Origin: Peristeroidobacter soli
GTDB taxonomy: Bacteria; Pseudomonadota; Gammaproteobacteria; Steroidobacterales; Steroidobacteraceae
NCBI RefSeq assembly: GCF_004138485.1
Contig: NZ_ML142848.1
Location: forward strand, 842,640-906,639
Direction of reading: 5' to 3'
Length of the DNA: 64,000 nt
Within the stretch, counting starts at the first letter, position 1; every line of letters begins with the position of its first letter. A model generated the notes under the pieces. It searched no databases. It was not told where the DNA came from and saw only the letters and a list, made by a program, of their open reading frames with translations. This document shows positions 1-64,000 of this stretch, in pieces. The position numbers and the translations under genes were made by a program.

Positions 1-362
1 GGATCATCGATCTTTCCTACACCGCCGCCGCCAAGCTCGACATGCTCAAGGCCGGCACGACGTTCGTCGAAGTGCGTGCCCTCACGCCGATGCAAAAGTC
101 CGCACCGCCGCCGGCGCCGGCCGCCACCTCGGACTTGTATGTGCAGGCGGGCGCGTTCGGCACCGAAGCCAACGCCACCAAACTGCTCGGACAACTGCGT
201 GCCAAAGGCATCGACAACGCGTTCGTGCGTGAGGACCAGGTCGATGGCAAGGCGCTGTACCGCGTGCGTGTCGGGCCGATTCCGAGCGTCAACGAATTCG
301 ATAAAGTGGTGAAGCGCCTGCGCATGCTGGGCTTCCCCGACGCCCGCCTCGCTGCCAATTGA
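1..362 (+). CDS. rlpA: RlpA-type septal lytic transglycosylase, C-terminal part (cut by window start)
   Basis: The reading frame is open from base 3, so only the C-terminal ~119 residues are present. The first residues (IIDLSYTAAAKLDML) match the end of the double-psi beta-barrel lytic transglycosylase domain of RlpA. A Pro/Ala-rich linker follows, then a SPOR domain (YVQAGAFGTEANA to the end). SPOR domains bind denuded glycan at the division septum, and RlpA family members are outer-membrane lipoproteins that cleave such glycan. The RlpA identity rests on this short fragment plus the neighbourhood, since rlpA usually lies beside the DUF493 and lip genes. In many relatives a D-Ala-D-Ala carboxypeptidase gene follows rlpA; here the next gene, 13 bases on, is a transaminase. 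Confidence 0.85.
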   Translation, partial: IIDLSYTAAAKLDMLKAGTTFVEVRALTPMQKSAPPPAPAATSDLYVQAGAFGTEANATKLLGQLRAKGIDNAFVREDQVDGKALYRVRVGPIPSVNEFDKVVKRLRMLGFPDARLAAN

Positions 363-375
363 CATGAACTGATCC

Positions 376-1257
376 ATGCCCGATCCGCTATCGCAGTGCT
401 ACCTCAATGGCGAGTATGTAGCGCTGCGTGATGCTCGAATCTCGCCGCTCGACCGGGGATTCCTGTTCGGCGACAGCGTGTATGAAGTGCTGCCGGTGTT
501 CGGCGGGCGGATGTTTCTATTCCGCGAGCACTTCGACCGGCTGGCCCGCAGCCTGCGCGAGATCCGCATCGAGAATCCGCACACTCACGAACAGTGGCGC
601 GGCATTCTCGAGCAACTGATCGCTCGCAATGGCAGCAGCGATTGTTACGTTTATGTGCAGGTGAGTCGCGGCGCCGAGTTCGGGCGCAATCATGCGTTCC
701 CGGTCGTGGCGGTCCCGCCCACCGTGTTCGCGATGGCCTCGCCTCTGCCTGTGTTCACCGATGCTCAGCGTGCGGCAGGGGTATCCGCGATCACTGTCGA
801 AGACTTTCGCTGGGGCCGATGTGACATCAAGAGCACGGCGCTGCTCGCCAACGTGCTGATGAAACAGCAAGCGCTCGACGCGGGCGCCAACGAAGCGATC
901 ATCGTGCGCGACGGCGAAGTCATGGAAGGCTCATCGACCAGCGTGTTCGTCGTGAAGAGCGGCGTGGTCGCCACGCCGCCGAACAGTCACCGCATTCTTC
1001 CGGGCACGACGCGCGATGCCGCGCTGTCGCTCGCAAACAATGTCATGCCGGCGGAGATTCGCAGGATCTCCACCGATGAACTGCGCTCAGCCGATGAGGT
1101 CTGGATTTCCGCCGCGACTCGCGATGTGCTGCCGGTGACCAGTATCGACGGCGCACCGGTCGGCAGCGGTCGCCCGGGCCCTGCGTGGCTGCGTATGGCG
1201 GATTCGTTCGTCAAGCTCCGCCAGGACCTGGCCGGCACCCCCGCCTACACGCCCTGA
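376..1257 (+). CDS. dat: D-amino-acid transaminase, PLP fold type IV
   Basis: A 293-residue class-IV aminotransferase. It shows the family N-terminus (YLNGEYVALRDARISPLDRG), the Schiff-base lysine in CDIKSTALLANV, and the cofactor-phosphate motif EGSSTSVFVV. Members interconvert D-alanine and D-glutamate with 2-oxo acids, supplying D-amino acids for peptidoglycan. The branched-chain transaminase IlvE and ADC lyase PabC share this fold. The start resembles D-alanine transaminases, and the position between rlpA and ybeD supports a wall role, but substrate cannot be settled from sequence. It starts 13 bases after rlpA and probably shares its transcript. Confidence 0.85.
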   Translation: MPDPLSQCYLNGEYVALRDARISPLDRGFLFGDSVYEVLPVFGGRMFLFREHFDRLARSLREIRIENPHTHEQWRGILEQLIARNGSSDCYVYVQVSRGAEFGRNHAFPVVAVPPTVFAMASPLPVFTDAQRAAGVSAITVEDFRWGRCDIKSTALLANVLMKQQALDAGANEAIIVRDGEVMEGSSTSVFVVKSGVVATPPNSHRILPGTTRDAALSLANNVMPAEIRRISTDELRSADEVWISAATRDVLPVTSIDGAPVGSGRPGPAWLRMADSFVKLRQDLAGTPAYTP

Positions 1258-1308
1258 GCGGTGAATTGCGGCTTGACTTGACGCCTTTCAGGCCGCATAT
1301 CGGGCGCC

Positions 1309-1581
1309 ATGACCGAAACCAGCAAAGACACCCTGTTCGAGTTCCCCTGTGACTTTCCCCTGAAAGTCATGGGCCGGCATACGGACGACTTCCGCAGCAT
1401 CGTGCTGGGCATCGTGCAGAAGCACGCCGGCCCCATCGAGGCCTCCAACATCGAAGAGCGGCCCAGCAGCAGCGGCAGCTATCTGAGCCTCACCTGCACG
1501 TTCACGGCGCAGAGCAAACAACAGTTGGACGAACTGTACCGCGAGCTCACGGCGCACGAGCGCGTGATGGTGGTTCTGTAA
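1309..1581 (+). CDS. ybeD: DUF493/YbeD-family protein
   Basis: A 90-residue protein with the small ferredoxin-like alpha/beta pattern of the DUF493 family: FPCDFPLKVMGRHTDDF at the N-terminus, a central strand, and a C-terminal helix ending RELTAHERVMVVL. The molecular function of the family is not established; YbeD-type genes typically sit between dacA/dat and lipB in gammaproteobacteria. Here lipB does not follow on the same strand. The gene ends 8 bases from the stop codon of a convergent quinone oxidoreductase gene, so the usual ybeD-lipB-lipA order is broken by an inversion and an inserted gene. Confidence 0.9.
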   Translation: MTETSKDTLFEFPCDFPLKVMGRHTDDFRSIVLGIVQKHAGPIEASNIEERPSSSGSYLSLTCTFTAQSKQQLDELYRELTAHERVMVVL

Positions 1582-1589
1582 GCCGATCG

Positions 1590-2573
1590 TCAGTCGGCCG
1601 CGACGCGAATGACGACCTTGCCGGTCGAGCGCCGGGTGTTGAGCATGTCGAGCGCTTCGGTGAAGCGTTCCAGGCCCTCGAGCTCGGTGACGTGCGGCTT
1701 GATCTTGCCGCTCTCGAACAACTCGAACAGCGCTTTCAAGTTGGCTGCATGAAGCGCCGGTTCTTTGCGAGTGTGCGCGCCCCAGAAGACGCCGACGAGT
1801 GAGCATCCCTTGAGCAAGGCCAGGTTCAGAGGGATTGCCGGAATCTTGCCGCCGGCGAAGCCGATGACCAGATAACGCCCGTTCCAGGCCATCGAGCGAA
1901 CGACCTGCTCGGCGAAGTCCGCGCCGACCGGATCGTAGGCCACATCGATGCCGCGATCGCCGGTGAATTCCATCACCTTCGCTTTGATCGTGTCCTGTGT
2001 GTAATTGAACACCGCGTCCGCGCCGTGACGCTTCGCCAGTTCCAGTTTCTCCGGCGTGCTCGCGCCCGCCAGCACTCGGGCACCGAGCGCCTTGCCAATC
2101 TCGATCGCGGTCAAGCCAACGCCGCCCGCGGCGCCGAGCACTAGCAATGTTTCTCCGGGCTGAATGTTTGCTCGTTGCACCAACGCGTGATACGTCGTGC
2201 CGTAGTTGACGAGAAACCCCGCGGCCGCGGCCATGCTCATCGAGCCGGGCAACGGTATCAGCGCGTGCGAGGGAGCGACGCATTCCTCGGCGAGACCGCC
2301 CTGCCCTGCCATCGCCAGGACTCTCGCGCCCGGTTTGAAATCCGTTACGTCGGCGGCGACTGCAGTGATCACACCGGCGACTTCGCTGCCAGGGGTATAG
2401 GGCACTTCCGGCTTGACCTGATATTTACCCGCCACCATCAGCGCATCGGGAAAGCCGAAGCCCACCGCATGCACTCGAATACGAACGTAGCCCGGCGGCA
2501 ATGCCGGCGCGGGAATCTCTTTTACGGAAAGATCAGGAGGCGGCCCATAGCTGCTCAGAACGACTGCTCGCAT
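1590..2573 (-). CDS. NADPH:quinone oxidoreductase, medium-chain dehydrogenase family
   Basis: A 327-residue zinc-free medium-chain dehydrogenase/reductase. The GroES-like N-terminal half carries YTPGSEVAGVI, and the Rossmann part carries the nucleotide-binding motif VLGAAGGVGLTAIEIGKALG at about residues 144-163. No structural-zinc cysteine cluster is visible, which fits the quinone oxidoreductase branch. Such enzymes use NADPH to reduce quinones or enones; the actual substrate is unknown. It begins 24 bases beyond the lipB stop codon on the same strand and may be co-transcribed with lipA and lipB, without an obvious functional link. Confidence 0.85.
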   Translation of the reverse strand: MRAVVLSSYGPPPDLSVKEIPAPALPPGYVRIRVHAVGFGFPDALMVAGKYQVKPEVPYTPGSEVAGVITAVAADVTDFKPGARVLAMAGQGGLAEECVAPSHALIPLPGSMSMAAAAGFLVNYGTTYHALVQRANIQPGETLLVLGAAGGVGLTAIEIGKALGARVLAGASTPEKLELAKRHGADAVFNYTQDTIKAKVMEFTGDRGIDVAYDPVGADFAEQVVRSMAWNGRYLVIGFAGGKIPAIPLNLALLKGCSLVGVFWGAHTRKEPALHAANLKALFELFESGKIKPHVTELEGLERFTEALDMLNTRRSTGKVVIRVAAD

Positions 2574-2597
2574 GGCGGAACCTTGGCATGAGGGTAG

Positions 2598-3266
2598 CTA
2601 GCCGGCGCCGGGCGTCAGCTGCAACGATGCAAGCAACCGCGGTGACAACGCATCCGCGACTTCCTGCACACTTGCGTTCACCCCCAGCGAGCGCAGGTCG
2701 GTCACTTCCAGACCGCGATAGCCGCAGGGATTGATGCGCTGGAACGGCTGCAGATCCATCGCAACATTGAACGCGAGGCCATGATAGCTGCTGCCGCGGC
2801 GGATCCGCAGCCCGATGCTGGCAACTTTGCGTCCGTTTACATACACACCGGGCGCTTCGCGTTTCGCGACCGCCTCGATGTTCCACGATGCGAGCAGATC
2901 GATGATGGCGTTCTCCAATGCCATCACCATTTGTCTCACACCGAGCCCCGCTCTTCTCACATCGAGCAATGGATAGACGACGAGCTGTCCCGGCCCGTGG
3001 TACGTCACTTGCCCACCGCGATCGATCTGCACCACGGGAATGTCGCCGGGCGCGAGCAGATGCTCCGGCGCGGCGTTCATGCCGAGCGTGAAAACGGGAG
3101 GATGTTCGAGCAGCCAGATCTGGTCGGGTGTGTTCGCGTCACGCTCGTTGGTGAACGTCTGCATCGCGCGCCAGGTCGGCTCGTAGTCGACGCGGCCCAA
3201 CCAGCGCAACACCGGCGGCGTCGCAGTCGACGTGTCGGTGGTGGCAGCTACTGTGGAATTCGACAT
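2598..3266 (-). CDS. lipB: Octanoyl-ACP:protein octanoyltransferase LipB
   Basis: A 222-residue LipB. It transfers octanoate from acyl carrier protein to the lipoyl domains of proteins such as GcvH and the 2-oxoacid dehydrogenases. All hallmark motifs are present: [28 protein letters not shown], the catalytic lysine in KVASIGLRI, and the acyl-thioester cysteine in [11 protein letters not shown]. It lies 31 bases downstream of lipA on the same strand, so lipA is transcribed first, the reverse of the common lipB-lipA order. The N-terminal ~18 residues are Thr/Ala-rich and weakly conserved, so an internal start cannot be excluded. Confidence 0.97.
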
Positions 3267-3297
3267 GAGCGCGACAGTGGCGACGCCACTCGTTTCA

Positions 3298-4305
3298 TCA
3301 GGGGTTGCCGACGGCGGGCTTCAAACCAGCGTTGTTTCTTTCCAGCGCGCGCTCGGCACGATAGCTGGAACGCACCAGCGGCCCGGACACGCATTCGAGA
3401 AACCCTTTCGCCAGCGCCCACTCGCGATATTTCTCGAACTCGGCGGGCGTCACCCAGCGTTCGATGGCCAGATGATTCGGCGTCGGCCGCAGGTACTGGC
3501 CGAGCGTGAGAATGTCGACGCCGACCGCGCGCATGTCGTCCATCGCGGTCTCGATCTCTTCGTCGGTCTCGCCGAGGCCGAGCATCAGACTGGTCTTGGT
3601 CAGCACGTCGGGACGGAAACGTTTGGCGTGACCGAGCACGGCCAATGTCTGTTCATAGCTGGCGCGCGGGTCACGCACCGGATGAGTGAGACGACGCACG
3701 GTCTCGACGTTCTGCGCAAACACTTCCAGCCCGCTGGCGACGACCGTCTCGACATCGGCCATCACGCCCTGGAAGTCCGGTGTCAGCGCTTCGACCGCGG
3801 TGGTCGGATTGAGGCGCTTGATCTCGCGCACGCTGGCGGCGAAATGAGCCGCGCCGCCGTCGGGCAGATCGTCGCGATTCACCGAGGTGAGGACGACGTA
3901 CTTGAGCTTCATCAGCTGCACTGTGCGGGCGCTGTTGGCGGGCTCCTCGGCGTCTAGCCAACCATGCGGGTTGCCCGTGTCGACGGCGCAGAAGCGACAG
4001 GCGCGCGTACAAACGGCACCCATGAGCATGATGGTGGCAGTGCCGGCATTCCAGCACTCACCGATGTTCGGACACTTGGCTTCTTCGCAGACGGTCGCGA
4101 GCCGATGTTCCTTGACCGTGTTCTTCACGGAATCGAAGCCACGACCGGCGGGCATCGGGGCGCGCAGCCAGGTGGGCTTGCGACCGAACTCCACGGGAGC
4201 GGACTGGGCGGACGCCTTGATCCCGTCCTTGATGGCGCTGAAGCCCTGCGGCGTACGGTACTTGTCGCCGCTACGAACGATGGGGATGCCTTTGAATTCG
4301 GTCAC
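3298..4305 (-). CDS. lipA: Lipoyl synthase LipA (radical SAM)
   Basis: A 335-residue radical-SAM sulfur insertase that adds two sulfurs to the protein-bound octanoyl chain made by LipB. It has both iron-sulfur cysteine sets: the auxiliary cluster C-x4-C-x5-C ([12 protein letters not shown], near residue 75) and the radical-SAM CTRACRFC motif. The C-terminal RSSYRAE contains the serine that ligates the auxiliary cluster in known LipA structures. The N-terminal ~45 residues form the usual variable extension. The start lies about 60 bases from a strong terminator that insulates it from the upstream TPR gene. Its product is needed by the gcvH gene in this window. Confidence 0.98.
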
Positions 4306-4362
4306 TGCGGGCTCGCTTCAGGAAAGCCCCTCATGGGGGCTCGCGGGATGGAATTCTAGCCC

Positions 4363-4391
4363 AAAAAGAAAACCCGGCCTGGGCCGGGTTT
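4363..4391 (-). terminator. Intrinsic terminator of the tonB-exbB-exbD-TPR operon
   Basis: On the minus strand, a 9-bp perfect stem (bases 4371-4379 paired with 4382-4390; it probably opens to an 8-bp stem with a 4-base loop) is followed by a T-rich tail, TTTTCTTTTT, read toward lower coordinates. It lies about 70 bases past the TPR-gene stop codon and 60 bases before lipA. This is a textbook Rho-independent terminator. Confidence 0.9.
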
Positions 4392-4406
4392 CGAATCAGA
4401 ACAGGT

Positions 4407-4434
4407 GCCCGGCCTTTTGGGGGCCGGGCTTTTT
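4407..4434 (+). terminator. Second GC-rich hairpin with T-run, tandem with the terminator at 4363
   Basis: An 8-bp stem GCCCGGCC (4407-4414) pairs with GGCCGGGC (4422-4429) and is followed by TTTTT on the plus strand. Its stem resembles the neighbouring hairpin. The T-run orientation would stop plus-strand (antisense) transcription from the lipA side, so the pair acts as a two-way insulator. Confidence 0.7.
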
Positions 4435-4457
4435 GACATTACGTCTGATCGTGTCGA

Positions 4458-5723
4458 TCAGGTCGACTGGGCGCGCACGGCCCACAGGTCGGCCAGGTCG
4501 TTCCACTTCGAGGCATCCTTGACGGCGTTGAAGGCCTGCTTGGCCTGGTCCTTCTGGCCCTTCTTCAGGTAAGCCATGCCGAGGCTGATGTTGGCTTCGT
4601 CGATGTCGGTCACGCCGGTGCCGGTGCTGATGCCCTTCTGCAGCGCTGCGATGGCCTTGTCGGTCTCGCCGTAGCTCAGATAGGCCTGACCCAGCGCGAC
4701 GCTCGGCTGGCCGGAGCTGGACTTCTCGGCTGCGCTGGCGAGCTGCGCGAGCTCGGCGCGGTCGGTGTCGGCCTGCTTCTTGGCCTGGGTCAACAGGCGG
4801 TCGTAGCGGCCCTGCTCGGTCTTGTCGGCGCTCTTCAGCACGCCCGCGTCCATGCCCTTCTGCATGATGCTCTGGGCTTCGCCCGGCACGCCGGCGTCGA
4901 TGGCCAGCTGCGCCATTTCGACGAAGTCGCCCTTGTCCTTCAAGGTGCCGACATCGTTCATCAGGCGGTAATAGCCGAGGGTCATGCGATCGCCGCTGGC
5001 TTTACGGCGATAGATGTCGAGCAGATTCTCCCAATACTCGGGTTTGGGGTAGTAACGAACCATGGTCTTGAGCGCGTCGCCGATGCCGTCCTTGTCCTGC
5101 GGCTGCATCTTGAAGTACGAGCTCATGACGATCTGGATCCAGTTCTCGTCGGGCTTGCGGCCGGCCTTCTCGGCATTCTTGACCACGTTGCTCATGGTCG
5201 CGGCGGCGCCCTTGTAGTCGTTCAGCAGGTACTGCGACTGACCGAGCAGGATGCCCATGTCTTCGGTGTTCGGGTGCTTGTCGAGCCACTTCTTGGCCCA
5301 CACCGACGCCTTGTTGTAATCCTTCATCTGGAAATACAGCTGGGCGACGGTCTTGGTGCGTTCGTCGACCTGTTCGGCCGGCATCAGACCGGAGTTCAGC
5401 ATGCGCTCGAACACCGGCGCGGCTTCGCCGAACTTCTTCTGCTGGATCAGCACGAAGCCCATGAATTCGTCGATCTGGTAAGCCTCGAATGGAGTCTTCT
5501 TCTCGACCGCCGCGGCTTTCTTGATCTCGGTGAGCGCCGCGTCCCATTGCTTCTTCTGCATGGCCTCCTGAGCGGCCTTGAGCGGCACGGCGACAGCCTT
5601 GGTCGTGATCTTGTTCTGGGCCTGCTCGGCGGCCTGGGCCGCGGGGGCCAACAAAGTCATCGCGGGAACGACGGCTCCCAGGGCGAGTGAAATCGCGACG
5701 GCAATACTTCGTACTCGAGTCAT
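4458..5723 (-). CDS. Periplasmic TPR protein of the TonB/ExbBD operon
   Basis: About 421 residues from the ATG at 5723, which has a GGGA ribosome-binding sequence; a longer in-frame start at 5768 is less likely. A signal peptide (MTRVRSIAVAISLALGAVVP... ending AAQAAEQ) is followed by tandem helical tetratricopeptide units across nearly the whole chain, for example the stretch around WDAALTEIKKAAAVEKK and the C-terminal YLSYGETDKAIAALQKGI and AYLKKGQKDQAKQAFNAV. It is the last gene of the operon. TPR proteins encoded beside exbB-exbD-tonB sets in other gammaproteobacteria are thought to assist TonB complexes; a periplasmic scaffold role here is inference. Confidence 0.8.
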   Translation of the reverse strand: MTRVRSIAVAISLALGAVVPAMTLLAPAAQAAEQAQNKITTKAVAVPLKAAQEAMQKKQWDAALTEIKKAAAVEKKTPFEAYQIDEFMGFVLIQQKKFGEAAPVFERMLNSGLMPAEQVDERTKTVAQLYFQMKDYNKASVWAKKWLDKHPNTEDMGILLGQSQYLLNDYKGAAATMSNVVKNAEKAGRKPDENWIQIVMSSYFKMQPQDKDGIGDALKTMVRYYPKPEYWENLLDIYRRKASGDRMTLGYYRLMNDVGTLKDKGDFVEMAQLAIDAGVPGEAQSIMQKGMDAGVLKSADKTEQGRYDRLLTQAKKQADTDRAELAQLASAAEKSSSGQPSVALGQAYLSYGETDKAIAALQKGISTGTGVTDIDEANISLGMAYLKKGQKDQAKQAFNAVKDASKWNDLADLWAVRAQST

Positions 5724-5910
5724 ATGGTTTCCCGATCTATAACTAAGGGCGAATCGACCCACAGCCACTCAATTCGTTCAATCGTTCGAGGCGGTTACGC
5801 TGCCAGGCTCAAATTATGACCGCGGTCCGGAGCATAAATTCGCTGGCCGCCGCATCCGTACGGCGTGCAAGGGTATACCGAAATCTGTGAGTCTCTGACT
5901 ACAAACGGTC

Positions 5911-5991
5911 GGCGGCGGGAATTGTTTCGACTCCCGCCGCCTGAAGAGCTTATCCGAACGGCATCGGTCAGCCCGGGTTCATCCCGGGCTG
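5911..5991 (-). terminator. Two hairpins between exbD and the TPR gene
   Basis: Two perfect inverted repeats lie just past the exbD stop codon: CAGCCCGGG (5969-5977) with CCCGGGCTG (5983-5991), loop of 5; and GGCGGCGGG (5911-5919) with CCCGCCGCC (5933-5941), loop of 13. On the minus strand the second is followed by a weak T-stretch (CGTTTGTAG). They may act as a partial terminator or mRNA-stabilising element, lowering or separating TPR-gene expression from exbD. Confidence 0.55.
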
Positions 5992-5996
5992 GACGA

Positions 5997-6425
5997 TTAC
6001 TCGCCCATGAATTGTTCGTTGCCGACGAAGCCGATGCGCTGCATGCCGTTGCGCTGGGCCAGAGCCAGCACCTTGGCCACCGTGTCGTAGTTGGCACGAC
6101 GGTCCGGACGCACGTGCAGCTCGGGCTGCGGGTTCTTGGCCGCTTCAGCGCGGAAGTAGCCTTCCAGCTGATCCAGCTGCACCACCGAGCCGTTCCACAC
6201 CACGCTGCCGTCCCAGTCGATATCGATACGGATCGGCTCCTGCTGAACCTGATTCTCCGGGGGCGGACGGTTGGTCTGGGGCATATCCAGCTTTACCGCA
6301 TGGGTCATCACCGGCAAGGTGATGATGAACATGATCAGCAGCACCAACATGACGTCGATCAACGGCGTCGTGTTGATGTCCATCATGGGTTCGTCTGAAC
6401 CGCCGCCGCCTACACTCATTGCCAT
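5997..6425 (-). CDS. exbD: Biopolymer transport protein ExbD (second copy)
   Basis: A 142-residue ExbD/TolR protein. It has a short cytoplasmic N-terminus containing MMDINTTPLIDVMLVLLIMF; the aspartate in PLIDVMLVLL lies in the single membrane helix and is the proton-carrying residue of the family. A periplasmic domain with the ExbD/TolR fold follows, ending GMQRIGFVGNEQFMGE. It forms the motor with ExbB that energises TonB. It begins 30 bases past the stop of another ExbD and shares its INTTPL[IV]DVMLVLLI core, so the operon encodes two related but clearly divergent ExbD subunits. The start could be either of two ATGs two codons apart; an AGAGG site favours the first. Confidence 0.93.
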   Translation of the reverse strand: MAMSVGGGGSDEPMMDINTTPLIDVMLVLLIMFIITLPVMTHAVKLDMPQTNRPPPENQVQQEPIRIDIDWDGSVVWNGSVVQLDQLEGYFRAEAAKNPQPELHVRPDRRANYDTVAKVLALAQRNGMQRIGFVGNEQFMGE

Positions 6426-6455
6426 GGCAAATACCTCTTCTTTCTAGCGCGGCGA

Positions 6456-6893
6456 TCAGCGCGAGTTCGCGCCCGGCTCAGTGATGAACCCGACCTTCTG
6501 GATACCGGCACGTTGCGCGGTGAGAATCACCCGACCGACGTACTCGTAACGCGTGGCCTGGTCGGCACGCACGTGCACTTCGGGTTGCGGCTTCAACACA
6601 GCGGCGCCCTTCAGACGCTCCAGCAGCGCGGCGGTGTCCGGGATCAGGGACTGGTTCCAGTAGATCTGGCCATCCTTGTTCACCGAGATATTGATGTTTT
6701 CCGGCGCGGTCTTGGTCGCCTCGTTACGGACCTTGGGCAACTCGACCGGAATGGTGTGCGTGATCACCGGGATGGTGATCATGAACACGATCAGCAGCAC
6801 CAACATGACGTCCACCAGCGGCGTCGTGTTGATCTCGGACATGGCCTTTTCCTCGTCTTCCGAGGGAGCGTACATGCCTTGATATGAACTCAT
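6456..6893 (-). CDS. exbD: Biopolymer transport protein ExbD (first copy)
   Basis: A 145-residue ExbD. The membrane helix contains INTTPLVDVMLVLLIVFM with the conserved proton-relay aspartate, and a periplasmic domain (about residues 45-140) ends AGIQKVGFITEPGANSR. The N-terminus is longer and more acidic (YAPSEDEEKAM) than in the second copy. It lies 57 bases past exbB, with an 11-bp hairpin in between. Paired ExbD genes downstream of one ExbB are seen in TonB systems of Xanthomonas-like bacteria; whether the two form mixed dimers is not known from sequence. Confidence 0.93.
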   Translation of the reverse strand: MSSYQGMYAPSEDEEKAMSEINTTPLVDVMLVLLIVFMITIPVITHTIPVELPKVRNEATKTAPENINISVNKDGQIYWNQSLIPDTAALLERLKGAAVLKPQPEVHVRADQATRYEYVGRVILTAQRAGIQKVGFITEPGANSR

Positions 6894-6913
6894 AACGTGC
6901 TCCGATGAAGAAA

Positions 6914-6943
6914 GGCCCCGGATCCTTCAGGAGATCCGGGGCC
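6914..6943 (-). terminator. Perfect 11-bp hairpin between exbB and exbD
   Basis: GGCCCCGGATC (6914-6924) pairs perfectly with GATCCGGGGCC (6933-6943) around an 8-base loop, 7 bases past the exbB stop codon. On the minus strand the tail is TTTCTTCATC, too weak for full termination. It probably attenuates or protects the upstream exbB mRNA, giving the ExbB excess that 5:2 ExbB:ExbD motors need; that purpose is inference. Confidence 0.6.
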
Positions 6944-6950
6944 GTTCACA

Positions 6951-7709
6951 TTACTTACGGGTCACCGCGGCAGCGGGGGCAGCGGCCGGAGCGCGGCCAG
7001 CGGCGGCCGGGAGCGGGCCGGACTCGACGCGGGCGCCGCTCACCAGGTAGGCGTGCAGGTCCGAGGCGAAGTAACGCAGCTTCTCGATGATGTCCTTGTT
7101 ACGGCCGAGGAGCCAGTTGTAACCCCACACGGCCGGCACGGCGACGAACAGACCGATGGCGGTCATGATCAACGCTTCACCGATCGGGCCGGCGGTCTTG
7201 TCGAGCGAGGCCTGGCCGGCGAGGGAAATCTGGATCAGCGCGTTGTAGATGCCCCACACCGTGCCGAACAGACCGACGAACGGAGCCGTCGAACCGGTGG
7301 TGGCGAGCACCGACAGGCCGGTGTTCAGACGCTTGGTGATGGAGTCGACCGTGCGGTACAGCGACGCGGTGATCCACTCGTGCAGCGGGATCTGGTCGGT
7401 CAGGCGGCCTTCGTGATGCTGAGCGGCGCGCAGGCCGTCTTCCACCATCATGCGGAACGCGTTGTCCTTGCCGGTGAGCTTGGCAGCGCCGTCACGGATG
7501 TTGCCGGCGGTCCAGAAGCCTTTTTCGACTTCCTTGTACTGCTTGAACAGGCGACGCTGATCCCACGCCTTGGTGAGAATGATGTACCAGGACGCGAGCG
7601 ACAGGATCACCATGATGATCAAGGTGCCGTGCGCGACCACCCCACCCTGCTCCCACAGTGCTTGTAGGCCGAAGGGGTTTTCGACGTTTTCGGTGTTCGG
7701 AGCTGCCAT
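6951..7709 (-). CDS. exbB: ExbB proton-channel subunit (MotA/TolQ/ExbB family)
   Basis: A 252-residue inner-membrane protein. A first membrane helix (GTLIIMVILSLASWYIILTK) lies near residue 30, a cytoplasmic loop follows, and the conserved MotA/ExbB block occupies about residues 125-215: the helix from VLATTGSTAPFVGLFGTVWG, then GPIGEALIMTAIGLFVAVPAV. It assembles as the pentameric stator around ExbD and uses the proton gradient to energise TonB. The C-terminus is Ala/Pro-rich. It follows tonB by 117 bases on the same strand. Confidence 0.95.
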   Translation of the reverse strand: MAAPNTENVENPFGLQALWEQGGVVAHGTLIIMVILSLASWYIILTKAWDQRRLFKQYKEVEKGFWTAGNIRDGAAKLTGKDNAFRMMVEDGLRAAQHHEGRLTDQIPLHEWITASLYRTVDSITKRLNTGLSVLATTGSTAPFVGLFGTVWGIYNALIQISLAGQASLDKTAGPIGEALIMTAIGLFVAVPAVWGYNWLLGRNKDIIEKLRYFASDLHAYLVSGARVESGPLPAAAGRAPAAAPAAAVTRK

Positions 7710-7788
7710 GGAACGATGTCCTCTACGATTAAATCAATGACCTTGAGTCAAAGGGGTGGAGTTTTACTTGCCGTTCTTGCCATTACGG

Positions 7789-7807
7789 GGGCCCGCCGGG
7801 CGGGCCC
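7789..7807 (-). other. Short GC-rich inverted repeat between tonB and exbB
   Basis: GGGCCCG (7789-7795) pairs with CGGGCCC (7801-7807) around a five-base loop, 19 bases past the tonB stop codon. There is no T-run on the minus strand. It may be a weak attenuator or 3'-end protector in the tonB-exbB mRNA. Confidence 0.4.
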
Positions 7808-7826
7808 TGGTCGCGCAATACAAGCC

Positions 7827-8468
7827 TCAGTCCGTGAGTTTGAATGTGACGGCGAACTGCCCCCACATCGGAACCGGTTTGCCATTCTCGGTACCCGGCA
7901 CCAGGCGCCAGGACCGCTTCACTTCGCGCACGGCCGCTTCGTCCAGGCGGGGGAAGCCGCTCGACTGCTTCACTTTGGCTTCGCCGACACGGCCGTTCTC
8001 GAGCACGTAGACCTCGAGGATGACAGTGCCCGCTTCGCCGGCGCGACGCGATGAAGGGGGATATTCAGGCTGCGTCAGCGGGCGACGCGAATCCGACTTC
8101 GGCGCCGTGCGCGACACGGGAGCCGGCGGAGCGGCGATCGGCGGCGGCGTGGTCGGACGCACCTGAGTGGTCTGTTGAATGGCGTTGGTCGGCGGCGCGT
8201 CCGGCGCGATGGAGATGTCGATCTCCGGCGGCGGCACGAACGGCGGCGGGGTTTCGATCTTGGGCGGCGGCGGCGGCGGCGGCTCGTCCTGCTTCGGCGC
8301 CTCTTCGATCATGCGGGTTTCGATGGGGCCCAGCACGACGTCGATGATCTGATGGGACAGGCCGGAATTCAGCAGCCAGAACATCCCGACGTGCAATCCG
8401 ATGATGATCGCGAGGACGAGACCGCGGCGGGTGAAAAACGACGTGTCCGTGGCTGGTGCGTAGGGCAT
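7827..8468 (-). CDS. tonB: Energy transducer TonB (exb operon copy)
   Basis: 213 residues with the TonB plan: an N-terminal signal-anchor helix (LVLAIIIGLHVGMFWLLNSG, about residues 16-35), a Pro-rich periplasmic spacer (seven consecutive prolines, then PPPFVPPPEIDI), and a C-terminal TonB domain from RPLTQPEYPPSSRRAGEAG to the end. The conserved C-terminal core includes SSGFPRLDEAAVREVKRSW. It contacts TonB boxes of outer-membrane receptors and transmits ExbBD energy. It is the first gene of the operon tonB-exbB-exbD-exbD-TPR, and its promoter should lie in the 490-base gap upstream. Confidence 0.95.
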   Translation of the reverse strand: MPYAPATDTSFFTRRGLVLAIIIGLHVGMFWLLNSGLSHQIIDVVLGPIETRMIEEAPKQDEPPPPPPPKIETPPPFVPPPEIDISIAPDAPPTNAIQQTTQVRPTTPPPIAAPPAPVSRTAPKSDSRRPLTQPEYPPSSRRAGEAGTVILEVYVLENGRVGEAKVKQSSGFPRLDEAAVREVKRSWRLVPGTENGKPVPMWGQFAVTFKLTD

Positions 8469-8958
8469 GCTTTGCAGCTCAACAAAAATAAAACACGGGG
8501 ATCAAGATCAACCCCGCATAGTTAGTGCGCAACCGTTAGTGGTCGTTCGATGCGTATGCTCATTGGGCATACAACCCCCGTTTCTGCCGGCCCTCACTCG
8601 CGCGTCCCCATCCAGGATGGCCGGAATAAGTCCGTAAATTCCGTATTGACGCGTTGTCCTACAGACCGCAGAAACGGCGGGCAAGGTATAAAGTTTCTGC
8701 GAGGAAGGCAAGCACTCCGAAACAGAATCTACCTACTTGTAAACTAACTTTGATGATAGGAAACGCGAACCCAAAACCCCTTGCGCACCATTGATGTGCT
8801 CGCGCTGCAGGCATTGCAGCACCAGCGTGCAGGCCGCGCCGGGTTACCGTACTGGGCAACGATCACCGTAGTCGATTGTTCCACTCGATGATGAACGAGC
8901 GGCCCGGGCTCACCGTGCTCGTACGACAACATTTAGAGACAGCGCGCGCAACGAATAG
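8469..8958. other. Intergenic region upstream of the tonB-exb operon
   Basis: A 490-base stretch with no convincing gene. It is less GC-rich than its flanks and carries AT-rich patches expected of a promoter. A 5-bp stem CGGGG/CCCCG (8496-8500 with 8512-8516, 11-base loop) lies in the presumed tonB leader. I see no clear Fur box here, unlike the region at 9658. Short ORFs in it lack ribosome sites and recognisable domains. Confidence 0.5.
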
Positions 8959-9636
8959 TTACGCCGAGCCACGATTTAAGGCGAATTCGATGGGTATCAG
9001 CACCAGCGCCCGGCGCGGCTCGCCGTCTTCCACGTAGGGGCGGAAGGCCGCGCGTAACACGGCATCGCGCGCGGCATCGTCCAGTCGCGCGTGCCCGCTG
9101 GACGTTTCTATTTCGATGCTGCTCGCCTCGCCCTGCTCGTCGATCACTACTCGTAAGACGACCAGTCCCTGTTCTCTCAAGCGCCGTGACTGAGGTGGAT
9201 AACGGGGTGAAGGCTCGCGGACATATTCAACCGTCGACACTAACTTTGGTGTGCTCCGATCGGCTGCTTGCGTGGCCGGCGGCGGCGGTGCCTGCACGGG
9301 AATCGTGATCGCGCGGGTCGACGGCGGAGCGTCGGTGGGAATGTCGATCTGGGGCAGATCGGGCATCTGCAGGATCGGTTGCGGCGTTACCACGGCGACC
9401 TGCGGCAACTCCCTGCGTTGCGTGGGTTCAGGCTGAGATACGAAGGTCGCGGTCAGCGGCACTTGCGCAACAGCCAGCCGGATCTGAGGGGCGAAGGTGA
9501 GCGCCAGATAGAGTCCGAGCGCATGCACGCCGGCGATAGTGGCGGCGACACACAGTCGCCGCGAATGATCTTCTGCAAACACGGCTGTTCTCGCGCTCGA
9601 AAATTTGCTTATCGGAGGAACGACAGCGCGAATCAT
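8959..9636 (-). CDS. Second TonB-family energy transducer, divergent from the siderophore receptor
   Basis: 225 residues from the ATG at 9636, chosen for its AGGG ribosome site and because an upstream in-frame start would translate through the regulatory region. A signal-anchor helix (VAATIAGVHALGLYLALTFA) sits at about residues 30-50. A Pro/Thr-rich spacer without charged Glu-Pro/Lys-Pro repeats follows. A TonB C-terminal domain (PSPRYPPQSRRLREQG onwards, with SSGHARLDDAARDAV) ends the protein. It stands alone, without exbB or exbD. Head-to-head with the catecholate receptor gene across a Fur-like palindrome, it is probably the iron-regulated TonB dedicated to that receptor; that pairing is inference. 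Confidence 0.85.
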   Translation of the reverse strand: MIRAVVPPISKFSSARTAVFAEDHSRRLCVAATIAGVHALGLYLALTFAPQIRLAVAQVPLTATFVSQPEPTQRRELPQVAVVTPQPILQMPDLPQIDIPTDAPPSTRAITIPVQAPPPPATQAADRSTPKLVSTVEYVREPSPRYPPQSRRLREQGLVVLRVVIDEQGEASSIEIETSSGHARLDDAARDAVLRAAFRPYVEDGEPRRALVLIPIEFALNRGSA

Positions 9637-9657
9637 GCCCTGGACCCTGCTTGGTTG

Positions 9658-9680
9658 TAAATGAGAACCCTTCTCACTTA
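9658..9680. promoter_or_regulatory. Probable Fur box between tonB-2 and the siderophore receptor
   Basis: A 23-base inverted repeat, TAAATGAGAA-CCC-TTCTCACTTA, with one mismatch between arms. The arms match the AATGAGAA/TTCTCATT half-sites of gammaproteobacterial Fur boxes; the centre is CCC instead of TNA. It lies 22 bases upstream of the tonB-2 start and 105 bases upstream of the receptor start, so it can control both divergent genes. Iron-repressed expression is inferred. Confidence 0.75.
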
Positions 9681-9784
9681 AAGTAGTACTCACACAACAA
9701 CAGCCAGCCAGTGCCCTGCCGCCGCGTGCGTGCCGGGTCCGCCAGCCAGACGTCCAGACCATTCATATAGGGAGACTTCTAGCT

Positions 9785-11959
9785 ATGCGCGACTTCAAGG
9801 TTGGGCGCCGCTCTACTCTTGCGGCTGCTGTATTCACCGCTCTGCAGGCTGCAGCTCCGCAGCTGCATGCCGCGGAGAGCGACCCGCAACAGATGCGGAA
9901 AATTCAGGTCGACGCGGTCGACGACGCCGTCAAGACGGATGTGGCCTCGTCACCGAAATATACGCAGCCGCTGCTCGATACCCCGCAGACCATCCAGGTG
10001 ATTCCGCAGTCGGTGATCCGCGACCGGGCCGCGACCACGCTGCGCGATGTCTTGCGCAATTCGCCGGGCATCACGTTTCAAGCGGGCGAAGGCGGCGGTG
10101 GGTTGCCGGGCGATCAGAATTTCTCGATGCGCGGCTCCAGCGCGCGCAACAGTCTGTTCATCGACGGCGTGCGCGATGTCGGCAGCTACACGCGCGATTC
10201 CTTCAACATGCAGCAGGTCGAAGTGATCAAGGGCCCGACCGGCACGATGGCCGGCCGCAGCGCTACCACCGGCGCAATCAATCAAGTCACCAAGACGCCT
10301 CATCAGGGAGATTCGCAAGACTATTCGCTGGGCTTCGGCAGCGACGATTACAAACGGGTCAGCAGTGACATCAATCTCGGGCTCGGCGACAGCATGGCGT
10401 TGCGCTTGAACGCGATGTATCACGACGCCGAAGTCTCGAATCGCGACGTGGTGGAGAACAAGCGCTGGGGCATCGCGCCTTCGTTCGCGCTCGGGCTCGG
10501 CACCGCCACGCGCTTCACCGCCAGCGCGCTGTATGTCGAGGAAGACAATGTCCCCGACTATGGCTTGCCCTGGACCACGGTCACGCAGAACGGTGTGACA
10601 TATCCCACCGGCGCGTATGACACGACACCCGCGGTGGATCAAAGCAACTTCTACGGCCTGAAGAATTACGACTTCGAGGACATCGAGACCAAGAGCGGCA
10701 CGCTGCAGCTCGAGCACGACTTCAGCGACCGGATCACCGCGCGCAACGTCTTGCGCTACCTGGACAGCGAGCGCTCGTCCGCGATCACGGCGCCGCGTCC
10801 GCCAAACCGGCAGCTGCAACGTCGTGACATGGAGACCGAGAACATCACCAACCTCACCGATGTCACGATCGAATTCAGCACCGGCGCGATTGAACATACT
10901 CTGGTGACCGGTTTGGAACTGTCGCGCGAAACCACCGAAGGCCGCAACAGCGCGAACACGGCCAATCAGCCGCCCATCACGGATTTCTTCCATCCCGATC
11001 CGAATCAGCGCCCGCTCGGCCCGATGGCGATCAACGGCGGCAATCCGTCGCAGACGGAGATCAAGAGCATCGGTCTGTACGCCGTCGACACCATCAAGCT
11101 CACCGAACAATGGGCGATCACCGCGGGCCTGCGTCGTGACGACGTGGACGTCGACTATGAATTGCGCAACTTCGCGACGCGCGCGGTGACCGAATCGTTG
11201 TCGCGCTCGGACACCGAGATCACGTATCAAGGCGCAGTGACGTTCAAGCCTGTCGAAGCAGGCACGCTGTATGTCGCGTACGGCACTGGCTTTGATCCCA
11301 CGGTCGATGCAGGCACCACCGGCTCGGGGCTCAGCAGTGCGCCGACCCAGGCAAATAACGTCAGATTGCCGCCCGAAGAAAGCAACAATCTGGAAGCCGG
11401 CGTGAAATGGGAGCTGCTGGACCGGCGGCTCGCATTGAACGGCGCGGTGTTCCGCACCGAGAAGAAAAACCTGCGCACGCGCAATCTCAACACCGATCCG
11501 TTCATTCTCAACGGCAAGCAACAGATCGAGGGTGTGGAGCTGTCCGCTTCCGGCCTGATCACCGATGCGTGGTCGGTATTCGCGGGCGCGAGCTTCCTCG
11601 ACACCGAATACAAGCTGTCGCGTAACGCTCTGGAGCAAGGTCAGGAGCTGCCGCTGGTGCCGGAGGTCTCCGCCAACGCGTGGACGACGTATGTCTTCCC
11701 GTTCGGCCTGACCGTCGGCCTGGGCGTGCAATACATCGACGACATGGTTCGCTCGCGGAGCGCGACGCTCGGCACGCTGACGGTCGACGGCGTGACGCTG
11801 TTCGATGTGATGGCGACTTACACCATCAATGACAAGGTGTCGCTGCGGCTCAACGTGCTCAACCTGAGTGACGAGGAATATGTCGACCGGTTTGGCGGCG
11901 GTCACTATGTGCCCGGCGCGGGTCGAGCCGCGCAGCTCACCGCGTTCCTGAGCTTCTAA
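9785..11959 (+). CDS. TonB-dependent catecholate siderophore receptor (Fiu-like)
   Basis: A 724-residue outer-membrane receptor. A signal peptide (MRDFKVGRRSTLAAAVFTAL, ending about residue 30) precedes a candidate TonB box near MRKIQVDAV and the plug domain (about residues 55-165: DTPQTIQVIPQSVIRDRAAT, NSPGITFQAGEGGGG, FSMRGSSARNSLFIDGVRD, QQVEVIKGPTGTMAGRSATT). A 22-strand-type barrel follows, ending in aromatic LTAFLSF as required for BAM insertion. The plug sequence is of the Fiu/CirA catecholate type. The next gene is the PiuC/YbiX dioxygenase that accompanies such receptors. A Fur-like site lies upstream. The exact ligand cannot be read from sequence. Confidence 0.93.
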   Translation: MRDFKVGRRSTLAAAVFTALQAAAPQLHAAESDPQQMRKIQVDAVDDAVKTDVASSPKYTQPLLDTPQTIQVIPQSVIRDRAATTLRDVLRNSPGITFQAGEGGGGLPGDQNFSMRGSSARNSLFIDGVRDVGSYTRDSFNMQQVEVIKGPTGTMAGRSATTGAINQVTKTPHQGDSQDYSLGFGSDDYKRVSSDINLGLGDSMALRLNAMYHDAEVSNRDVVENKRWGIAPSFALGLGTATRFTASALYVEEDNVPDYGLPWTTVTQNGVTYPTGAYDTTPAVDQSNFYGLKNYDFEDIETKSGTLQLEHDFSDRITARNVLRYLDSERSSAITAPRPPNRQLQRRDMETENITNLTDVTIEFSTGAIEHTLVTGLELSRETTEGRNSANTANQPPITDFFHPDPNQRPLGPMAINGGNPSQTEIKSIGLYAVDTIKLTEQWAITAGLRRDDVDVDYELRNFATRAVTESLSRSDTEITYQGAVTFKPVEAGTLYVAYGTGFDPTVDAGTTGSGLSSAPTQANNVRLPPEESNNLEAGVKWELLDRRLALNGAVFRTEKKNLRTRNLNTDPFILNGKQQIEGVELSASGLITDAWSVFAGASFLDTEYKLSRNALEQGQELPLVPEVSANAWTTYVFPFGLTVGLGVQYIDDMVRSRSATLGTLTVDGVTLFDVMATYTINDKVSLRLNVLNLSDEEYVDRFGGGHYVPGAGRAAQLTAFLSF

Positions 11960-12085
11960 AAAATCGAGGGGTGAGCGCGGATGTCTTTTCGAGGCGACTC
12001 AATGTCGCCTCGAACCGCGCGAACGCCGGTACACGGACGCAACGGCTGGTAAACGCTTCAGGGACGACTACTCGAGAAGACCTTC

Positions 12086-12769
12086 ATGCTGTTACATGTC
12101 CCCAACGTTCTCACCGCCGGGCAGGTCGCCGAATGCCGTCGCCAGCTCGACGCGGCCGATTGGATCGACGGCCGCGTCACCGCCGGCCATCAATCGGCCA
12201 AAGCCAAAGACAACGCGCAGTTGCCCGAAGACTCGCCGGTCGCGCGCCAGCTCGGGCAGATGATTCTGGCGGCGCTGGAACACAACCCGCTGTTTCTTGC
12301 CGGCGCGCTGCCGCTCAAGATTTTTCCGCCGCTGTTCAATCGCTACGCCGGCGGCCAATCTTTCGGCAATCACGTGGACAACGCCATCAGGCAGGTGCGC
12401 AACACTCCGCATCGGGTTCGCACCGACATCTCCGCGACATTGTTTCTTGCGTCACCGTCCGAGTATGACGGCGGTGAGCTGATGATCGACGACACCTATG
12501 GCTCACACAGTGTGAAGCTGCCGGCGGGCGATCTCGTGCTCTACCCTTCCACCAGCTTGCATCGTGTGCAGCCGGTGACGCGGGGCGCGCGGATCGCGTC
12601 GTTCTTCTGGATTCAAAGCATGGTGCGCGACGATGGCGAGCGCACGCTATTGTTCGATCTGGACTTGGCCGTGCAACGCCTGGGGGGCGACGTGCCCGGT
12701 CATCCGAGCGTGGTGCAGCTCACCGGCATCTATCACAATCTGCTGCGACGCTGGGCCGACGCATCCTGA
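12086..12769 (+). CDS. piuC: PiuC/YbiX-family Fe(II)/2-oxoglutarate dioxygenase
   Basis: A 227-residue PKHD-type hydroxylase. The double-stranded beta-helix carries the iron-binding triad as HVDNAI (His and Asp near residues 97-99) and the distal histidine in [13 protein letters not shown], followed by an arginine ([10 protein letters not shown]) that would bind 2-oxoglutarate. It lies 126 bases after the Fiu-like receptor, the same pairing as fiu-ybiX in Escherichia coli and piuA-piuC in Pseudomonas. The substrate of the family is not established; modification of a siderophore or of the receptor is a common guess. Its 3' end overlaps the convergent murU gene by 37 bases. Confidence 0.92.
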
Positions 12770-13428
12770 TCGATCCGCTGCAGCTGTTGGGGCGTGCCGA
12801 CGTTGTGCCACACGCCCCGGTACAGCTCGCCGCTGACCCGATTCTGTCTGATCCAGTCGAACATCAGCGGCGCGAGCGGAAACTTGCCAGGCGCTGAGGC
12901 CGCGAAGAACTCCGGCCGCATCACGCCGATGTTGGCGTACGTGTAACGCTCGCCACTGTCGGTGAGCCGATCGCCCGCGAGACCGAAATCGCCGCGCGCA
13001 TGAAAGTCCGGATTGGGCACGAGCACGAAGTGCGCCATGTCGCCGGCCGCAAGTCTTTTCATGACGTCGCCAAGCGGATACTGGGTCCACACATCGCCGC
13101 TGACGACGACGAACGGATCGGTGCCTGACGGGCCCGCGAGCAGCGGCAGCGCCTTGAACACGCCGCCGCCGGTTTCCAGCGCGGCGTCGCCCTCGTCGCT
13201 GTAATGAATGCGCACGCCGAACTGCGAGCCGTCGCCAAGCGCCGCGCGAATCTGTTGCCCGAGCCAGGCGAGATTGATGACGATCTCACGCACCCCGGCG
13301 GCCGCCAGGGCCTCGATGTGATACTGGATCATCGGCTTGCCAGCCACGGTCAGCAGCGGCTTGGGCGTGTGGTCCGTCAGCGGACGCATCCGCTCCCCCC
13401 GTCCGGCCGCGAGAATCATCGCGCGCAT
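12733..13428 (-). CDS. murU: N-acetylmuramate alpha-1-phosphate uridylyltransferase MurU
   Basis: A 231-residue sugar-phosphate nucleotidyltransferase. The signature [20 protein letters not shown] (residues 4-23) binds UTP, and [12 protein letters not shown] carries the metal-binding aspartate. In Pseudomonas, MurU turns MurNAc-1-phosphate into UDP-MurNAc, completing the anhydro-MurNAc recycling bypass around the fosfomycin-sensitive MurA step. The gene follows amgK by 9 bases and the pair is divergent from lptD, exactly the Pseudomonas arrangement. This context separates it from other glucose-1-phosphate nucleotidyltransferases. Confidence 0.93.
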
Positions 13429-13437
13429 GAAGCTGTC

Positions 13438-14487
13438 CTACAGTCCCGCCATCGCCGGGACGATGCGCTGTTCGATGAAGCCGGTGAGGAAGTCCAGGTC
13501 GCCGTAATTCTTCGTGACCTGCCTGACATAACTCAGCGTGCGCGGCAGATCCTTCAAGTACCCGGACTTGCCGTCGCGGTGATACAGGCGCGCGAAGATG
13601 CCGAGCACCTTGAGCTGACGCTGCACGCCCATCAGATCGAACCAGCGCTGGAACTGCGCGGGATTGCTGCCCACGTCGACACCGCTGCGCTGACCCACGT
13701 CGCGGAAATGTTTGATCCACGCATGCACGCGCTCGAGCGGCCATTGCACATACGAGTCGCGGAGCAGTGACACCAGATCGTAGGTGACCGGCCCCAATAC
13801 CGCGTCCTGGAAGTCCAGAATGCCGGGGTTGGCACCGTGCCCGCCTTTATCGCGACTCACGCCATCGGTGACCATGAGATTGCGCGAGTGATAGTCGCGA
13901 TGAACGAACACTCGCGGCTGTTGCAAGGCTTCGGCGACCAGCGTGTCGAAAGTGTTGGCGAGCCCGACCACCTCGGTCTCGCTCAGCTGCAGGCCGAGAT
14001 GCTTGATACAGAACCATTCAGGAAACAGCCCCATCTCACGACGCAGCAGCGCGTCGTCATAGGGCGGCAGCTGCGCGGCGTGTTGACCGGCGCGCGCTTG
14101 AATAGCGACCAATGCCTCGATGGCCTCGCGATACAGCCGCTCGGCATCGGCGCCGGCGTCCAGGTCGGCCAGATAGGTGCGCGACCCCAGATCGGTGTTC
14201 AGCAAGAAGCCGTTGGTGTCGTCCCGATGCAGCACCTTGGGCGCATTCACCCCCACATCCACCAGCATGGCGGCGACGCGGATGTAGGGCCCCATGTCCT
14301 CCTTACCGGGCGGAGCATCCATGGCAATCCAGGTTTGCCCCTGGCGCGAAACACGGAAATAGCGACGGAAGCTGGCGTCGGCGGAGGCCGTGGTCACCGT
14401 GAAATCGCGCGCACCGAACAGCCCGGCGAGCCAACGCTCGAGCTGTTGCAGACGCAGGTCGGAACCATCGTTTGAAAGTGAGGACAC
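13438..14487 (-). CDS. amgK: Anomeric N-acetylmuramate/N-acetylglucosamine kinase AmgK
   Basis: A 349-residue member of the aminoglycoside-phosphotransferase fold. The kinase catalytic loop is FVHRDYHSRNLMV (about residues 196-208), and the metal-binding aspartate lies in GILDFQDAVLGPVTYDLVSL. AmgK phosphorylates MurNAc at C1 to feed MurU. The start lies 79 bases from the lptD start on the other strand, so envelope assembly and wall recycling share a short divergent promoter region. Confidence 0.93.
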   Translation of the reverse strand: MSSLSNDGSDLRLQQLERWLAGLFGARDFTVTTASADASFRRYFRVSRQGQTWIAMDAPPGKEDMGPYIRVAAMLVDVGVNAPKVLHRDDTNGFLLNTDLGSRTYLADLDAGADAERLYREAIEALVAIQARAGQHAAQLPPYDDALLRREMGLFPEWFCIKHLGLQLSETEVVGLANTFDTLVAEALQQPRVFVHRDYHSRNLMVTDGVSRDKGGHGANPGILDFQDAVLGPVTYDLVSLLRDSYVQWPLERVHAWIKHFRDVGQRSGVDVGSNPAQFQRWFDLMGVQRQLKVLGIFARLYHRDGKSGYLKDLPRTLSYVRQVTKNYGDLDFLTGFIEQRIVPAMAGL

Positions 14488-14551
14488 GCGGGACGCTGCT
14501 CCAATTCTGGTGTGGGACGTAAATAGACGGCCAGCGAAGAACGGCGCTCAT

Positions 14552-14557
14552 TATAAT
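14552..14557 (+). promoter_or_regulatory. Perfect -10 hexamer very close to the lptD start
   Basis: A consensus TATAAT ends nine bases before the lptD ATG. Transcription from it would start about 7 bases downstream, giving a leader of only a few bases or none. No good -35 box is visible 16-18 bases upstream. It may be the lptD promoter producing a near-leaderless mRNA. Confidence 0.45.
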
Positions 14558-14566
14558 CGCCCCCCG

Positions 14567-16948
14567 ATGCACCGAACTGCGACACCCCTAACAAGCCTTT
14601 CAATTGCAATCGCCGCAGTGCTGGCTGCCTCGTCGCTATCGGGCGCGGCATACGCGGCCGACCCTGCAAAGACTGCAGAGCCGGCGGCCTCGCAGGAAGC
14701 GCCCAAGTGCCCGGCCCCGAATACGCCGGCCAGCACCTCGGCGAATCGCCGCGAGGTCAAGGCGCCGGCACCACTGCCCGAAGACGTCGAGTTCGAAGCG
14801 GACGGCGCCGAAGGCACCCGCGACGGCAATCTGAAACTCACCGGCAAAGTCGAAATCCGTCAGGGCGAGCGCCGCATCGAGACCCGCGACGCCACCTACA
14901 ACACGCAGGACGAGAGCTTCGACGTCACCGAGGGCGTGAAGTACACCGATGGCGCAGTCACCGTGCAAGGCCAGGGCGCGCACGTCGATCGTGCCGGCGG
15001 CGCGGTCTTCGACCATGCCGAGTTCGAGCTGGCGGATCGTAATGCGCGCGGCTCGGCCGATCGTATCCGGGCGACTACCGAGGGCACGCTGTCGCTCGAC
15101 AAAGTCAGGTACACGACCTGCCCGCTCGGCAACGAGGACTGGATGCTCACCGCGTCCGACATCGACATCAGTCAGCGCGCCGGTATCGGCATCGGCCGCG
15201 GCGTGCGTCTGGACTTCAAGGGCGTGCCGCTGCTGTACACGCCGTTCATTTCCTTTCCGGTCGGCAACGAGCGCAAGTCCGGGTTCCTGTTTCCGACCAT
15301 CGGCACCTCCTCGCGCAGCGGTTATTCGCTGTCCGTGCCGTGGTACTGGAACATCGCCACCAACTACGACGCGACCTTCACGCCGACCTACTTCAGCAAG
15401 CGTGGCCTGAAGCTCGACAGCGAGTTTCGTTACCTGAACCAGGCCGGTGAAGGCCAGCTCGAAGTGCAGTATCTGCCGGACGACAACCAGTTCGGCGCCG
15501 AGCGCAGCCTGATCCGCTTCGTCGATCAATCCGATTTCACCAGCCGCCTGCGCCTCAACGTCGACGCCGCCAACGTCAGCGACGATGAATGGTTCGAGGA
15601 CTTCGGCATGGGCCCCGAAGGCACCAGCGTCACGTACCTGAACCGCTCGGCCAGCCTCACGTATCTGGACGATCGCTGGCTGGCGATCCTGCACGCGCAG
15701 AACTTCCAGACCATCGACTTCGCCACCGACAACCGGATGCCGATCGCGCCGGTGGATCGCCCGTACACCATGCTGCCGCAGATGGCAGTGCGCGCGAACT
15801 TTCCCGATCAGCCGTTCGGACTCACCTACGGCATGGATTTCGAGCTGGTCAACTTCCAGCACAACGTCGAGAGCCTGAACACCGGCTGGCGTACCGACTT
15901 CGCGCCGGAAGTCCGCATGCCGCTGCGAGGCGCCGGCGTCTATCTCGAGCCCTCGGCGAGCTGGCGCTACACGCGTTATCAACTCGACCAGTCGGTGCCG
16001 ATCACGGACAGTCTCGGCAACACGATCAGAACCGACGATGCATTCACGCGCTCGGCGCCGGTGCTGAGCGTCGACGGCGGCATGGTGTTCGAACGCCTGT
16101 TCGGCTCGCGCAAACAGCGACTCAGCACCATCGAGCCGCGCTTCATGTATTTGTATGTTCCTTATCGCAACCAGGACAACCTGCCGGTGTTCGACACCGA
16201 GCTGGCCGATCTGAATCTGGTGCAGCTGTTCCGTACCAATCGTTATATCGGCGCGGACCGCCTCGGCGACGCCAACGAAATCGCGATCGGCGTCACCTCG
16301 CGCTGGCTCGACGCCGACACCGGCGAGCAGTACATCGCCGCGACCATCGGCCAGGCGTATTACTTCGACCAGCCGAAAGTGACCTTGCCCGGCGAAACCC
16401 AGAACGACACGGAGACCTCCGACATCGTTGCCGAGCTCGATCTGCGGGCCTACGGCAATTGGAACATCCGCGGCGGCATCCAATGGGATCCGAGCGAGAC
16501 GCGCTCGGAGCGCGGCCAGCTGGCGCTCCAGTACAAGCCCAGCTACGACCGGGTCATGAATCTGGGCTATCGGTTCCGTCGCGACCGGCTCGAGCAGGTC
16601 GACGGCTCGGTGGCCTGGCCGATCAGCAAGCAATGGAGCGTGTACGCCCGCATGGTGTATTCGCTCGAAGGCCATGCCATCGACCCCGCCGCCCAGCCCA
16701 CCAACGGCTCGCAAACCGTCGACGAAAAAGGCGTGATCGACCAGTTCGCCGGCCTGGAGTATCGCTCCTGTTGCTGGCGTTTCCGCGTGGTCGGGCGCCG
16801 CTATGTCAGCGACCGCACCGGCGACCTGGACACCAGCGTGCTGTTCCAGCTCGAACTTAACGGCCTGTCGAATGTCGGAGTGGGGGCCGATACTTTTCTG
16901 GAACGGTCGATTCGGGGATACTCCGTCGATTCCCCTAAAGATGAATGA
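14567..16948 (+). CDS. lptD: LPS-assembly outer-membrane protein LptD
   Basis: 793 residues from the ATG at 14567, just before a clear signal peptide (MHRTATPLTSLSIAIAAVLA, cleaved after AYA near residue 30). An LptA-like beta-jellyroll (about residues 60-200: VEFEADGAEGTRDGNLKLTG and following) accepts LPS from LptA; the remainder is the 26-strand barrel that inserts LPS into the outer leaflet with LptE. Four cysteines sit where E. coli LptD has its disulfide network: about 48 and 185 in the N-terminal part and the pair near 735-736 (YRSCCWRF). It heads the conserved block lptD-surA-pdxA-rsmA-apaG-apaH. A long in-frame extension upstream of 14567 is not coding. Confidence 0.97.
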   Translation: MHRTATPLTSLSIAIAAVLAASSLSGAAYAADPAKTAEPAASQEAPKCPAPNTPASTSANRREVKAPAPLPEDVEFEADGAEGTRDGNLKLTGKVEIRQGERRIETRDATYNTQDESFDVTEGVKYTDGAVTVQGQGAHVDRAGGAVFDHAEFELADRNARGSADRIRATTEGTLSLDKVRYTTCPLGNEDWMLTASDIDISQRAGIGIGRGVRLDFKGVPLLYTPFISFPVGNERKSGFLFPTIGTSSRSGYSLSVPWYWNIATNYDATFTPTYFSKRGLKLDSEFRYLNQAGEGQLEVQYLPDDNQFGAERSLIRFVDQSDFTSRLRLNVDAANVSDDEWFEDFGMGPEGTSVTYLNRSASLTYLDDRWLAILHAQNFQTIDFATDNRMPIAPVDRPYTMLPQMAVRANFPDQPFGLTYGMDFELVNFQHNVESLNTGWRTDFAPEVRMPLRGAGVYLEPSASWRYTRYQLDQSVPITDSLGNTIRTDDAFTRSAPVLSVDGGMVFERLFGSRKQRLSTIEPRFMYLYVPYRNQDNLPVFDTELADLNLVQLFRTNRYIGADRLGDANEIAIGVTSRWLDADTGEQYIAATIGQAYYFDQPKVTLPGETQNDTETSDIVAELDLRAYGNWNIRGGIQWDPSETRSERGQLALQYKPSYDRVMNLGYRFRRDRLEQVDGSVAWPISKQWSVYARMVYSLEGHAIDPAAQPTNGSQTVDEKGVIDQFAGLEYRSCCWRFRVVGRRYVSDRTGDLDTSVLFQLELNGLSNVGVGADTFLERSIRGYSVDSPKDE

Positions 16949-16994
16949 CGCCCCGCCCCGGCGGGACGCCCCAGTGGCCTAACCCTGGTTGAGC

Positions 16995-18332
16995 ATGAAA
17001 CTCCGTCCTACCCGCAAAGTTACTAGCGCGATCCGTGGCTGCCTGCTTGGCCTGAGCCTGTTGGGGCTGGCCGGCGGCGCCCTCGCCCAGACCCGTGAGC
17101 TGTCCAGCAACGGCGTCCTGCTCGACCGCATCGCCGCCGTGGTCAACGAGGGCGTGGTGCTGAACTCGCAGCTCGATGAGCAGACCGAGGAGATCACTGC
17201 CCGGCTGCGTCAGCAAAACACCGAACTGCCGCCGCGCAACGTCCTGCGCCAGCAGATCCTCGAGCGTCTGGTGATCGAGGAGATCCAGATGCAGCGGGCC
17301 AACAAGCTCGGCATTCAGGTTTCCGACGAAATGCTGAACGGCGCGCTCGACGATGTCGCCAAACGCAACAACATCGGCTTCGCCGACCTGCCCCAGGCGC
17401 TGTCCCAGCAGGGCATCGACTACCGCACGTTCCGCGACGAGATCCGCCGCCAGATGACTCTGCAGCTGCTGCGTCAGCGCGACGTGATCGGTCGTATCAA
17501 TATTTCGCCGCGCGAGCTCGAGCAGTTCATGACCCGCCAGCAGGCCGCGCCGGACAAGAATGCCGAATACAACGTTTCGCACATTCTGATTTCGGTGCCG
17601 GTGAGCGCGTCGCCGGAGCAGATCGAAGCCCGTGAAAAGCGCGCCAAAGAGGTTTACGACAAAGCGGCTGGCGGCGACGATTTCGCACAGCTCGCGGTCA
17701 CCTACTCCGACAGCAGCACCAACATCGAAGGCGGCGCGCTCGGCTGGCGCCGTGGCACGCAGCTGCCGTCCATCCTCGCCGAGAACATTGCCAAGATGAA
17801 GCCGGGCCAGACGGCCCAGCCGATTCGTACGCCTGCCGGCTTCCATATCTTCCGTCTGAATGAAGTGCGCGGCGGCGTGCAGCAGTCGGTGGTGGCGCAG
17901 GTGCATGCACGTCACATCCTGCTCCGGACCACCGAGCTGGAAGACGATCAGACCGTCGAGCAGAAGCTCAACAACATTCGCACCCGGGTGATCGACGGCA
18001 AGGAAGACTTCGCCGCCATCGCCGCGGTGACGTCGCAGGACCCAGGCTCGGCCGCCGACGGTGGCGATCTGGGCTGGGCCGGTCCCGGCAGCTTCGTGCC
18101 CGAGTTCGAAAAACAGATCGACGCGCTGAGCGAGAACGAGATCTCCAAGCCGTTCAAGACTCAATACGGCTGGCACATCGTGCAGCTGCTCGGTCGCCGT
18201 CAGCACGATTCGACCGACGATCTGAAGCGGCAGCGCGCGTTCGCCGAACTGCGTGAGTCCAAGGCCGAAGAAGAAACCGAACTGTGGCTGCGTCGCCTGC
18301 GCGACGAAGCGTTCGTGGAATACAGGATGTGA
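16995..18332 (+). CDS. surA: Periplasmic chaperone/peptidyl-prolyl isomerase SurA
   Basis: About 445 residues; the ATG at 16995 was chosen over a TTG two codons upstream. The signal peptide (hydrophobic CLLGLSLLGLAGGALAQ) is followed by the SurA N-terminal chaperone domain (LDRIAAVVNEGVVLNSQLDE...) and two parvulin domains, about residues 190-290 (EYNVSHILISVPV, GGALGWRRGTQLP) and 297-400 (QVHARHILLRTTE, GGDLGWAGPGSFVPEFE), then a C-terminal helix returning to the chaperone module. SurA escorts barrel proteins, including LptD, to the BAM machine. The gene follows lptD by about 46 bases and overlaps pdxA by one base (TGATG). Confidence 0.97.
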   Translation: MKLRPTRKVTSAIRGCLLGLSLLGLAGGALAQTRELSSNGVLLDRIAAVVNEGVVLNSQLDEQTEEITARLRQQNTELPPRNVLRQQILERLVIEEIQMQRANKLGIQVSDEMLNGALDDVAKRNNIGFADLPQALSQQGIDYRTFRDEIRRQMTLQLLRQRDVIGRINISPRELEQFMTRQQAAPDKNAEYNVSHILISVPVSASPEQIEAREKRAKEVYDKAAGGDDFAQLAVTYSDSSTNIEGGALGWRRGTQLPSILAENIAKMKPGQTAQPIRTPAGFHIFRLNEVRGGVQQSVVAQVHARHILLRTTELEDDQTVEQKLNNIRTRVIDGKEDFAAIAAVTSQDPGSAADGGDLGWAGPGSFVPEFEKQIDALSENEISKPFKTQYGWHIVQLLGRRQHDSTDDLKRQRAFAELRESKAEEETELWLRRLRDEAFVEYRM

Positions 18333-19363
18333 TGGCACATGCCGGCGCGCGCCTACCGAGGCTCATCGTAACTTCGGGTGAGCCAGCGGGCATCGGGCCG
18401 GATCTGTGTCTCGCCATCGCCGCGCGCGATTGGCCTTGCGATGTCGTCGTTGCCGCCGACATCGAGCTGTTGAAACAACGCGCTCAGCAGCTGCGACTCA
18501 GCATCCGACTCCTCCCCTATGTCAGCAGCACCGTGGTGCCGGCTCATCAGCCCGGCACTTTGCGTGTGTTGCATGTACCGACCGCTGCGCCGGTCGAGTC
18601 CGGCAAGCTGAACGTCGCGAACGCGCGTTATGTACTGAACCTGCTCGACGCCGCCGCTCAAGGCTGTCTCACTGGCGAGTTCGACGCGATGGTCACCGCG
18701 CCCGTGCAGAAGAGCGTCATCAACGACGCGGGCGTGCCGTTCTCGGGACACACGGAATATCTCGCTGAACGAACCGGCGGCTCACATCCAGTGATGATGT
18801 TGGCCACTGATACTCTGCGCGTCGCGCTGGTTACGACACATCTGCCGCTGCTCGACGTGAGCGCGGCGATCACCGAAGACACGCTGACTCGTGTCATTCG
18901 TATTCTCGATCACGATCTGCGCACCCGCTTCGACATCGCCGAGCCGCGCCTGCTGGTACTGGGATTGAATCCGCACGCAGGCGAGTCGGGCCACTTGGGT
19001 CGCGAAGAAATCGAAGTGATCGAGCCCACACTGAAACGGTTACGTGCGGAAGGATTGCATCTCATCGGGCCGGCGCCCGCGGACACCGCTTTCACTCCTC
19101 ACATGCTCCAGCAGGCCGACGCCGTACTCGCGATGTTTCATGACCAGGGCCTGCCGGTCATCAAATACGCCGGCTTCGGCGACTGCGTGAATATCACCCT
19201 CGGCCTGCCCATCGTGCGCACCTCCGTCGATCATGGCACCGCGCTGGCCCTGGCCGGCACGGGCCAGGCCGACGACAGCAGCCTGGCCGCAGCGATGCAG
19301 ATAGCGCTTCGAATGACCCATGCACCAAGCTCGCAAACGATTCGGCCAGCACTTCCTGCATGA
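18332..19363 (+). CDS. pdxA: 4-hydroxythreonine-4-phosphate dehydrogenase PdxA
   Basis: 343 residues from the ATG that overlaps the surA stop as TGATG. Typical PdxA motifs are IVTSGEPAGIGPDL at the N-terminus, the substrate/metal histidines in FSGHTEYLAE and GLNPHAGESGHLG, and the C-terminal HGTALALAGTGQADDSSLAA. It oxidises and decarboxylates 4-phosphohydroxy-L-threonine in pyridoxal-phosphate synthesis; several PLP enzymes are encoded in this window. The 3' end overlaps rsmA by 44 bases, an unusually long coding overlap for this pair. Confidence 0.97.
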   Translation: MAHAGARLPRLIVTSGEPAGIGPDLCLAIAARDWPCDVVVAADIELLKQRAQQLRLSIRLLPYVSSTVVPAHQPGTLRVLHVPTAAPVESGKLNVANARYVLNLLDAAAQGCLTGEFDAMVTAPVQKSVINDAGVPFSGHTEYLAERTGGSHPVMMLATDTLRVALVTTHLPLLDVSAAITEDTLTRVIRILDHDLRTRFDIAEPRLLVLGLNPHAGESGHLGREEIEVIEPTLKRLRAEGLHLIGPAPADTAFTPHMLQQADAVLAMFHDQGLPVIKYAGFGDCVNITLGLPIVRTSVDHGTALALAGTGQADDSSLAAAMQIALRMTHAPSSQTIRPALPA

Positions 19364-20099
19364 CCCGGGCGTGATCGGGCGCATCGTCGCCGCGATCGCG
19401 CCTCAGCCGCAGGATCGCATGGTCGAGATCGGGCCCGGCCTGGGTGCGCTCACCGTGCCGTTGCTGGCCCGCCTGAACGAATTGCACGCCGTCGAAATCG
19501 ACCGCGACGCGATCCGGCATTTGCAGGAAATCACCGGCAACGACCCGCGCCTGCATATCCATTCGGCCGACGTGCTGGAGTTCTCGTTCGCTCATATATA
19601 TGAAGGCGAGCGACTGAGACTGGTCGGCAACCTGCCCTACAACATTTCCACGCCGCTGCTATTTCATCTGATCGCACAGCGCGAACGCATTCTGGACATG
19701 CACTTCATGCTGCAAAAAGAGGTGGTGGACCGAATGGCCGCGGCGCCGGGCTCGGAGCACTACGGCCGGCTGACGGTGATGCTGGCTCCATGGGTGCGCG
19801 TCGAGCCCCTGTTCGATATCGGCCCCGGCGCGTTCAAGCCGCCGCCGAGAGTGGTGTCCACCGTGGTGCGACTGACACCCCATGAACAGCCCCTGGCCAT
19901 CGGCGACCCCCGACATTACTCGACCGTGGTCGGCGCGGCTTTCTCCCAGCGGCGCAAGACCCTGCGCAATTCGCTCAAATCTTTCCTGGACGCCGAAGAC
20001 ATCGTCGCGGCGGGCATCGATCCGGGCTTGCGCGCCGAGGTGCTGTCGCCGGCCCAATTTGTCGCGCTGAGCAGCCGACTGGCCGCCAAGCTCCTATAA
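19320..20099 (+). CDS. rsmA: 16S rRNA dimethyladenosine transferase RsmA (KsgA)
   Basis: A 259-residue SAM-dependent methyltransferase that dimethylates A1518 and A1519 (E. coli numbering) of 16S rRNA late in small-subunit assembly. Motifs: KRFGQHFLHDPGVI at the N-terminus, the SAM-binding MVEIGPGLGALTVPLL, and the catalytic NLPYNISTPLLFHL. The C-terminal helical domain is complete (RRKTLRNSLKSFL). The ATG at 19320 is needed to include the conserved N-terminus, so the overlap with pdxA is real. Confidence 0.97.
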   Translation: MHQARKRFGQHFLHDPGVIGRIVAAIAPQPQDRMVEIGPGLGALTVPLLARLNELHAVEIDRDAIRHLQEITGNDPRLHIHSADVLEFSFAHIYEGERLRLVGNLPYNISTPLLFHLIAQRERILDMHFMLQKEVVDRMAAAPGSEHYGRLTVMLAPWVRVEPLFDIGPGAFKPPPRVVSTVVRLTPHEQPLAIGDPRHYSTVVGAAFSQRRKTLRNSLKSFLDAEDIVAAGIDPGLRAEVLSPAQFVALSSRLAAKLL

Positions 20100-20100
20100 T
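20095..20100 (+). promoter_or_regulatory. Possible -10 element ahead of the universal stress gene
   Basis: A consensus TATAAT overlaps the rsmA stop codon, 35 bases upstream of the usp ATG. No strong -35 was identified. It would give the stress gene its own promoter inside the rsmA-apaG block. Confidence 0.35.
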
Positions 20101-20135
20101 CGACCCGGCCTTCGTTGGCTATGGAGGGGACTGCA

Positions 20136-20567
20136 ATGCGCGACTACAAGAACATCCTGCTCGTGGTCGACCTGTCCGACGACAGTCAGATCATCGGTGA
20201 ACGGGCCAAGGCCATCGCCGCCTGTTATCAATCCGAGATCACGCTGCTACACGTGGTCGAATATGTCCCGGTCGAGCCCATGGGCGAAGCACTGTTGCCG
20301 ACGGTGCAGATCGAAGGCGAGCTGGTGGAGCGCGCCAAGCTGCGGCTCGCCGAGCTCGCCACCCGGCTGTCACTGTCGAATAGCCGACAGTTGGTCGAGA
20401 CCGGCGGCATCAAGAGCGAAATCATTCGGGCCGCGCAGCGTCTTCACAGCGATCTCATCGTGCTCGGCAGCCGCGAGCGGCACGGTCTCGCGATTCTGCT
20501 GAACTTCACCGAAGACACCATCCTGCACGCGGCGCCTTGCGACGTGCTGGCGGTCCGGCTGCACTAA
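20136..20567 (+). CDS. Universal stress protein, UspA family
   Basis: 143 residues from the ATG at 20136, chosen because GGAGGGG lies at ideal distance and the chain then begins with the family motif [17 protein letters not shown]. One alpha/beta UspA domain, ending [20 protein letters not shown] and [10 protein letters not shown]. The ATP-binding signature G-x2-G-x9-G-(S/T) is not intact (GSRERHG...), so it resembles the non-nucleotide-binding UspA type. Its insertion between rsmA and apaG interrupts the otherwise conserved gene order; function there is unknown. Confidence 0.88.
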
Positions 20568-20670
20568 AGCGGACATAAGATTCGGACAGCACCGGTCGGC
20601 CCGATTTTTCCGGCAAGATCCTAGCTCGGGACTGCTAGAATCGTTCCGGCTTAGAGCCAGTCATCCGGAT

Positions 20671-21117
20671 ATGACAGACACCACGCCCCCCAAAAGTCGC
20701 GCTTCCTCCAGCCATCCGGTGCGCGATGCCGATCCCACATCCGCCGCGCTTCATAAGATTCGCGTCGACGTGAGCGCCAACTATGTCGGCGAACAGTCCA
20801 AGCCGGACGAGGGGCACTATGCCTTTTCCTACACCATCACCATCCGCAACGAAGGCCAGGTGCCAGCGCGCCTGCTGACGCGTCATTGGGTGATCACCGA
20901 CGCCAACGGCAAGGTGAAGGAAGTGCGCGGCGAGGGTGTGGTGGGCGAACAGCCTTATCTGCTGCCGGGCCAGGGTTTCCGTTATTCCAGCGGTGCCGTG
21001 CTGGAAACGCCGGTGGGCGCCATGCAGGGCAGTTATCAGATGCTCGCGGACGACGGTGCCCACTTCGATGCGCCGATCGCGCCGTTCACCTTGGCCATGC
21101 CAGGGCTGCTGCACTGA
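20671..21117 (+). CDS. apaG: ApaG domain protein
   Basis: A 148-residue protein. Residues 1-27 are a variable tail; from [20 protein letters not shown] on it is a typical ApaG (DUF525) immunoglobulin-like beta sandwich, with [34 protein letters not shown], and the conserved end [17 protein letters not shown]. ApaG proteins are associated with divalent-cation phenotypes and the fold binds anions, but no reaction is established. It is followed by apaH after 12 bases, the usual pairing. Confidence 0.95.
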
Positions 21118-21129
21118 GCGACGCAGCCC

Positions 21130-21975
21130 ATGGCCGTCTATGCCATCGGCGACGTTCAGGGATGTGACGAAGAATTCTCGCAGCTCCTGACCCGACTCAA
21201 TTTCTCCCCGTCGCGCGACACGCTGTGGCTGGTCGGCGATCTGGTGAATCGCGGACCGCGCTCGCTGGCAGTGTTACGTCGAGTGAAAGCGCTCGGTAAC
21301 TCCGCAATCAGCGTGCTCGGCAATCACGATCTGCATCTGCTCGCGCTGGCGCTGTCGCCGACCGAGCCGCTCAAATCCAAAGACACGCTCAAAGAAATAC
21401 TCGCCGCGCCCGATCGCGATGAGCTGCTCCACTGGCTGCGCCATCGCCCGATGCTTCATCACGATGCCAGGCTCGGTTACACGATGGTTCACGCCGGGCT
21501 GCCGCCGCAATGGGATCTGAAGCTCGCACAGTCGTGCGCGCGCGAGCTCGAAGAAACATTGCGCGACGAGCACAGCTGTCGCGAGCTGTTCGCGAACATG
21601 TATGGCGACAAGCCGGATCGCTGGTCGGAGGATTTGCAGGGCATCGAGCGCCTGCGCTTCATCACCAACTGCCTCACACGGCTGCGCTTCTGCCGCGCCG
21701 ACGGGCGTCTGGATCTGAAATTCAAAGGCGAAGTGAAAGACGCGCCGAAGCATCTGATGCCGTGGTTCCAGGTGCCCGACCGACGCTCGCGCGAGGCTCG
21801 CATCGTCTGCGGTCACTGGTCGGCTCTCGGTTATCACGATGCCGACGGGGTGCTCGCGATCGACACCGGCTGCGTGTGGGGCGAGAAGCTCTGCGCGGTG
21901 CGGCTCGATCAATCCCCGCCCGCGCCGGTATTCGTGGCGTGTTACTCGTCGGGCCTCAGGGCCGGCAACGACTAA
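21130..21975 (+). CDS. apaH: Symmetrical bis(5'-nucleosyl)-tetraphosphatase ApaH
   Basis: A 281-residue calcineurin-like phosphoesterase that splits Ap4A into two ADP and can decap Np4-capped RNA. The metal-binding motifs are all present: YAIGDVQGC, LVGDLVNRGP, VLGNHDLHLLA, then GHWSALGYHD and the closing IDTGCVWGEKL. It ends the rsmA-apaG-apaH block. Its stop codon overlaps the stop of the convergent unknown gene by three bases (CTAA). Confidence 0.97.
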   Translation: MAVYAIGDVQGCDEEFSQLLTRLNFSPSRDTLWLVGDLVNRGPRSLAVLRRVKALGNSAISVLGNHDLHLLALALSPTEPLKSKDTLKEILAAPDRDELLHWLRHRPMLHHDARLGYTMVHAGLPPQWDLKLAQSCARELEETLRDEHSCRELFANMYGDKPDRWSEDLQGIERLRFITNCLTRLRFCRADGRLDLKFKGEVKDAPKHLMPWFQVPDRRSREARIVCGHWSALGYHDADGVLAIDTGCVWGEKLCAVRLDQSPPAPVFVACYSSGLRAGND

Positions 21976-22652
21976 GTCCCCTGTTTGGGTTCCGCTGCGT
22001 CGGGCTTGGGAATTTCGATCAGCGCCTCGACTTCCAAGCGCGGCTGCCCCATCGTGAGTTGATTCGGCGAGCACTGCACGTCGTCGCGCACGATGCGCAC
22101 GGCCAGCTTCGGCAGCACCTTTTTCTGCAGCTCGTCGATCAGCTCGCAATCGCCGGGTTGCAGATCCAGACGGCCGCGGGTCAGCGACACCGGCCGCCAC
22201 TGGGCCGGAAATTCCTCGAGGCTGTCGAGCGGATGATCGCTCTTCTTGCCTCGGACCCGCTGCGCCAGCTCGCGCACACTCTTGTTCTTGTCCCGCTCGG
22301 CCAGCGCCGCTGGCGTCGCCTCGACGGGACTGATGACTTGCATGACCACCCGAGGCATGCGCGCCACCGAGGACGGACATTCCGCCGAGCGCACCTTGAC
22401 TCTCGCGTGCACCCCGAGCTCGCGCATGATGCGCTCGATCTTCGCTTCCAGGCTGGTACAGGAATAGAACGTGGTGAAACTCTGGAAATAGAAGCTGATT
22501 TCCTGCTGCTTCCAGATGGATTGCACCGGGTCCGCGCCCTTCATCTGCGTATCGGGCGTGGCGGCCTGCCCCTCGGCGACTCCGGTCGCGGGCAAGCTGA
22601 ATAGCAGCGCCAGCCACAATAGTGGCGCTGAAGTTACGCATTGACGCGTCAT
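21972..22652 (-). CDS. Secreted protein of unknown function
   Basis: 226 residues from the ATG at 22652, which has GGAGGA nine bases upstream; an earlier ATG at 22670 lacks such a site. A signal peptide (APLLWLALLFSLPATGVAEG) predicts export. The mature part contains FYFQSFTTFYSCTSLEAKI, a cysteine-rich middle (SAECPSS, LQPGDCELI, DDVQCSPNQ) that could form two disulfides, and an acidic C-terminus. I do not recognise a family. It is divergent from the kynurenine operon (87 bases between starts) and convergent with apaH. Confidence 0.75.
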   Translation of the reverse strand: MTRQCVTSAPLLWLALLFSLPATGVAEGQAATPDTQMKGADPVQSIWKQQEISFYFQSFTTFYSCTSLEAKIERIMRELGVHARVKVRSAECPSSVARMPRVVMQVISPVEATPAALAERDKNKSVRELAQRVRGKKSDHPLDSLEEFPAQWRPVSLTRGRLDLQPGDCELIDELQKKVLPKLAVRIVRDDVQCSPNQLTMGQPRLEVEALIEIPKPDAAEPKQGT

Positions 22653-22739
22653 GAGCGGTGTCCTCCGCATTGGCCGACAAGCATGGTCTGTGCCCGCGCC
22701 GGACGCAAGGTATACTGGCCACCCGCGGAGAACCCCAGC

Positions 22740-23252
22740 ATGAGCCCGCTCAAAGCCTTCAATTTTCGCGACTGGATCGACAAGCATCGCGAATACCTCA
22801 AGCCGCCGGTCAACAACCGGCTGGTGTTTCGCGACTCCGAGTTCATCATCATGGTGGTCGGCGGCCCGAATTCGCGCACCGATTATCACGAGGATCCGGG
22901 CGAGGAGTTCTTCTATCAGCTGGAAGGCGACATGACCCTGCGCACCATGCAGGAGGGCGCTCGGGTCGACATTCCGATCCGCGAAGGCGAAATCCTGCTG
23001 CTGCCGCCGCGCGTTCCGCACTCCCCGCAACGTCATGCGAACACGGTCGGCCTGGTGATCGAACGCAAACGGCGGCCCGAGGAACAGGACGGCTTTCTCT
23101 GGTTCTGCGAGCACTGCTCCTATCCGCTGCATGCCGAGTACCTGCACGTCAGCGACATCGAGAAGCAGTTGCCGCCGGTGTTCGAGCGTTTCTACAACTC
23201 GCTGGAAATGCGGACCTGTCAGGCCTGCGGCGCGGTCGCGCACAAGCGCTGA
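22740..23252 (+). CDS. nbaC: 3-hydroxyanthranilate 3,4-dioxygenase
   Basis: 170 residues from the ATG at 22740, the first codon of the conserved N-terminus MSPLKAFNFRDWIDKH. The cupin barrel carries the iron ligands in DYHEDPGEEFFY and PRVPHSPQRH, and a C-terminal rubredoxin-like site has two CxxC pairs (FCEHC and CQACG), typical of bacterial enzymes. It opens the ring of 3-hydroxyanthranilate to 2-amino-3-carboxymuconate semialdehyde, which cyclises to quinolinate for NAD synthesis. First gene of the kynurenine operon; the next start is 13 bases on. Confidence 0.96.
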   Translation: MSPLKAFNFRDWIDKHREYLKPPVNNRLVFRDSEFIIMVVGGPNSRTDYHEDPGEEFFYQLEGDMTLRTMQEGARVDIPIREGEILLLPPRVPHSPQRHANTVGLVIERKRRPEEQDGFLWFCEHCSYPLHAEYLHVSDIEKQLPPVFERFYNSLEMRTCQACGAVAHKR

Positions 23253-23265
23253 TCAGCATCGTTCG

Positions 23266-24093
23266 ATGCGTGACCCGTCCCCTGCTGCCAGTGCGCTCGC
23301 TGTCGAAATCGGCGGTCGACGTTGGCACGTCGCCCTCGATGGTCAATACCGGGGCCACGACATCTCCATTCCGTTGCGATTCAACGAAGCTCAGCCGACT
23401 TTCTTCGGCGCGGCGGCCGCGAGCGCTCAACCGATAACGGCCGGTTCGTTCGTCGGCGATGTGCGCCATGGCGGCAGCTGCAATTGCTCCGTTCATACGC
23501 TGGCACCTCATTGCAACGGCACGCACACCGAGTGCGTCGGTCATATCACCGCGGAACGCTTGAGTGTGCGCGATCTGGCAGTCCGGCATTTCAGCGCGGC
23601 ATTGCTGATCTCCGTCACACCTGAGTCATCTGCTGAGATTTCCGGTGATCGAGTGATCTCCCTGGCCGCGCTGAGCAAAGCCGTCGGCACCGCGACGCTG
23701 AGCGACTATCAAGCGCTCGTGGTGCGAACGCTGCCGAATGAATCTTCCAAGCTCACCTGCAATTACGACGCTGGCCCGATGCCGCCATATTTCACGATCG
23801 AAGCCATGCACCACATCGTCGAGCAAGGCATCGATACGTTGGTCGTCGATCTGCCCTCGATAGATCGCGCCCAGGATGGCGGCAAGCTGGCCAATCACCG
23901 GGTCTTCTGGGGCATGCCCGCGGGCAGCACGTCCGCTGCGACTGTCACTCGCAAGCACGCCACCATCACGGAAATGGCATTCATCGACGATGCCGTCGCC
24001 GACGGACCGTATCTGCTGAACCTGCAGGTCGCCCCGTTTGTCATCGACGCCGCGCCTGCGCGACCCATTTTGTTGCCTCTGTCACCCGCATGA
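23266..24093 (+). CDS. Cyclase-family metal-dependent hydrolase, probable kynurenine formamidase
   Basis: 275 residues from the ATG at 23266. The metal-binding signature of the cyclase/KynB superfamily is visible as H-x3-H-x-E-x3-H (HCNGTHTECVGH, near residue 83), with Glu where KynB has Asp. It is longer than typical KynB (~210 residues) and carries a distinct N-terminal ~70-residue beta-rich part. The gene sits between HAO and kynureninase and overlaps kynU by 4 bases. N-formylkynurenine hydrolysis is the one step between tryptophan dioxygenase and kynureninase not otherwise covered in the operon, so formamidase activity is a strong contextual inference, not shown by sequence alone. Confidence 0.75.
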   Translation: MRDPSPAASALAVEIGGRRWHVALDGQYRGHDISIPLRFNEAQPTFFGAAAASAQPITAGSFVGDVRHGGSCNCSVHTLAPHCNGTHTECVGHITAERLSVRDLAVRHFSAALLISVTPESSAEISGDRVISLAALSKAVGTATLSDYQALVVRTLPNESSKLTCNYDAGPMPPYFTIEAMHHIVEQGIDTLVVDLPSIDRAQDGGKLANHRVFWGMPAGSTSAATVTRKHATITEMAFIDDAVADGPYLLNLQVAPFVIDAAPARPILLPLSPA

Positions 24094-25364
24094 ACGTTCC
24101 CGTCGAGCGCACCTTCGCCGAACAGCAGGATGCCGCCGATCCCTTGGCCTCATTGCGCGCCGAGTTTTTCATTCCTCAGCGCGAGCGTGGCGGCGACAGC
24201 GTTTATCTGTGCGGCCATTCGCTCGGCCTGCAGCCACGCGGCGTGGCCCGTGTGCTCAATGAAGAACTGAAGCATTGGGCGGAGCTTGCGGTCGAGGGGC
24301 ATTTCGCCTCGTCGCGTCCGTGGCTGCCGTATCACGAGCAGCTGACGAATTCGCTGGCGAAGTTGACAGGGGCGCAGCCGCTGGAAGTCGTCGCGATGAA
24401 TTCGCTGACGGTGAACCTGCATCTGATGCTCGCCAGCTTCTATCGCCCACGCCCTGGACGCGCTGCCATTCTGGTCGAGCAAACGGCATTCCCGTCGGAT
24501 CAGTACGCCGTCGCCTCGCAGATCAAATATCACGGCTTCGACCCGAACACCGCGCTGATCGAAATTGGTCCGCGAGCGGGTGAAGACGTGCTTCGTACCG
24601 ACGATATTTGCTCGCTGATCGAACGCGAAGGTCAGCGCATCGCCACAGTGATGTTGCCCGGGGTGCAGTACTTGACAGGTCAGCGCTTCGACATCGCAGC
24701 GATCACTCGTTGCGCTCGACGACAGGGCTGCACTGTCGGCTTCGACCTCGCCCACGCCATCGGCAACGTGCCATTGCGCCTGCATGATTGGGACGTCGAT
24801 TTCGCGGTGTGGTGCAGTTACAAATATTTGAACGCCGGGCCCGGTGCGATCGGTGGGTGTTTCGTCCACGAACGTCATGCCCGCGCGCTGGACTTGCCCC
24901 GCTTCGCGGGCTGGTGGGGTCACGACAAGCAAAGCCGATTCCAAATGCCGGCCACTTTCCAACCCATTGCAGGCGCGGAAGGCTGGCAGCTGTCGAATCC
25001 TCCGATTCTCGCCGCCGCGCCGCTGCTCGCTTCGTTGCCGCTGTTCGATGCGGCGGGCATGGACGGGCTGCGAGCGAAGTCGCTGCGCCTGACGGCTTAT
25101 CTGCAATCGATCCTTGAAGCACGCTTGTCCCAGTCGCTCACCGTGACGACGCCGAGCGATCCCGAGGCTCGCGGCTGTCAGCTTTCGATTCGTTTGCGCC
25201 GCTCTTCGACTGAGGCGCGCGCCGCATTCGATGCACTCGCGGAGCAAGGCATCTTCTGCGACTGGCGCGAGCCCGACATCATCCGCGTCGCGCCGGTGCC
25301 GCTCTACAATTCGTTTCTCGATGTGTGGCAATTCGTCGCCGCGCTGGAGCAAGCGCTGCAATGA
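24090..25364 (+). CDS. kynU: Kynureninase
   Basis: A 424-residue PLP fold-type-I hydrolase that cleaves (3-hydroxy)kynurenine to (3-hydroxy)anthranilate and alanine. Kynureninase hallmarks: FASSRPWLPYHEQL near the N-terminus, TFAD-like substrate region FPSDQYAVASQI, the cofactor aspartate in VGFDLAHAIGN, and the Schiff-base lysine in VWCSYKYLNAGPGAIGG (about residue 246). It overlaps the genes on both sides by four bases (ATGA), showing tight translational coupling with the cyclase-family gene and kmo. Confidence 0.97.
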   Translation: MNVPVERTFAEQQDAADPLASLRAEFFIPQRERGGDSVYLCGHSLGLQPRGVARVLNEELKHWAELAVEGHFASSRPWLPYHEQLTNSLAKLTGAQPLEVVAMNSLTVNLHLMLASFYRPRPGRAAILVEQTAFPSDQYAVASQIKYHGFDPNTALIEIGPRAGEDVLRTDDICSLIEREGQRIATVMLPGVQYLTGQRFDIAAITRCARRQGCTVGFDLAHAIGNVPLRLHDWDVDFAVWCSYKYLNAGPGAIGGCFVHERHARALDLPRFAGWWGHDKQSRFQMPATFQPIAGAEGWQLSNPPILAAAPLLASLPLFDAAGMDGLRAKSLRLTAYLQSILEARLSQSLTVTTPSDPEARGCQLSIRLRRSSTEARAAFDALAEQGIFCDWREPDIIRVAPVPLYNSFLDVWQFVAALEQALQ

Positions 25365-26722
25365 ACGACGGTGGACGTAACGAACCGATAACCGTCGTCG
25401 GCGCAGGGCTGGCCGGCACGCTGCTCGCCATCATCCTGGCCCGTCGCGGCCACCGCGTGCGCTTATATGAACGCCAGGACGACATGCGACGCGTCCTGCT
25501 CGACGCGGGCCGCTCCATCAATCTCGCCCTGGCGGCGCGCGGCATTCGAGCGCTGGAGCTCGCCGGCGTCATGCGGCAAGTGGAGCCCGAGCTGGTGCCC
25601 CTGCCCGGCCGCATGCTCCACGATCTGAGCGGCGGACTGACCTTCGTGCCTTACGGCCAGCGCCCCGAAGAAGTCATTTATTCCGTGTCCCGGCCTGGAT
25701 TGAACCGCATTCTGCTCGATGCCGCCGAACAGGCCGGCGTCGAGTTGCTGTTCCGTCATGCCGCGGTCGGTGCGGACTTCACCCGCAAGCAAGTCGAGTT
25801 CCAGGATCCGTCGGGTCGGGCGCACGACATCGCGATGGAGCACGTGTTTGCGACCGATGGCGCCGGCTCGATCTTGCGCCGGACGATGGTGGAGCAGCTC
25901 GGCATCGCCTGCACCGAGGACTTGCTGAAGCACGGCTACAAAGAGCTGACGCTGCCGCCCTTCCCGGACGGCCGCCCGCGAATCGACAAGCATGCCCTGC
26001 ACATCTGGCCGCGCGGCGGCTTCATGCTCATCGCGCTTCCAAACATCGACGGCAGCTTCACAGTCACGCTGTTCCTGCCGCTCACTGGCCCGGAGAGCTT
26101 CGAGACGCTGACGTCACCGGTCAGCATCGAAACCTTCTTCGCTACGCACTTCCCCGACGTGCGACAGCTGATGCCGAATCTGGCCGCGGAGTTCCTCCAG
26201 CATCCCACCGGCATCATGGGCACGGTGCGCTGTCAGCAATGGTCTTTCGAAGATCGTTTGTTGCTGATCGGCGATGCCGCTCACGCCATCACGCCGTTCC
26301 ATGGTCAGGGCATGAATTGTTGTTTCGAAGACTGCAGCGAGCTCGACGCGCTCCTCACCGGCAGTGACAACTGGGCGCGCAGCTTCCGCGAATTCGAGAC
26401 AGCGCGCCTGCCCAACACCAATGCCATCGCCGACATGGCCATCGAGAACTATCTGGAGATGCGCGATACGGTGCGCGATCCGAAGTTCCATCTGCACAAA
26501 GCCCTGTCGCTCGAGCTGGAGCGCCGGCATCCGACGCGCTTCGTGCCGCGCTATTCGATGGTCATGTTTCGAGACGACATTCCTTACTCAGTAGCGTTCG
26601 AACGCGGCCGCATTCAAAGCGAAATCCTGTTCGCTCTGACTCAGACGGCCGACACGCTCGCGGCCGTGGACTACGATGCCGCCGCGCGACTGATTGAAGC
26701 GAGATTGCAGCCGCTCGGCTGA
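25361..26722 (+). CDS. kmo: Kynurenine 3-monooxygenase
   Basis: 453 residues from the ATG overlapping the kynU stop. A flavoprotein hydroxylase with the FAD dinucleotide fold (VVGAGLAGTLLAIILARRG), the YERQDDMRR segment, SINLALAARGIRAL typical of KMO, and the second FAD motif IGDAAHAITPFHGQGMNCCF. It adds the 3-hydroxyl to kynurenine using NADPH and oxygen. With kynU and HAO it commits kynurenine to quinolinate and NAD rather than anthranilate. The length matches the soluble bacterial enzyme (about 460 residues). Tryptophan dioxygenase and nadC are not in the window. Confidence 0.97.
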   Translation: MNDGGRNEPITVVGAGLAGTLLAIILARRGHRVRLYERQDDMRRVLLDAGRSINLALAARGIRALELAGVMRQVEPELVPLPGRMLHDLSGGLTFVPYGQRPEEVIYSVSRPGLNRILLDAAEQAGVELLFRHAAVGADFTRKQVEFQDPSGRAHDIAMEHVFATDGAGSILRRTMVEQLGIACTEDLLKHGYKELTLPPFPDGRPRIDKHALHIWPRGGFMLIALPNIDGSFTVTLFLPLTGPESFETLTSPVSIETFFATHFPDVRQLMPNLAAEFLQHPTGIMGTVRCQQWSFEDRLLLIGDAAHAITPFHGQGMNCCFEDCSELDALLTGSDNWARSFREFETARLPNTNAIADMAIENYLEMRDTVRDPKFHLHKALSLELERRHPTRFVPRYSMVMFRDDIPYSVAFERGRIQSEILFALTQTADTLAAVDYDAAARLIEARLQPLG

Positions 26723-26815
26723 CTATCATCTGTGCCGGCGTCCACGCGCTGGACTGTGCATTTACGTCCAGCCGCGCTGCGCTTACAACAGCGCATCCGC
26801 TACGAGGTTTGAGCC

Positions 26816-27661
26816 ATGCGCAGCCTGAATTTCCGCATCGTCAACGTGTTCACATTCAACGGTGGCACGCTCACCGGCAATCCGCTGTGCGTCTTCGAAG
26901 ATGCCACCGGGCTGGACACCGGGACCATGCAGGCACTGGCACGCCAGTTCAATTTATCTGAAACGACATTCATTCAACCGTCGAGCTCGGCCAATGCGCA
27001 CGTGCGTATCTTCACGCCGAGTTACGAAATGCCATTCGCCGGTCATCCCACGCTCGGCACCGCGTTTGTTTGTCGGGAGCTGGGCCTAGGCGGCGATCGA
27101 CTGCGTCTGGAAATGACAGCCGGCATCATTCCGGTCGAAGCAAAGGCCAACCGCTGGACATTGCAGGCCAACGCGCCGACCTGGCGCGCGTGCGAAGCGT
27201 CGCGTGAGAAGCTGGCGGCGATGCTCGGGCTCGAGGTCGGCGACATCGGCGAGCAACCGCTCTGGGTGAAGGCAGGCAAGGAACAGCTGATCATTCCTTT
27301 GACCAGCGAGGCCGCAGTGCGCCGCGCCACGCCTCGGCCCGATTTGTTTGGCGCGGTTCGCAGCGAAGATGGCCACAGCATGGCCTATATCTTTGCGCCA
27401 CCCGTCGGCGGCCGCACCTTGTCCCGTTTCTTTTTCCCGGACGGCCCAGCCATCCTGGAAGACCCCGCCACCGGCTCGGCCACCGCGAACTTCGGTGGCT
27501 GGTGGGTTGCCACCGGTCAGGCCCTGCCCTGCCAATTGCAAATATCACAAGGCGAGTACGTCGCACGGCCCTCCACACTATTTCTGCACGTGGACCAGGA
27601 ACGGCGCATTTTTGTCAGCGGCGAAGTCGTGGAGATCGCCCGCGGCACGCTGAATTTTTGA
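26816..27661 (+). CDS. PhzF-family isomerase/epimerase
   Basis: A 281-residue PhzF-family protein with the diaminopimelate-epimerase-like double fold. Landmarks are VFTFNGGTLTGNPLCVF at the N-terminus, the catalytic glutamate in LSETTFIQP (near residue 46), MPFAGHPTLGTAF, and EDPATGSATANFGGWW in the second half. PhzF itself isomerises trans-2,3-dihydro-3-hydroxyanthranilate in phenazine synthesis; no other phz genes are present, and most family members have unknown substrates. It begins 93 bases after kmo on the same strand. The chemical similarity of PhzF's substrate to 3-hydroxyanthranilate is suggestive but may be coincidental. Confidence 0.9.
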   Translation: MRSLNFRIVNVFTFNGGTLTGNPLCVFEDATGLDTGTMQALARQFNLSETTFIQPSSSANAHVRIFTPSYEMPFAGHPTLGTAFVCRELGLGGDRLRLEMTAGIIPVEAKANRWTLQANAPTWRACEASREKLAAMLGLEVGDIGEQPLWVKAGKEQLIIPLTSEAAVRRATPRPDLFGAVRSEDGHSMAYIFAPPVGGRTLSRFFFPDGPAILEDPATGSATANFGGWWVATGQALPCQLQISQGEYVARPSTLFLHVDQERRIFVSGEVVEIARGTLNF

Positions 27662-27837
27662 CCTCGACGCGGCGATTCTGCCGCCATCTACGATTACTTC
27701 CTGATTGGCAAGTGCTTGCACTGTGCCTAAGGTCATGACCGACTGAATCTCGGTAGCGCCTGGGGAATGTAGATGCCAGAGGTCGGATCAGTAATAACGC
27801 GTACTAAAAACGACTGGTTGGCCAAGGTCGCACGCTC

Positions 27838-28788
27838 ATGCTGAGCACCTCGTTGTTACTTCCCGATAGCGCATTGGGCGCCGGCGTGAAGTGCGACGCA
27901 TGGCCGGCCTGGCAACGCTTCAAGCTGCTGTACCTGAGTCACGACGGCCGGATCATCGACGCCAGCAGCGAGGCGCAGATCACCACGTCGGAAGGCCAGT
28001 CGTCCGCACTGTTCTTCGCTCTCGTCGGTAACGACCGCGAAGCATTCGACCGCATCCTGCGCTGGACCCATAACAACCTTTCCGGCAGCCAGCTCGAAAG
28101 ATTACTGCCGGCACGGCGCTGGGGCCGCGACCACGACGGTGCCTGGCGCGTGCTCGACAGTCACTCCGCGACCGATGCCAATCTTTGGATCGCGTACACA
28201 CTCGGCGAAGCGTCGCGGCTGTGGAACGAGCAACGCTACGCGAGCCTGGGCGCCGACATCGCAGAAAACATTCTGAGACAGGAAGGCGGGCGACTGAACC
28301 CCCGCGACCTGCCACTGGTCGTAATCCGCGGACTGCAGCGGCAGACCAAGGATCCGCTGTGGACCGAAATCGAGAGGTTTGCCGAGCAAGTCATCCTTGG
28401 CTCGACTCTCGACGGATTCGAGTACGACACGATCCGCATCTATCTCTGGGCCGGCATGTTGCCGGCCTCGGATCCGACGCGCGACAAACTCCTCGACGCA
28501 TTGAAGCCAGCGCTCGAAGACGTCGCCAAGCGCGCCGCGCCGCTCGAAACGGTGGGCCCACCCGGCGGCTCAGCGGCGCTGTTACCCATGCTGGCCAACG
28601 CCAGAATGACCGCCACTCTACAACTGCATCGGCAGAGAGCCGCCGACGGCTCGTTACAAGACAATCAGAGCCATTACAGCGATGCCTTGGCGCTGTTCGG
28701 ATTGGGCTGGCTGGAGCAGCGCTATCGTTTCAATCGCTCCGGCGTGTTGACCGTGCGCTGGACTCCCGCCTCCGATCGAACGCATTAG
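27838..28788 (+). CDS. BcsZ-like endo-1,4-beta-glucanase (glycoside hydrolase family 8), orphan
   Basis: A 316-residue GH8 enzyme that follows BcsZ along its length: CDAWPAWQRFKLLYLSHDGR, DASSEAQITTSEGQS with the proton-donor glutamate (residue 52), NNLSGSQLERLLPARRWG, DSHSATDANLW, and EYDTIRIYLWAGM with the base aspartate (residue 197). Two loops present in E. coli BcsZ are missing, one after ENILRQEGG and one after the QVILGSTLDG region, so the cleft should be more open. No cellulose-synthase genes are nearby. A hydrophobic segment of about 14 residues precedes the mature part; an in-frame TAA lies 11 codons upstream of the ATG, so only a short non-ATG extension is possible. Confidence 0.85.
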   Translation: MLSTSLLLPDSALGAGVKCDAWPAWQRFKLLYLSHDGRIIDASSEAQITTSEGQSSALFFALVGNDREAFDRILRWTHNNLSGSQLERLLPARRWGRDHDGAWRVLDSHSATDANLWIAYTLGEASRLWNEQRYASLGADIAENILRQEGGRLNPRDLPLVVIRGLQRQTKDPLWTEIERFAEQVILGSTLDGFEYDTIRIYLWAGMLPASDPTRDKLLDALKPALEDVAKRAAPLETVGPPGGSAALLPMLANARMTATLQLHRQRAADGSLQDNQSHYSDALALFGLGWLEQRYRFNRSGVLTVRWTPASDRTH

Positions 28789-29009
28789 CCCTGGCGCGAA
28801 TACGATGGACCGGAAGTAGCGAATAACCCATTGCGGGCGCGGGCAGCGCGCTATTCCGGTGCGGCGAGGATTGCCGCCGCATGCTGGATTTTCAAAGCCC
28901 CGCCCACATACGGGAACCATCCACGCTCGCGGGACATCTATCCCTCGATGTTGTAATGATGAGTGACCACACTGCCGTCGCTCACCCATTGACGCCCGGG
29001 TAACTCACG

Positions 29010-29402
29010 ATGACGTCGCGCTCTTCTGGTGCAGCTGTCGCCTCGCATTACGACGACATGCCGTTGTCACTGGTGCTGTTTCGCTACCTGTGGCCCTTCT
29101 GGTTGTTCAAGGACGCCAGCCGTGGCGATCGCATGACGCGCGCGGCCGCATATCGCCACAACCGCAGTATGCGAATCTATCTGCCCGGCTATCTGATGAA
29201 ATGGATGTTCAGTTGTGTCACCGCGTTCGCCATCACCTCGGGTTTCGGCTCGCTGTCGACGGCGCAGGCCGCGGGCACCACGGATTCGCTGGACGTGTTC
29301 GCCATCATTGCCGCCGGCTGGGGCATCATTTTCGCGTGCAGCATGTGCGTGCTGTTCGTCACCAGCTACATCTACCTCTACTTGAGCCGCAACGACGCCT
29401 GA
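29010..29402 (+). CDS. Small membrane protein of unknown function
   Basis: A 130-residue protein with probable membrane segments at KWMFSCVTAFAITSGFGSL (about residues 64-82) and FAIIAAGWGIIFACSMCVL (about 97-115) continuing into VTSYIYLYLS; a shorter hydrophobic stretch (SLVLFRYLWPFWLF) lies near the N-terminus. No enzymatic motif is visible and I do not recognise a family. The 221 bases upstream contain only a GCGGC/GCCGC inverted repeat and no obvious gene. Confidence 0.6.
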   Translation: MTSRSSGAAVASHYDDMPLSLVLFRYLWPFWLFKDASRGDRMTRAAAYRHNRSMRIYLPGYLMKWMFSCVTAFAITSGFGSLSTAQAAGTTDSLDVFAIIAAGWGIIFACSMCVLFVTSYIYLYLSRNDA

Positions 29403-29473
29403 GCCCCTGCCGCAGCTGATCGTCTCCCGAAAATAAGCTAGTCTTGCCCGAAATCGGGCAGGATTGTTGGGAA

Positions 29474-29788
29474 ATGACGCACGAGTCGGCAGACTTCGCC
29501 TCCGCACCGGATTCGAAGGGGGCACAGGACGACATGGGCGAGTTGGTCGACTATCTGGCCCGCTCCAGCCGCCTGACGCCCCAGGAAGCGGCCCGGCTGG
29601 TCAATGAAGTCCTGGCCTTCATGAGCGAAGTGCCCGAGGACTTCATCCGCCGCCGCCATCTGGCCCTGCAATCCCAGGGCCTTTCGAACCGTGCCATCTA
29701 TCTGCAGATCAGCGACGAGCTGGCCGCGCGACGCTTTCGCGCGCCGGAGTTCAGCGAGCGACAGATCCGCAGAATCATTTACGGTTGA
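29474..29788 (+). CDS. Small helical protein of unknown function upstream of glmS
   Basis: 104 residues from the ATG at 29474; a TTG 30 bases upstream is an alternative. The N-terminus is acidic and flexible (THESADFASAPDSKGAQDD); the rest is predicted helical, with ELVDYLARSSRLTPQEAARL and a C-terminal basic stretch (GLSNRAIYLQISDELAARRF then SERQIRRIIYG) that looks like a helix-turn-helix. A DNA- or RNA-binding role is only a guess. It ends 22 bases before glmS on the same strand, so the two are probably co-transcribed. Confidence 0.65.
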   Translation: MTHESADFASAPDSKGAQDDMGELVDYLARSSRLTPQEAARLVNEVLAFMSEVPEDFIRRRHLALQSQGLSNRAIYLQISDELAARRFRAPEFSERQIRRIIYG

Positions 29789-29810
29789 TTTGCTTCGGAC
29801 GGGTCTACTC

Positions 29811-31631
<1,821 letters not shown>

Positions 31632-31726
31632 ACCAACCAATGTTATTGGCGACTGCGCGCAGCGCACTACTTAGGCCACGCTCACAGCGACTTCATGAGG
31701 CCGAAGAGGAATCGGGACTGAGCGTC

Positions 31727-31754
31727 TAACAATTTCGGCGCGACGCGCCGATCT
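31727..31754 (+). promoter_or_regulatory. Possible sigma-28 (FliA) promoter of the chemoreceptor gene
   Basis: TAAC (31727-31730), a 16-base spacer, then GCCGATCT (31747-31754) resembles the FliA consensus TAAA-N15-GCCGATAA. Chemoreceptor genes are often FliA-driven. Spacing and two positions deviate, so this is tentative. Confidence 0.3.
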
Positions 31755-31787
31755 ATTCATCCGGGGAGTATCCCGCCACGGAGATCG

Positions 31788-33437
31788 ATGATGCTCAAGA
31801 ACCTGACCATTCGCACGCGCCTGCAATTCGCCTTTGGCGTCGTTTGCGTGCTCATGGTGATCGCTGCCGTCGCCGGCGGGATCGGGACGCGCAATATTGT
31901 CGCGACCGCCGATCGGACCATGCACGGCGAGTTGCGGCTCGCGCAGCTGGCGACCGAGCTCAGGGTCGATGTCTTGCAGCTGCGCCGCTTCGAAAAGGAC
32001 GTCTTCATCAATATCGAAGCGGCGACCAAGGTGCAGGACTATCGCGACAAGTGGGCGCAGGCCCTGCGGGATGCGCAGCAGGCGCGCAGCGAAGCCCTTG
32101 GACTGGCGAGCGACCAAACGCGTGCGCCATTGATCCAGCTCGAGAAAGAGCTGGAAGGGTACGCGACCGGCTTCCAGAGCACGCTGGCGGAGATTCAGTC
32201 GGGATCGCTGCAATCCACGGCGCAAGCCAATGCAGCCATGAGCAAGTACAAGCAGTCCGTCCATCAGGTCGATGAACTCGTCCTCCAGATCGTGACCGCC
32301 GCCAATGAGGAAGCCGGCAAGGTCGATGCCGTCATGACAGATCAAAGCGACGCGGTCATGACCACCTTGATCGGACTGACCGTCGTTTCTTTGTTGTTCG
32401 CGGCGGGACTGTCGATCGTCATCACCCGGGGCATCGTCGGCCCGGTCCGCTCGGCGGTGCAGCTTGCCCGCAGTGTCGCCGACGGCAAGCTCGGCCACGA
32501 CTTCCAGATCAACGGCCGCGACGAAGTAGCGCAGCTGTTGCACGAGCTGGGCCGCATGGACAGCAAGCTCTGCGAGATCATCGGCGAGGTGCATGTCGGC
32601 GCGGGCAAAGTGCGCTCGACCGCCGCCGAGCTCGCGGAGAATAACGACCAGCTCTCGCAGCGAACGCAAGGCCAGGCCAGCTCGCTGGAGGAAACGGCAG
32701 CGGCCATCGAGGAAATGACCGCCGCGGTCAAAGCGAACGCGAGCAGCGCCACCAATGCGAGCGGCCTGGCGCGTAGCGCCAGCGATGTGGCGACCGCCGG
32801 CGGGAAAGTGGTGACATCGGCGGTCGATGCGATGTCGGCCATCAACGACTCCAGCCGTCGCATCGCCGATATCATCACCGTCATCGACGAGATCGCCTTC
32901 CAGACCAACCTGCTCGCATTGAACGCCGCGGTCGAAGCCGCGAGGGCGGGTGAGATGGGTCGCGGATTCGCGGTCGTTGCCAGCGAAGTTCGCAGCCTCG
33001 CTCAGCGCAGCGCCGATGCCGCGAAAGAGATCAAACAACTCATTGGCGACAGCGTGGAGAAGGTCCGCACCGGCTCGCAGCTGGTATCGATGTCGGGCGA
33101 GCAGTTACAGCAGATCGTCGCAAGCGTTCGCCGTGTCGCCGGCGTCGTCGATGAAATCGCGAACGCCAATTCCGAGCAGGCGTCGGGCGTGTCGGCGCTG
33201 AACGACTCGGTCGCGCAGCTCGATCACATCACTCAGCAAAACGCCGCGGGCACGGAAGAGATCGCCGCCGCCAGCAAGATGCTGCATGAGCAGTCGGAGC
33301 GGCTGGCAGCCACGGTCTCTTACTTCTCGATACCGCAGCAGCCCCTGAGTGTCGGCCAGCAGCGCCCGCAGACTAGGACATCGCCTGCAGCCAGCCTCAA
33401 CGAGGAGCACGAGAGCGAAGCGCGCTACGGCACCTGA
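31788..33437 (+). CDS. Methyl-accepting chemotaxis protein
   Basis: 549 residues. TM1 at about 12-33 ([20 protein letters not shown]), a periplasmic four-helix-type sensor region with many charged heptads to about 185, TM2 at about 190-212, a HAMP domain to about 265, and a cytoplasmic MCP signalling coiled coil. The hairpin tip, [20 protein letters not shown], starts near residue 366 and is the conserved CheA/CheW contact. The C-terminus lacks a CheR-docking pentapeptide. The ligand is unknown. No other chemotaxis gene is nearby. It is convergent with a diguanylate cyclase gene, 14 bases apart. Confidence 0.95.
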
Positions 33438-33451
33438 GCCGATGCGTCGTC

Positions 33452-34354
33452 TCAGTGACAGACCTTGTTTCTTCCGGTCCGCTTCGCCTTGTAGAGCATC
33501 TCATCGGCGCTCTTGTATAGATCCGCGAGCGACATGCTTTCTTGCAACGAACCGGCGCCGACCGAAATGGTGACGCGGATACTCTTGTCTTCAGCGACGA
33601 ACGCGTGCGCTTCAACGAGCGAGCGCAACTCCTCGCCGATCTTCGCCGCGTTGTGCAGCGAGGTCTCCGGCAGAATCACGCAGAACTCTTCGCCGCCGTA
33701 ACGACCCAGCCGGTCGCTGGGACGCAACCGTCGCTGCAGAATGCCGGCGAGACCGCGCAGCACCGAGTCGCCCGTGAGGTGGCCGTGGGTATCGTTGATG
33801 CTCTTGAAATGATCGATGTCGAGCATCAGCACCGACAGCTCGCGGCCGTGCCGGCGCGCGCGGGGAATCTCTTCTTCCAGCAGCGAGTCGAGCCGCTTGC
33901 GATTGGCGAGATCGGTGAGGCCGTCGGTGACGGCCATGCGATGGATGATCTCGTGATACTGCAGCTCGATATCCGAGCCGGACAGGTATTTGAAAATCGT
34001 GTCGCCGATCTTCAGGCGATCGCCCCGCTGCAGCTGACGTTCGCGGACGGTATGGGCGTCGTCGTTGATGAAGGTGCCGTTGGTGGACACCAGATCGACG
34101 ACGAACAGGTTGCCGCCCCGCTGCTCCAGGCGGGCGTGCCGGCGGGAGACGCAGTCGCTCGGCAGGACGATGTCATTGTCCCGGCCGCGACCGACCGTGG
34201 TCTCGGACTTGTCGAGGACATAACGTCGCCCCAGGTCGGCCTGCACGGGCGCATGGATGACGACCAGGCACGCCTCACCGGGCCGCCTGACGCGCAGCTC
34301 ATCGAGCCCCGTGACCCGGGTTTGTACGTCGTAATCGTGGTCCACGGCGCGCAA
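33452..34354 (-). CDS. Diguanylate cyclase with N-terminal FHA domain
   Basis: About 300 residues. An FHA phosphothreonine-binding domain covers about residues 30-110 (TTVGRGRDNDIVLPSDCVSR, VDLVSTNGTFIND), and a GGDEF domain about 138-300. The active-site loop reads GRYGGEEFCVILPE, so cyclase activity should be intact, and no RxxD inhibitory site is obvious just upstream. It would make cyclic di-GMP in response to a phosphorylated partner. The start is non-ATG: TTG at 34354 or GTG at 34345. It follows rluF by 61 bases on the same strand. Confidence 0.92.
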   Translation of the reverse strand: MRAVDHDYDVQTRVTGLDELRVRRPGEACLVVIHAPVQADLGRRYVLDKSETTVGRGRDNDIVLPSDCVSRRHARLEQRGGNLFVVDLVSTNGTFINDDAHTVRERQLQRGDRLKIGDTIFKYLSGSDIELQYHEIIHRMAVTDGLTDLANRKRLDSLLEEEIPRARRHGRELSVLMLDIDHFKSINDTHGHLTGDSVLRGLAGILQRRLRPSDRLGRYGGEEFCVILPETSLHNAAKIGEELRSLVEAHAFVAEDKSIRVTISVGAGSLQESMSLADLYKSADEMLYKAKRTGRNKVCH

Positions 34355-34415
34355 GATACTGTGCGCAGTGAGGAAACGTCCAGCTGGCCCGCCGGGCGAG
34401 CCGACCGGCGGTGAG

Positions 34416-35117
34416 CTAAAAATTGAATCCAGGCTTGTGGGGCAACAGACCGCGCACCTCGGCGTCTTTCAGCTCGCGCCATTGCCCTGTTTTGAGCCCG
34501 TCCAATGTCAAATTGATGATCCGGACACGTTGTAGCCGCAACACTTTGTAGCCGAAGAACGAGCACATGCGCCGGATCTGGCGGTTCAGGCCCTGGGTCA
34601 GGACGATCCGGAAGGTCGCCGGCGCGACCCGTGTGACTCTGCAGGGCCGGGTGACGGTGCCGAGAATCCGCACCCCGCTCGCCATGCCATTGAGAAAGAT
34701 CTCAGTAACGGGCCGGTCCACCGTCACGACATATTCCTTTTCGTGGGCGTTCTCGACGCGCAGGATCTCGTTGACGATGTCACCGTTATTGGTCAGCAGG
34801 ATCAGCCCTTCGGACTCCTTGTCCAGGCGGCCGATGGGAAAAATCCGTTCCCGATAGTTGACGAAGTCGGTGATGTTGCCGGGAATCTCGCGGTCGGTGG
34901 TGCAGATGACGCCGACCGGTTTATTCAGCGCCAGATAGACATGCTTCTGCTCGCCGCCGACCGGCTTGCCGTCGACACAAACGACATCGCCCTCCTTGAC
35001 CTGGGTACCCAGCGTCGCGACCGCGCCGTTGATGGTGACCCGCCCCGCCTCGATCCTGGCGTCAGCCTCACGCCGCGAGCACAACCCGGTCTCGCTGATG
35101 AACTTGTTCAGCCGCAT
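34416..35117 (-). CDS. rluF: 23S rRNA pseudouridine synthase RluF-like
   Basis: A 233-residue RsuA/RluB/RluE/RluF-family enzyme. An N-terminal S4 RNA-binding domain (LNKFISETGLCSRREADARI) precedes the catalytic domain with the aspartate in FPIGRLDKESEGLILLTNNG. The LNRQIRRMCSFFGYKV segment and overall similarity favour RluF (U2604 of 23S rRNA, with U35 of tRNA-Tyr) over RluB/RluE. Short C-terminus without the basic tail seen in E. coli RluF. It starts 6 bases beyond the ykgJ-family gene, within the lgt-thyA-folA run. Confidence 0.88.
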   Translation of the reverse strand: MRLNKFISETGLCSRREADARIEAGRVTINGAVATLGTQVKEGDVVCVDGKPVGGEQKHVYLALNKPVGVICTTDREIPGNITDFVNYRERIFPIGRLDKESEGLILLTNNGDIVNEILRVENAHEKEYVVTVDRPVTEIFLNGMASGVRILGTVTRPCRVTRVAPATFRIVLTQGLNRQIRRMCSFFGYKVLRLQRVRIINLTLDGLKTGQWRELKDAEVRGLLPHKPGFNF

Positions 35118-35123
35118 GTCACA

Positions 35124-35495
35124 TCAGGCGGACGGGATGAACTCGTCGTCGCCCTGGTGCTCGCGCTCGAACATCAAGAACTCGTGATAACCGCAGCGGT
35201 TGCCGTACGGATACTTGCGGCACACGTTCGGCCGCGCTTCATACACGGTGCAGCGGCGCTCGTCCGTATCGAAGAAGCGGCAGATGGTTTTGTAGATGTG
35301 ATCCTTCTGATGCCGCAGGATCTGCTCGTCCACTTCCTTGGTCTTGTAGTTGTAGGTGAACTTCTTCTTGGCCTCGGCATGCGACAGGCCGAAATGCTTC
35401 GCCAGGCGCGCGATATCGTGCTCGCTCACCGCGATACGCGAGTGGCTGCAACAATAGCCGGGACAGGTCGCACAGTCGTAACGCATCTTGGTCAT
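35124..35495 (-). CDS. YkgJ-family cysteine-cluster protein
   Basis: 123 residues from the ATG at 35495, which has GGAGAGGG at good distance and overlaps the folA stop. The N-terminal CATCPGYCC and the later CRFFDTDERRCTVYEARPNVC and RCGYHE give the conserved Cys set of the YkgJ/CxxCxxCC family, thought to bind zinc or an iron-sulfur cluster. No activity is known for the family. Tight packing between folA and rluF suggests co-expression with nucleotide and ribosome maintenance genes. Confidence 0.88.
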   Translation of the reverse strand: MTKMRYDCATCPGYCCSHSRIAVSEHDIARLAKHFGLSHAEAKKKFTYNYKTKEVDEQILRHQKDHIYKTICRFFDTDERRCTVYEARPNVCRKYPYGNRCGYHEFLMFEREHQGDDEFIPSA

Positions 35496-36025
35496 GGGGC
35501 GACCCTCTCCAGCGTGCTGAAGGTAAAGGCGTGGGCGTGGCGCTCGTCGGCCGGATGATACTCCTTCGCGACCTCGCGCCACTGCTGTTCCTGCAGCGTA
35601 GGAAACACCACATCGCCGTCGACGCTGGCATGCACGCGCGTGAGATGGATGACCTGCACCTGCGGCAGGACTTGTCGGTAGATGTCGGCGCCGCCGACGA
35701 TCACGATCTCCGGCGCCGGCCGCGCGGCCGCAATCGCCTCATCGATCGATGTCACGACGGTGCAGCCCGGAATTTCCAGCCCGGGTTGGCGCGAGATCAC
35801 GATGTTCAGTCGACCCGGCAGCGGCCGACCGATGGAATCGAACGTCTTGCGCCCCATCACGATGGGTTTGCCCAGACTGAGCGCCTTGAAGCGTTTCAGA
35901 TCGTCTGGCAAGCGCCACGGCAGCTGATTGCCGCTGCCGATGACGCCGTTCTCGGCCACCGCCACGATGATGGAAAACTTCAGCTCCGTAACACGGCTGC
36001 TGAATATCTTGTGATCGGACGTCAT
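35492..36025 (-). CDS. folA: Dihydrofolate reductase
   Basis: 177 residues containing the full DHFR fold: FSIIVAVAENGVIGSGNQLP, WRLPDDLKRFKALSLGKPIV, MGRKTFDSIGRPLPGR, and EIVIVGGADIYRQVLP. It regenerates tetrahydrofolate from the dihydrofolate produced by ThyA, encoded two genes upstream in the same operon. About 13 extra residues precede the usual DHFR N-terminus; the true start could be an internal CTG just before KFSII, since no internal ATG exists there. It overlaps the YkgJ-family gene by 4 bases. Confidence 0.96.
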   Translation of the reverse strand: MTSDHKIFSSRVTELKFSIIVAVAENGVIGSGNQLPWRLPDDLKRFKALSLGKPIVMGRKTFDSIGRPLPGRLNIVISRQPGLEIPGCTVVTSIDEAIAAARPAPEIVIVGGADIYRQVLPQVQVIHLTRVHASVDGDVVFPTLQEQQWREVAKEYHPADERHAHAFTFSTLERVAP

Positions 36026-36043
36026 CGAGGCATCCCGGCGCGT

Positions 36044-36703
36044 TTACTTCCGGGCCTTTTTCTTGGCCTTTTTCTTCGCCTTCGCGTCGCGCAGGTCGGT
36101 CGGCTCCTTGTCCAGCATGGTGCCGCGGCATTTCTTGGCGCCGCAGCGGCAGGCGTACAACGCCAGCTCGGCCGGATCGTCGGTGCTTTCCCAAGTGAGC
36201 TGATAGTCGTAGCCCAGCTCCTCGCCCGGCTTGATGTTACGGATGGCGTCGATGAACACGCGGCTGTTCTCGATCACCGTCTCGCAATTGGGATTGCAGC
36301 TGTGATTGATGAAGCGCGCGTCGTTGCCGTCCACGCCGGCGTCGATCACGGTGCGATTGCTGGCGATGAACAGGAAGGTGTGACCGTCGTCGTCGCCCTT
36401 CTTCTCGTAGCGGGCATCGGCCTCGCCGTGAGAAATGCGCTCGCCGAGATATTCGATGACGCGCGCGCCCTTCTTGATGGGCATGATCGCGTACACGCCG
36501 CGACCATGAATCGGCGAGTTGCGGGCTTCGACCAGCGGCGAGTTCAGCACCACCGGCTTTTTCTTGGCGGCAGGTCTCCTCGCCATCCCGCGGGATGACC
36601 CCGGCCGCGCTCCTTGCGTCGCGCCGCCTTTGGGCCGTCGGGTGGATTTGCTGGACGAGCGAGTCTGGGTGCGCGACTGAGTGCGACGGTTCTTCGTAGC
36701 CAT
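36044..36703 (-). CDS. SET-domain lysine methyltransferase with basic tails
   Basis: 219 residues. Residues 1-55 are Arg/Lys/Thr/Ser-rich (MATKNRRTQSRTQTRSSSKS...); a SET domain covers about 60-170 with NSPIHGRGVYAIMPIKKG, IEYLGERISHGEADARY, the active-site RFINHSCNPNCE and GEELGYDYQLTWES; a post-SET zinc site (ACRCGAKKCRG) follows; the tail alternates Lys and Ala (DAKAKKKAKKKARK). SET enzymes move a methyl from SAM to protein lysine. The tails resemble histone H1-like nucleic-acid binders. The gene lies directly against thyA (no gap) and 18 bases before folA. Its target is unknown; a DNA-associated or ribosomal protein is a reasonable guess. Confidence 0.92.
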   Translation of the reverse strand: MATKNRRTQSRTQTRSSSKSTRRPKGGATQGARPGSSRGMARRPAAKKKPVVLNSPLVEARNSPIHGRGVYAIMPIKKGARVIEYLGERISHGEADARYEKKGDDDGHTFLFIASNRTVIDAGVDGNDARFINHSCNPNCETVIENSRVFIDAIRNIKPGEELGYDYQLTWESTDDPAELALYACRCGAKKCRGTMLDKEPTDLRDAKAKKKAKKKARK

Positions 36704-37498
36704 TTAGACAGCGATGGGCGCTTTGATGGAAGGATGAGCCTGGTAATCGACGATCTGAAAATCTTGGTATTCGTACTCGAAGATCGAAGGCGGCTTGCGC
36801 TTGATCACGAGCCTGGGCAACGGCAACGGTTCACGGCGCAGCTGTTCATCGGCCTGCTCGAGATGATTCAGATACAGATGACAATCGCCGCCGGTCCAGA
36901 TGAACTCGCCCGGCTCCAGATCGCACTGCTGCGCGAACATGTGCGTCAGCAACGCATACGAGGCGATATTGAACGGCACGCCGAGGAACACATCGGCGCT
37001 GCGCTGATACAGCTGGCACGACAGCTTACCGTCGCCCACCCAGAACTGAAACAACGCGTGACACGGAGTCAGCGACATCTGCTCCAGCTCGCCCACGTTC
37101 CAGGCGTTGACGATGATGCGACGGGAATCGGGATTGCGACGGATCAGATCCAGCGTGCGGCTGATCTGGTCGATGGTCTTGCCGTCCGGCGCCGGCCACG
37201 AGCGCCACTGCTTGCCGTAGATCGGGCCGAGCTCGCCGTTCTCGTCGGCCCACTCGTCCCAGATCGACACGCCGTGCTCGTGCAGATATTTGACGTTGGT
37301 GTCGCCCCTCAGGAACCACAGCAACTCATAGATGATGGACTTCAGGTGCAGCTTCTTGGTCGTGACCAGGGGAAAACCCTGGCGCAGATCGAAGCGCGCC
37401 TGATGACCGAAAACCGACAGCGTGCCGGTGCCGGTGCGATCGGTCTTGCGCAGACCGTGCTCGCGGATCTGCCGGAGCAGCTGCAGGTACTGGATCAT
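36704..37498 (-). CDS. thyA: Thymidylate synthase ThyA
   Basis: 264 residues, the same length as E. coli ThyA. Motifs: [20 protein letters not shown] near the N-terminus, [17 protein letters not shown], the phosphate-binding [10 protein letters not shown], the catalytic cysteine in [14 protein letters not shown] (about residue 146), and [20 protein letters not shown]. It methylates dUMP with methylene-tetrahydrofolate, yielding dihydrofolate for FolA. It overlaps lgt by four bases and abuts the SET gene. Confidence 0.98.
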
Positions 37499-38382
37499 GA
37501 CGCGGTCGCGAGCTGCTTGGCGCCGTAGTTGCCGCTCGCCTGCTGGCTGCGATACGCCCAGACCATCACGATGGCGCCGAGGACAATCATCGGCAGCGAC
37601 AGAATCTGCCCCATGGTCACCCAGTTGAACAGCAGGTAACCGCGATTCTCATCGGGCACTCGCACGAACTCCACGGCGAAACGGCACACGCCGTACACGA
37701 TCAGGAACAAACCGGTCGGCGCCAGTCTCGGCCGCGGCGTGCGCGTGAACAGCCACAGGACCACGAACAACAGCAGTCCTTCCAACAGACCCTCATAGAG
37801 CTGCGATGCATGGACATGCAACACGCAAGGATCGATGCCAAAGCGCTGACACAGGCGCTGAGCTTCGGCAGCCTGCACGGGATACAGCGGCGCCGGATCG
37901 ACCATGAATCCCCAGGGCGCGTCGGTGGGCTTGCCCCACAACTCGCCATTGATGAAGTTACCGATGCGACCGGCGAAGATGCCGACGCCGGGCAGCGGCG
38001 CCAGAAAGTCGAGCACGTCGGCAAAGCGGCGCTGCCGCTGCCGGGCGAACAACATCGTCGCAAGGATCACGCCGATCAAGCCGCCATGGAACGACATGCC
38101 ACCTTCCCAGATGCGGATGATGGTGAGCGGATCGGCCATCACCTGTTCACCGCCGTAGAACAGGATCCAGCCCAGCCGACCGCCGAGGATCACGCCGATG
38201 GCGGCGAAGAAGATCAGATCGTCGACTTCGGCCGGTTGCCAGGTCGAATCGGGGCGAGCTGCGCGCCGACGCGCCAGCCACCAGCCGGCCGCGAAGCCAA
38301 TGACATACATGAGCCCATACCAGCGCACGGCCAGCGGGCCCACCGAGAAGATGATCGGGTCGATCGCGGGGTAGGGAATCAT
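37495..38382 (-). CDS. lgt: Phosphatidylglycerol-prolipoprotein diacylglyceryl transferase Lgt
   Basis: 295 residues from the ATG at 38382, giving [20 protein letters not shown]; an upstream TTG is less likely. A polytopic inner-membrane enzyme with [11 protein letters not shown] (essential histidine) and the signature [17 protein letters not shown] carrying the essential arginine. It adds diacylglycerol to the lipobox cysteine of prolipoproteins, including the RlpA type. lgt-thyA is a widespread pair. It has a longer loop between helices ([19 protein letters not shown]) than the E. coli enzyme. First gene of the lgt-thyA-SET-folA-ykgJ-rluF run. Confidence 0.97.
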
Positions 38383-38439
38383 GATCGGCGAGTATACCAA
38401 TGCCCGGCGGTGGGGCCCGACTCCGCCCGCCCGGTGCTT

Positions 38440-39672
38440 TTAATCGGTCACGACCCGACAGAAGTACGCCTTCAGGTAGCGCGTCTCCGGGATCGCAGGG
38501 TGGATCGGATGATCCGGCGCCTGGCCCCCGACTTCCACCACCTGCGCGAACCGGCCGAGATGACGCGCGCCCCGCTGGATCGCGGTCAGCAGGTGATCCG
38601 GCTCCAGGTGATAGGAACAGGAGCACGACACCAGGATGCCGTCCTTCTCCAGCAACTGCATGGCGAGCTGATTGAGCCGCTTGTACGCCGCTTCACCCTT
38701 GGGCACATCTTTCTTGCGCTTGATGAACGCCGGCGGATCGATCACCACCACATCGAAACGACGGCCCTCGGCATGGAGCTTTTCCATCACGTCGAACGCA
38801 TCGCCCTTGAGCACCGCGGGCTTCAGGCCGTTGGCGGCGGCGCTCGCCTGCAACTGCTCCAGCGCGGACGCCGATGAATCCACGCAAGTGACTTCGGTCG
38901 CGCCCGCCTTGAGCGCGCCCAAACCCCAGGCGCCGAGATAACTGAAAACGTCGAGCACACGCGCGCCGCCGACGTATTTGCGCAAGGCCAGCCGATTCGC
39001 GGCCTGATCGAAGAACCAGCCGGTCTTCTGCCCGCTGCCCAGCGGCACCTGGAAGCCCACGCCGCCCTCTTCCACGACCACGAACTGGGGCGCCTCGCCG
39101 AATGCCGTCTCGACGTAATGCGGCAGGCCCTCCAGATCGCGCACGCCCGCGTCGTTCTTCCACACCAGCGCCGTGGGGTTGATGACCTTTTTCACCGCCG
39201 CTTCGATCTGCGGCCGCAACGCTTCCATGCCCGCCGTGGCGATCTGACCGACGATCACGTCGCCAAATCGATCCAGGACCAGGCCCGGCAACGCATCGGA
39301 TTCGCCGTAGACCAGCCGGTAGAACGGCTTGTCGTAGAGCGAGTGACGCAGCGATTGCGCCACCTGCAGACGATGCACGAGCAGCGACTTGTCGGGCGGA
39401 TATTGCGGGCTGCGGCCCAGGATTCGGGCGCTGATCAGCGAATGCGGATTCACATAGGCATAGCCCAGGAACTTGTCGCGATCGGAGACGATCCGGCACA
39501 GCGCGCCCGGCTTGAAAGCCGTCAGCGGCGTGCGCGCAGTGTCCACTTCGTTGGAAAACACCCACAGGTGGCCAGCGGCTAGACGACGATCCTCGCCCCG
39601 CTTCAGGCGCAACTCCGGCAGCTCAGCGGGCGTAGAGGACGTGGGGGTCGGTGTATCGGGGGAGGTGTTCAT
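38440..39672 (-). CDS. rlmI: 23S rRNA cytosine-5 methyltransferase RlmI-like
   Basis: A 410-residue class-I methyltransferase. After a ~20-residue Pro/Thr-rich extension, a PUA domain ([35 protein letters not shown]) precedes an EEHEE-like region and a Rossmann SAM-binding domain with [20 protein letters not shown], and [15 protein letters not shown] as the catalytic-site DPPxF motif. A cysteine in VSCSCSYHL matches the catalytic region of RlmI, which methylates C1962 of 23S rRNA. Its start is only 18 bases from the divergent YyaL-type gene. Confidence 0.92.
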
Positions 39673-39690
39673 TTAAAGTGGGCGCATTCT

Positions 39691-41763
39691 ATGCACGATT
39701 CAACACATCGCAACCGTCTCGCTCAGGAGACGAGCCCCTACCTGCTGCAACACGCCGCCAATCCGGTCGACTGGCATCCCTGGAGCGAGCAGGCTCTGGC
39801 GCTCGCCCGGCGCGAGAACAAGCCGATTCTACTGTCGATCGGCTATTCCGCCTGTCATTGGTGCCACGTCATGGCGCACGAATCCTTCGAGGATCCGGCC
39901 AGCGCGGCGCTGATGAACCAGCTGTTCGTGAACATCAAGGTCGATCGCGAGGAGCGGCCCGACCTGGACCGCATCTACCAGATCGCGCAACAGATGCTGA
40001 CCCAGCGCGGCGGCGGCTGGCCGCTGACGATGTTTCTGTCCCCCAAGGACCAGCGTCCCTTCTTCGGCGGCACTTACTTTCCCAAGCAAGCGCGCCACGG
40101 CCTGCCCGCCTTCACCGACTTGTTACGACGCGTGGCGCAGTTCTATCGCGAGCGCGGCGACGACATTGCCCAGCAGAGCGAAGCGTTACAGCAAGCGTTC
40201 GATCAACTGCACTCGCCGCCCGCATCGGACGACACGGCGTTGACGTTGGCGCCGGCCCAAGCCGCACGCCAGCAGCTCGCCGGCGCCTTCGATCCTGAAT
40301 TTGGCGGCTTCGGGGGCGCACCGAAATTTCCCCATCCGACCAATATCGAGTTCCTGTTGCGCCAGTGGCGCGCCACCGCCGGCGCCGAAGAGCCGGATCT
40401 GCACTCGCTCTACATGGCCACGCTGACCCTCAAGCGCATGGCCGACGGCGGCATCTACGATCATCTCGGCGGCGGCTTCGCGCGCTACAGCGTCGATGCC
40501 TACTGGATGATCCCGCATTTCGAAAAAATGCTTTATGACAACGGGCAGCTGCTGCGCGTCTATGCGCACGCCGCGTTGGCCACCGGTGAGCCGCTGTTCA
40601 GCCGGATCGCCAGCGAAACCGCCGACTGGATGATTCGTGACATGCAAGCGCCCGAAGGCGGTTTCCGGGCGGCGCTCGACGCCGACTCGGAGGGTCATGA
40701 AGGCAAGTTCTACGTGTGGCAGCCGAAGGAAGTGGCGCAACTGCTCGACGCGGACGACTACGCGGTGTTCGCACGCCACTTCGGTCTCGACCGCCCGGCG
40801 AACTTCGAAGACCAGGACTGGCATCTGCACGTATTTCGGTCGGAAGACGATATCGGCGCCGAGCTGGGCCTCGAGCCGGCGGAAGTCACTCGACGCCTCG
40901 AGCACGCGCGCCGCGTTCTGCTCGAAGTGCGCAATCGCCGCGTCTGGCCGGGGCGCGATGACAAAGTGCTCACCTCATGGAACGGTCTCGCGATCAGCGG
41001 CCTTGCGGTCGCGGCTCGTGCATTACGCCGCCCCGATCTGGCCGACGCCGCGGCCGGCGCGGTCGATTTCATTCGCCAGCAATGCTGGCGCGATGGCCGG
41101 CTGCTCGCGACATTCAAGGACGGCCGTGCGCGCTTCGCCGCTTATCTCGACGACTACGCATTCCTGCTCGACGGTGTGCTGGAACTGCTGCAAACCCGGT
41201 GGCGCAGCGAGGATCTGAAGTTCGCGACCGGGCTGGCCGAAGCGCTGCTGGTCCATTTCGAGGATCGCCAGTCCGGTGGTTTCTTTTTCACGGCGGACGA
41301 TCACGAGCAGCTCATGCATCGCTCCCGTTCGTTCAGCGACGAAGCGCTGCCGGCAGGCAACGCCGTCGCGGCCCAGGCGCTCACGCGTCTGGGTCTGTTG
41401 CTGGGCGAAACCCGATTTCTGGACGCGGCGGCGAGAACGTTGCGCGCGGCCTGGCCCGCCTTGCAGCACTATCCTCATGCTCACACGGCGCTGCTGGTCG
41501 CGCTGGAAGAGCATCTGGAACCGCCCGAGATCGTCATCGTGCGCGGCGAGCGCGAGGAAGCCGAGAGTTGGCGCGACGAGCTGGCAAGAGTCTACGCGCC
41601 GAGACGATTGGTATTCGCTATCGCAGCGGATGCTTCAGGACTGCCGGCCGCGATTGCGGATAAGAAACCTCAGCCGGAGACCGCCGCGTATGTGTGTCGT
41701 GGGATGACTTGCTCGGCGCCGGTGCGCTCGCTGTCGTCGCTGGTGGCGCTGACTCGGAGCTGA
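39691..41763 (+). CDS. Thioredoxin-domain YyaL/SPATA20-family protein
   Basis: 690 residues. The N-terminal thioredoxin-like domain (about 5-165; DUF255) has [19 protein letters not shown], a redox-type CxxC in [18 protein letters not shown], and [13 protein letters not shown]. An alpha/alpha-toroid sugar-isomerase-like domain follows (about 190-600: [30 protein letters not shown], and [16 protein letters not shown]). A small C-terminal domain ends [13 protein letters not shown]. Homologues occur from bacteria to mammals (SPATA20). The family is linked to cellobiose-epimerase-like folds but no activity is agreed. Confidence 0.93.
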
Positions 41764-41793
41764 GGCCGGGCCGCGCCGCGTCTGAATTCAAGT

Positions 41794-42198
41794 TTATTTC
41801 TTTTCTTTGGCGCGCTTCTTCGCCTGCTTCATGTGGCGGGAGCGCTCGATGCCGGCCATTTGTTTGGCGCGCGCCGACTCGATCGCCGCGTTGAGCGCGC
41901 GCCCGCCCCAGATCTTCAGCAGCTCGGCGTCGTTGACCACGTCCTGCGGCACTTCGTGATGATCGGTGGTGAGATCGAACGCGTTCGGATACGGCTTGAA
42001 CTGCGGCATGCCCCGCGCGACATAATCGTCGAGGTTGCTCTTATCGGTGTGCAGGTACAGCTTCTCGCCCATCACGATGGCGAGCAGACGGTCGTCGATG
42101 AACACACCGACGCCGCCGAAAATCGCACGACTGGAGATTCGCCCGAGCGGCGCGAGTTGTTCTGCGACGTAACTGGCCAGGCTCGACTTGACCCGCAT
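41794..42198 (-). CDS. TfoX/Sxy N-terminal domain protein
   Basis: 134 residues matching the TfoX N-terminal domain: LASYVAEQLAPLGRISSRAI, FGGVGVFIDDRLLAIVMGEK, LYLHTDKSNLDDY. The TfoX C-terminal domain is missing and the protein ends in a Lys/Arg-rich tail (HMKQAKKRAKEKK). TfoX/Sxy regulates competence in some gammaproteobacteria, but stand-alone N-domain proteins have no established role. The basic tail suggests nucleic-acid contact; that is inference. Confidence 0.85.
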   Translation of the reverse strand: MRVKSSLASYVAEQLAPLGRISSRAIFGGVGVFIDDRLLAIVMGEKLYLHTDKSNLDDYVARGMPQFKPYPNAFDLTTDHHEVPQDVVNDAELLKIWGGRALNAAIESARAKQMAGIERSRHMKQAKKRAKEKK

Positions 42199-42311
42199 AT
42201 CGAGCTACTCACTCTTCCTGATTGCTTCCAAGCAGCGCAGAGTTTACATCGCGAACCTCTACTGTAAACCCGCGATCGTCACTAACTGGCGACACTGTGC
42301 GCCAGTCCGCC

Positions 42312-42330
42312 AAAAAAACGCCGGGGCGGC
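42312..42330 (-). terminator. Intrinsic terminator after the ComB-DUF486-HIT operon
   Basis: On the minus strand a small GC stem (GCCG/CGGC, bases 42327-42330 with 42320-42323) is followed by seven T residues (42318-42312), beginning 9 bases past the HIT-gene stop. The stem is short but GC-only. A separate 7-bp inverted repeat ACTGGCG/CGCCAGT lies at 42285-42306 next to it. Confidence 0.6.
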
Positions 42331-42338
42331 AGAAAAAG

Positions 42339-42788
42339 TTATACGGCCGCGCCGAGGCGTCCCAGGTGCTGGCGAATTAAGTCACGCAACGGCGCGTGCG
42401 CCCGGCCGTCGAATGCCGGCGCTTGCTGCCAGTCATAACCCCAAGGATTGGCGGTGCGCATGGCCTCTGGCTCGTCGACGAAGCGCGGATGCACGTGAGC
42501 ATGTAGAGCGGGCTCGACGTTGCCGAAGATCGCATAGTTGATTCGCAGCGCGCCGGTCGCGGCCAGTACGGCGTCGCCCAGCAAGCCGAGCTCGGCAAGG
42601 AACAAATCGCGGTCGGCCGGTTTCAGTGCGTTCAGATGCGGCACGACTGGATCGGGCAACAACAGACAGTAGCCCGCGAGCACTTGCCGCTGTCCCATCA
42701 CCGCCCATCCAGAGCGCAGACGCGCAACCACGGTCGGGTCGTTACCGGTGCGGCAACTCTCGACCAGGCGATGAATGGCGGTGCTCAT
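42339..42788 (-). CDS. HIT-family nucleotide hydrolase/transferase
   Basis: 149 residues from the ATG at 42788 that overlaps the upstream stop. The histidine triad appears as ALHAHVHPRF near residue 97. The chain lacks the N-terminal nucleotide-binding Asp pattern of typical HINT proteins (GQRQVLAGYCLLLPDPVVPH is in its place), and it has a C-terminal ~45-residue extension with NPWGYDWQQAPAFDG. HIT enzymes hydrolyse AMP-amide or dinucleoside polyphosphate bonds; ApaH encoded earlier handles Ap4A too. Last gene of a three-gene overlapping run. Confidence 0.82.
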   Translation of the reverse strand: MSTAIHRLVESCRTGNDPTVVARLRSGWAVMGQRQVLAGYCLLLPDPVVPHLNALKPADRDLFLAELGLLGDAVLAATGALRINYAIFGNVEPALHAHVHPRFVDEPEAMRTANPWGYDWQQAPAFDGRAHAPLRDLIRQHLGRLGAAV

Positions 42789-43126
42789 TTGCGAAACACG
42801 AAATAAACCGCCCCCATCATGCAGAGCGCCGCCCACAGGTAATCGAGCTTGAGCGGCTGACGCATGTACAACATCACGAACGGCACGAACACCGTCAACG
42901 TGATCACTTCCTGCAGGATCTTCAGCTGCGGCAGGCTCAGCACGGTGTAGCCGATGCGATTCGCCGGTACCTGCAACAGATATTCGAACAGCGCGATGCC
43001 CCAGCTGATCAGCGCCGCCACGATCCAGGGCTTCTGACTCAGCTCCTTGAGATGGGCATACCAAGCGAACGTCATGAACACGTTCGACAGCGTCAGCAAC
43101 AGGATGGTCCGGAGAACCGGGCTCAT
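42785..43126 (-). CDS. DUF486 small membrane protein (DMT family)
   Basis: 113 residues with four predicted membrane helices: VLRTILLLTLSNVFMTFAWY, IVAALISWGIALFEYLLQ, LKILQEVITLTVFVPFVMLY and LWAALCMMGAVYFVF. It matches the DUF486 family, small relatives of drug/metabolite transporters that probably work as dimers. No substrate is known. It overlaps both neighbours by four bases, so the three gene products are made together. Confidence 0.88.
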   Translation of the reverse strand: MSPVLRTILLLTLSNVFMTFAWYAHLKELSQKPWIVAALISWGIALFEYLLQVPANRIGYTVLSLPQLKILQEVITLTVFVPFVMLYMRQPLKLDYLWAALCMMGAVYFVFRK

Positions 43127-43836
43127 GACGTTTTGATAGGGGTTTGGGGCACGTCGATCTTGCGTAGACGGGGCGGCGAAGCGCTGGTGTCCCGCTGTAG
43201 CACGAAATCGAACTCGTCGACCCGGGTGCACAGATCGAAATCGCGCTCCGGCGCCCAGTCGCACGCCGGATCGAAGAACTTCACGGCGCTGGACACTTTC
43301 CGCAGCTGCTCGCGAATGCCACTGACCGGCATCGGCTCGCCCAGCAAGCGAGACCGCAACAGCTCGGCGCACAGATCGTCTTCGTCGCAGTTCTCCCGCG
43401 CCTCGTGACCCATGCGAACCAGCGTCACTACTTCCGGCCGAAGTGCCTGGAGGTAGCGAACGATGGCCCCCGCATTGACCAGCGCGCCGGTGAGCGTCTC
43501 CACCGAAGCGGGCACGCTGGTGAATCCCTGCGTTCCGGCGTGAGTGGTGTGAATGATGGTGCGACCGGCAACGTCGAGCTTTTCCAGGTCGGCGGGAGAA
43601 TTGCCGGAGTCGAATCCGGGCAACGGGCGCGCGTGGCGCTCGCCGATCAGCAGCCAGTCCGGATGCTGCCGCTTGAGCTCGCGCGCGTAATCGACTTCGG
43701 CGACGGGAATGACGGTCGCCGCGCCACGCGAGAACGCGTACGCGGCGACCGAAAACGCTCGGAACACATCGATGACGACGGCCACGCCCTGCGCCGACTG
43801 CGCACCGGCGACGTGATCTACTACGGTGACCTGCAA
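43123..43836 (-). CDS. 2-phosphosulfolactate phosphatase (ComB) family protein
   Basis: 237 residues with the ComB signature VVIDVFRAFSVAAYAFSRGA (Asp near residue 24) and TIIHTTHAGTQGF in place of the family's TTNGT motif, then RMGHEARENCDEDDLCAELL, matching the acidic G-x4-xxEDxxCA segment. ComB dephosphorylates 2-phospho-3-sulfolactate in archaeal coenzyme M synthesis; bacteria keep the family without coenzyme M, and its substrate there is open. The Thr-Thr-His variant of the usual Thr-Thr-Asn may alter specificity. It overlaps the DUF486 gene by 4 bases. Confidence 0.85.
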   Translation of the reverse strand: MQVTVVDHVAGAQSAQGVAVVIDVFRAFSVAAYAFSRGAATVIPVAEVDYARELKRQHPDWLLIGERHARPLPGFDSGNSPADLEKLDVAGRTIIHTTHAGTQGFTSVPASVETLTGALVNAGAIVRYLQALRPEVVTLVRMGHEARENCDEDDLCAELLRSRLLGEPMPVSGIREQLRKVSSAVKFFDPACDWAPERDFDLCTRVDEFDFVLQRDTSASPPRLRKIDVPQTPIKTS

Positions 43837-43863
43837 GCGGCGACCTCGTTCAGGCCGCCGCGC

Positions 43864-45105
43864 TCAGGCGGCGCGGCCTCGACCGCCAGCAGCCTTGCGC
43901 TGCAGGCGAACCACACGTCGCGCGTCGGCGGTCTCGTTCATCACGACGACCTTGGCGCGCTTGAAGAAGTTGAAGTCCGTGGCGCTGGCCCAGGTGTAGG
44001 CACCCATCATGCGGCCCACCACCAGGTCGCCCATCTCCAGCTCCGGCAACATGATGCATTCGTCGATCACGTCGATGGAGTCGCAGGTCGGCCCCGAGAG
44101 CACGCTCTCGTGCAGCTCGCCACCTTCGCGCAGCACCGACACCGGGTACTTGGCATGGTCGAACATCTGGCCGCTGTACGAACCGTACAGGCCGTCGTCC
44201 AGGTAGTACCACCAGCGACCGTCGCGCTTGGCCTTGCCCATCACCGAAGACACGGCGATAGCGGCAGGCGCGGCGATGAAGCGGCCCGGCTCGGCAATCA
44301 CGCGGACGTGCGGCGGCAGCTTGGCGAGCGCGGCGCGGATCGGACGGCAGAACTCGTCGATCGGCGTAACCGCGTCGTTGTACGACACCGGGAAACCGCC
44401 GCCGATGTCGAGCACGTCGAGCGACGGCAGGCCCGCCAGCACGGCTTCCGCCATGATGTTGGTGCATGCCTGGACCGCTTCGACGTACTTCGCCGGGTCG
44501 GTCGCCTGAGAGCCGACGTGGAAGGACAAGCCCTTCACGCGCACGCCGAGGCGGCGCGCCTGCTCGATCATGCCCAGCACATCGCCAGGGGCGCAGCCGA
44601 ACTTCTTCGACAGGTCGACCACGGCGTTCGGGCTGCGGAACGACACACGGATCAGCAGCTCGGCACGCTTGCGGTAGCGCACGAACTTCTTGACCTCTTC
44701 CGGGTTGTCCGCGACGAACGTGGTGACGCCGTAACGGAGCGCGTCACGGATGTCGCTGTCACGCTTGATCGGGTGAGTGTGAATGCAGCGGCTCGGGGCA
44801 ATCCCCTGCTGCTTCACGAGCTCGACTTCGCCGGTGGTGGCGAGGTCGAAATAAGCACCTTCGTCGCGCAAGCAGGACACGACCGCGGCATGCGGCAGCG
44901 GCTTGAGCGCGTAGTGAAGATCTACACCCGGCAGCGCGGCCTTGAGGGCGCGGTACTGGCGGCGCACCTGCTCACAGTCCACCACCAGCAGGGGCGAACC
45001 AAAGCGGGCGACCAGCGCACGGATTTCGGTTTCCGTCAGCGTGGTGGAATCGAAGGAGTGGGCCGGAGAAACGGCGAGCGATTGCTTGGCTGCGCGGGGC
45101 AACAC
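43864..45105 (-). CDS. Fold-III PLP decarboxylase (ornithine/lysine type)
   Basis: 413 residues from a GTG at 45105, supported by AGAGGT nine bases upstream; a TTG at 45123 is an alternative. The alanine-racemase-like barrel has the Schiff-base lysine in HYALKPLPHAAV, FHVGSQ, DIGGGFPVSYND, EPGRFIAAPA, and the C-terminal active-site cysteine in SGPTCDSIDVIDE. These are features of eukaryote-type ornithine decarboxylase and related lysine/ornithine or carboxynorspermidine decarboxylases. CDSID and the length favour ornithine/lysine decarboxylase making putrescine or cadaverine. It is divergent from the AAA ATPase gene. Confidence 0.9.
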   Translation of the reverse strand: MLPRAAKQSLAVSPAHSFDSTTLTETEIRALVARFGSPLLVVDCEQVRRQYRALKAALPGVDLHYALKPLPHAAVVSCLRDEGAYFDLATTGEVELVKQQGIAPSRCIHTHPIKRDSDIRDALRYGVTTFVADNPEEVKKFVRYRKRAELLIRVSFRSPNAVVDLSKKFGCAPGDVLGMIEQARRLGVRVKGLSFHVGSQATDPAKYVEAVQACTNIMAEAVLAGLPSLDVLDIGGGFPVSYNDAVTPIDEFCRPIRAALAKLPPHVRVIAEPGRFIAAPAAIAVSSVMGKAKRDGRWWYYLDDGLYGSYSGQMFDHAKYPVSVLREGGELHESVLSGPTCDSIDVIDECIMLPELEMGDLVVGRMMGAYTWASATDFNFFKRAKVVVMNETADARRVVRLQRKAAGGRGRAA

Positions 45106-45500
45106 CTGTTGGGCACCTCTCAAAAAGCTGCGAACACTTAACCAACCAACAAGAGCGACAGATTTCTTGAACGTCTGAAGCTCTCACAAGTTCTGGTCGA
45201 GCGGCACTGCAGCTTACGCGTGGTGCTCTCTTACACAGGGCGACGCGAAATTTATCAAAAATGTCCGGCGATGCAAGAAGCGCGTCACAGTTTTTATCCC
45301 CGCGGGCGAAAAAAATCCGGACGCGCGACCCAGCGCACGGGCTCGTGCACAGCTCGATGGCTCTCTTACGTACGAAACGCAACCCAAGAAATGCCACGAC
45401 TACCAGGCTCATACCCGACGATCCAGCATCGACGTAGCATTTCGTGAGCGCCGTTTTGACCGTTCAGGGAACTCGATAAATCCTAGCTTCCGTACACCAC
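45106..45500. other. Divergent intergenic region between decarboxylase and AAA ATPase genes
   Basis: 395 bases without a supported gene. It must hold both promoters. There are AT-rich tracts (for example TTTATCAAAAATG near 45251 and GAAAAAAATCC near 45308), and GATAAATCC about 26 bases before the ATPase start could be a -10 region. No clear riboswitch or attenuator fold was found. Confidence 0.4.
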
Positions 45501-46997
45501 ATGACCGCGACGACCGACACGCGCAGAGAGCTGGACGCGCTGCTGAAAAGCCGCGTACCGCTGATCGTCATCGAAACGCGCGACGAGCCGCGCGCCGTCG
45601 CCCTCCTCGCCTCGCTGGCACCTCAGCCCGCGAGCAAGGTGCACACGCCAGTGTTTCAGTGGACTGTCACGGACGGTTTGCGCCGGATCGATCTAAGTCT
45701 GGTCACTCCGCCGCAACACAATGACGATCCGACCGCATTGTTAAAAGGAATGCGCGCGACGGCGATGGGGGGCGTGTACATCCTGCTCGACTTCCATCCG
45801 TTCCTTGCCGATCCGGTGAACGTGCGACTGCTGAAGGACATCTGTCAGGACTACGACCGCGTCGCTCGCACCGTGGTGCTGATCAGTCACGAAATCCAGC
45901 TGCCGCGCGAGCTCGATCACTTGTGCGCGCGGCTCACGCTGGCATTTCCCGACCGAAACGAGCGCCTGGGCATCGTCGAGCGGGTCGCTTCGGAGTGGTC
46001 GAGAACTTACGGTCAGCGCGTAAAGACAGATCGCAAGTCTCTGGAACTGCTCGTGGAAAACCTCGGCGGACTGTCCACCGGCGACACCGAGCGACTGGCG
46101 CGCAAAGTCATTTTCGACGACGGCGCGCTGTTGCCGACGGATCTGCCGGCGGTGATGCAGGCGAAATATGAATTGTTAAACCGCGGCGGCGTGCTCGCGT
46201 ACGAGTACGACACCGCGCAGTTCGCCGATCTCGGCGGCATGTCGCGGCTGAAGGAATGGCTGCGATTGCGGAAACCGGCTTTCGACGGCAGCGCGCCTCA
46301 GCTCGAGGCGCCCAAAGGCGTGCTGCTGCTCGGTGTGCAGGGCTGCGGCAAGAGTGTCGCGGCGAAAGCGGCCGCCGGCATCTTCGGCGTGCCTCTGCTC
46401 CGCCTGGATTTTGGCGCCATCGTGAACAAATACATCGGCGAGTCGGAGCGGAACCTGCGCGAATCGCTGACCACCGCGGAGACGATGTCCCCGTGCGTGC
46501 TGTGGATCGACGAGATCGAAAAAGGCGTCTCACTCGGCGACAGCGACAACGGCACCTCCCGGCGGCTCCTCGGTACGTTCCTTACGTGGCTGGCGGAGAA
46601 GAAAACGCGCGTATTTGTCGTGGCGACCGCGAACGATATTTCGTCGCTGCCGCCGGAGTTGGTACGAAAGGGCCGTCTCGACGAGATCTTTTTCGTCGAC
46701 CTGCCGAGCGCCGCCGTCCGCGAGGACGTCCTGCGCATCCACGCAAAGAAGCGAAGCCTCACGCTCGCCGACAACCACGTGCGACAACTGGCCACGGCGT
46801 GCGAAGGTTTCTCGGGTGCGGAAATCGAGCAGGCCGTCGTGTCGGCCGTATACGCCGCTCACGCGAGCGGTGCGCCTGCCAGCGGTCAGCACATCCTTCA
46901 GGAGATTCGCGCGACCCGCCCGCTCTCGGTGACGATGGCGGAGAAGATTTCAGAGCTGCGATTGTGGGCTGCGGAGCGCACCGTTCCGGCCGAATAG
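45501..46997 (+). CDS. Ycf46-like AAA ATPase
   Basis: 498 residues. An N-terminal ~230-residue domain (LDALLKSRVPLIVIETRDEP; DFHPFLADPVNVRLLKDICQ) is followed by one AAA module: Walker A LLLGVQGCGKSVAAKAAAG (about residue 273), Walker B CVLWIDEIEKGVSLGD, arginine-finger region PELVRKGRLDEIFFVDLP, and a C-terminal lid (GFSGAEIEQAVVSAVYAAHA). The GVQGCGKS Walker A and the N-domain mark it as Ycf46-type, known from plastids and cyanobacteria, where it is tied to CO2/photosynthesis regulation; the role in heterotrophs is unknown. It probably works as a hexamer. Confidence 0.9.
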   Translation: MTATTDTRRELDALLKSRVPLIVIETRDEPRAVALLASLAPQPASKVHTPVFQWTVTDGLRRIDLSLVTPPQHNDDPTALLKGMRATAMGGVYILLDFHPFLADPVNVRLLKDICQDYDRVARTVVLISHEIQLPRELDHLCARLTLAFPDRNERLGIVERVASEWSRTYGQRVKTDRKSLELLVENLGGLSTGDTERLARKVIFDDGALLPTDLPAVMQAKYELLNRGGVLAYEYDTAQFADLGGMSRLKEWLRLRKPAFDGSAPQLEAPKGVLLLGVQGCGKSVAAKAAAGIFGVPLLRLDFGAIVNKYIGESERNLRESLTTAETMSPCVLWIDEIEKGVSLGDSDNGTSRRLLGTFLTWLAEKKTRVFVVATANDISSLPPELVRKGRLDEIFFVDLPSAAVREDVLRIHAKKRSLTLADNHVRQLATACEGFSGAEIEQAVVSAVYAAHASGAPASGQHILQEIRATRPLSVTMAEKISELRLWAAERTVPAE

Positions 46998-47020
46998 TCG
47001 TCAGCGGCTGACACGCTCCG

Positions 47021-48211
47021 TTATTCGAGTGCCGTCAACGGGCGAATGGGACTGAGTTCCCGGATGAACAGCAACGCGTCATAGGCGGAACCCGGCCTCA
47101 GCTCTGAGTAATAACTCGTGCCCTGCCAATAGCTGCCGCGGAACGATTGATCACGATCGAACCACCGACGCCCCAGCGCCTGCGACTGGGAACGCAGATC
47201 GAGCGTGAACGACGGCAACCCCGTTGCCGCCAGTACCTCGTTCACGCTGCCAGCCTGTGACGCCGGCAGGATGACTGTCCGATTGCCGCCGTCCTGTATC
47301 TGGCCTCGATCATGAACCGAGCCGATCACTCGCAACTCATCTCCCAGCACCCGGCGAAGGTATTGTCCGAGCGAGGCAGGCTCGGCGCCCGCCGCGAGGG
47401 CTTCAGCTCGCAGATGGCCGTTGTGGACGAATACGAGCACTCGCGCCCGCGGCCCGGACTCGTGCAGCACCTTCAGCACATTGCCGCCCATCGTGCCGGC
47501 CAGATTCTCACCGCGCTTCGGATCGGGCGTCGGCCCGGGGAAGGGATGGCGCAGGTCCATGCCGTAAAAGTGAATACGCCGCGACGGCTCGCAAGCGGCG
47601 TTGTAATTGCGCATCCACTCCAGCAGCTGGTAATTCTCCAGCAGCGGTCGCTCGCGCCACGAGAACGTGCGGTTCGCAGAGAACACCCCCTCGACGGCTG
47701 CATCGCTCAACTTCCCTTCGCCCTGCACGTAAGCGTCGGCCAGTTGCGCGTGCACCGGGTGCGTCTCGGCCACGATCGCCGTGAAGCCGAGCTCCTCGAC
47801 GAGATACTGAAACACACGATTCCTGACGATCAGAAATTCGTGCGCACCGTGCGTGCCTTCACCCAAACCCACCACGCGCGCCGAACCCACAATGCGAGTG
47901 AGCGCCCCCAGATCGTTGGCCGTCAGAGCGTCGATGTCTGGCGGCAGCGCGACGGCATGCGCCGCGGCCCAGGCGGTCGCTTCGTTTGCTTCGGCCGGTG
48001 TCGCTGCCGCGGCTGACGCCGGCTGCCAGCAAGTCAGCAGCGACCATGCCAGTAGCCAGGCACCTCTCAAGGCAGCACCGGTAACACCAGGCGCGAGGAA
48101 AACTCGGCCGAATCGCTCTGCACGTACACGCGGAGGGATGACCTTTCCTGCGGGTGTCACGCGCGACGACAGCTCAGCCCGGAGGGCCGCCCTCTTCGCC
48201 AAAGTCGGCAA
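47021..48211 (-). CDS. Erythromycin-esterase-family hydrolase, exported
   Basis: Up to 396 residues; the start is uncertain. The first ~45 residues are basic and atypical, and a signal-like segment (ALRGAWLLAWSLLTCWQPASAAAA) lies at about 46-70, so translation may begin at the TTG or another codon just before it; the long form overlaps tsaC by 38 bases. The catalytic domain shows VVGLGEGTHGAHEFLIVRNR and AIVAETHPVHAQLADAYVQG, the active-site His/Glu pattern of the EreA/succinoglycan-biosynthesis hydrolase family. An antibiotic substrate cannot be assumed; most relatives are uncharacterised exported enzymes. Confidence 0.82.
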   Translation of the reverse strand: MPTLAKRAALRAELSSRVTPAGKVIPPRVRAERFGRVFLAPGVTGAALRGAWLLAWSLLTCWQPASAAAATPAEANEATAWAAAHAVALPPDIDALTANDLGALTRIVGSARVVGLGEGTHGAHEFLIVRNRVFQYLVEELGFTAIVAETHPVHAQLADAYVQGEGKLSDAAVEGVFSANRTFSWRERPLLENYQLLEWMRNYNAACEPSRRIHFYGMDLRHPFPGPTPDPKRGENLAGTMGGNVLKVLHESGPRARVLVFVHNGHLRAEALAAGAEPASLGQYLRRVLGDELRVIGSVHDRGQIQDGGNRTVILPASQAGSVNEVLAATGLPSFTLDLRSQSQALGRRWFDRDQSFRGSYWQGTSYYSELRPGSAYDALLFIRELSPIRPLTALE

Positions 48212-49220
48212 CCCAGGCAGCGATGTCCTGGTCGTAGGTGACGATGTTTTCGGCGCTGGCCGAGCGACGCAGCCGGTCGCGCACGGCGTCCCACTTCTCG
48301 CCTTCCGGGACTTCCTCGACCAGGATGATCTTCGCCGACGCCTTATCGAGCGTGCGCAGATTCGCGTACAGATTGCGCGCGTAGATATCCGGGCGGATAC
48401 CGGCGTTGATCCACGTCATGAACGGATTCGCCGTGCCCGGCGGCCGTTGTGCCAGCACCGCGACTTTCTCGTGATTCGCGGTGAACTCGTTCATCACCGT
48501 CTCGAGCCGACGGCTCGGCACGACGTTCACCGGCGTTGCCGGCGAGTAATGCCGCGACGTCGAGCCCGGCACGCGCGGCGTGCTCGGATTCGCCCCGACC
48601 TGGATGGTCGGCACGACCGCCTGGAGCTGCGACAGACTGATGCTTCCCGGGCGCAACACTCGCGGACCGTCAGCGAGGCAGCTGACGATGGTGGATTCGA
48701 GACCGACTTTACAGTCGCCGCCGTCGAGCACGAACTTCAGCTCGTCGCCGAACTCTTCGCGCACGTGCTCCGCCCGCGTCGGGCTGACGTGACCATATTT
48801 GTTCGCCGACGGTGCAGCGATGCCGCCGCCGAACGCGTTGAGCAGTTGCTGCGCGACCGGATGATTCGGCACGCGAATCGCGACTGTGTCCTGCCCGCCA
48901 GTAATCACGTCGTTGACGGCCGGCGCGCGCTTCGCCACCAGCGTCAGCGGGCCCGGCCAGAATGCATCGGCGAGCTTCTTCGCTTCCGGCGTCATGTCGC
49001 GCACCCAGCGCTGCAGATAACGCGGGTGATCGATGTGCACGATCACCGGATGCGTCGAGGGCCGACCTTTGACGCGGAAAATCTTACGCACTGCGTCCGG
49101 GTTGTTGGCGTTCGCGCCCAGGCCGTACACCGTCTCGGTAGGAAATGCCACGAGCTCGCCGGCGCGCAGCGCTTCGACGGCCTCCTGGATTTCCTGTTGT
49201 AGAACTCGTCCTATAGCCAT
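48174..49220 (-). CDS. tsaC: L-threonylcarbamoyladenylate synthase, two-domain Sua5 type
   Basis: 348 residues. The YrdC domain (about 1-210) has VAFPTETVYGLGANANNPDA, RKIFRVKGRPSTHPVIVH, the KRAP and PSANKYGHVSPT segments; a C-terminal Sua5 domain follows (SRHYSPATPVNVVPSRR onward), as in archaeal/yeast Sua5 rather than the short E. coli TsaC. It makes threonylcarbamoyl-AMP for t6A37 of ANN-decoding tRNAs. The linker motif PGSTSRHYSP, which controls access to the active site in Sua5 structures, is intact. Followed by the esterase-like gene. Confidence 0.93.
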   Translation of the reverse strand: MAIGRVLQQEIQEAVEALRAGELVAFPTETVYGLGANANNPDAVRKIFRVKGRPSTHPVIVHIDHPRYLQRWVRDMTPEAKKLADAFWPGPLTLVAKRAPAVNDVITGGQDTVAIRVPNHPVAQQLLNAFGGGIAAPSANKYGHVSPTRAEHVREEFGDELKFVLDGGDCKVGLESTIVSCLADGPRVLRPGSISLSQLQAVVPTIQVGANPSTPRVPGSTSRHYSPATPVNVVPSRRLETVMNEFTANHEKVAVLAQRPPGTANPFMTWINAGIRPDIYARNLYANLRTLDKASAKIILVEEVPEGEKWDAVRDRLRRSASAENIVTYDQDIAAWVADFGEEGGPPG

Positions 49221-49275
49221 GGGCGCAATGATAGCAAGAGGGCTCCGGCCTTATTGTCGCGCGCGACGAACGGTC

Positions 49276-52134
49276 TTATTCGAGTGCCGTCCGGGTCCAG
49301 CCTTGCGCCGTCCGGCGCAGCTCGTAGGTCGGCCAGAAGCGCTTGTCGAGCTTCAGTGTCATGACTTCGACCGAGCCGTTCCAGGTCACAGTCCGCAGTC
49401 TGAGCGAGCTGCGGTCCTCGCGGCCACTGACGGCCTGGATGAACTGATCCAGATCGGCGACAGGCTTGCCGTCCACCTCGACGATGCGCCGGCCGGCCCA
49501 CAGCTGATAACGCGTCGCCGGCGAGCCGTACGAGAAGTACGCGACGAACACGCCGTCCGGCTCGATGCCGCGCTGAGCCGCCAGTGCACGATGCGGCTTC
49601 TGCAACACCGCGCCGGCCCACACGACGATGCGATCGAGATCGCGGCCGCCGAGCTCCACCGTCGGCACATCGATGGTCTGCACGCCCTTGTCGCGCCAGA
49701 CGGTCACTTTCACCGCCGGCTTCTGCACGCTTCGCTCCACTTCACGGAAACGATTCACGATGGCGCCATCGATATCCAGAATCAGATCGCCCGAGCGCAA
49801 CAGCCCGTCCGCCGGCGAGCCGCCGACCGTGCGCACCACGCTGAGCACCTGACGGCGCTCCGGGCTGTGTTGCTCCAGACGGCGGATCCAGTCATCCGGC
49901 AAATCCTGCTTGCGGGCGACCGCCAGCGGCACCGGCTGCAGCTCGGCTTCCAGCGAATGTAACGCACGACCCTCGCGCAGTAACGGCAACATCTCCTGCA
50001 CCAGCTCGGCCGAGATGCCGCGATTCTCCTGCGCAATCTCACGACCGGCTTCATAAGCGAAGCTGGCCCACGTCGCGATCACGGCGCCGCTCTTGTCGAC
50101 CAGTACACCGTCGTAATCGGCCGGTCCATTGACCAGGGAGATGGTTTCGAGATTCGACTCACGGAACTGCAGCGTGCGCGACAGTGGGAATCCCACAGGG
50201 TCCACCGAGGCGACCGTCGCCGAGCGCGATTGCACCTTGCCATCGACACGCATGCCGACCGCCCACACTTCCTGACCCGGCTGCACATCCACCGCCTTCA
50301 AGGTCGCGGCCTTCGCTGGCGTCGCACCGATCAGCTTCGGGTCATACGAAATCGCGGCGATATTGTGCAGCGGATGGATATATTCCACTCGACCCGGCAC
50401 TTCGATCGAGCCGGCGAACGTGATGCGCACGTCGCCCAGCGGCGCCGGCACAGTGTTGCGATCGACGATCACCAGGCCGCGCTCGGCATCGACGATCAGG
50501 CCCGTGCCGTAATAGCTGCGCTCGGTGATGCCCGACACCGAATACGGCATGTCGAAATTCACCAGCACCAGCGACGGCGCGAGTTTGTTGATCAACGGGT
50601 CGCCGGTCTTTGCGAACGTCGTCGTGGCCGGATCCGGCGCCTTCGCGAGACCGTCCGTTCCCCATGGGGTGCACGGCCAGGTGCCTTGCTTGTCGTCACG
50701 CTTGCAGACGCGCGCCGGGAACCAGCGGCGATCCATACGAATGCTTCGCCACTGCGCGGTCTTCGGATCGTCGATCGTGAAGAAACGCAGCGTCACGCGC
50801 TCGCCGTCACCGAGCTTCGCGAGCACTTCTTCCAGATCGCCCAGACCGCCGATCTCCTTGCCGCTCGCCTCGCTGATCACAGCGCCGCGAGGCACGCCCG
50901 CGGCGCCGAGTGAGTAGCCGGGATTGGCGACATACACGCCCTTGATCGGCACATTGATGTGACGCGCCTGCTGCCAGGACAGGTTGTGAACGACCGCGTC
51001 CCCGAACTCCAGGAACTCATCCGGCATCACTTCATACATGTCCTGGATGGGCAACTCGCGCTCGAACGCCTGGCCGCCGCGCTCGATCGACAGCTTCACC
51101 GTCTTGCCGACGCCGTCATCCAGCGTTGCGGCGAGCAGTGAGAAATCCGCGGTGAGCTGGCCGTTGATACGCACCAGAACGTCACCGGGCTCGAGCACGT
51201 TCTCGGCCTTCGAGCCCTTCTGCACTTCCGACACCACCAGCATGCCGACCGTGTTCGGAAACTTCTTGCGCACCTCGATTTCGGACTCGTTGCGCAGACC
51301 AAGCCGACGCACTTCGTCGAACGGCGTGTAGACGAACACCGTCTGCAGCGTGCCGCGAGCGACCGACTTGTTCTTCTGAATCGCTTCCAACGCGCGCGTC
51401 ACGCGATCCAGCGGCAAATAGAAACTGGAGGCCGCGGCCGAGCTGCCGCCGGCATTGAGCGCCAGCACACGACCGTCGATGTCGATCACCGGCGAGCCCG
51501 ACGAGCCACCCGAGGTGCTCGACGCCGCCTGGTAATAGAACGTGTTGAAGTCGTTGTACTTGCCGAGGCCGTAGTTCGGCGCCTCGCGATCCAGGCGCGC
51601 CAGCGTGCCGGCCAGGATGGAAAGCTGTTCGCCGGCATCGTTGCCGATGACCCGGATCTCACGTCCCACCTGCGCACCCTGCGGGAACAGCTTCAACTCG
51701 GTGGGCTTGATGAACCGCAGCTTCGAGGGGTCGTAACGATAGAAGCCGAAGTCGTGCACCGGATCGCGATACACCGGATACAGCGTGACTTCCTCGCGGT
51801 TCAGAAACACCGCGGTGGCGGTCACCGGGCCAGGCGTCACGACGTGACGATTGGTGAGAATCAGGCCGCGCTGGGCGTCGACCACGAAGCCGGTGGCCTG
51901 GCTCGACATATTCCATTCGGTATCGAAGGCGCGCGCCAGATCGACCTGGATGGTGACCACGCCGCTGGCGACGCGCTCCAGCGTGCGGGTCCAGCGTGAA
52001 TCCTCGACATCGGGAACCGGCACCGCCGCGGGCGGCACCGGCGAGCCGGCAGCGGGCGCCGATCCGGGCGCCTGGGAATACGAAGGCAGAGCAGTGAGCA
52101 GCAGCAGTCCGGCAACGGCGAGAGTTCTATGCAT
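49276..52134 (-). CDS. Nma111/Deg7-type HtrA protein with one active and one dead protease domain
   Basis: 952 residues. Signal peptide 1-20; a chymotrypsin-like protease (about 50-265) with His97 (LTNRHVV), Asp128 (PVHDFGF) and Ser212 (SGGSSGSPV); PDZ domains near 275-370 and 385-455; a second protease-like domain (about 515-720) in which the same positions read DRNTV, PLHNIAAI and GPADYDGVL, so His, Asp and Ser are all lost; then PDZ domains near 745-830 and 850-935. Segments such as VYRDPVHDFGF and VGREIRVIGNDAGEQLSILAG closely follow yeast nuclear Nma111; plant Deg7 shares the plan. Here export to the periplasm is predicted. A repair-type protease/chaperone role is inferred. It lies 65 bases after dgkA. 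Confidence 0.92.
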   Translation of the reverse strand: MHRTLAVAGLLLLTALPSYSQAPGSAPAAGSPVPPAAVPVPDVEDSRWTRTLERVASGVVTIQVDLARAFDTEWNMSSQATGFVVDAQRGLILTNRHVVTPGPVTATAVFLNREEVTLYPVYRDPVHDFGFYRYDPSKLRFIKPTELKLFPQGAQVGREIRVIGNDAGEQLSILAGTLARLDREAPNYGLGKYNDFNTFYYQAASSTSGGSSGSPVIDIDGRVLALNAGGSSAAASSFYLPLDRVTRALEAIQKNKSVARGTLQTVFVYTPFDEVRRLGLRNESEIEVRKKFPNTVGMLVVSEVQKGSKAENVLEPGDVLVRINGQLTADFSLLAATLDDGVGKTVKLSIERGGQAFERELPIQDMYEVMPDEFLEFGDAVVHNLSWQQARHINVPIKGVYVANPGYSLGAAGVPRGAVISEASGKEIGGLGDLEEVLAKLGDGERVTLRFFTIDDPKTAQWRSIRMDRRWFPARVCKRDDKQGTWPCTPWGTDGLAKAPDPATTTFAKTGDPLINKLAPSLVLVNFDMPYSVSGITERSYYGTGLIVDAERGLVIVDRNTVPAPLGDVRITFAGSIEVPGRVEYIHPLHNIAAISYDPKLIGATPAKAATLKAVDVQPGQEVWAVGMRVDGKVQSRSATVASVDPVGFPLSRTLQFRESNLETISLVNGPADYDGVLVDKSGAVIATWASFAYEAGREIAQENRGISAELVQEMLPLLREGRALHSLEAELQPVPLAVARKQDLPDDWIRRLEQHSPERRQVLSVVRTVGGSPADGLLRSGDLILDIDGAIVNRFREVERSVQKPAVKVTVWRDKGVQTIDVPTVELGGRDLDRIVVWAGAVLQKPHRALAAQRGIEPDGVFVAYFSYGSPATRYQLWAGRRIVEVDGKPVADLDQFIQAVSGREDRSSLRLRTVTWNGSVEVMTLKLDKRFWPTYELRRTAQGWTRTALE

Positions 52135-52199
52135 GAGTGAACCGCGTTCGAGGCTGTTGAAGGAGCCGCGACCGGAGGGTTCACTCGAGCCGGGCTCGT

Positions 52200-52571
52200 T
52201 CAGCCCAGCAGCAGGAACCCCCAGATCACGATCAGGACGCCGAAGGATAACAGCACGGCGGTCGAGCCGACGTCCTTGGCCAGCCCGGACAGCTCGTGAC
52301 GCTCCAGGCCGATCCGGTCGACCACGGTCTCGATGCCGGTGTTGAGCAGCTCCACGATCAATACCAGCAGGACCGAGCTGATCAATAAGGCCTTTTCGAT
52401 GGGCGTCTTACCCAGGTAGAAGCCCAGCGGCAGCAACACCACCGCCAGGGCCACTTCCTGCCTGAACGCCGCTTCGCTGCGGAACGCGCCCCGGAAACCC
52501 TTCCATGAATTGACGAATGCGAGCAATAGCCGGCGCATGCCGGCCAGCTTGGGGCGCTCTGTTATTGTCAT
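52200..52571 (-). CDS. dgkA: Diacylglycerol kinase DgkA
   Basis: 123 residues, the size of E. coli DgkA. Features: [20 protein letters not shown] surface helix with the catalytic-site glutamate, [20 protein letters not shown] and [20 protein letters not shown], and a last membrane helix [17 protein letters not shown]. It phosphorylates diacylglycerol, recycling lipid from osmoregulated-glucan and lipid A modification. Its ATG overlaps the gcvPB stop by three bases, so it is translationally coupled to the glycine cleavage genes, which is unusual. Confidence 0.95.
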
Positions 52572-54037
52572 TCAGTGCTTCTCATGCCGTAGGTCAGATC
52601 GAGTTGCTTGGCGGCGCGCACGTCATCCAGACGACGAACCGGCAAAGTATACGGAGCGCCCTTGACCTTGGCCGCATCCTGTTCGGCCTCGGCCTGAATC
52701 GCGATCAATGCGTCCACGAAACCATCCAGCTCCTCCTTGGCCTCGGTCTCGGTGGGCTCGATCAACAGGCACTCCGGCACCAGCAGGGGGAAGTACGTGG
52801 TCGGCGCATGGTAGCCGTAGTCGAGCAGACGCTTGGCGAAGTCCATGGCGTTCACGCCCAGCTCCTTGGCCTGGCGCTTCATCGTGATGATGAATTCGTG
52901 GCTGGCGCGACGCTCCGGGTAGGCCGCATCGAAACCCGCCTTCTTCAAGCGAGCCAGCAGATAGTTGGCGTTGAGCGCCGAGAACTCCGCGACCCGGTGC
53001 ATGCCTTCGCGACCGAGCATGCGCATATAAACATACGCACGCAGCAGCACGCCGGCGTTGCCCATGAACGCGGACAGGCGGCCGATGGTCTGCGGCACGT
53101 CCTTTTCATCCAGCCAGCGATAGTTGTCTCCATCCTTGCCCACGGTCGGAATGGGCAGGAACGGCAGCAACCGCTGACCGACGCCGACCGCACCCGAGCC
53201 CGGACCGCCACCGCCGTGCGGCGTGGAGAAGGTCTTGTGCAGGTTCATGTGGATCACGTCGAAGCCCATGTCGCCCGGACGCACCTTGCCGAGGATGGCG
53301 TTGAGGTTGGCACCGTCGTAATAAAGCAGGCCGCCGGCATCGTGCACGAGCTTGGCGACCTCCTGAATGCGACGTTCGAACACGCCGAGGGTCGAAGGAT
53401 TGGTCAACATGATGCCGGCCGTCTTCGGACCCAGCGCGCCCTTGAGCGCATCGATGTCGATGTCGCCATTGGGCAGCGAAGGAATTTCGACCACCGTGCA
53501 ACCACACATGGTCGCGGTCGCCGGATTGGTACCGTGCGCGGCATCCGGCACGATGATCTCGGTGCGCTCCAGATCGTTGCGAGCCTTGTGATAGGCACGA
53601 ATCATCGCGACGCCGGCAAACTCACCCTGCGCGCCAGCCATCGGCGTGAGCGACACGCCTTTCATGCCGGTGACATCCTTGAGCATTTCCTGCAGCTCGT
53701 ACAGGCACGCCAGGAAGCCCTGACTCACCGAGTCCGGCGCCAACGGATGACGTCCCAGGAACTCCGGCAGCATCGCGAACGCATTACACGCGCGCGGGTT
53801 GTACTTCATCGTGCACGAACCCAATGGATAAAAATGGGTATCGATCGAGAAGTTCAGCTGCGACAGCCGAGTGAAGTGACGCACGGCCTGCAGCTCGGAG
53901 ACTTCCGGCAGCGCGGCGCGCTTGCGACGACGAAACTTCTCCGGCACCTGGGCGGTGGCACCTTGCGGATACTGGCCGACGGCGCTGCGCCCGGTGCGCG
54001 AATGTTTGAAAATCAAAGGTTCAGAGATGTGGCTCAT
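52568..54037 (-). CDS. gcvPB: Glycine decarboxylase subunit 2 (P-protein, PLP-binding)
   Basis: 489 residues from the ATG at 54037 (overlapping gcvPA). This is the PLP-carrying half of the split P-protein: [15 protein letters not shown] near the N-terminus, [16 protein letters not shown], and the PLP lysine in [20 protein letters not shown]. With subunit 1 it decarboxylates glycine and passes aminomethyl to lipoyl-GcvH. Splitting into two subunits is typical of Xanthomonadales-type and Gram-positive systems, unlike the ~950-residue single GcvP of E. coli. Confidence 0.97.
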
Positions 54038-55413
54038 CGGTTGCGCTCCACAACGCCGGTCACAATGTCGGTAAGGGCAATGGCATAGGTATCCAGGTCT
54101 GCGTCGGTGCGCGTTTCCGTCGCACACACCAGCAGCGCATTGCCCAGTTCGGGATAGAGATTCGACAAATCCAAGCCACCGACGATATTGCGTTCAGCCA
54201 AGGCGTCGAGCACCTCGCGCACCTTGACCGGCAGCTGTAACACAGCTTCATGAAAACGGTAACCGTCGAAGGCCAGTTTCACGCCGGGGATGCGCGTGAG
54301 CTTCTCGATCAGCTTGCTGGTCTGCCGTTGCGAAGTCGCCGCCACGGATTCCAGACCGGCCGCGCCGAGCAGCGACATGTGAATCGTCGCCGCCGTCACC
54401 AGCAGACCCTGGTTGGTGCAGATGTTCGAGGTCGCCTTGCTGCGGCGGATGTGTTGTTCACGGGCCTGCAGCGTCAGCGTGAAGCCCTGCTTGCCGTCCA
54501 GATCGACGGTGCGACCGATGATACGTCCCGGCATCTGACGCACGTGTTCCATACGCGTGGTCATGAAGCCGAAGTACGGGCCGCCCGACGACAGCGGCAC
54601 GCCGAACGGCTGGCCGTCGCCGACCACGATATCGACCCCCTTCGTGCCCCACTCGCCCGGCGGCTTGAACAGCGCCAGCGACAGCGGATTCACCACCGCG
54701 ATGACCAGCGCATTGTTGGCGTGCGCCCAGTCGGTGATCGCATCGACATCTTCCATCTGGCCGAAGAAGTTCGGCTGCTGGATCACGACGGCGGTGAGAT
54801 CTTCGCCCTTCAGCGCTTCGAGCGTCGAGAACTGCAGCGTGCCCTTGCCGGACTCATACGGCAGCACCGTGAAGCTCAAGTTCTGACCTTCGACGACCGC
54901 GCGCGAGACCGACAGATACGTCGGGTTCAACGTCGACGGCACGACGATGCGAGCCGACTTCGACTTGCGATGCGCGCGCACCGCCATCAAACAGGCTTCG
55001 GCGAGCGCCGATGCGCCGTCGTAGAGCGACGCATTCGAGACTTCCATGCCCGTCAGGCTGCTCATCATGGACTGATATTCGTACAACAGCTGCAGCGTGC
55101 CCTGGCTCGCTTCGGCCTGATACGGCGTGTACGCGCTGTAGAACTCACCGCGCGTAACGATCGCCCAGACGGCAGCGGGAATGTGATGCTCGTAAGCGCC
55201 GGCGCCCAGGAAATTCAGCGGGCGACCGTCCTGGCTGGCGCGCGCCTGCATGAGGCGCCCGACCTCCATTTCGCTCAGTGCGTCGGGAATCGCGGCGAGC
55301 GATTTGATCCGCAGCGCCGCCGGGATTTCATCGAACAGCGCATCGATGCTGGGCGCGCCGATGGCGGCCAGCATTTCGCTGATCTCGGTTTCGGTATGTG
55401 GGATGAACGGCAT
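54034..55413 (-). CDS. gcvPA: Glycine decarboxylase subunit 1 (P-protein)
   Basis: 459 residues: [20 protein letters not shown] at the N-terminus, [58 protein letters not shown] and [20 protein letters not shown] near the C-terminal part. It lacks the PLP lysine, which is in subunit 2; the two form the active interface together. It starts 8 bases after gcvH and overlaps gcvPB by four bases. Confidence 0.97.
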
Positions 55414-55421
55414 GGCGGCAC

Positions 55422-55817
55422 TCAGTGGGCAGCGTCAGCGACGACCTTCTCGTAGGCCTTGGCATCGAGCAGCTGTTGCAGCTCGCCGTTGTTGCTCGGC
55501 TTGATCTTGAACAGCCAGCCGGCGCCGTACGGATCGCTGTTGACCAGCTCGGGCGAGCCGCTCAGCGCATCGTTCGCGGCGATCACTTCGCCGGACAGCG
55601 GGCTATAGACATCCGAGGCGGCCTTGACCGACTCGACCACGGCGGCGGCGCCACCCTTGCTCAGCGACTTGCCCACTTCCGGCACTTCGACGAACACCAG
55701 ATCGCCCAGCGCGCCCTGCGCATGGTCGGAGATGCCGATGGTGACGGTGCCGTCGCTCTCGACGCGCGCCCACTCGTGGGAATCCAGGTATTTCAGATCG
55801 GCGGGAATGTTCGACAT
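55422..55817 (-). CDS. gcvH: Glycine cleavage H protein
   Basis: 131 residues, the lipoyl carrier of the complex. [20 protein letters not shown] at the N-terminus, [19 protein letters not shown], and the lipoylated lysine in [18 protein letters not shown] (about residue 66). It is a direct client of LipB and LipA encoded at 2.6-4.3 kb. The gap to gcvT upstream is 87 bases, AT-richer than the surroundings. Confidence 0.98.
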
Positions 55818-55904
55818 GACGAGGTCCTCAATAACAAAGCGAAAATAAAATCAGAAAAGCTCGAATATTCGAAATCTGGCATACGGCCCGGACGCCGGGG
55901 CGCG

Positions 55905-56987
55905 TTACGAGACCAGCGGCTTGCCGTTGCGCACGAACGGAAACTTCACGACGCGGGCGGAGAGCAGCTTGCCTCGAATGTCGACTTCGACACGATCGCC
56001 GGTCGCCACCGGCACGCGCGCGAAGCCGATGGATTTCTCCATGGTCGGCGAGAACGTGCCGCTGGTGAGCTCGCCGTCGCCGGCGGCAGTCACGACGCGT
56101 TGATGACCCCGCAGCACGCCACGCTCGTCGAGAATCAGGCCGACGAGCTTGCGCTTCACACCCGCCGCGCGCTGCGCATCGAGCGCGGCGCGGCCGACGA
56201 AATCGCGTTCCGGCGGATCGAATGCGACGGTCCAGGTCAGACCGGATTCGAGCGGCGACTGGTTTTCATCCATGTCGTTGCCATACAGATTCATGCCCGC
56301 TTCGAGACGCAGCGTATCGCGCGCACCGAGACCGCACTCCGCGACGCCGGCCGCTTTCAGGTCGCTCCAGAATTTCGGCGCTTCGCCGACCGGCAACATC
56401 ACTTCCCAGCCGTCTTCGCCGGTGTAACCGGTGCGGGCGATGAAGTATTGACCAAGCTCGCGGCCCACGAACGTCTTCAATTGCAGCGCTTCGTCGGCGT
56501 GCTTGCCGATCAGCGTCGCGGCCTTGGCACGGGCATTCGGCCCCTGCACGGCGATCATCGCCAGATCGGTGCGCGGCTTGATGTCGACGCCGAACTTGTC
56601 GGAGAAGCGCTTCAGCCAGGCGATGTCCTTGTCGCGCGTGCCGGCATTCACGACCACGCGGAACCAGGATTCGTTGATGAAATAGACGATGAGGTCGTCG
56701 ACCACGCCGCCCTGCTCGTTGAGCATGCAGCTGTACAGCGCTTTGCCCGAGTCCTTCAGCTTGGCGACGTCATTGGCGAGCAGATAGCGCAGGTAGTCAC
56801 GCACGCGCGCGCCGGTGACATCGGCGATCAGCATATGTGAAACGTCGAACATGCCGGCGTCGCGACGGACCGCGTGATGTTCTTCGATCTGGGAGCCGTA
56901 ATTGACCGGCATGTCCCAGCCGCCGAAATCGACCATGCGGGCGCCGGCGGCGACGTGTGTGTCGTACAGGGGAGTCTTGAAGCCCAT
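55905..56987 (-). CDS. gcvT: Aminomethyltransferase (glycine cleavage T protein)
   Basis: 360 residues. [40 protein letters not shown] with the catalytic-site aspartate, [12 protein letters not shown], and the C-terminal FVRNGKP. It transfers the methylene group from aminomethyl-GcvH to tetrahydrofolate and releases ammonia. It is the first gene of the operon gcvT-gcvH-gcvPA-gcvPB-dgkA and lies directly behind a tandem glycine riboswitch. Confidence 0.98.
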
Positions 56988-57054
56988 CGAATGCTCCGGA
57001 TTGGCCGAGTTGAGTCAGGTAAAAAGGTTCGCGCCGAACGGCTGACCGTTCAAC

Positions 57055-57270
57055 GCCCCTCTGTCCTGTGACCTGAGAGATCCGGTCCCCACTTGCAGTG
57101 AGACACCTCTCCCCTTCGGTGAACTGCCGACGTCGGCAGCTACTCTCCAGAGCCCTTCGAATGAGCCGCGGCCGCAAGGCCGTCGATTCACAGGGGCACG
57201 CCGTTCATTTGCCTGAGCGTTTCCGGGCGGTTGCGCCTTCGGCGGCGGGGTGGTTCCCGCTCTCTCCGGC
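57055..57270 (-). promoter_or_regulatory. Tandem glycine riboswitch of the gcv operon
   Basis: Read on the minus strand, two glycine aptamers are visible. Aptamer 1 (about 57270-57190) runs from GGAGAGAGCGGG through GCCGAAGGCGCAA and ACGCTCAGGCAAATGAAC. Aptamer 2 (about 57156-57055) runs from GGCTCTGGAGAG through CACCGAAGGGG and TCTCTCAGGTCACAGGACAG. The CCGAAGG and CTCAGG cores are the conserved glycine-binding elements. The linker of ~34 bases holds an extra hairpin (GGCC/GGCC around TTGC). The second aptamer ends about 67 bases before gcvT. Such switches turn the operon on when glycine is high. Confidence 0.95.
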
Positions 57271-57360
57271 CGTGCCTTGCGATGGGTGCGCGTATGGTAG
57301 CCGAACGCGGCGCCCGGCGCTCAATGGATGTGCGCTCGAAGCGTTACAATGTCCCCATCT

Positions 57361-58583
<1,223 letters not shown>

Positions 58584-58587
<4 letters not shown>

Positions 58588-58922
58588 CGGCGCTCACTGA
58601 ACAACGCTGCAAGCCCTGCGAAGGCGGCGTCGCGCCGCTGTCGCCGAGTGAAGCCCAGGCGTTGATGAATCAGCTGAACGACGTTTGGAAACTCGCCGCC
58701 GACGGCCGTAGCATCCGCGCCGAATGGAAGTTCCGTAACTTCTATCACGCGATGAGCTTCGTGAACGCGGTGGCGCACATCGCCAATGCCGAAGATCATC
58801 ACCCCGACCTGGAAGTCGGCTACGGCTATTGTCGGATGACCTATAACACTCACGCCATTGGCGGGCTGTCGCAGAACGATTTCATCTGCGCCGCCAAGGT
58901 GGACGCTCTACCTCGGACTTAG
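58584..58922 (+). CDS. phhB: Pterin-4a-carbinolamine dehydratase
   Basis: 112 residues from the ATG overlapping the ispG stop. Core motif [20 protein letters not shown] followed by [17 protein letters not shown], matching the PCD/DCoH active-site histidines. An N-terminal CKPCEGG segment is common in bacterial members. It recycles 4a-hydroxytetrahydropterin formed by aromatic-amino-acid hydroxylases. No phenylalanine hydroxylase gene is in the window. It may also have a general pterin role linked to the folate genes at 36 kb. Confidence 0.94.
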
Positions 58923-58934
58923 CTGGAGAATCGA

Positions 58935-59357
58935 ATGCGCCGCGTTACGATGGGTCGCCTCCTGGCATGCATCGCCGCCCTCTGCTATGCCGCCAGCGCT
59001 GCGGCGATTGCGGTGCTCGATCTGACGTACGACGCGCCGAAAGATCAGCTCGTCATGACCATCGCCTATCGCGGCACCAATCCGGATCATGAATTCCGGG
59101 TGCAATGGGAAACGTGCGCAAAGCTCGATGACGAACGGATGCAGATTCTCGGCGTGCTGATCGACGACCAGCCCAACGATCACGCCCGTCAGGAATTCTC
59201 AAAGCCGCTGCGCATCGATATGCGCAACTTCAGCTGCCGGCCGGCCAAGGTGACGATCAAGACCTCGGCGGGCTTCTTCACCTCGGTGGATGTCCCGGCG
59301 CCGAAAACCAAGTGGAGCCCGCCTCAGCCCGGTACGGACCCGCGTAACGCGCCGTAA
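58935..59357 (+). CDS. Exported protein of unknown function
   Basis: 140 residues. A signal peptide (MGRLLACIAALCYAASAAA within the first 25 residues) and a beta-rich mature part: VLDLTYDAPKDQLVMTIAYR, EFRVQWETCAKLDDE, and IDMRNFSCRPAKVTIKTS. The two cysteines could form a disulfide, and the C-terminus is Pro-rich. I do not recognise a family. It is 12 bases after phhB, probably the last gene of the ispG run, and ends at a perfect palindrome. Confidence 0.7.
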   Translation: MRRVTMGRLLACIAALCYAASAAAIAVLDLTYDAPKDQLVMTIAYRGTNPDHEFRVQWETCAKLDDERMQILGVLIDDQPNDHARQEFSKPLRIDMRNFSCRPAKVTIKTSAGFFTSVDVPAPKTKWSPPQPGTDPRNAP

Positions 59358-59381
59358 CTAGGGCCTGTTAACAGGCCCTAG
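59358..59381. terminator. Perfect 24-base palindrome between convergent genes
   Basis: CTAGGGCCTGTT followed by its exact complement AACAGGCCCTAG starts immediately after the unknown exported protein's stop and covers the stop codon of the minus-strand ATP-grasp gene. There is no T-run on either side. It likely forms a strong hairpin in both transcripts and ends or stabilises both. Confidence 0.65.
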
Positions 59382-60364
59382 GCGACGCTGGCAACCGTTT
59401 GCGTCGCGAGCACCGGCCCGACGGGATGACAAAACTCACGCTGAGCGAACGCGATGCGCTCGGCGGCGGGGGCCGAAAAATTGGCGCGCTCGTCGCAGAT
59501 CTTCAGACGACGTAACAATCCCTGCCGATTGGCGATCTGAATCGCCAGCCCCGGCCGGGCATTGAGCTCCAGCACCAGCGGACCGAGATCCCGATCGAGC
59601 ACGACGTCGACGCCGATGTAGCCCATGCCGGTCAGCTCGTAGCAGCGCGCCGAAATATCCAGGATGACGTCCCAGTCCGGAATCTTCAGCCCCGAGATCG
59701 CGTGGGTCGTATCCGGGTGATGAGTGACCACCTGCGTTCCAACCACGCCATCCAGAGTCACCCCGGAGGCCAGATCGATGCCCGCGCCGACCGCGCCCTG
59801 ATGCAGATTCGCTTTGCCGTGCGACTGACGCGTCGGCAGACGCACCATCGACATGATCGGAAAGCCGCGATACACGATCACCCGAATGTCCGGCACCCCC
59901 TGATAGCTGATGCGCTCGAACAGCGGCGAGAAACGCACCATGTATTCGACGATCACCACGTCCTGCACGCCGCCCAGACTGAACTGGCCATTGATGGCGT
60001 TGGACAGGTGATGAGACAGGAAGTCGTCGTCGAGCAACGTACCGCTGATGGTTCGATAACGGTGCGAGCTGCGCCCGGAGATCACCACGATGCCGTCGCC
60101 CGCGCTGCCATGGGCCGGCTTCAAGGCGAATTCCGGATGATCCTTCACGATCTCCGGCAGCCGCCGGATGTCGTGCTGAGTCTCGATCACCCCATACAAC
60201 TGCGGAACCGCGATCCCCGCCGCCAACGCCAGCCGTTTGGTTTTCAGCTTGTCGTCGACCAGCGGATACAGCCGCCTCGGATTGAATCGCAGGATGTAGT
60301 CGCCGTTGCGCTTGTTCAGCCCAAGCACGCCTTCGTCGGCCAGCCCGCGATACCGGCCAAACAT
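59378..60364 (-). CDS. RimK-like ATP-grasp amino-acid ligase
   Basis: 328 residues from the ATG at 60364. ATP-grasp features: KTKRLALAAGIAVPQLYGVI, FALKPAHGSAGDGIVVISGR (nucleotide-binding glycine loop), VIVEYMVRFSPLF, RVIVYRGFPIMSMVRLPTRQ, and the metal-binding end VLDRDLGPLVLELNARPG. It is annotated in relatives as alpha-L-glutamate-ligase-like and would form a peptide bond to an amino acid such as glutamate; substrate unknown. It overlaps the upstream inactive-transglutaminase gene by one base (TAATG), so both proteins are made together. Confidence 0.92.
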   Translation of the reverse strand: MFGRYRGLADEGVLGLNKRNGDYILRFNPRRLYPLVDDKLKTKRLALAAGIAVPQLYGVIETQHDIRRLPEIVKDHPEFALKPAHGSAGDGIVVISGRSSHRYRTISGTLLDDDFLSHHLSNAINGQFSLGGVQDVVIVEYMVRFSPLFERISYQGVPDIRVIVYRGFPIMSMVRLPTRQSHGKANLHQGAVGAGIDLASGVTLDGVVGTQVVTHHPDTTHAISGLKIPDWDVILDISARCYELTGMGYIGVDVVLDRDLGPLVLELNARPGLAIQIANRQGLLRRLKICDERANFSAPAAERIAFAQREFCHPVGPVLATQTVASVA

Positions 60365-61896
60365 TACGGCCCGCTCCGCGACGGCGCCAACGCCTTGAAG
60401 CGCCATAGCTCCAGCAATCGATAGCCGGTGTAGCGGCCGGCCAGGATCGACACCGCGATCACCAGCAACAGCAGCTCGGGGAACACGAAGATCAAGTGCT
60501 CCAGCCACGCGATGCCCATGACGACATACGCGACCGCCGCGACCAGCAAGCTGCCGATACCCTCCTGGATGGCTTCCGAGGCGCCACGCTCTTCCCAGAC
60601 GATGGACATGCGCTCGATGGTCATCGACAGAATGACCATGGGGAACAGCGCGATCGACAGGCCCGGCTGCAACTCCAGCTTCTGACTGAGCACACTGATC
60701 CCCATCATCAACAACACGACCACCGTCAGCACGGTCGTCAAACGCGGCACCAGCAGCAACCGCAGCTTTTCCAGATAGAACCGGATCAGCAGTCCCAACG
60801 AGACGATGACCGCGAACAGCACGATGCCCCACAGCAGCCGGGTCTCGCGAAAGGCCAGCGCGACCAGCACCGGCATGAACGTGCCGAACGTCTTCACGCC
60901 GATGAAGTTACGCAACAGCATGATCACCAGCGCGCCGATCGGAATCATCATCAGCACCGCATAGACCGCCTGCGTCGCGATGGGCAGCGAGAACAGCGAG
61001 AAATCCATGGCGTGCGAGCCAGTCAGTTCGGCGCGACGTTCCGCGACCACGATCGAGTCCAGCAGGTTCTGCTGAACCGCGAGCGTCACATCCAGATTGC
61101 CGCCGCCCTCGAGGCTGGCGATCGGCTCATCGCCACGCCACCAGATCAGGAAATCCGGCGGCAGCCCCTGCTCCAGCGTCTTGGGATCGAAGTACAGCCA
61201 CTGCACGCCGTCATGCACTTCCAGCAGCTGTTGAGATTGCACCGGGCCCGTCACGCTGCGCAGTTGAATGCCATGGGCGATGCGCGCCGGGATCTGAGCA
61301 CCTGCCAGGAAGATGGTCGCCAGCTCAGCCGCATCGGCATTGGCGCTGCCACGACTCATGAACAGGCTGACGTACGGATCGCGCTCGGCGTGATTGATGT
61401 GACGAAGCAACTCGGTCGTGAAGCTCGCCACGTCCGCCGACTGCCGCCGCACTTCGGCGATCAAACCCTCCATGGCGATACGCGACGGCTCATCGAGCAC
61501 CGGCCGTTCAGGAAACGGCGGGGTCGTGTCCTCGGCGATACGGCTGGCATCGCGATACACCTGCGCGCGGTAGTACAGCGTCTGCGGACCACTCGCCTCA
61601 CGCAGCGTCCATTGCGATTCACGGCCTGCCGGCGCGCTGCGGGTCGCATGACCGAAGCCTCGCGAAATGAAATTCTCATCCAGGATGGAGAAGCCCGGCG
61701 TCAGATTGGGAATGCGCAAGGTCGCCTTCACCGCCGCCGGTCCCGGATCGAAGCGCACCGCCGCCTCGACGGTCCAGACGCGCGTCTGTTCCTGCGGCTG
61801 CAGCGGGAAGCCGAGCACTTGCGACTTGTACGCGAACAGCGTCAAGCCGATCAGCGCCAGCACCGCTGACAGCACATAGATGTGACGATTGTTCAT
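60364..61896 (-). CDS. Inactive transglutaminase fused to seven-helix membrane domain
   Basis: 510 residues from the ATG at 61896. An N-terminal membrane helix (HIYVLSAVLALIGLTLFAYK), a periplasmic region of about 30-300 including a transglutaminase-like fold without a catalytic cysteine (FLAGAQIPARIAHGIQLRSV and VHDGVQWLYFDPKTLEQGLP) , then a C-terminal block of about seven helices from TQAVYAVLMMIPIGALVIML on. This architecture (inactive transglutaminase plus 7TM) is typically found beside an ATP-grasp ligase and often a retropepsin-like protease; no protease gene is next to it here. A periplasmic peptide-sensing or anchoring role is inference. Confidence 0.92.
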   Translation of the reverse strand: MNNRHIYVLSAVLALIGLTLFAYKSQVLGFPLQPQEQTRVWTVEAAVRFDPGPAAVKATLRIPNLTPGFSILDENFISRGFGHATRSAPAGRESQWTLREASGPQTLYYRAQVYRDASRIAEDTTPPFPERPVLDEPSRIAMEGLIAEVRRQSADVASFTTELLRHINHAERDPYVSLFMSRGSANADAAELATIFLAGAQIPARIAHGIQLRSVTGPVQSQQLLEVHDGVQWLYFDPKTLEQGLPPDFLIWWRGDEPIASLEGGGNLDVTLAVQQNLLDSIVVAERRAELTGSHAMDFSLFSLPIATQAVYAVLMMIPIGALVIMLLRNFIGVKTFGTFMPVLVALAFRETRLLWGIVLFAVIVSLGLLIRFYLEKLRLLLVPRLTTVLTVVVLLMMGISVLSQKLELQPGLSIALFPMVILSMTIERMSIVWEERGASEAIQEGIGSLLVAAVAYVVMGIAWLEHLIFVFPELLLLVIAVSILAGRYTGYRLLELWRFKALAPSRSGP

Positions 61897-63530
61897 TCGA
61901 TCAGGCGGGCGGAATCTTCGCTCTTGATATCGACCAGCAAATCCACGGGAACCGTTGCGCACCGGCCAGCTGCAGCCACGTCACCATGCTCGACCAGCAA
62001 CGCCAGCTCCAGTGCGCGACCCAGAGTCATCGCCACCCGGCGGGCGTTGGCCTGCAGGCGGCGCGGGTCGTCATTGTGACTCAACCAGCTCGACACGTGC
62101 TCGACGGCGGCCAGTGCCTGCTGTCCGACCTGGGTCAGGCGCTCCTCATGCTGAGCGGAGATACCCTGCTGAATCCGCTGTCGCAATGCCGGCAATCCGG
62201 CGCTGAGCTCTCCACGCAGCACTGTATCCAATGCCAGCACGTTCGTGGTCCCTTCCCAGATCGGCAACACCTGGGTGTCCCTTAGCAGCAGCGGCAGACC
62301 GGTATCTTCTACATAACCGGCACCGCCGAAGGCTTCTATGCATTCGCTCACAACGTTGACGGCTTGTTTGGCGGTGAGCAGCTTGGCGATGGGGGTGATC
62401 AGTCGCAGCAGCGCCTTCTGAGCATCGTCGAGCTCGCCGGCCTCCTGTCGCCCGATCAGCTCCACCAGTTCGAAGGCCAGCAGGAACGCCCCTCGCGTTT
62501 CCGCTTCCAGGCCGGCGAGCGTATCGACGTGCAACGGCAGCTGGTCCAGCTTCGCACCGAACGCGCGCCGCTGACTGGCATAAGCACGCGCCAATGCCAT
62601 TGCCCGGCGCATGAAGCTGACCGAAGTCACGCTGTTCCAGGCGCGGGTCACGGTCAACATGGGCTCGATGTTTCGAGTGCCATGTCGCGTATCGCCGACC
62701 AGCACGGCGCGCGCACCGTCCAATGTGAGCTCGGCGGTCGGGACCTTGCGCGTGCCCAACTTATCTTTCAAACGCTCGACGCGGATGCCGTTCAGGCGGC
62801 CCTCGTCGTCGTGCGTTTCGACGTAGAACATGGCGAGACCGCTGCCGCCGGGACCGTTGCCTTCGGGACGCGCGAGCGTGAGCGCCATTTGTGACGTGAT
62901 GGCCGAGGTGAACCACTTCTTGCCAAACAAGCGCCAGCCACCGGACTCATCGCGCACAGCGCGAGTCAACGACGCACCGACATCGGAGCCGCCGGTCGAT
63001 TCGGTCATCCATTGTCCGCTGGTCCAGGCCTGCGCCGGATCGCGACTGGTCAACCGGACGAGCGCGCGCTCGATGAGTGCCTGGTTGCCGGAAACGGATA
63101 ACGTACGGGCGGCACCATCGGTCATGGCCAGGGGGCAGGTATAAACATCGGACGACGCATGGAACAGATACACCGCCGCGAACTGATGGATCCGGGAGAA
63201 GCGGCCGTGACGGCGTTCATAGGGAATCGCGATGAGCCCGTGACTCGCCGCGATGTCGGCGGCCCGGCGCCACAGCGGCGAGACCTCGATACGATCGACG
63301 CGATTGCCCCAGGCATCCCACTGCGTGAGCGTCGGCTCGTTGAGCCGGTCCTGCAACTGCAGTCGATACAACTCGCCGCCGGCCAGCTCACCGAGCTCGG
63401 CCAGTGACGGCTCGATCTGCGCCAGCATCCCGACGGGCAGGCGCCGCTGCAAATAGCCACGCAAAAAGGCATCGTCGCCATACTGGTTGCCCAGCACCGG
63501 CGGGGCTTGGATGAAGAGCGTGCTTTGCAT
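61893..63530 (-). CDS. AidB-like acyl-CoA dehydrogenase
   Basis: 545 residues, the AidB length rather than the ~380 of ordinary acyl-CoA dehydrogenases. The N-terminal extra domain (PPVLGNQYGDDAFLRGYLQR) is followed by the flavin-binding motif GQWMTESTGGSDVGASLTRA, KWFTSAITSQMALTLARPEG, and the helical C-terminal part with ECIEAFGGAGYVEDTGLPLL and RDTQVLPIWEGTTNVLALD. E. coli AidB binds DNA and is induced in the alkylation response, though this homologue may just oxidise acyl-CoA. It overlaps the next gene by 4 bases. Confidence 0.93.
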   Translation of the reverse strand: MQSTLFIQAPPVLGNQYGDDAFLRGYLQRRLPVGMLAQIEPSLAELGELAGGELYRLQLQDRLNEPTLTQWDAWGNRVDRIEVSPLWRRAADIAASHGLIAIPYERRHGRFSRIHQFAAVYLFHASSDVYTCPLAMTDGAARTLSVSGNQALIERALVRLTSRDPAQAWTSGQWMTESTGGSDVGASLTRAVRDESGGWRLFGKKWFTSAITSQMALTLARPEGNGPGGSGLAMFYVETHDDEGRLNGIRVERLKDKLGTRKVPTAELTLDGARAVLVGDTRHGTRNIEPMLTVTRAWNSVTSVSFMRRAMALARAYASQRRAFGAKLDQLPLHVDTLAGLEAETRGAFLLAFELVELIGRQEAGELDDAQKALLRLITPIAKLLTAKQAVNVVSECIEAFGGAGYVEDTGLPLLLRDTQVLPIWEGTTNVLALDTVLRGELSAGLPALRQRIQQGISAQHEERLTQVGQQALAAVEHVSSWLSHNDDPRRLQANARRVAMTLGRALELALLVEHGDVAAAGRCATVPVDLLVDIKSEDSARLIE

Positions 63531-63556
63531 CCCCCGGCCTCCAATGTCCCTTCAGC

Positions 63557-64000
63557 TCAACGATGCGAGCGAACCAACGCCGGCGCCGCCCCGCCAATGC
63601 CGAGCGCACGCCCCATCAGGAAACGTTTGGCGAGCATGCTGCCGTCCAGGATGCTCAAGCCGGTGCGACGCGCCCAGCCAAGCGTATCGGCGCGACTGCC
63701 AAACAACTTGTTCAAGCCATCGACCAGTCCCAATGCCACGGCGTTCTCGCTCTTGCGCCAGCGCTCGTAGCGACGCAGGACCCGTCGCTCCCCGATAGCG
63801 ACCGGCGCAAGCCCGGCGTCCAGCTGCTCCGCCAGCACTTCGATCAACGCGGCGCTGTCCAGAAACCCCAGATTCACACCCTGCCCCGCCAATGGATGAA
63901 TGGCGTGAGCCGCATCCCCGACCAGCACGAAGCGCTCACGGCAATACTCCCTGGCGTGGGTGAGCCGCAAAGGAAATTGACCTCGCGGCCCGGCCAGCTC
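63557..64000 (-). CDS. UbiH/VisC-family FAD-dependent hydroxylase, C-terminal part (cut by window end)
   Basis: The reading frame is open to the window edge, so only the last ~147 residues are seen. The second FAD motif RFVLVGDAAHAIHPLAGQGV followed by NLGFLDSAALIEVLAEQLDA is typical of the UbiF/UbiH/UbiI/VisC hydroxylases of ubiquinone synthesis. Preceding QFPLRLTHAREYCRERF fits the same family. The exact member cannot be named without the N-terminal part. It lies 26 bases upstream of the acyl-CoA dehydrogenase start, transcribed in the same direction. Confidence 0.88.
   Translation of the reverse strand, partial: ELAGPRGQFPLRLTHAREYCRERFVLVGDAAHAIHPLAGQGVNLGFLDSAALIEVLAEQLDAGLAPVAIGERRVLRRYERWRKSENAVALGLVDGLNKLFGSRADTLGWARRTGLSILDGSMLAKRFLMGRALGIGGAAPALVRSHR

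What the first reader, a model, noticed from the sequence alone, without database searches (positions are those of the whole stretch)
49276..52134. Bacterial protein with the double-protease plan of yeast Nma111 and plant Deg7, second protease dead
The 952-residue protein has one intact chymotrypsin-like triad (His97, Asp128, Ser212), two PDZ domains, a second protease fold in which all three triad positions are replaced (Asn, Asn, Asp), and two more PDZ domains. Classical bacterial HtrA/Deg proteins have one protease and one or two PDZ domains. The local sequence likeness to Nma111 (VYRDPVHDFGF, GREIRVIGNDAGE) goes beyond shared fold. A signal peptide predicts a periplasmic location, quite unlike nuclear Nma111.
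Basis: partly seen in the sequence, partly recalled or inferred. Interest (0 to 1): 0.7.

Follow-up and report, generated by a model that had tools for sequence, protein, structure and literature searches.

The report
Bacterial full-length Deg7/Nma111-type double protease
This bacterial gene encodes a probably exported, two-headed HtrA protease, one head active and one dead, that appears related along its whole length to a yeast nuclear and a plant organelle protease; it belongs to a known protein kind, but in an unexpected place that bears on where the eukaryotic version came from.

Summary
Observation confirmed; the gene is on the minus strand. The 952-aa protein has a signal-peptide-like start, a protease domain with intact triad (84 of 84 aligned sequences), PDZ, PDZ_1, a second protease fold with Asn, Asn, Asp at the triad positions, then PDZ and PDZ_1. 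The halves are an old tandem duplication (hhalign E 2.3e-47). The second half of the model superposes on HtrA structures (Z 22.9). In its order 38 of 40 genomes searched (own included) carry it, often near gcv, dgkA and tsaC; more divergent full-length relatives (29.5-52% identity) occur patchily in other Gammaproteobacteria. It belongs with plant Deg7 and fungal Nma111: it carries Pfam PDZ_1, and each protease domain groups with the matching eukaryotic domain, apart from 13 proteobacterial ordinary HtrAs. Likely a periplasmic quality-control protease whose dead half holds the oligomer together, as reported for Deg7; untested here. New variant of a known kind. Direction of transfer is open. 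A 2018 paper already notes bacterial proteins closer to the yeast than to the human enzyme.

The parts
49276..52134 (-). Whole gene: Deg7/Nma111-type double HtrA, 952 aa plus stop
52075..52134 (-). Signal-peptide-like start, about residues 1-20 (cleavage point not computed)
   Evidence: hydropathy scan; a like stretch in 113 of 118 readable ORFs
51349..52005 (-). Protease domain 1 (residues 44-262), active triad
   Evidence: Trypsin_2 84.9 bits; mean column conservation 0.85 over 84 sequences
51844..51846 (-). Codon of His97 (triad)
   Evidence: H in 84 of 84
51751..51753 (-). Codon of Asp128 (triad)
   Evidence: D in 84 of 84
51499..51501 (-). Codon of Ser212 (triad, in GGSSGSP)
   Evidence: S in 84 of 84
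51037..51348 (-). PDZ domain 1 (about residues 263-366)
   Evidence: PF00595 31.2 bits
50635..51036 (-). PDZ domain 2, PDZ_1 type (about residues 367-500, linker included)
   Evidence: PF12812 54.0 bits
49957..50613 (-). Protease domain 2, triad lost (residues 508-726): Asn560, Asn591, Asp675 at the triad positions
   Evidence: Trypsin_2 22.5 bits, sub-threshold; hhalign E 2.3e-47 for the halves; Z about 20 to HtrA1 protease domains over about 510-723
49645..49956 (-). PDZ domain 3 (about residues 727-830)
   Evidence: PDZ_2 23.4 bits, below cut-off 27; structure model
49279..49644 (-). PDZ domain 4, PDZ_1 type (about residues 831-952)
   Evidence: PF12812 32.9 bits
48174..49220 (-). Downstream neighbour tsaC/sua5 (L-threonylcarbamoyladenylate synthase)
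   Evidence: TIGR00057 204.3 bits; found in 68 of 80 loci, same strand
52200..52571 (-). Upstream neighbour, probable diacylglycerol kinase (name recalled; no NCBIfam match at E 1e-10)
   Evidence: in 58 of 80 loci, in one of them (L078) downstream
52568..56987 (-). Upstream glycine-cleavage genes gcvT-gcvH-gcvPA-gcvPB
   Evidence: GcvPB in 64, GcvPA 57, GcvH 47, GcvT 46 of 80 loci, many of which end before these genes

Best explanation
The gene encodes a bacterial, probably exported member of the Deg7/Nma111 group of HtrA proteases. Shown by computation: its two halves are a tandem duplication of a protease-PDZ-PDZ unit; the first protease kept its triad and the second lost it; the two protease domains form separate groups in the sampled members. 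Inferred: the protein acts in the periplasm, its PDZ domains recognise misfolded or C-terminally exposed clients, domain 1 cuts them, and the dead domain 2 serves as the oligomerisation surface (as reported for Deg7 trimers) and perhaps as a chaperone platform. It works beside ordinary HtrAs: the own genome has two other HtrA-like genes.
For: Triad 84 of 84 and dead-triad positions invariant or nearly so in the same 84. Halves homologous over 427 columns, E 2.3e-47. Model pLDDT 82.5, pTM 0.78; second half Z 22.9 to HtrA. PDZ_1 twice; in the own genome only this gene matches PDZ_1 at E <= 0.001. D1, D2 and ordinary HtrA form three groups, 100/96, 97/96, 97/97; each stays one group when the recalled Nma111, the recalled Deg7 or the long-branch row L133 is left out (SH-aLRT D1 96-98, D2 96-100, ordinary 94-97). 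Hydrophobic start in 113 of 118. Asn at position 591 in 37 of 38 rows, both recalled eukaryotic rows included. Deg7 homotrimers through the degenerate domain: PMC4754418 passages, PMC3473262 passages. Two other HtrA-like matches in G000.
Against: No experiment. The Nma111 and Deg7 letters are recalled. The recalled Nma111 and Deg7 have Ser where P0001 has Asp675, and Nma111 has Arg where P0001 has Asn560, so only the Asp-to-Asn change at 591 is common to all three; full inactivation before the split is not shown. In the model, parts of the ACTIVE domain are poorly predicted (pLDDT under 50 at 71-77, 166-185, 187-210, 230-239), so its active-site geometry is not shown, and the structural rows cover the second half. 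Oligomeric state, location and clients were not tested. The neighbours are metabolic and tRNA-modification genes and give no hint of function.
Confidence: 0.62

Rival explanations
1. An ordinary DegP/DegQ that duplicated in this lineage, with likeness to Nma111/Deg7 only through the shared fold (convergent architecture).
For: Protease 1 matches the Do/HtrA model TIGR02037 at 116 bits and a solved HtrA at E 5.7e-16; HtrA genes are said to have multiplied by duplication in bacteria (PMC6411480 passages).
Against: 116 bits is far under the model's cut-off of 416.2. D1 rows group with recalled Nma111 and Deg7 D1 and not with 13 ordinary HtrAs; bacterial D1 HMM 317.0/327.1 bits against 41.0-60.5. 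38 of 40 genomes of the order, and 23 of 370 sampled genomes of the class, 5 of these 23 in the order, have the full-length form, so it is not recent.
Confidence: 0.06
2. Same family, but the second half is a regulator of domain 1 or a pure chaperone/scaffold, not the oligomerisation surface: the bacterial protein trimerises through protease 1 like classical HtrA, or stays monomeric.
For: Trimerisation by domain 2 is reported for plant Deg7, and PMC3473262 states that whether it holds for other Deg7 orthologues remains to be examined (passages). Yeast Ynm3/Nma111 has reported chaperone activity (PMC4877387 passages). Domain 2 is less conserved than domain 1 (0.70 against 0.85).
Against: Domain 2 keeps invariant positions at the former active site (D558, R559, N560, T561, P671, D675, G676), so it is under constraint, but this does not say for what.
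Confidence: 0.3
3. Gammaproteobacteria acquired the gene from a eukaryote and added a signal peptide (a question of origin; compatible with the mechanism above).
For: Patchy in the class outside the order (18 genomes with the double frame among the 370 sampled, besides 5 of the order); in the full-length tree the two recalled eukaryotic rows lie on one side of the bacterial rows (SH-aLRT 83, unrooted).
Against: In the D1 part of the domain tree, with D2 and ordinary HtrAs outside, the recalled Deg7 and Nma111 fall among bacteria and not together, but with weak support (Deg7 81/82; Nma111 82/26, its 6-row set 98/92). A bacterial member is as far as 29.5% identity from P0001, and the gene order is widely kept in the order, so an entry would be old.
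Confidence: 0.15

Closest known systems
Plant Deg7 (At3g03380; clade III Deg/HtrA)
   Same: PD-PDZ-PDZ-PDia-PDZ-PDZ order as tabulated in PMC3473262 (passages); 51.7% identity over 470 columns of the first half and 32.8% over 481 of the second to the recalled sequence; Asn at the first two dead-triad positions in both.
   Different: Bacterial, with a signal-peptide-like start; 952 against 1097 aa, without the insert of about 90 residues that the recalled Deg7 has between the halves; Ser in the recalled Deg7 where P0001 has Asp675. Deg7 is placed in chloroplast stroma, cytosol, nucleus or mitochondrion by conflicting reports (PMC4130198 passages).
Fungal Nma111/Ynm3
   Different: The fungal protein is described as nuclear (PMC4130198 passages). 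Recalled Nma111 has Arg and Ser where P0001 has Asn560 and Asp675.
Bacterial DegP/DegQ/HhoA/HtrA (TIGR02037 and kin)
   Same: Fold of protease and PDZ domains; intact triad.
   Different: One protease domain and one or two PDZ (recalled; domain listings for plant kin); no PDZ_1 match at E <= 0.001 elsewhere in the own genome; P0001 scores 116 bits against a cut-off of 416.2. Many ordinary-sized HtrAs of the class do match PDZ_1, weakly.

Membership tests
Deg7/Nma111 (clade III Deg/HtrA) | Domain order active protease-PDZ-PDZ-inactive protease-PDZ-PDZ | tested here: met
   Pfam by pieces, half-to-half hhalign, structure model and its superposition. Protease 2 and PDZ 3 are sub-threshold in Pfam alone.
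Deg7/Nma111 (clade III Deg/HtrA) | Pfam PDZ_1 (PF12812), noted for fungal HtrA | tested here: met
   79.1 bits in all; the two stretches alone 54.0 and 32.9 bits, cut-off 28. Not exclusive: weaker matches occur in ordinary-sized HtrAs.
Deg7/Nma111 (clade III Deg/HtrA) | Protease domains 1 and 2 each group with the corresponding domain of Nma111 and Deg7 | tested here: met
   Trees and HMM scores, with RECALLED eukaryotic sequences: 997 and 1097 aa, the latter the length printed in PMC3473262; PDZ_1 191.8 and 93.8 bits. Compared only with 13 proteobacterial HtrAs.
Deg7/Nma111 (clade III Deg/HtrA) | Degenerate protease domain mediates trimerisation (reported for Deg7) | not testable with these tools
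   Needs purified protein; no multimer prediction is offered
Classical bacterial DegP/HtrA (Do family) | Passes the curated Do-family model TIGR02037 | tested here: not met
   116 bits against cut-off 416.2
Classical bacterial DegP/HtrA (Do family) | Single protease domain followed by one or two PDZ domains | tested here: not met
   Two protease folds, four PDZ
Classical bacterial DegP/HtrA (Do family) | HtrA-type protease domain with His-Asp-Ser triad | tested here: met
   Trypsin_2 84.9 bits; triad 84 of 84

The most novel reading that the evidence does not exclude
The Deg7/Nma111 proteins of plants and fungi are not a eukaryotic duplication and not the mitochondrial HtrA: the duplication, fusion and loss of the second active site happened in a bacterium, and eukaryotes received the double protein from a gammaproteobacterium-like donor, dropped the signal peptide and re-sited it to nucleus or organelle.
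Probability: 0.42. Interest if true: 0.68.

Novelty: new variant of a known kind. Interest (0 to 1): 0.5.

Why it matters
Deg7 has been explained in print as a gene duplication and fusion followed by loss of the second active site (PMC3473262 passages), and eukaryotic HtrA as coming from the alpha-proteobacterial endosymbiont (PMC6411480 passages). If the domain trees hold with database sequences, the bacterial family shows that the duplication predates the split between the bacterial and eukaryotic forms, so its origin and the direction of transfer become testable. It also gives a bacterial system, free of organelles and apoptosis, in which to ask what a dead protease half does in an HtrA.

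Tried and rejected
Structure from the single sequence failed (pLDDT 34.2); the model used alignment A1 (57 sequences, P0001 included). PDB sequence searches showed no Nma111 or Deg7 among the 60 rows shown of 94 and the 60 shown of 80. In the 50 rows shown by each I saw HtrA/Deg entries and no Nma111 or Deg7; this says nothing about their absence from the PDB. Viral contigs with alignment A1: 32 pattern matches, none a relative. Plasmids: 2 records, HtrA-like over 32-38% of the query. Sampling of other phyla was not achieved: of the 80 loci kept of 249 relatives from the one genome-contig scan, the titles are proteobacterial or unspecific, except one labelled Actinobacteria (L019), which carries GcvPB, DgkA and TsaC like the others and is probably mislabelled; PF12812 over 14 control genomes rang in one, below cut-off. 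Absence from other phyla is not shown.

A functional link from the neighbourhood was considered and dropped: gcv, dgkA and tsaC recur in the order, at times with another gene between, but of 20 more distant members 4 show gcv genes, 1 dgkA and none tsaC within the stretch fetched (some stretches end at a contig edge beside the gene). In 6 of the 20 a neighbouring ORF looks like a UbiH-type FAD hydroxylase (name recalled). Conserved order may be shared descent only.

PDZ_1 alone is no proof of the double form: 131 of 370 genomes matched at E <= 0.001 (45 over the cut-off), and most rows listed lie in frames of about 280-680 aa with low scores (the row list was cut). I counted as double the genomes with a listed frame over 900 aa: 23, own genome included, 5 of them in the order; one contig-cut frame (G307, 426 aa) was not counted. 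In one search (397 genomes, E <= 1e-8) 4 of 5 matched genomes have a frame over 900 aa; the fifth (G444, 517 aa, 41.4 bits) spoils a clean score gap, and groups it with ordinary HtrAs. The two samples overlap (G000 and G161 are in both).

Limits of the tree: the 13 ordinary HtrAs come from proteobacterial genomes; no human HtrA, cyanobacterial or other plant Deg row was in it. As a partial substitute, solved human, plant and cyanobacterial HtrAs reach at most 71.8 bits with the profile of A1.

Rows dropped: three fragments under 880 aa, three copies of the window's own gene, and duplicates; one search used 22 of the 38 double proteins aligned; one search used 35 of 38 (L133, L001 and L006 left out).

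Odds: in the draft the best explanation stood at 0.82; it is lowered to 0.62 because rival 2 (0.3) shares the family claim but denies its role for domain 2, so both numbers could not stand. Family membership alone I put at about 0.92.

Papers: PMC5982838, one section in full, else passages; PMC3473262, PMC4877387, PMC5567314, PMC4130198, PMC4754418, PMC6411480, passages. Schuhmann et al. 2011 and Padmanabhan et al. on Ynm3 are not held and were not seen. That I know of no paper on a bacterial full-length Deg7/Nma111 rests on the listings in this open-licence library.
Full report
WHAT IS THERE. The ORF is real, on the minus strand, 49276-52134, 952 aa from ATG. Its N-terminus reads as a Sec-type signal peptide, and 113 of 118 readable homologue ORFs have a hydrophobic stretch before the first domain, 105 with Lys/Arg just before it (a hydropathy count of mine without a cytoplasmic control, the same gene from two collections being counted twice). 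Pfam on the whole protein gives Trypsin_2 (99.2 bits, two stretches), PDZ_1 (79.1, two stretches) and PDZ_2/PDZ_6 (three). Cut into six pieces, the order is Trypsin_2, PDZ, PDZ_1, Trypsin_2 (22.5 bits, below cut-off), PDZ_2 (23.4, below cut-off), PDZ_1.

ARE THE TWO HALVES THE SAME THING. Profile-profile alignment of residues 44-490 with 505-950, from 36 bacterial rows without any eukaryote, gives probability 100, E 2.3e-47 over 427 columns. An AlphaFold2 model from 57 sequences has mean pLDDT 82.5 and pTM 0.78; VIA-align superposes residues 510-829 on an HtrA structure (7w22) at Z 22.9, rmsd 3.7 over 273 residues, and about 510-723 alone on HtrA1 protease domains at Z 20.2, rmsd 2.7-2.9. So the second half is a protease fold plus PDZ domains. 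The weak part of the model is the active domain around 166-210; its geometry should not be read from it.

ACTIVE AND DEAD SITES. H97, D128 and S212 are invariant in 84 of 84 aligned sequences. The matching positions of domain 2 are N560 (84 of 84), N591 (83 of 84, one D) and D675 (84 of 84). Over a wider set of 38 rows, two of them recalled, the first position is N in 29, the second N in 37, the third D 19, G 14, S 3, T 1, gap 1; no row has His at the first. Two of the three Ser at the third position are the recalled Nma111 and Deg7. So the change at 591 is common property, while the Ser position was lost separately, or the alignment there is loose. Domain 2 is dead but constrained (mean column conservation 0.70 against 0.85 for domain 1).

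HOW WIDESPREAD. Of 40 genomes of its order (own included), 39 match and 38 have the double form (G026 on two contigs, G004 cut by a contig end); G024 has only an ordinary HtrA match and G036 none. Named records include Steroidobacter, Peristeroidobacter, Povalibacter and Woeseia. The order gcvT-gcvH-gcvPA-gcvPB-dgkA-[this gene]-tsaC recurs, at times with another gene between: TsaC in 68, GcvPB in 64, DgkA in 58 of 80 loci, on the same strand as the protease, although many loci are too short to show all genes (neighbour names, dgkA recalled). In the class at large, 23 of 370 sampled genomes, 5 of them in the order, have PDZ_1 in a listed frame over 900 aa; members outside the order are 29.5-52% identical to P0001. 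Two other HtrA-like matches stand in the own genome, and only this gene matches PDZ_1 there at E <= 0.001.

KINSHIP WITH DEG7 AND NMA111. Checks on the recall: lengths 997 and 1097 aa, the second as printed in PMC3473262; PDZ_1 at 191.8 and 93.8 bits, more than P0001's 79.1, which one would not expect of letters modelled on P0001. Against these, P0001 aligns over 916 columns at 36% (Nma111) and over 470 at 51.7% plus 481 at 32.8% (Deg7), whereas two HtrAs of its own genome align at 25.5-26.7% over the first protease and PDZ only. A tree of 57 domains gives three groups: D1 of bacteria, yeast and plant (100/96), D2 of the same (97/96), 13 ordinary HtrAs (97/97); each remains one group with Nma111, Deg7 or the long-branch row L133 left out (SH-aLRT 96-98, 96-100 and 94-97). 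HMMs built from bacteria alone agree. The 13 are proteobacterial; solved human, plant and cyanobacterial HtrAs were compared only by profile, at most 71.8 bits. Hence, if the recalled letters are right, one duplication and fusion happened before the bacterial and eukaryotic forms parted. Which way the gene moved is open: inside the D1 group the eukaryotic rows fall among bacteria with weak support, while in the unrooted full-length tree they lie together beside the bacteria at SH-aLRT 83. The tool flags long branches for both D2 rows and for Nma111 in the full-length tree.

MECHANISM. From the anatomy: export, PDZ capture, cutting by domain 1, and a dead domain 2 that most likely builds the oligomer. 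The last step is borrowed from Deg7, whose trimer is reported to form through the degenerate domain (PMC4754418 passages; original paper not held). Chaperone activity is reported for yeast Ynm3/Nma111 (PMC4877387 passages). None of this is shown for the bacterial protein.

WHAT IS KNOWN. Klim et al. 2018 (authors' name recalled; PMC5982838, section 12 read) state that some bacterial proteins are closer to yeast OMI than to human HtrA, and that fungal HtrAs carry PDZ_1; they describe no bacterial double architecture in that section. [quoted passage not shown] In the listings I saw no paper on a bacterial full-length Deg7/Nma111; the library holds open-licence papers only. Verdict: a real, well-conserved bacterial branch of a known protein kind; interesting for its origin, not a new kind.

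Noticed in passing
window 47021-48211, minus strand: Protein with weak likeness to EreB-type erythromycin esterases (47.8 bits against a cut-off of 750), next to tsaC; no match at E <= 1e-8 in the 80 related loci, many of them short, so perhaps a local insertion.
   Followed up: partly
window 45501-46997, plus strand: AAA+ ATPase with likeness to proteasome-activating nucleotidase/FtsH (best about 103 bits, far below cut-offs), present near the locus in 10 of 80 loci.
   Followed up: no
window 43864-45123, minus strand: Pyridoxal-dependent decarboxylase of the diaminopimelate/ornithine decarboxylase group (184.1 bits to lysA, below cut-off 297.9); a homologue lies on the downstream side of the protease in 48 of 80 loci.
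   Followed up: no
L113 and L132, N-terminus of the double HtrA: In these two of family f137 the hydrophobic stretch ends in LTSC / LTAC, like a lipoprotein lipobox, so the protein may be membrane-anchored there.
   Followed up: no
L157-L162, next to the double HtrA: In six more distant genomes (families f62 and f143) a UbiH-like FAD hydroxylase (name recalled) lies next to the gene or one ORF away.
   Followed up: no
L134 (G444), 517-aa frame: A DegP-sized protein from another class of the phylum with a PDZ_1 match of 41.4 bits, higher than other ordinary-sized HtrAs listed; the tree groups it with ordinary HtrAs.
   Followed up: partly
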